From a virus: 21,245 nucleotides of DNA. Every line of letters starts with the position of its first letter. Position 1 is the stretch's first letter. The DNA lies in IMG/VR virus record IMGVR_UViG_3300044995_000057, positions 1-21,245 of that record. One strand, written 5' to 3'. Below the pieces are notes generated by a model, which saw only the letters and a program-made list of their open reading frames with translations, was not told where the DNA came from and searched no databases. Positions 1 to 21,245 of this stretch are shown piece by piece. A program made the translations under genes and the position numbers.

Positions 1-658
1 CATCCGGCGACATGGCCTCGACCAGGTCGAGCGTCAAGTTGGCGACCTCTGCCTGCGCCGCTGCCTTCTTTTCCTCGGCGCGCTTTAGGCGTTCTTGGTA
101 GAACGCCAGGTAGACGGCGCTGGCGTTCTGCCGCGTTAGCCGCCCGCCGTGGGCGTCCACGGCCTTGGCGAAAGCGGCGCGGGCGGAGAACTCATTCTCC
201 GACGCGCCTACGGAAATCGCCCAGTCGTAAGCGTCCTGCGGCTTTTGCCACGACGCCACGACCTCTGGCAGTGATTCAGCATTGGCCGGTGCAGTGTTCG
301 CCGGTGCTTGGTGGCGCGGAGCGGCAGAAGGCGGTAAGATAGCAATGGTATCCTTGCCGTTCTTCGCCCGCCCCGGCGCAAGGACAATCTCGTGCCCCGG
401 CCAGTCGGCAAAGCGCTCGCTGCCGACGATCTTCGCCATCGCCAGGCAGCGAGTTTTATTCATAATTAGCCGCAATGACTCGCCCTCCAGGTGCAGGATG
501 GCTGACCGTTCTTTTTCGCCCGTTGGCTTTTGAAAGTCGTGGAACGAAACGCCCACGACCTTGACCAGTTTTCTCTTCCCGGCCAAGTCCTCGACGTTCA
601 TCCATTGTCGAGGATAGAGTTCAGAAACCGTCTGCGGGTACGAATCGCTGTTTGTCAT
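1..658 (-). CDS. phage early protein with basic, DNA-binding-like N-terminal region (partial, runs off left edge)
   Basis: The 3' end lies outside the window; about 219 codons are visible and no stop occurs before base 1. The start ATG at 658 is preceded by AAGGAG seven bases upstream, which decides it over an internal ATG at 601 that has no ribosome site. Residues about 20-110 form a compact region with the pattern W-x-x-x-E-D-L-A-G, then L-E-G-E-S-L-R-L-I-M-N-K-T-R, then D-W-P-G-H-E-I. I know this pattern from small phage proteins encoded near replication or recombination genes, usually annotated as hypothetical. An Ala/Pro-rich linker follows, then a helical part (QDAYDWAI, FYQERLKRAEEKKAAAQAE). 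A nucleic-acid-binding role is inference only. The first 38 bases overlap the end of the upstream gene, so the two are probably translated from one mRNA. It is the last visible gene of the leftward early operon. Confidence 0.8.
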   Translation of the reverse strand, partial: MTNSDSYPQTVSELYPRQWMNVEDLAGKRKLVKVVGVSFHDFQKPTGEKERSAILHLEGESLRLIMNKTRCLAMAKIVGSERFADWPGHEIVLAPGRAKNGKDTIAILPPSAAPRHQAPANTAPANAESLPEVVASWQKPQDAYDWAISVGASENEFSARAAFAKAVDAHGGRLTRQNASAVYLAFYQERLKRAEEKKAAAQAEVANLTLDLVEAMSPD

Positions 659-866
659 AGCATTTCTCCTTGTTCGACTGCGCCGCCTCTTCGGCGGCGC
701 GCCACTCTTGAACGATGATGCGCCGCGCATCCTGCGCCGCCTGCTGCCAGCCGCGCACCTGCGCGTCGTTCACGCACGCCGTCACTGGCCGACCGGCGAA
801 AAACGCGCGGCGGCCAATCTGTTCGTCGTCTTGTTGCTGTTGCTGGGGCTGGGGCTGCGTGGACAT
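621..866 (-). CDS. small RMF-like protein A (81 aa)
   Basis: The start is the ATG at 866, two bases below the stop of the preceding gene, with a weak GGGGG upstream. A longer reading to 1064 is a shadow of the neighbouring gene. The protein opens with a Gln/Pro tract (QPQPQQQQQ, residues 4-12). Residues about 18-49 then read G-R-R-A-F-F-A-G-R-P-V-T-A-C, a short gap, and V-R-G-W-Q-Q-A-A-Q-D-A. This matches the core pattern of ribosome modulation factor and its phage-borne relatives (G-x-x-A-G-x-x-x-C ... GW-x-x-A). RMF dimerises 70S ribosomes in starved bacteria; the function in phages is not established. The next gene upstream encodes a second copy of the pattern. The family assignment rests on motif resemblance in a very short protein. 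Confidence 0.7.
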   Translation of the reverse strand: MSTQPQPQQQQQDDEQIGRRAFFAGRPVTACVNDAQVRGWQQAAQDARRIIVQEWRAAEEAAQSNKEKCYDKQRFVPADGF

Positions 867-867
867 G

Positions 868-1104
868 TTAGCACCCCCATCTGATCCACTCATAGTCGTC
901 CTCGATGGACGACTCCGGCGTGAGAAACTCCGGCGCATCCTCGAACTCCTGCACCGGGAAGAGGCCGGGGCGGCGAGCCTGCGAGCGGCGCTGCACTTCC
1001 TGATGCAGCGCCTCGTACCATCCAGCGATTTGGGCGTCGCTGGTGCATTGCGATTCGCTGGCACCAGTGAGATACTTGTAGTATCCTACTTGAAAGTCAT
1101 TCAT
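868..1104 (-). CDS. small RMF-like protein B (78 aa)
   Basis: The start ATG at 1104 has an AGGAGG site seven bases upstream, the best ribosome site of the two RMF-like genes. Residues about 6-37 read V-G-Y-Y-K-Y-L-T-G-A-S-E-S-Q-C-T-S-D-A-Q-I-A-G-W, then Y-E-A-L. This aligns residue for residue with protein A at G, the small residue before C, C, D-A-Q and G-W. The pair therefore look like diverged tandem duplicates of an RMF-type fold. The C-terminal half is acidic (EDAPEF, SSIEDDYEW) and unlike protein A. It lies between the 84-aa gene and protein A in the leftward operon. The ribosome link is family inference; another nucleic-acid or protein partner is possible. Confidence 0.72.
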   Translation of the reverse strand: MNDFQVGYYKYLTGASESQCTSDAQIAGWYEALHQEVQRRSQARRPGLFPVQEFEDAPEFLTPESSIEDDYEWIRWGC

Positions 1105-1116
1105 TTTGACCTCCTG

Positions 1117-1371
1117 TTAATTCAAACCCATCCAGGACATCGCCTCTTTGGCGACGTCCTGGGGGGTTCCTGTTTGCCACGGGAGTGCTATTTCATTGTC
1201 CTGGTACCGGAACGCCAGAGCGGCGTTGTCCAGGACCACAACTTCCAATTCGCCCCCAACATTGGGGGCGATCATGAGCCGGAGCTCGTCTCCGACTCCG
1301 AGGAGATTCAAAGAATTTTTAATCTTGTCAATTAAAGAATTGACATCGAATTTATACGCCTCGATTATCAT
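1117..1371 (-). CDS. hypothetical protein, first gene of the leftward early operon (84 aa)
   Basis: The start ATG at 1371 is preceded by AGGAGG with a five-base spacer, which makes the call firm despite the short length. The protein is mixed and mildly acidic, with an amphipathic helix at residues 10-24 (VNSLIDKIKNSLNLLG). A short beta-rich stretch follows (ELRLMIAP, ELEVVVLDNAALAF), then a helical end. I see no membrane segment, metal site or known motif. It is the first gene after the leftward promoter at 1455-1483, with a leader of roughly 75 bases. Its position suggests an early host-takeover or regulatory protein, but I do not recognise it and propose no function. Confidence 0.75.
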   Translation of the reverse strand: MIIEAYKFDVNSLIDKIKNSLNLLGVGDELRLMIAPNVGGELEVVVLDNAALAFRYQDNEIALPWQTGTPQDVAKEAMSWMGLN

Positions 1372-1454
1372 ATTTCCTCCTTTGCCCCTTCCCCCGGCTC
1401 TCAGGGCTTGCCGGGTGTATGCGGGTGTATGGTTGACTTATCGCTTGCAACTCT

Positions 1455-1483
1455 ATAATATCATAATTTTAGCGACTTGTCAA
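1455..1483 (-). promoter_or_regulatory. sigma70-type promoter for the leftward early operon
   Basis: Read on the minus strand, TTGACA (1483-1478) is a perfect -35 box. It is followed after exactly 17 bases by TATTAT (1460-1455), a 5-of-6 match to the -10 consensus. Transcription would start near 1448 and run into the gene that begins at 1371. The -35 box lies in the right arm of the inverted repeat 1433-1444/1472-1483, so a bound repressor would block it. Confidence 0.75.
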
Positions 1484-1525
1484 TAGATAATTTTGCTTTT
1501 TCTTGCACAAATTTACAGAAAAATA

Positions 1526-1554
1526 TTGACAATAGCAATGAAAATGTGTACGCT
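1526..1554 (+). promoter_or_regulatory. probable promoter for the rightward repressor/replication operon
   Basis: TTGACA at 1526-1531 is a perfect -35 box. The hexamer 17 bases downstream (1549-1554, TACGCT) keeps only T, A and the final T of the -10 consensus, so the promoter would be weak or activator-dependent. It lies just upstream of the ribosome site of the helix-turn-helix gene, giving a leader of about 15 bases. Confidence 0.45.
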
Positions 1555-1573
1555 ATGACCAGGAGGAAAACAC

Positions 1574-1789
1574 ATGCTAAGACTAAAAAAGAACAAGGTT
1601 ATGTCGCTCATGTACTCGCGTGGAATCACTACACGCCGTGAACTCGCACGGCGCGTAGGGGTATCCGACAGTGGCATGTACGATCTGCTGCGTGGCAAGT
1701 ACGGATTGAACGCCGATACGCTGTTTGCTATCGCCCGTGTCCTCGACTGCCCAGTCGAAGAACTGGTCGAGGAGGTAGAACCAGCGTGA
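1574..1789 (+). CDS. Cro/C1-type (XRE) helix-turn-helix regulator (71 aa)
   Basis: A compact DNA-binding protein made almost entirely of one XRE domain. Residues 17-43 give a typical helix-turn-helix: T-T-R-R-E-L-A-R-R-V-G-V-S, then S-G-M-Y-D-L-L-R-G-K. The usual third-helix segment L-N-A-D-T-L-F-A-I-A-R-V-L-D follows. The start ATG is set by AGGAGG eight bases upstream. With no dimerisation or protease domain it resembles Cro or a plasmid-type repressor more than a cleavable C1 repressor. It sits directly beside the divergent promoters, so autoregulation and control of the leftward operon are likely. Its stop overlaps the GTG start of the primase gene, so it is co-translated with the replication genes. 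Confidence 0.9.
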   Translation: MLRLKKNKVMSLMYSRGITTRRELARRVGVSDSGMYDLLRGKYGLNADTLFAIARVLDCPVEELVEEVEPA

Positions 1790-2679
1790 ACACGCAAGCG
1801 GAATGCGCCGCCTTCTTGCAGCGCCTATGGCGGGGCGCAAGATACGGCTACTACTGGCGCCCCACGCCTGACGACACGAAGCGGCGCGGTGAGAGCCTCT
1901 GGGTCTACGCCGCTTCGCCTCCACCGCCACCGGCGGGATGGCACGACGTGTATTTCTCCGTGCACCCGCTGCGTTCTGCTGGCACCGCTAGCCAACGCAG
2001 CGGCCAGAACGCCGAGCGGGTCGGCGCAGTCGGATGCCTCTACGCCGATTTCGACGCCAAGCACCAGGCCGGCGGCATGGATGGCGTCATGGCGCACATT
2101 GCAACGCTGCCGCTGCGCCCCTCCATCCTCGTCGCCACCGGCGGTGGCGTGCACGCCTACTGGCTTTTCGATAAGCCGGTGGCGATTACGACGCCGGAGC
2201 GCCGAGCAAAAATGGAGCGTGCGCAGCGGCTGTGGGTGGATGCCATTGTCCACGCTGATCCGGCGGCAAAAGACCTTGGTCGCGTGCTGAGACTCCCCGG
2301 CACGCGCAATTACAAGTACGACCCTCCGCGCACTGTATCCATCATCGAATTCTCAGATCGACAATATAGCCTGGAGGCCATCGCTGAAGTGCTGCGGCCT
2401 GCTATCGCTCAGGAAGAAGAGCGTCGGGCGCTGGCTGCGCAGTGTGTCAGCGCGAACATCAAGACGGCGCAGTCATGGCGCCGACTGCTGGAATGGGCAA
2501 TACAGGATGCACAGCAAGGCCATCGCCACAACACCGCACTACGGCTGGCTTTTCGGCTAAAGGAAGCAGGCGCTCCGGCAATCGTGGCCGAGCAACTCGT
2601 AGGACAAATCATTAATCTCGTGCAAGATCGCCCAACGCGGGGCGAACTGGAGGGAATCATCCGCTATGTCTATCGCTGA
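1786..2679 (+). CDS. RepB-like archaeo-eukaryotic-type DNA primase (297 aa)
   Basis: This protein would synthesise primers for phage DNA replication. It carries the three hallmarks of the primase fold. A D-x-D metal site occurs at 88-90 in Y-A-D-F-D. The nucleotide-binding histidine is at 123 in G-G-G-V-H-A-Y-W-L-F. The third acidic residue, D163, lies in D-L-G-R-V-L-R-L-P-G-T-R-N-Y-K. The C-terminal third (about 205-297) is helical, as in the accessory domains of such primases. Translation begins at a GTG whose bases overlap the TGA of the repressor gene, indicating coupling. The end overlaps the helicase start by 14 bases. The order repressor, primase, helicase is typical of phage and plasmid replication modules. 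The family is clear; the exact subfamily is not. Confidence 0.9.
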   Translation: MNTQAECAAFLQRLWRGARYGYYWRPTPDDTKRRGESLWVYAASPPPPPAGWHDVYFSVHPLRSAGTASQRSGQNAERVGAVGCLYADFDAKHQAGGMDGVMAHIATLPLRPSILVATGGGVHAYWLFDKPVAITTPERRAKMERAQRLWVDAIVHADPAAKDLGRVLRLPGTRNYKYDPPRTVSIIEFSDRQYSLEAIAEVLRPAIAQEEERRALAAQCVSANIKTAQSWRRLLEWAIQDAQQGHRHNTALRLAFRLKEAGAPAIVAEQLVGQIINLVQDRPTRGELEGIIRYVYR

Positions 2680-4057
2680 AATGCTAAAGCAAATCAAGAA
2701 GCTACAGCCGGACAAAATCGAAGCATGGGCGCAGAAACACATCCGGCGCATCGCACGGCTAGACCAAGCGGATGCGGCGGCGTTTTGGGAGGAGATGGCG
2801 AAGGCGGGTGTGCCGACTGAGGTAATCCTAAACCTGCAAGAGGAAGCGGCACAATTCGCCAATGCGATGATGATCAGTGCGCATATCGCCGAAGACCTGG
2901 CCAAATGGGGGTACGACTTTTGGCTAAATGACCTGGATGACAGCATCTGGAATGGTGATAAGCGCTGGACGGATGCGGATCATGCTAGGCTACGAATGCG
3001 AGCTAGAGATAACGGATATGCGCACGACAAACGCCTTGCCGCACTTGACGATGCTGTGCTGGCGATTGCTGCCGAGAAACGCCGGCACCCGCTGAGGGAG
3101 TACCTCGACGGCCTGGAGTGGGACGAAGAAGACCACATCAAGGCGCTGGCGGGATACTTCAAGGACGCGCACGAGCCGATAACCTACGAGTTGGGCTACC
3201 GGCGCAGCGTTTTTCACGCTTTCCTGTTGCGGTGGATTGTCGGATCGGTGGCGAAAATTTACGGCGACGCCAACGCAGCACGCAGCAACTTTGTTTTGGT
3301 GCTGGCAGGTGCACAGGATGCGGGCAAAAGCCACTTCGCCAAATGGCTTTGCCCGCTGCCGAATTATAGCGTCGAGGGCAGCATCAATCCAGACAACAAA
3401 GATTGCAGCTTGCGTCGAACGCGCGCCTGGGTATGGGAAATCAGCGAACTCGGCGCCACCACACGGCGGGCGGACGTTGAGGCGCTGAAAAGTTTCATCA
3501 CGACCGCCGAAGTGCAGGAGCGACGACCATATGCCCATTTCGACGTGATCAAGCCCGCCATTGCTAGCTACATCGGCACCGTCAATCCCGACGGGGCGGG
3601 CTTTTTGCTGGACTCAACCGGAAACCGCCGCTTCGTGGTGGTTGACTTGGTGTCCATCGACTGGGACTATGCCAAGAAAATCGACATCAACCAAATTTGG
3701 GCGCAGGCAGTGCACATCTATAGGTGCGATCCGATGGCGTACCGCCTGACGCCTGAAGAGGTGCAGGTGCGGGCGCAGAATGCCGAAGCGCACACCGGCC
3801 CGGACATTTACGCAGACGCACTTTCCAAGGTTTACGTAATCAACCCTGCAAAGGCCGGGAATATCGGATGGAGCCATACATCATCCGACATTCTAGAGAA
3901 GCTGCGCACTTACGCCGGGCTTTCACGCGGTAGCGACAGCGCGCAGGCTAGGGCGCTTGCCAGAGCGCTGCGCCAGCACTGGGGGATTAGCGGTCGAAGA
4001 AGCAACGGCGCAACGTATTACGATGGTTTGGCGCTAAAAGCATCCCAAGCGCAGTAG
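2666..4057 (+). CDS. VirE-family (superfamily 3-like) replicative helicase/ATPase (463 aa)
   Basis: This is a replicative DNA helicase partner for the primase just upstream. The Walker A loop is G-A-Q-D-A-G-K-S at 215-222. The Walker B region W-V-W-E-I-S-E-L at 255-262 is followed by the family pattern A-D-V-E-A-L-K-S-F-I-T and R-R-P-Y. The sensor segment G-T-V-N-P-D-G, then F-L-L-D-S-T-G-N-R-R-F, at 304-323 is characteristic of the VirE/D5-like phage helicases. The N-terminal 200 residues are helical, and the last 60 (about 400-463) look like a winged-helix end. The start ATG lies inside the primase gene, so translation is coupled. The gene ends 25 bases before an array of inverted 9-bp repeats that may be its site of action. 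Confidence 0.92.
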   Translation: MSIAEMLKQIKKLQPDKIEAWAQKHIRRIARLDQADAAAFWEEMAKAGVPTEVILNLQEEAAQFANAMMISAHIAEDLAKWGYDFWLNDLDDSIWNGDKRWTDADHARLRMRARDNGYAHDKRLAALDDAVLAIAAEKRRHPLREYLDGLEWDEEDHIKALAGYFKDAHEPITYELGYRRSVFHAFLLRWIVGSVAKIYGDANAARSNFVLVLAGAQDAGKSHFAKWLCPLPNYSVEGSINPDNKDCSLRRTRAWVWEISELGATTRRADVEALKSFITTAEVQERRPYAHFDVIKPAIASYIGTVNPDGAGFLLDSTGNRRFVVVDLVSIDWDYAKKIDINQIWAQAVHIYRCDPMAYRLTPEEVQVRAQNAEAHTGPDIYADALSKVYVINPAKAGNIGWSHTSSDILEKLRTYAGLSRGSDSAQARALARALRQHWGISGRRSNGATYYDGLALKASQAQ

Positions 4058-4082
4058 CGAATGCTTGCAAGTCGATCTTTTT

Positions 4083-4217
4083 AGTGCAGATAGTGCAGAT
4101 AGTGCAGATGCAATTAAGAAAAAGTACGTATGGGTAGAATGAAAAATACGCGTAAAGGGTTACATAGTAAATATAGCAACTATCTGCACTGTCTGCACTG
4201 TCTGCACTGTCTGCACT
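4083..4217. repeat. opposed arrays of a 9-bp repeat around an AT-rich core; candidate replication origin
   Basis: Three perfect head-to-tail copies of AGTGCAGAT (4083-4109) face four copies of its reverse complement: ATCTGCACT once, then GTCTGCACT three times (4182-4217). The core at 4110-4181 has 23 G/C in 72 bases by hand count, far below the surrounding genes. The two arrays can pair as a 27-bp stem if T-G wobbles are allowed. The non-coding gap around it spans 4058-4261, which is unusual in an otherwise gapless genome, and follows the primase and helicase genes. Iterons with an easily melted core are classic origin features, so an origin is my preferred reading. A hairpin controlling the downstream gene, or a partition or operator site, is possible. 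Known iterons are usually longer than 9 bp. Confidence 0.7.
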
Positions 4218-4261
4218 TGGAATCTTCGTTTTGGAACGTTCGTTCGCTGGGGAAATAACAC

Positions 4262-4870
4262 GTGGAAGCGAAAGTAGTCACCGCGCACGACGGCACGCTC
4301 GCTCTGGATTGGAAATACGCCAGCGCGGCGGAGCATGCGCAATGCGTAGCTGCCGCCAAGACGATCCCCGGCGCAACGTTTAGCGCCGCGGATCGCTGCT
4401 GGTACGTGCCAGCGAAACAGGCCGACCGGCTGTTCGCCGCCTTCCCGCTGGCCAGCTACGATTACGACGCCATCTGCGCCGTGGTGGATGCGCAGCAGCG
4501 GCGCGTCCACAACTTCGCCAATTTCCTGGTAACACATGGCGTCACGCTGGAGGTGCACGGCGACACCGTCGTGGCGTATGGTGACAACGTGTCGCCGCTG
4601 GTGCAAAAACTGGTTGCTGAACGGAGTGCCGAAATCCGTGCATGGCTCGCATCGCAGAATGCCCGCCGTCGGGCGTCAGGGCGGCCAGAATCGCATTTTA
4701 CGAGCGATGCAGTATATTCCCACGTAAATGCACCAAAAGGCGCTTCTAGCGCCTCTAGCGAGGATTTGGCGAAAGCTGAACTGTTCACAAAATCGCTGCG
4801 CAATGCAGCGAGGAATCAGGCCGGAAACGAATTGTTGCGGCAAGGCTGCAGAAAGGACATACTGCCATGA
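4262..4870 (+). CDS. HARP-like domain protein (202 aa), replication region
   Basis: Residues about 12-60 follow a pattern I associate with the HARP/SMARCAL1-type N-terminal domain of SNF2 helicases. The pattern is a short strand with aromatic residues (LALDWKY), a helix, I-P-G-A-T-F-S-A-A-D-R-C-W-Y-V-P, and then a helix that ends in F-P. HARP domains bind forked or branched DNA. No helicase motor follows here: the rest is a second alpha/beta region (about 95-130) and a Ser/Ala-rich tail. The start is a GTG with GGGGA upstream. The stop overlaps the ATG of the Toprim gene (ATGA), so the two proteins are made together. A single-strand or fork-binding helper is plausible, but the family match is only a pattern. 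Confidence 0.7.
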   Translation: MEAKVVTAHDGTLALDWKYASAAEHAQCVAAAKTIPGATFSAADRCWYVPAKQADRLFAAFPLASYDYDAICAVVDAQQRRVHNFANFLVTHGVTLEVHGDTVVAYGDNVSPLVQKLVAERSAEIRAWLASQNARRRASGRPESHFTSDAVYSHVNAPKGASSASSEDLAKAELFTKSLRNAARNQAGNELLRQGCRKDILP

Positions 4871-5739
4871 ACTTTGACGCTATCGTTGAGGAGTCGCACG
4901 CACGGTTGTGGCGTGACGCCGGAAAGCCGGGGCAGGACTACCTGGAGAGCCTCGGCATCGAGCCGCAAACTTGGCTGGCGTACAAGCTCGGCTACCGGCC
5001 AGACGTCCCTGTGCCTGGCGCTGGCGGCAAAGAAAAAGTGCCAGCTATCGTGATCCCGTGGCTCGCATCCGGGCGAACGGTCGGTGTGCGCTATCGCTTC
5101 CTGCCGCCGTGCAAGGCCAAGTTTTCGGCTGAAACGGGCAGTAGCTTTGCGGGCCGTTTCTTCGGCGGCCAGTTGGTTGCGGCGACAGCAAAACGTCGTG
5201 AACGCTTCTTGCTGCTGGTGGAGGGCGAGTTCAATTGCATGAGTATCTGGCAGGCGTGCGGCGGCACCAATATGTCGCATGACTTTGGCGTGGACGTAGT
5301 CAGCTTTGGCCACGAAAGCGCCAAACTTTCACCGGCGGCAATCGAGGCCTTCCGCCAGTTTTACGGTACGTTCGTCTGGGCGAATCGCACGGAAATGGCG
5401 CAGGGCATTGCGGCGCAAGTGCCTGGCGCGCGCGTCGTGCTGTCGCCGGATGGCAAAAATGCCAACGCTCTGCTGCGGGAGGGCATCCTCGGTAAGTTTG
5501 TCGTCTCAGCGCTTGCCAAAGCGCTCGATGACGACCTCGGCGGCCTGGAGTTGCTGCTGGAAAATCTCTACCTGTCGGCGCACACATTCCACGGCCTGGA
5601 TGATAGCGTCGCCGAAGAGTTCCATCGCCTGGCGAGACGCCTTGAGCATGGCCAGGATGCGCTGGTCAGGGTGGCGCCGGACCGTTGGCTTACATCTGAA
5701 CGTGTGTTTTGGGAAGCTGCACACAGCGCAGCGATTTGA
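4867..5739 (+). CDS. Toprim-domain protein, DnaG-primase-like but short (290 aa)
   Basis: The N-terminal part (about 20-60) resembles the segment of DnaG between zinc finger and catalytic core (Y-L-E-S-L-G-I-E-P, then Y-K-L-G-Y). A beta-rich middle follows (A-I-V-I-P-W, V-R-Y-R-F). The Toprim centre is L-L-L-V-E-G-E-F-N at 115-123, whose glutamate is the expected catalytic residue. The later motif reads W-A-N-R-T-E at 171-176, where related proteins usually show an acidic residue at the Asn position. S-P-D-G-K-N-A-N follows at 193-200. There is no zinc finger and no helicase-binding domain. Coupled by ATGA overlap to the HARP-like gene. Since a separate RepB-like primase is present, this may be a nuclease, topoisomerase-like or inactive accessory factor rather than the main primase. 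Confidence 0.82.
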   Translation: MNFDAIVEESHARLWRDAGKPGQDYLESLGIEPQTWLAYKLGYRPDVPVPGAGGKEKVPAIVIPWLASGRTVGVRYRFLPPCKAKFSAETGSSFAGRFFGGQLVAATAKRRERFLLLVEGEFNCMSIWQACGGTNMSHDFGVDVVSFGHESAKLSPAAIEAFRQFYGTFVWANRTEMAQGIAAQVPGARVVLSPDGKNANALLREGILGKFVVSALAKALDDDLGGLELLLENLYLSAHTFHGLDDSVAEEFHRLARRLEHGQDALVRVAPDRWLTSERVFWEAAHSAAI

Positions 5740-5766
5740 TATAGTATCGAGAAAGGACACCAACAC

Positions 5767-6288
5767 ATGAGCACCTTTGACCGCATCGCCGAATTGGAAC
5801 AGGAAGGTTTTTTGACGACAGAACAACATGACGAACGCACAGGCAAGAGCGTTGCCGAACTCACTGCCATTGTGCGAGAGAGTCGCCAGCGCACCGCTGA
5901 ATACTTCCCGCTGCCCAGCGCGAAGGACTGCATTCTTTACGCCATCACCGAGATCGGCGAATACCTCGATGCTTTATTGCGCCTGGATCGTCCCGACGAC
6001 AAGCGCAACAACAACAAGCAACTCTCGCCGATGCAAGAGTGGGGTCAGGCGGGCTACATGATTGCATCGGCAATCATTCAGCGCACCCGGCCTGCATACA
6101 GTCTTGCAATTGGCGGTACGGTCTTCGACGTGCTGCGGGAGTTGACATACGGCCCGCAAAAACTTGACGCCGCGCTGGAATCCTGGGCGCTTTTCTGCAG
6201 TACTTGTGACTGGGACGCAGAACAACTTCTGCGCGACACGTGTGCGGCATTCGAGCGCAAGCACCTGCCGCGGGAGGGCAACGCATGA
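5767..6288 (+). CDS. MazG-like all-alpha protein, possible nucleotide pyrophosphohydrolase (173 aa)
   Basis: MazG-type enzymes hydrolyse NTPs or dNTPs to monophosphates; phages use them to manage nucleotide pools or alarmones. Here the helix-one signature appears as I-T-E-I-G-E-Y-L-D-A at 60-69, with the acidic spacing E-x-x-E-x-x-D expected for magnesium binding. The second-helix signature is weaker: E-W-G-Q-A-G-Y-M at 91-98 has Gln where an Asp is normal. The rest is helical. The start ATG has AAAGGA nine bases upstream, after a 27-base gap from the Toprim gene. The stop overlaps the next start (ATGA). The fold is likely; catalytic activity is uncertain because of the altered second motif. 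Confidence 0.65.
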   Translation: MSTFDRIAELEQEGFLTTEQHDERTGKSVAELTAIVRESRQRTAEYFPLPSAKDCILYAITEIGEYLDALLRLDRPDDKRNNNKQLSPMQEWGQAGYMIASAIIQRTRPAYSLAIGGTVFDVLRELTYGPQKLDAALESWALFCSTCDWDAEQLLRDTCAAFERKHLPREGNA

Positions 6289-6716
6289 CGGAGGCAGAAC
6301 TGCAACGCATCCTCGCCAGCAACCCAGACCTTCGGGTTGTCGGCGACATTGCGCCACCACCACCGCCACCACCAACCGTGGCGAAAGAAAGCCTGGCGCA
6401 GCAATTTGAACGTATCTGGCGCATCTGTGGCGGACCGGAACTCGCCACCGAGTACCGCTTTCATCCAACCCGTAGATGGCGCTTCGACTACGCACACCTG
6501 CCGTCGAAGATCGCCATCGAGATCAACGGCGGCACGTGGACGCACGGACGGCACACGCGCGGGAAGGGCTACCTGGCAGACCGTGACAAGGTCAACGCCG
6601 CCACTGCGCTTGGCTGGCGTGTCTTCGAACTCGGCACCGGCCAGGTCACGGTGGCACGCGTTGCGCAAATCGTTGCGCTGGCGAAGGAGGCGCAGGATGG
6701 CCAGAACGTCGGATGA
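6285..6716 (+). CDS. Vsr/DUF559-like phage endonuclease (143 aa)
   Basis: The C-terminal 85 residues match the small PD-(D/E)xK nuclease common in phages. W-R-F-D-Y-A at 65-70 carries the first acidic residue (D68). I-A-I-E-I-N-G-G at 76-83 carries the second (E79). G-R-H-T-R-G-K-G-Y-L-A-D-R-D-K-V-N-A-A and L-G-W-R-V-F complete the family signature. Such enzymes nick or cut DNA, for instance at mismatches or branched intermediates. A run of seven prolines at 24-30 separates a short helical N-terminus from the nuclease. The chosen start ATG overlaps the stop of the MazG-like gene (ATGA); the open frame extends farther upstream but lacks a ribosome site there. It lies just before the methyltransferase region. 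Confidence 0.88.
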   Translation: MTEAELQRILASNPDLRVVGDIAPPPPPPPTVAKESLAQQFERIWRICGGPELATEYRFHPTRRWRFDYAHLPSKIAIEINGGTWTHGRHTRGKGYLADRDKVNAATALGWRVFELGTGQVTVARVAQIVALAKEAQDGQNVG

Positions 6717-6978
6717 TTACGTCCAGTGCGTAGCCGTGTCGCCCGACGGCTCGGCTCGCAAAGTCAACATCTACCACGTCCGCATCGACACGCTAGAGCG
6801 AGCACGCCGCAAGCTGACGGACGGCAAAGCGGCGTGGGTATCGCTCGACGACTGGGACTTACTGAAGGAGGAACTACATGGCAGTTGCAGGCGGCATCAC
6901 GACGGCGTACCAATGCAAACCAGTGATCGTCAACGACCGGCTGACGTTGGAGATACGCCAAACAAGCTACCCGCGTGA
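6697..6978 (+). CDS. hypothetical protein (93 aa) with long 3' overlap
   Basis: The start ATG has a strong AAGGAGG seven bases upstream, inside the end of the nuclease gene. Residues 1-62 look like a genuine small alpha/beta protein (VQCVAVSPDGS, KVNIYHVRIDTLERARRKL, AWVSLDDWDLLKEEL). The last 31 residues are rich in Arg, Pro, His and Asp. They are encoded entirely within the first 101 bases of the next gene in another frame, so they may be an accidental read-through extension. I do not recognise the family. Both genes have good ribosome sites, so both are probably translated. Confidence 0.62.
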   Translation: MARTSDDYVQCVAVSPDGSARKVNIYHVRIDTLERARRKLTDGKAAWVSLDDWDLLKEELHGSCRRHHDGVPMQTSDRQRPADVGDTPNKLPA

Positions 6979-7099
6979 ACGTTGCGCCTCGCCCGCCGAT
7001 GCCTACATCCGGCTGCTCAAAGGCGACACCGTCACGGTGGCAGGCTCCGACATGGCTGCGTTGCGTCTCCAGATCGCTGCGCTCAACGGCGACGTGTGA
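6878..7099 (+). CDS. hypothetical protein (73 aa)
   Basis: The start ATG is preceded by AAGGAGG with a seven-base spacer. It codes for a small mixed protein (YQCKPVIVNDRLTLEIRQ, then DAYIRLLKGDTVTVAGSDMAALRLQIAAL) with strand-rich and helical parts, and no membrane segment or metal site. Its first 101 bases overlap the previous gene. It is followed by a 44-base gap before the methyltransferase gene. The family is not recognised. Confidence 0.68.
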   Translation: MAVAGGITTAYQCKPVIVNDRLTLEIRQTSYPRERCASPADAYIRLLKGDTVTVAGSDMAALRLQIAALNGDV

Positions 7100-7143
7100 A
7101 GGTATTGCATTGTCAGCGATTTTGTCGTACCATTGACATAAAT

Positions 7144-8535
7144 ATGATACAAATTGTACGTCCAACCAACCAGATGGTGGCGCTGGCAGACCTTGCGCCA
7201 CATCCTCGTAACTACAACCGCCACCCAGCGGCACAGGTGCGCAAGCTGGCGCAAAGCCTGCGCAAGTTCGGCCAGGTGCGCAGCGTCGTCGTGTGGCGTT
7301 CGACCATCCTGGCGGGTCACGGCGTCGTCGAAGCGGCGAAATCGTTGAACTGGCAGCACATCCGTGCTGATGTGCTGCCAGACGATTACCCGGAGCACCT
7401 GGCGCTGGCGTATGTAGCCGCAGACAACGAACTTGCGCGGCAGGGCGATCCGGACATGGCGCAGTTGGCCGCCATCCTGGAAGAAATCAAAGACGTAGAC
7501 GCCGAACTGCTGGAGGCGGTCGGATACAGTGACGCCGAATTTGCGGCGCTGCTGGCGGAAGTCGGCGGCGAACAGCGTGGCATCGTTGACGCTGAGCCGC
7601 AGATCGACCGGGCGGAAGAGTTGCGGAAAAAATGGCGCGTGGAGCCTGGCCAGCTGTGGCAGCTCGGCGAGCACCGGCTGATCTGCGGCGATTGCACCGA
7701 TGCGGCGGTGGTGGAGCGTTTGATGGCGGGGGAGAAGGCGGATATGGTGATCGCAGACCCTCCCTACGGCTTGAGCATCGTCGCCGCCAACGTATCCGTT
7801 GGCGGCGGAGAATCCGCTGCGGGCATGATTCCTTCTGGCGGGAAGAAAGGGCGCAGAAAAGGTTATGTTGGCGGTGGCGAAGGTTATCGCCTTCGCCACG
7901 GGCATTACGCAATCGAGGAGTATCAAAAAAACAAAAGGCTCGGCGCCATTGGGGGCGCCAAGCCTTTTGGATCGAGCAACGTGCGCGGCTCCAATAGAGC
8001 CGCGCGCGTTGTTGACGTTGGCAAATATATGCCGATCGTGGGGGATGAAACAACAGACACGGCGATCCGGGCTGTGACATTTTATTTGAATGCGTATCCT
8101 CAAGCTGCGCAATTTTGGTTTGGTGCGAATTATTATTCTGAAGTATTGAAAGCCTCGCCATGTTGGGTAGTATGGGATAAGGAAACGACAGGGAATTTCG
8201 CTGATTGTGAACTGGCATGGAGTAACGTAAATCGGGCTGCTAAAGTCTTTAGGCATCGGTGGAACGGGATGCTCCGTGATTCTGAACGAGGACGTAGGTG
8301 GCATCCCACACAAAAACCGGCAGCGCTTGCTGCATTTTTGATGACCGAATTCGGCAAGATGGGCGATATTGTGATCGACCCGTTTGCTGGCGCTGGATGG
8401 ACTGTGATCGGAGGCGAAAATACAGAGCGACGCGTGAGGGCGATAGAATTAGTGCCAGAGTATATCGCAGTCATTTGCGAGCGCTGGTCGCAGGCAACCG
8501 GCAAGACGCCGGAGTTGGTGAACGATGGCAGCTGA
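7144..8535 (+). CDS. ParB-like domain fused to beta-class DNA methyltransferase (463 aa)
   Basis: Residues about 10-135 form a ParB/sulfiredoxin-type domain (NRHPAAQVRKLAQSLRKFGQ, then V-V-V-W, I-L-A-G-H-G, A-D-N-E-L-A). The methyltransferase part has the catalytic motif D-P-P-Y-G-L at 205-210, placed before the SAM-binding motif F-A-G-A-G at 414-418. That order is the beta class of N6-adenine or N4-cytosine enzymes. The conserved H-P-T-Q-K-P is at 387-392. Such fusions are common in phages and may protect DNA from restriction. The open frame reaches upstream to 6982, but the ATG at 7144 is where protein-like sequence begins; no Shine-Dalgarno site precedes it. Residues 244-290 are encoded by three consecutive hairpins, and from about 7900 to 8480 the codon use is more AT-rich than in the first half, which suggests a mosaic gene. 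Confidence 0.9.
   Translation: MIQIVRPTNQMVALADLAPHPRNYNRHPAAQVRKLAQSLRKFGQVRSVVVWRSTILAGHGVVEAAKSLNWQHIRADVLPDDYPEHLALAYVAADNELARQGDPDMAQLAAILEEIKDVDAELLEAVGYSDAEFAALLAEVGGEQRGIVDAEPQIDRAEELRKKWRVEPGQLWQLGEHRLICGDCTDAAVVERLMAGEKADMVIADPPYGLSIVAANVSVGGGESAAGMIPSGGKKGRRKGYVGGGEGYRLRHGHYAIEEYQKNKRLGAIGGAKPFGSSNVRGSNRAARVVDVGKYMPIVGDETTDTAIRAVTFYLNAYPQAAQFWFGANYYSEVLKASPCWVVWDKETTGNFADCELAWSNVNRAAKVFRHRWNGMLRDSERGRRWHPTQKPAALAAFLMTEFGKMGDIVIDPFAGAGWTVIGGENTERRVRAIELVPEYIAVICERWSQATGKTPELVNDGS
7874..7899. repeat. hairpin 1 inside the methyltransferase gene
   Basis: A perfect 10-bp inverted repeat, GTGGCGAAGG at 7874-7883 and CCTTCGCCAC at 7890-7899, with a six-base loop. It encodes part of the variable stretch after the D-P-P-Y motif (residues about 244-252). 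Confidence 0.85.
7932..7969. repeat. hairpin 2 inside the methyltransferase gene; minus-strand terminator-like
   Basis: The 16-base arms CAAAAGGCTCGGCGCC (7932-7947) and GGCGCCAAGCCTTTTG (7954-7969) pair at 15 of 16 positions across a six-base loop. On the minus strand the stem is followed directly by a run of seven T (7931-7925, interrupted by G at 7932), the layout of an intrinsic terminator. On the plus strand the stem ends in CCTTTTG without a longer T run. It encodes residues about 263-276. Confidence 0.85.
7977..8011. repeat. hairpin 3 inside the methyltransferase gene
   Basis: The 15-base arms CAACGTGCGCGGCTC (7977-7991) and GAGCCGCGCGCGTTG (7997-8011) pair at 14 of 15 positions across a five-base loop. 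It starts only seven bases after hairpin 2 and encodes residues about 278-290. Confidence 0.85.
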
Positions 8536-9064
8536 CGAGTGGATCGAAATGGCCTCGGCGGCGCTGGATAAGTTGCTGCCGCCGCACAAGAACAAAAAGC
8601 GCAACACGATCATCGCAGTTGTTGATGCGAAGCTGTCGGGCCGTTCCGTCGAGTCAGCGTTGAACCGGCCAGACACCGGCAGTCGCATTTCGTATTACTC
8701 AAGCTGGAGCAAGAATGAAAATTTCGTGTCCGTGCTGAACGAAGTCCTCGACATCGCTCAGCGCTGGCAATCCGAGCAGGCGCTGGAGGCGCTGCAGAGG
8801 GCCGCACACCGCCTGGCGCTGGCATCGCCTGTGGCAGCAGGAAAGCTCGTGCAGCAACTTAGCCACGAGGACGCTGCAATCGTGCTGCGTGCCGCCATCG
8901 CCATCCTGGATCGCGCTGGCATCGAGACAGCGCGCAAGTCACGCAGCGAGACGACCGCCAGCGTGGACATTCGGCAACTCAACGAGTTGAGCGACGCCGA
9001 GTTGGAAGCCATTGTGCGAAGAGGGCTACATGGTGGCGGCGACACTGCACAGCAGGCGGATTGA
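8525..9064 (+). CDS. terS: probable terminase small subunit (179 aa)
   Basis: Small terminases recognise the packaging site and load the large subunit. This gene lies directly before the large terminase and overlaps both neighbours (11 bases with the methyltransferase, 35 with the large subunit), the usual place for it. The N-terminal 60 residues contain a helix-turn-helix-like segment (NTIIAVVDAKLSGRSVESAL, then R-I-S-Y-Y-S-S-W). The middle is a long helical region, A-L-E-A-L-Q-R-A-A-H-R-L-A-L-A-S-P-V-A-A, typical of oligomerisation helices in such proteins. The C-terminus is D-I-R-Q-L-N-E-L-S-D-A-E-L-E-A-I, a common ending. The assignment relies on position and architecture more than on a unique motif. 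Confidence 0.78.
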   Translation: MAADEWIEMASAALDKLLPPHKNKKRNTIIAVVDAKLSGRSVESALNRPDTGSRISYYSSWSKNENFVSVLNEVLDIAQRWQSEQALEALQRAAHRLALASPVAAGKLVQQLSHEDAAIVLRAAIAILDRAGIETARKSRSETTASVDIRQLNELSDAELEAIVRRGLHGGGDTAQQAD

Positions 9065-10520
9065 CCTGGAAATTGCCATTGCCGCCGACTTAGTGCTGGC
9101 GCGGCGTCATGCCCGCCGCCACCTGCTCGACTTCACTCTTTTCACCTATCCGCAGTACGTCGCCGAACCCGTTCACCGCCTCATCGCCTCGACGCTCGAC
9201 CGTGTTGTCGCTGGCAAGCTGCGCCGCCTGATGATTTTTGCCCCTCCGCAGCACGGCAAAAGCGAACTGGTCAGCGTGCGCCTGCCCGCCTTCTGGCTCG
9301 GTAAGCACCCCGACGATCCGGTGATTGTCACGTCCTACGGCGCAGCACTGGCCGAAAGCAAGTCACGCCAGGTGCGTGACATCATTGCATCGGATGAATT
9401 TCAGCGACTGTTCGGCCACTTGTCGCCGGTGGACGAGCCGGTGACACTGCGCAACGACAGCCGCTCCGTCGCCAGATGGCAGCTTGCCGGTCGGCGTGGC
9501 TCGCTGCTGGCCGTCGGCATCGGCGGGCCGGTCACCGGCCACGGCGCACGGCTCGGCATCATCGACGATCCATTCGAGAATTGGGAACAGGCGCAATCGG
9601 CGACGTACCGTGAGCGTGTGTGGGACTGGTACCGCGGCACCTTCCGCACACGCATCTGGGAAGATGGCGCAATCGTGCTGATTATGACAAGATGGCACGA
9701 AGACGACCTCGCCGGTCGTTTGCTGCGGGAGCAGGGCGGCGAATGGGAGGTGCTGCGCCTGCCTGCGCTGGCTGAAACGCAGGAGGATCGAGACTACATC
9801 AACCAACGGCTCGGCTTGCCCGCTGGTTTGCCCGACCCGCTCAACCGCCAGCCTGGTGAAGCGCTCGCCCCACGGCGCTACAGCGTGCAGGCGCTGACCA
9901 GCATCCGGCGCGACGTTGGCGAACGTGTGTTCGCCGCGGAGTACCAGGGAGCGCCGACGGCGGCGGAAGGGGCGATGTTCAAGCGCTCGTGGTTCCAGGT
10001 CGTGGACGCTGCGCCGCGTCAGGCGAAGCGCGTGCGCTACTGGGACAAGGCGGGCACTGCCGGAGGCGGCGCAGCAACGGCGGGCGTGCTGATGGCACGC
10101 GACGCCGACGGGCGCTTTTACGTGGAGCACGTCGTGCGCGGGCAGTACAGCGCGCTGGAACGTGAGCGCATAATCCGGCAAACCGCCGAGACGGACGCTG
10201 CGCTGTATGGCAACGTTGAAATCTGGCTGGAGCAGGAGCCGGGCAGCGGCGGCAAAGAAAGCGCCGAGAACACCGTGCGGATGCTGGCGGGATTCAACGC
10301 TCACAAAGAGACGGTCAGCGGCGACAAGCAGACACGGGCTGAGCCGTTTGCGGCGCAATGCGAAGCGCTGAACGTGTTCCTGGTTCGCGGCGCATGGAAC
10401 AGTGCGTACATTGACGAGTTGACGGCGTTTCCCAACGGCCAGTTTGCTGACCAGGTGGACGCCAGCGCGGGAGCATTCAACAAGTTAGTCGGCAGCCGCA
10501 AGGTTGCGAAAGTGAGGTGA
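9030..10520 (+). CDS. terL: terminase large subunit, packaging ATPase and nuclease (496 aa)
   Basis: This is the motor that cuts concatemeric DNA and drives it into the prohead. Walker A is P-P-Q-H-G-K-S-E at 72-79. Walker B is L-G-I-I-D-D-P at 175-181, followed by an M-T-R-W-H-E-D-D-L coupling segment at 219-227. The RNase H-like nuclease begins near 335 with Y-W-D-K-A-G-T (D339). It continues with E-Q-E-P-G-S-G-G-K-E-S at 401-411, G-D-K-Q-T-R-A-E-P at 431-439, and A-D-Q-V-D-A-S-A-G-A at 474-482, so all three acidic positions are present. The ATG at 9030 has GAGGG six bases upstream; a TTG at 9012 in the same frame is a less likely start. The gene is intact. Confidence 0.96.
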   Translation: MVAATLHSRRIDLEIAIAADLVLARRHARRHLLDFTLFTYPQYVAEPVHRLIASTLDRVVAGKLRRLMIFAPPQHGKSELVSVRLPAFWLGKHPDDPVIVTSYGAALAESKSRQVRDIIASDEFQRLFGHLSPVDEPVTLRNDSRSVARWQLAGRRGSLLAVGIGGPVTGHGARLGIIDDPFENWEQAQSATYRERVWDWYRGTFRTRIWEDGAIVLIMTRWHEDDLAGRLLREQGGEWEVLRLPALAETQEDRDYINQRLGLPAGLPDPLNRQPGEALAPRRYSVQALTSIRRDVGERVFAAEYQGAPTAAEGAMFKRSWFQVVDAAPRQAKRVRYWDKAGTAGGGAATAGVLMARDADGRFYVEHVVRGQYSALERERIIRQTAETDAALYGNVEIWLEQEPGSGGKESAENTVRMLAGFNAHKETVSGDKQTRAEPFAAQCEALNVFLVRGAWNSAYIDELTAFPNGQFADQVDASAGAFNKLVGSRKVAKVR

Positions 10521-10523
10521 AAC

Positions 10524-11900
10524 ATGGCGATTTTGCGTGCAAATGGCGTCCTCAGTGACCGGTTGAATCTGGCGCAGCAGTACGGCTTGCTGACGTTTGG
10601 CAACAAACGCCGCGACGTGTACGCTGCGGCTGGCTACGACAAAAGCATCAGATTCGAGCAGTACCTGGCGTGCTTCCAGCGGCAAGACATTGCGCAGCGC
10701 ATCGTCTCAGCGCCGGTCGTGGAAGCCTGGCGCTACCCGCCGACGCTGCTCGACGGCATCGATACGGCGGAAGGTGCGGAGGGGACGCCGTTCACTAACG
10801 CCTGGCTGCGGTTGGTGAATTCCGCCCGAGACGACGCCGAGACCAGGCCCGGCATCGTCCACCCGCTGACTCGGCTCGACCTGGTCAGCCGCATCGGGCG
10901 CTACGCCGTGTTGTTCTTCGGTCTCAACGACGGCAAAGCGCCAGAGGAACCGGCGGAAGCAAACAGTCTGCGTGACATAAGCGACTTGCTTTTTGTCAGC
11001 GTGTACGATGAAGGCTCCGCCCGCATCGTGGGTTGGGAGACGGATCGCACGTCGCCGCGCTACGGCAAGCCGACGCTGTACGAGTTGGTCAGCATCGAAT
11101 CTGGACAGCAAACGACGCTGCGTGCGCACTGGACACGCTGCCTGCACGTGGCAGATGGCGTGTTAACGAACGACCTGTTCGGCACTCCGGCGCTGGAGCC
11201 GGTATGGAATCGCCTGATCGACATTCAGAAGATCATGGCGGCCACCGGCGAGGCTGGCTGGACGGTCATGCAGCCCGGCTACATCTTCAGCACGCGTGAC
11301 GGCTACGAGTTAAGCGACGACGGCGCCGAGCAGCGGCAAGAACAGATCGACGAGTTTGTGCATGGCCTGCGCCGCTTCCTGGAGGTCAACGGTTACGAAG
11401 CCACGACGCTGAGCAGCCAGCTTCAAGACCCGACCGGCGCCATCACCAACGCACTGCGCCTGATCTCCGCCGCCACCGGCATCCCGCTGCGCAAACTGAC
11501 CGGCAGCGAGCGCGGAGAACTGGCGAGCACTCAGGACGATGAAAACTGGATCGACTTCATCGAAGCACGCCAGCGCCAGCACCTGGCGCCGGTCATCATC
11601 GAGCCGTTCGTCAACCGGCTGCTGTGGCTCGGCGTGTTGCCGCCGCCGTCTTCCGGAGCTTACACCGTCTGGTGGCCGTCGTTGCGCAAAAACGACCCGC
11701 ACCGCCAGGCGCAGATTGCCGACATCAGCGCGCAGGCGCTGCAGAAGATCGGCGCCACCGTTGACCCGCGGGCATTCGTGGCGGCGTACATGCCCGATCT
11801 GCCGGTGGATGCAGTGAGCGCATCGCCACGCTTGGATGCAGCGAAAGGAGGCGGGTTGGCGGATAACGCCGCCCATCCCTTTTGGCGCGGCTATCCGTAG
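10524..11900 (+). CDS. portal protein, DUF1073-like (458 aa)
   Basis: The portal forms the dodecameric ring at the capsid vertex that terminase docks on. The family pattern is clear: D-I-A-Q-R-I-V-S-A-P-V-V-E-A-W-R near residue 55; then L-T-R-L-D-L-V-S-R-I-G-R-Y-A-V-L-F-F-G-L near 115-135; a P-A-L-E-P-V-W-N-R-L region; and T-G-I-P-L-R-K-L-T-G-S-E-R-G-E-L-A-S-T near 318-336. The long crown/wing helix region follows. The start ATG lies three bases after the terminase stop with GAGGTG upstream. The length is normal. The C-terminal 40 residues are Gly/Ala-rich. A second methionine frame opens within its last 65 bases. Confidence 0.9.
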   Translation: MAILRANGVLSDRLNLAQQYGLLTFGNKRRDVYAAAGYDKSIRFEQYLACFQRQDIAQRIVSAPVVEAWRYPPTLLDGIDTAEGAEGTPFTNAWLRLVNSARDDAETRPGIVHPLTRLDLVSRIGRYAVLFFGLNDGKAPEEPAEANSLRDISDLLFVSVYDEGSARIVGWETDRTSPRYGKPTLYELVSIESGQQTTLRAHWTRCLHVADGVLTNDLFGTPALEPVWNRLIDIQKIMAATGEAGWTVMQPGYIFSTRDGYELSDDGAEQRQEQIDEFVHGLRRFLEVNGYEATTLSSQLQDPTGAITNALRLISAATGIPLRKLTGSERGELASTQDDENWIDFIEARQRQHLAPVIIEPFVNRLLWLGVLPPPSSGAYTVWWPSLRKNDPHRQAQIADISAQALQKIGATVDPRAFVAAYMPDLPVDAVSASPRLDAAKGGGLADNAAHPFWRGYP

Positions 11901-11907
11901 CAATCGC

Positions 11908-12627
11908 ATGATCCTGCTGCCCGACCCGGACGACCCGGAGTCGGAGGGCGATGAGATCGGTGACCTGGCTAGCACGCATCAGGCATCCATCGAGGATGCG
12001 CTGCGTCGTCAGCGTGCCGCCGTGGTGGAAAACCTCGATCCGGAGCGGCTCAACAACGTCGAGCGGCTGATTCCGACGGAAGACGACGATCTGCGCGAGG
12101 CGCTGGAGGTGCTGCTGCGTGACTCCGCCGGTCGTGGCGTGCGTGTTACGTTCGACAAGCTGGAAAGCATCGACGTCGGCGTTAACTGGCGGCTGGCAAA
12201 TGAGGCCGCCAGGACGTGGGCGCAGCAGTACAGCTACAGCCTGGTCAGTCTGCTCAACGAGAATAGCCGCCGGATGCTGAGCGATGCAGTCATGCGCTGG
12301 GTCGAAAGCGGCGAACCGCTCGACGCACTCATCGACAGCCTGACGCCGATCTTCGGCCAGGATCGTGCGGCGGCAATCGCCATAACCGAGGCGACGAGGG
12401 CATATGCAGAAGGCAGCTTTACGCTCTACGAGCAGGCGGGATTCAATCGCCGCCCGCCGGAGTCGGAGCGCCCACCAGCGCACCCGCGTTGCCGGTGCTG
12501 GGTGTCGCTGATGGAAGCGGATGACGGGATTTGGGAATACGTCTGGCTGACGGCGCAGGATGAACTTGTCTGCCCGATTTGCGGCCCGAAGCACCTGCGT
12601 TCCATCGGCTTCGCAGGACGGCGGTAG
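11908..12627 (+). CDS. head morphogenesis / minor head protein, Mu gpF-like (about 239 aa)
   Basis: This gene comes straight after the portal, as in Mu- and SPP1-type phages, where the protein enters the prohead with the portal. The body is helical. The segment F-G-Q-D-R-A-A-A-I-A-I-T-E-A-T-R-A-Y-A-E-G is the conserved core of this family. The end carries P-R-C-R-C-W, then T-A-Q-D-E-L-V-C-P-I-C-G-P, the Cys pairs usual in these proteins. The true start is uncertain: ATG 11908 gives an acidic N-terminus (PDPDDPESEGDE) but has no ribosome site. An in-frame ATG at 11836 lies inside the portal gene. A good AAAGGAGG at 11844-11850 has no in-frame start at the right distance. Confidence 0.85.
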   Translation: MILLPDPDDPESEGDEIGDLASTHQASIEDALRRQRAAVVENLDPERLNNVERLIPTEDDDLREALEVLLRDSAGRGVRVTFDKLESIDVGVNWRLANEAARTWAQQYSYSLVSLLNENSRRMLSDAVMRWVESGEPLDALIDSLTPIFGQDRAAAIAITEATRAYAEGSFTLYEQAGFNRRPPESERPPAHPRCRCWVSLMEADDGIWEYVWLTAQDELVCPICGPKHLRSIGFAGRR

Positions 12628-12635
12628 GAGGCAAC

Positions 12636-13037
12636 ATGCAGATCAGCATTTCGAGCAACGCAAAAGAAATCGCCGAGGCGCTGAGTCGCCGTGGGCGCAA
12701 CGTGCTGGGCATCGTGGAAGGGCCGATAGACCGCGGCGCTTTTCGCATCGAGGCTGGTATGAAAGTCTACCCGCCGCCTCCGGCAAACAGCCGCTATCGC
12801 CGCACCGGCACACTTGGCCGCCGCTGGACAACCAGGCCGATCCGCACAGCGACGATGGTTGGTCGCGAAGTCGGCAACAATACGGAGTATGCGCCGCTCG
12901 TGCAAAGTGCGGCGGTGCAGGCTCGTGTCCATCGTGGCCGCTGGCTCACGGACGAGGCGGTGATCGAGCGAGAAGCGCCGAGGATCATTCGGGACGTCGA
13001 ACGAACTTTGCAGGAGGCGCTGGATGAACCAGTCTGA
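12636..13037 (+). CDS. HK97 gp10-like head-tail connector / tail completion protein (133 aa)
   Basis: The start ATG has GGAGG five bases upstream. The sequence follows the small connector family: an N-terminal amphipathic helix, then M-K-V-Y-P-P-P-P-A-N-S-R-Y-R-R-T-G-T-L-G-R-R-W at 48-70, a strand region ending N-N-T-E-Y-A-P-L-V-Q at 88-97, a W-L-T-D-E-A segment, and a final helix. These proteins help close the head-tail joint or size the tail end. The position after the head morphogenesis gene fits. It overlaps the next gene by 14 bases. Confidence 0.85.
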   Translation: MQISISSNAKEIAEALSRRGRNVLGIVEGPIDRGAFRIEAGMKVYPPPPANSRYRRTGTLGRRWTTRPIRTATMVGREVGNNTEYAPLVQSAAVQARVHRGRWLTDEAVIEREAPRIIRDVERTLQEALDEPV

Positions 13038-13215
13038 CGACAATTCGGCAGGTCAGAGCGGCGAGCACGGTGCAGTCGTGACGTTGCCGCCGCGCGTCTC
13101 CCGTTTCGCTTCACGCATTGCGCGCCTGCGACCCGGGAAGTACCTGATCACGCTCACGATCACGGAAGAACGTGCGTACTGGACGATCCAGGAGATGAAT
13201 CGAGTTGAGGCGTAG
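13024..13215 (+). CDS. hypothetical protein, last gene of the rightward operon (63 aa)
   Basis: The start ATG lies in the end of the connector gene with AGGAGG eight bases upstream. The first 20 residues are polar and probably disordered. The rest is strand-rich (GAVVTLPPRV, KYLITLTITEERAYWTIQEM) and may be one small beta unit. I do not recognise the family. The 33-base gap that follows (13216-13248) separates it from the convergent minus-strand operon and shows no convincing terminator hairpin, so transcripts from the two sides may run into each other. Confidence 0.7.
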   Translation: MNQSDDNSAGQSGEHGAVVTLPPRVSRFASRIARLRPGKYLITLTITEERAYWTIQEMNRVEA

Positions 13216-13248
13216 AGAAAAAGGAAACGCCACATTCCACACAAAAAA

Positions 13249-13464
13249 TCAAGCATTCTCCTCCGGCGGCACAAACCCAACCGCAGTGTTCTCGATGCGC
13301 CAGCCTTCCGGCACGTTGAGCATCTCACGCGCCGCCTCGACCAAATCGTTGATGTGGCGCTGCTGCTGTTGAATCATCGCCTGCATCGCCTGCTGCTCCT
13401 GCAGTGCCTTGTCCAGCATCGCACGCACCTTCGGTGGCAATGCCACCACTTTCTTGTCGCTCAT
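13249..13464 (-). CDS. small coiled-coil phage protein (71 aa), last gene of the leftward late operon
   Basis: The start ATG at 13464 has AAAGGAG nine bases upstream; the longer open frame above it is non-coding in character. Residues about 10-50 form a glutamine-rich amphipathic helix, probably a coiled coil (ALQEQQAMQAMIQQQQRHIN). The C-terminus, L-N-V-P-E-G-W-R-I-E-N, then G-F-V-P-P-E, resembles the end of short proteins found behind tail genes in many phages; their function is unknown to me. Immediately past the stop, minus-strand transcription meets T6 without a clear stem. Confidence 0.75.
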   Translation of the reverse strand: MSDKKVVALPPKVRAMLDKALQEQQAMQAMIQQQQRHINDLVEAAREMLNVPEGWRIENTAVGFVPPEENA

Positions 13465-13469
13465 TCGTT

Positions 13470-13727
13470 TTACTCCTTTAGCACGTACTTCCTGGATAGA
13501 ATCGCCATCGGCGTTGCGCCGACACCCTCCAGCGGCGTGTTCAGCCACTGCTCCAGCGAAGCCAGCACGGCGCCCCACGCCTCCCATGCCGTGAACGGAA
13601 GTCCGGCGATCAGCGTGTCGGCCTCCGTGACGCTTGCCGGATTTTCCGGCGTTGCCGCCATCAACTCGGCGGCTGCCTCCTGCGCCGCCTCGATCAGCGC
13701 CGGAATCTCGTTTGCGTGCCAGGCCAT
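13470..13727 (-). CDS. hypothetical protein downstream of the CHAT gene (85 aa)
   Basis: A minus-strand gene between the CHAT gene and the last small coiled-coil gene. The start is uncertain: ATG 13727 lies 17 bases past the CHAT stop and keeps the protein-like part. An in-frame GTG at 13799 would overlap the CHAT gene by 55 bases and has no ribosome site. The protein is acidic and helical at the N-terminus (EIPALIEAAQEAAAELMAA). The second half is more hydrophobic (TLIAGLPFTAWEAWGAVLAS), then ends in L-S-R-K-Y-V-L-K-E. The hydrophobic stretch is amphipathic and too broken for a membrane span. No family is recognised. Its position in the same mRNA makes it a possible partner or antidote of the CHAT protein, which is inference only. 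Confidence 0.68.
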   Translation of the reverse strand: MAWHANEIPALIEAAQEAAAELMAATPENPASVTEADTLIAGLPFTAWEAWGAVLASLEQWLNTPLEGVGATPMAILSRKYVLKE

Positions 13728-13744
13728 CTTCAGCGCTTCTGATT

Positions 13745-14395
13745 TTAAAACCTGATCAGTCCCAGCGCGAGCACGAGCAGCATCATTGCGAGCAGCCACA
13801 GATGCTGGCGTGCGTTGCGCTTCATTTGCTCTTCGACCGCGCGCAATCTGCGCTCAAACTCATGCCAGCTATCTGCGGCATGGCGCAACAGGTGATTTCT
13901 GCTCAGCAGCATCCAGTCGTTGCGCTTAGGCACAGACGCAGTGAACGCTTGTTCCACTGCGTCGTTGAATTTGACGCCGACGCTCAAAAGCTCGCTCAGC
14001 CGTCTCGCAAAAATAATCGCAACCCCCATCGCCGCCTGCGACTCGCACTCGTCCGCTGTGGCGATGACGTTGCAGCCGGCGTCGTAGTTGATGCGTCTTG
14101 CAAGCAGCTCCGTTTTGCATGCATTGAGCACGAGTAGATTCGCTCTTGCGTGACGGACGATCGCTGCAAAGTCGTTTGCGTTGAGAAGCTCCGTCTCGTT
14201 GAGCCAAAATCCGCTTTCGTCCGCATGCCCGACGCACCAGACGATGTCATAGCGCGTGCTGCGAGAAAGCAGATCCTTTTTGCGCACGGGCGGCAAGAGG
14301 ACGTCTGCGTGCAGAATCGACGTCAACTGCTCCACTTCATCCACCATCGAACGCTCTTGCTCAGATAAGATCAAGAGCGTGCGCACGCCATTCAT
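13745..14395 (-). CDS. small CHAT-fold (caspase-like) protein with C-terminal membrane anchor (216 aa)
   Basis: CHAT proteins are caspase-related cysteine peptidases. The Cys/His signature is present and spaced as in the family. Y-D-I-V-W-C-V-G-H-A-D at 49-59 carries the catalytic-type His57, followed by G-F-W-L-N-E. L-L-V-L-N-A-C-K-T at 87-95 carries Cys93. N-V-I-A-T-A-D-E-C near 109-117 and a helix with A-A-M-G-V-A-I-I-F-A-R-R-L follow, then N-D-A-V-E-Q-A. The C-terminus has a charged helix (EFERRLRAVEEQMKRNARQ) and one hydrophobic span, residues about 199-214, ending R-F, like a tail anchor with the peptidase in the cytoplasm. There is no TPR, death-like or NB-ARC domain. ATG 14395 is chosen over an in-frame TTG at 14428. 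The gene lies behind the tail fibre and between small unknown genes in the late operon; the substrate is unknown. Confidence 0.8.
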   Translation of the reverse strand: MNGVRTLLILSEQERSMVDEVEQLTSILHADVLLPPVRKKDLLSRSTRYDIVWCVGHADESGFWLNETELLNANDFAAIVRHARANLLVLNACKTELLARRINYDAGCNVIATADECESQAAMGVAIIFARRLSELLSVGVKFNDAVEQAFTASVPKRNDWMLLSRNHLLRHAADSWHEFERRLRAVEEQMKRNARQHLWLLAMMLLVLALGLIRF

Positions 14396-14396
14396 G

Positions 14397-14459
14397 TCAC
14401 TCGTCTTCCCCGCCGTCCGTCGCCACAAAACCGACTTCCAGATCGTCGATGCGCAGCAA
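14397..14459 (-). other. 20-codon reading frame between two late genes (possible C-terminal extension or micro-ORF)
   Basis: Starting at a TTG without a ribosome site, this frame encodes L-R-I-D-D-L-E-V-G-F-V-A-T-D-G-G-E-D-E and stops one base before the CHAT start. It is in the same frame as the 114-aa gene upstream, separated from it only by that gene's TGA and three codons. Its acidic, strand-like composition looks coding, unlike the Arg-rich alternatives in this gap. It may be a remnant of an extended C-terminus, a read-through product, or chance. Confidence 0.25.
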
Positions 14460-14468
14460 TACGTTCTG

Positions 14469-14813
14469 TCATCGTTGTTTTTCTTTCTGTCGCTCTTCTC
14501 TCACACCTTCTGCTTTTTCTCGTCTCTGCGTGATTTTTCGCTCCGGCCTCTGCCGCAAAACGACGGCCAGCGCTTCCAGCGTGAAGCGCCATTCGTCCCA
14601 CTGCTCCGCCGGAAAGCTCCCCACCGCCTCCCCTTTCACCCTCGCCGTTGCTAATTTTGCCTGCAGCTCCTCGTCGTTCATTTCGTTTAATATGAAGTCG
14701 ACGAGAATACGCAGGTGATGCAGCAGTAGAGCAACCTGTCCGACCATCATATTCGCAAGCTGCGTTTCCTGTGGTTCATCCCACCGGTATTCAATTTTTA
14801 ATTCTTTACTCAC
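14469..14813 (-). CDS. hypothetical helical protein behind the tail fibre (114 aa)
   Basis: The start is a GTG at 14813 with GAGGAG upstream; the site lies beside the stop of the tail fibre gene, so the two are coupled. Residues 1-75 are a helical domain with a hydrophobic helix (NMMVGQVALLLHHLRILVDF) that contains two His and one Arg, so is more likely a packed helix than a membrane span. A segment W-D-E-W-R-F-T-L-E-A-L-A follows. The last 28 residues are highly charged and probably disordered (RPERKITQRREKAEGVREER). The family is not recognised. It is followed by the short gap that leads to the CHAT gene. Confidence 0.75.
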   Translation of the reverse strand: MSKELKIEYRWDEPQETQLANMMVGQVALLLHHLRILVDFILNEMNDEELQAKLATARVKGEAVGSFPAEQWDEWRFTLEALAVVLRQRPERKITQRREKAEGVREERQKEKQR

Positions 14814-14825
14814 GTTCTTTTCTCC

Positions 14826-18205
<3,380 letters not shown>

Positions 18206-18209
<4 letters not shown>

Positions 18210-20158
18210 GCTTGCTGCTCCGGCGTGATGGTGTAAGTCTGGCTGTCCGGCGCATATTCCGCCTCATCGACATAGAGCGGCGAAATGGCCAGGTGGCGCG
18301 GCACACGCTCAATGGCTATCCACTCGCCTGCTGGCAGCACGCCCTCGGCGTCCGGCTGGCTGCCGGTCGCCGTGACGATCCGGCCACTGAGCGTGTAGAT
18401 TTTGGCGTCGCTCTCCTGCGGCTCGACCGGAGCAGCGTAGACACGCATGTTGCGATTGCTGTCGATGGCGGCTTGCAGCTTGCGGCCATCAGAACGCCCG
18501 ACGCTCAACAGCTTGTCTATTTCATCAAAGCAACTCAGGTCGCCGTCGCGATCCGGCGAGTCGAAAATGCCGGACGCATCCTCGATGCGCACCGACGCCA
18601 GTCCGCCGCTCGCTGTGACAATCGCCGCAATCTGCGCCGTCGTCTCCTGGACGCACTGCACGATGTGCGGGACAAACTCGCCGGTCGGATTTGCGATCCA
18701 CGCCGAGCCGTTCCACGCCAGGCACGTACCGCTGGCACTCGGCGTCGTCTTGATGCTGTAGTAATCCGTGGCGCTGAGCGAGCCGGTGCGCTCGACGACG
18801 ATCCAGTACGTGGTGCCGCTGGTCAGGTTGACCAACGGCGAGAATGTGAAAGTCGTCCACGCTGGCTCTTCATTCGGCAGGGCCGCCGCCGCCAGCGTGC
18901 TCTGTGCAAGCTGCGCGCCTGGTTGTCCGGCGTTGTTGGCGTGCAGCGCCACGCGCAGCGTGTCGCTCGGTGTGCCGATGACAGCCGCCATGATGCTGAT
19001 CTCACGCATCGGCAGCGTGTCGGTGGCGACGAAGGATTGCGCCATGCGGTGGCCGTACAGCACGACGGTCTTCGTGCTGGCGCTGTATTCGTAAGTCGGT
19101 GCAGGCGACACCATCAAATCAGCGCCTTGCTCAATGGTGATTGTGGGGCCTGCAGCTTCCGATACGATGCTGCTGCCCGTGACGGTAAAGTATCCGTCGT
19201 TTTGCTTTCCGTCCACCTCGTAGATGCCATTGTTTTGTGCGCTGCCGGAGATACGGATCGTCTTCCAGACCTCGATAAAGCCGAAGCCCTGCGCGTTGTC
19301 GTAAATGTCATCCGATGGATCGAAGAAGATGGTGTTGGCGGTATAGGTGACACGCTCGCCGCTTTGCGTTTGCGTGACGGTGAACGTCCGGTTGTTCGAC
19401 GTGGAGCCGGACACGGCCAGCACGACGCCGACGTCCAGATGCTTGAAGCGAGCGAAGAAATCCACCAGGCCGGTCTTTCTGGAAAACACCACATCGCTGC
19501 TGGTCAGCTGCCAGCCGATGGCCTGCGTCTTCCCGGCCTGTCCCTCGTTCGCCACCCGCGCGCCACTGCGCTGATACTTGCGCCATTTCAGGATGTTCGA
19601 CCATCCAACGCAGTGCAGCGTGCCGGTGAGTCGCCCGTCTGCCTTGCTGCTCGCCCCGCCGAACGAAGGCAGTTTCGGCGGATTCGCCGAGGACGCCAGC
19701 ACGTCAGCCGCCTTCGCCGCTGCCCGCTCCGCCGTCGCTTCGCCGATAGTGATCAGCGCTTCCTTGATGCCGTAGCGGTACTGAGACGCAGTATCATCAA
19801 GCGGTGCGCTGGTGCGTCGCTCGTAGCCGGTCGGCGTGCGCAGCGTGTACGCTACTGACACACGATTTGCCATGTTTTCGAGCGATGCACCGACACGCAG
19901 TGCGCCGCTCTGTACCTCCGCCTCATAGACAAAGCCAGCCCACACCTCGACGCCGAGGTCGTTCACCAGGAGCACAGGACGGCGCAGCATCTCCAGCACC
20001 GACCAGACGGCGTGCTCCGGGCCGTCCACGTCGATCTGCGCCAGTGTGTAGCCCCAGCGCGCCGTTGAGCGATACCGGCGCACGGTCAGCCTCAAGTCCG
20101 GCGAAATAGCGCCGTAGACCGTTTGCGAATCTTCCGCGGGCAGATACGCATGGATCAT
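18206..20158 (-). CDS. tail / baseplate-type structural protein (650 aa)
   Basis: The start is ATG 20158, which overlaps the stop of the preceding gene (ATGA); a longer frame to 20236 lies inside that gene. Residues 1-160 resemble the ring-forming part of distal tail or baseplate proteins (R-L-T-V-R-R-Y-R, G-P-E-H-A-V-W-S-V-L-E-M-L-R-R-P, V-W-A-G-F-V-Y-E). At about 246-262 and 300-316 two related units appear (V-S-G-S-T-S-N-N-R-T-F-T-V and I-S-G-S-A-Q-N-N-G-I-Y-E-V). A beta-sandwich at about 368-500 looks like a choice-of-anchor-R type adhesion domain (Q-S-F-V-A-T-D, L-T-S-G-T-T-Y-W-I-V-V). The C-terminal 150 residues return to a mixed fold. It is coupled to the tail fibre gene. An assembly hub linking tail tip and fibre is the likely role. 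Confidence 0.8.
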
Positions 20159-21245
20159 AGCGTCGCAATCCTCGGGCGGTAGAACGCCTGAATCTGCATC
20201 GTCCACGCCGCCGTTACGCCTTGGCCTTCCTGCCACACGTAAAGCCGTTGCGCCGTGTTCGGTACAACGTGCACCGGCGGCGTGACGGTGTTATAGATCG
20301 GATGATTTGCTCCCGCCTCAATCAAGTATTGCGCTCCCTCGATGCCGTCGTCCACCAGCCAATCGTTGTTTTGCACGAGCATCCCGCGCTGCACAAAGTA
20401 GCGGTAAAAGCGCTGCTCGGCGGGAGCGAGCACGAAGTAATCGATGGCAGCGCTGAGAGAAGTCGAAGCGCCACGGAACCACAGACGCAGCACCAACTGG
20501 CTCCATCCGCTGGCGTTGCTGCCGCCTGGCGGCAGAGGGATTGCGCCGAGGTCTTGCATGTAGACGGCGTTGCGCAGCGTCGCCATCGGCGTGCGGTAGA
20601 GCGTAACCAAACCGTAGTAGTCATAAAGTTGCGCCCAGCCGTAAAGCGGGCCGCTGCCGCCCGAAGACACGCTCGCGCAGCGCACCAGGATTCTTGCCCA
20701 GCGCCCGGCGAATTGATTGACGGTGTTGGCTGGCAGATTGAACGCAATGCTCGCCGGATTGCTGCCGGTCACATTGGCAATCTGCCCGCCGGATGCGCCG
20801 GTCAAGTTAGTGCCTGCGTAGCCGCTCGTGTTCGCCTCGCCCTCCAGGTGAATCGTCACGCTCGGCGCAAAGGTGTTGTTAGAAATGTGGAAGCCGTAAT
20901 AGCCACGGTTACCGCCGCTCGTGTTGCGTAGCCGCACCTCCAACGGCGCTGGCAGGTCGCCGACGACGGACGCAGCGGCGATGTCGGCGTAGTTGGTTGT
21001 GCCGTTGTTGATCGTCAGCCCGCTGGTGTTATTGGTGCCGTTCGGATTCGTCAGCGGAATCTGCGTTCGTGCGCCCTCCCAGAACGGCTGGCGTGTAACA
21101 ATGAGCGTCGCCTTGATCTGCGCCTGGCCGAACACAGTTAGCGCCTTATCGTCGAGCACCAGCACACCACCGCTGATCTCGCTGCGCCATGTGGTTGTAT
21201 CGCCGGACGGCTGAAAGTTTAGGTAGACTTTTGCGCCCGTCAGCG
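20155..21245 (-). CDS. tail structural protein (5' end outside window; 363 aa visible)
   Basis: The frame is open through the right edge, so the real start lies beyond the window. It reads L-T-G-A-K-V-Y-L-N-F-Q-P-S-G-D before the first in-window start codon, which makes an internal GTG start at 21165 unlikely. The visible part is beta-rich and asparagine/glycine-rich (PNGTNNTSGLTINNGTTN), with jelly-roll-like stretches (PLEVRLRNTSGGNRGYYGFH, then A-R-I-L-V-R-C). The C-terminus is more compact (PVHVVPNTAQRLYVW, then W-T-M-Q-I-Q-A-F-Y-R-P-R). It is coupled to the next gene by ATGA. I read it as a distal tail or adhesion protein from composition and position; no specific family is recognised. 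Confidence 0.75.
   Translation of the reverse strand, partial: LTGAKVYLNFQPSGDTTTWRSEISGGVLVLDDKALTVFGQAQIKATLIVTRQPFWEGARTQIPLTNPNGTNNTSGLTINNGTTNYADIAAASVVGDLPAPLEVRLRNTSGGNRGYYGFHISNNTFAPSVTIHLEGEANTSGYAGTNLTGASGGQIANVTGSNPASIAFNLPANTVNQFAGRWARILVRCASVSSGGSGPLYGWAQLYDYYGLVTLYRTPMATLRNAVYMQDLGAIPLPPGGSNASGWSQLVLRLWFRGASTSLSAAIDYFVLAPAEQRFYRYFVQRGMLVQNNDWLVDDGIEGAQYLIEAGANHPIYNTVTPPVHVVPNTAQRLYVWQEGQGVTAAWTMQIQAFYRPRIATL

Follow-up and report, generated by a model that had tools for sequence, protein, structure and literature searches.

CHAT proteases are tightly gated parts of bacterial immunity. The locus described here raises the question of whether a short protein encoded behind a phage tail fibre gene truly belongs with these proteases and, if so, what it would do there. 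The window, which is the whole stretch of DNA that was analysed, comprises 21,245 nucleotides (positions 1 to 21,245 of IMG/VR virus record IMGVR_UViG_3300044995_000057).

Gene and operon setting

The gene of interest is an open reading frame without an internal stop whose ATG start at position 14395 is kept in a contig of a sister phage. In agreement with a sequence-only reading of the window, it lies behind a tail-fibre-like gene in a late tail-side operon, where PHROG matches to tail and tail fibre families identify the 1127-aa neighbour and a same-strand run of tail-side genes faces a head operon (terminase, portal, head morphogenesis and neck). The same gene layout recurs in contig L002, which derives from a different metagenome, so the arrangement is not an assembly accident. 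The gene, its parts and its neighbours are as follows:

13745-14395 (-): CHAT-anchor gene, 216 aa
13889-14395 (-): CHAT (caspase-like) domain, residues 1-169 (profile match over residues 34-152, structure match over residues 2-169)
14225-14227 (-): codon of His57, the putative catalytic His
14117-14119 (-): codon of Cys93, the putative catalytic Cys
13802-13900 (-): charged helix joining the domain to the predicted anchor, residues 166-198 (from the model helix and residue charges)
13754-13801 (-): predicted C-terminal apolar anchor, residues 199-214
14469-14813 (-): upstream 114-aa gene, no function assigned
13470-13727 (-): downstream 85-aa gene, no function assigned
13249-13464 (-): 71-aa gene, homologue of a 73-aa gene directly upstream of the CHAT gene in the sister phage
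14826-18209 (-): 1127-aa tail fibre or tail protein

The 85-aa gene probably starts at ATG 13727, which is preferred over a longer ORF that overlaps the CHAT gene. Elsewhere in the window, a gene at 7135-8532 (+) encodes a C-terminal DNA methylase domain (N6_N4_Mtase) behind a weak ParB-like N-terminus (E 0.14).

The CHAT domain, its putative active site and the C-terminal tail

Searches of Pfam, NCBIfam and PADLOC returned no match to the 216-aa protein, and two weak PHROG matches were both to families of unknown function. Pfam family PF12770 was not matched at E ≤ 1, although such a match reflects a curator's detection threshold rather than a defining CHAT trait. Given this lack of curated family matches, the CHAT assignment was examined with sequence profiles and a fold comparison. 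Scored against 30 other CHATs in a profile that left the protein itself out, it reached 47.6 bits across residues 34-152, well above the best of 20,000 shuffled sequences (11.2 bits), with a mild circularity in that the profile seed was drawn from the protein's own matches. With a profile of long TPR-type CHATs picked by Pfam the score was just 16.4 bits (best shuffle 15.2), so the phage protein belongs not to that group but with the short CHATs. The best sequence match in the PDB is SAVED-CHAT, a type III CRISPR protease (8tl0, E 0.035), with the GH and LNAC motifs aligned.

An AlphaFold2 model built from two near-identical rows alone reached a pLDDT of 47.8 and was not used, whereas adding two distant IMG/VR CHATs to the alignment gave a pLDDT of 83.4 and a pTM of 0.73. 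Residues 2-169 of this model again matched SAVED-CHAT best (Z 15.1, rmsd 2.9, 159 aligned residues, 23% identity), followed by procaspase-6, gingipain and other caspase-fold enzymes (Z 11-12.6), and Foldseek concurred; since the two added rows could have steered the model, fold and profile evidence are not fully independent. The caspase-hemoglobinase fold that characterises the CHAT clade is thus present in the model, whose alignment contained two known CHATs. These results confirm the first ~165 residues as a divergent CHAT (caspase-like) domain, as had been read from the sequence, and the comparison of predicted structure with CHAT and caspase folds proposed at that time came out in its favour.

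A host gene joined to the phage by assembly error, or a chance caspase-like motif, would account for the missing curated families and the very small number of viral relatives. This explanation is hardly credible: the gene occurs in four IMG/VR records representing two phage arrangements, and this multi-contig evidence contradicts it, while shuffled sequences score far below the protein and the fold match extends over 159 residues.

SAVED-CHAT carries a SAVED cyclic-nucleotide sensor at its N-terminus, whereas the phage protein has no such domain and instead features a predicted C-terminal membrane anchor. The nearest full-length sequence relatives, found in a search of 400 Chloroflexota genomes, are CHAT-NTPase-TPR proteins (E 3.8e-6) and one CHAT-TIR protein, at 27-31% identity. 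Both architectures are typical of conflict systems; unlike the phage protein, these relatives carry NTPase and TPR domains or a TIR domain and lack a comparable C-terminal anchor. The TPR region is also absent, and CHAT domain and anchor together take up all 216 aa, which bears out the earlier description of a CHAT protein with neither sensor nor TPR domain. The caspase-like fold is common to the phage protein and Csx29, the TPR-CHAT of Craspase (7y85, Z 11.4), but the phage protein has neither the TPR region nor a Cas7-11 partner, and its profile similarity to long TPR-type CHATs is much weaker. A direct gasdermin or Craspase link, which had been raised from the sequence, was not upheld, as no partner was seen.

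Among named genomes, every relative of the phage terminase comes from Chloroflexota, with Anaerolineae in the majority, and the host is probably a member of this phylum. CHATs are encoded in 38 of 121 sampled Chloroflexota genomes, and a host origin of the phage CHAT domain is likely. One short host CHAT, a 236-aa frame on contig L119 (genome G035), features an N-terminal segment rich in Asn instead of a sensor domain.

The His/Cys signature noted in the initial reading proved to be conserved: His57, within a GHA motif, and Cys93, within an LNAC motif, fall in alignment columns that are His and Cys, respectively, in 31 of 31 other CHATs. Two further positions that are invariant in those 31 proteins differ in the phage protein, where W53 replaces the first His of the HxxGH motif and S134 replaces the Tyr of the FY motif, a departure that the sequence-only reading had missed. 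Neither the His nor the Tyr is known to be catalytic and, despite their invariance in the sampled CHATs, they were not taken as CHAT-defining. The presumed dyad therefore appears intact in an unusual setting and, given the W53 and S134 substitutions, catalysis is plausible but unproven. These altered residues are the reason for retaining the reading in which the protein is catalytically inactive and serves as a membrane scaffold or decoy. A relatively high dN/dS of 0.34, against 0.04-0.08 in neighbouring genes, points the same way, albeit from small counts (7 non-synonymous and 6 synonymous differences); by the same token, selection for activity is not firmly shown by two variants that differ so little. 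Against an inactive protein, both variants keep the His/Cys pair intact along with the LNAC and GH motifs, and we regard this reading as unlikely.

In the model, a single helix of ~49 residues spans residues 166-214 and ends in a 16-residue apolar tail. Residues 199-214 contain no polar or charged residue, a run of a length reached in only 38 of 20,000 shuffles, and the 17-residue Kyte-Doolittle mean at the C-terminus is 2.47. The 19-residue hydropathy maximum was reached by 420 of 5,000 shuffles, which is weak evidence by itself and makes the apolar run the better test. A single C-terminal membrane anchor is therefore likely from hydropathy and one model, and the prediction agrees with the membrane span and the preceding charged helix originally proposed. 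Basic residues lie on the N-terminal side of the apolar tail and, by the positive-inside rule, the CHAT domain should face the cytoplasm. A comparable tail anchor was found in none of five short host CHATs in which it was looked for.

The combination of charged helix and tail had also been likened to XhlA-type lysis proteins and to a fusion of a peptidase with a holin partner. The XhlA family gave no match at E ≤ 5 to the C-terminal 46 residues, which cover the coil and anchor, so an XhlA-type lysis protein is not supported. A broader role in lysis or cell death, in which the anchored peptidase damages envelope machinery as infection ends and promotes progeny release, would suit a membrane-tailed protein encoded late behind a fibre gene. 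Elsewhere, CHAT peptidases are drivers of cell death, and the genes scanned included no recognisable holin or endolysin. However, little weight attaches to the missing lysis genes, as the window is a fragment; the protein matches neither XhlA nor a holin, and its CHAT domain is predicted to face the cytoplasm. The gene is also patchy and exchanged (see below), unlike a core lysis gene, which leaves a lysis effector improbable.

Exchange of the CHAT cassette and the accessory junction

Sister contigs L003 and L008 encode a protein 97% identical to that of the window, and these are the only two variants known. The order of genes around the CHAT gene differs between the two phages, and a comparison of the window with the sister gave a dS of 0.041 for the CHAT gene but 0.25-0.63 for six neighbouring genes. 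The CHAT gene is thus a recently exchanged accessory cassette, a feature missed by the sequence-only reading. The following elements delimit it in the window:

13727-14435 (-): exchanged cassette, 97.9% identical to the sister phage (flanks 87-92%)
14396-14435 (-): remnant of the 3' end of the sister's 73-aa gene (VGFVATDGGEDE-stop)
13733-13744 (-): first half of a hairpin that is broken in the window and complete in the sister (-32.9 kcal/mol, z -7.2)

The sister's CHAT gene begins 4 nt after the stop codon of the 73-aa gene and is followed by the strong hairpin; at the cassette edges in the window, only the last codons of the 73-aa gene and the first hairpin arm are left. These remnants suggest that the sister arrangement is ancestral and that the window looks to be the recipient. 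Since a U tract is missing from the CHAT strand, we do not interpret the hairpin as terminating the CHAT gene; the convergent gene may be the one that it serves. The gap between the 114-aa gene and the CHAT gene is spanned by a 26-aa reading frame at window 14392-14471 (-), where stop and start codons overlap at either end; this frame may be a coupling relic of the cassette insertion.

The sister CHAT gene adjoins an island between convergent operons that encodes a Csx16 homologue, an RHH regulator and a pentapeptide-repeat protein (L008:7600-8352 (+)). The Csx16 gene, at L008:7127-7405 (+) and about 1 kb from the CHAT gene, was identified by PF09652 (E 1.3e-17, 64 bits, cut-off 25) and also matched by PADLOC, which makes its product a candidate viral cA4 ring nuclease or type III anti-CRISPR; no Csx16 gene is present in the window. 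Csx16 has been shown to degrade cA4 as a ring nuclease and is rare in phages, with 2 occurrences in 28,114 genomes (PMC12409355). The island site is taken by different small genes in two more sister contigs; it lies where the head and tail operons converge, an accessory hotspot whose occupant differs from one phage lineage to the next:

window 13216-13248; L008:6411-8406; L009:6328-7288; L010:14206-14779: head/tail convergent-operon junction

The Csx16 neighbour and the kinship with SAVED-CHAT are grounds for considering counter-defence, whereby the protein would cleave or titrate a host defence protein, such as one that host CHAT or type III CRISPR proteases cleave or associate with. The frequency of CHATs in Chloroflexota genomes, a nearest solved relative from type III CRISPR and the proximity of the sister's ring-nuclease homologue all fit such a role. 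Conversely, the protein has no SAVED or other recognition domain, the window lacks Csx16, and the position in the operon points to late production, which suits counter-defence poorly. Together with the 4-nt coupling in the sister, this position favours late expression, with which exclusion or killing fits better than an early counter-defence function. Overall, counter-defence seems rather unlikely.

Rarity and proposed role

No relatives of the CHAT protein were found in GenBank phages and plasmids or in the genome contigs searched. Pattern-seeded scans of IMG/VR, which miss diverged members, found no version of the protein beyond near-identical copies; canonical CHATs turned up in 4 contigs, of which three represent one prophage type. 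An IMG/VR query with a single canonical CHAT found none. BFVD includes two viral proteins without an assigned function whose folds are similar (E 2e-9 and 3e-6); given these and the limits of the scans, phage CHAT-like proteins are rare but not unique. The protein is accordingly as unusual for a phage as had been suggested, and a homology search for the same CHAT-anchor layout in other phages, proposed alongside that suggestion, returned only the near-identical IMG/VR copies.

The earlier reading had missed that prophage-borne CHAT genes have precedent, which was found here. A prophage-like coiled-coil-CHAT gene at L126:2512-3594 (+), also present in L124 and L127, is likewise CHAT cargo beside phage genes and has canonical motifs; it differs from the phage protein in lacking a tail anchor, in its N-terminal coiled coil, which resembles candidate defence protein PDC-S66, and in lying on the strand opposite a terminase small-subunit-like gene. 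The literature searched contained no report of a phage-borne CHAT protein, nor of one that lacks a sensor, has a tail anchor and is exchanged as a cassette; this combination is what is new here.

Computation shows the CHAT fold, the aligned His/Cys pair, the apolar tail, the operon position and the recent exchange; the catalysis, cytoplasmic topology, timing, target and benefit of the protein are inferred. The gene would be transcribed within the late tail-side operon, and its product would be attached by the C-terminus to the host cytoplasmic membrane, on the inner face. Late in infection, the anchored peptidase would cleave one or a few proteins close to the membrane, belonging either to the host or to a competing element, and the outcome would be that of a conflict factor acting in superinfection exclusion, killing or counter-defence. 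The recent swap between sister phages suggests an accessory weapon or shield. We give about even chances to this preferred reading, in which the protein is a sensor-less CHAT-fold cysteine peptidase, membrane-tethered and made late as a conflict factor from an exchanged accessory gene, with no part in the virion. A more far-reaching version is possible but doubtful: phages may have stripped the sensor from a bacterial immune CHAT domain to obtain a standalone, membrane-tethered caspase-like protein that acts as executioner or exclusion protease, and may pass it among themselves as a modular cassette through an accessory site open to anti-CRISPR genes as well.

If this is true, phages wield the same executioner fold as bacterial immunity, anchored in the membrane and free of a sensor. 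The phage CHAT would offer a small test protein for the behaviour of an ungated CHAT at the membrane, and its exchange with the sister phage, beside the site of the Csx16 homologue, marks one site at which Chloroflexota phages keep conflict genes.
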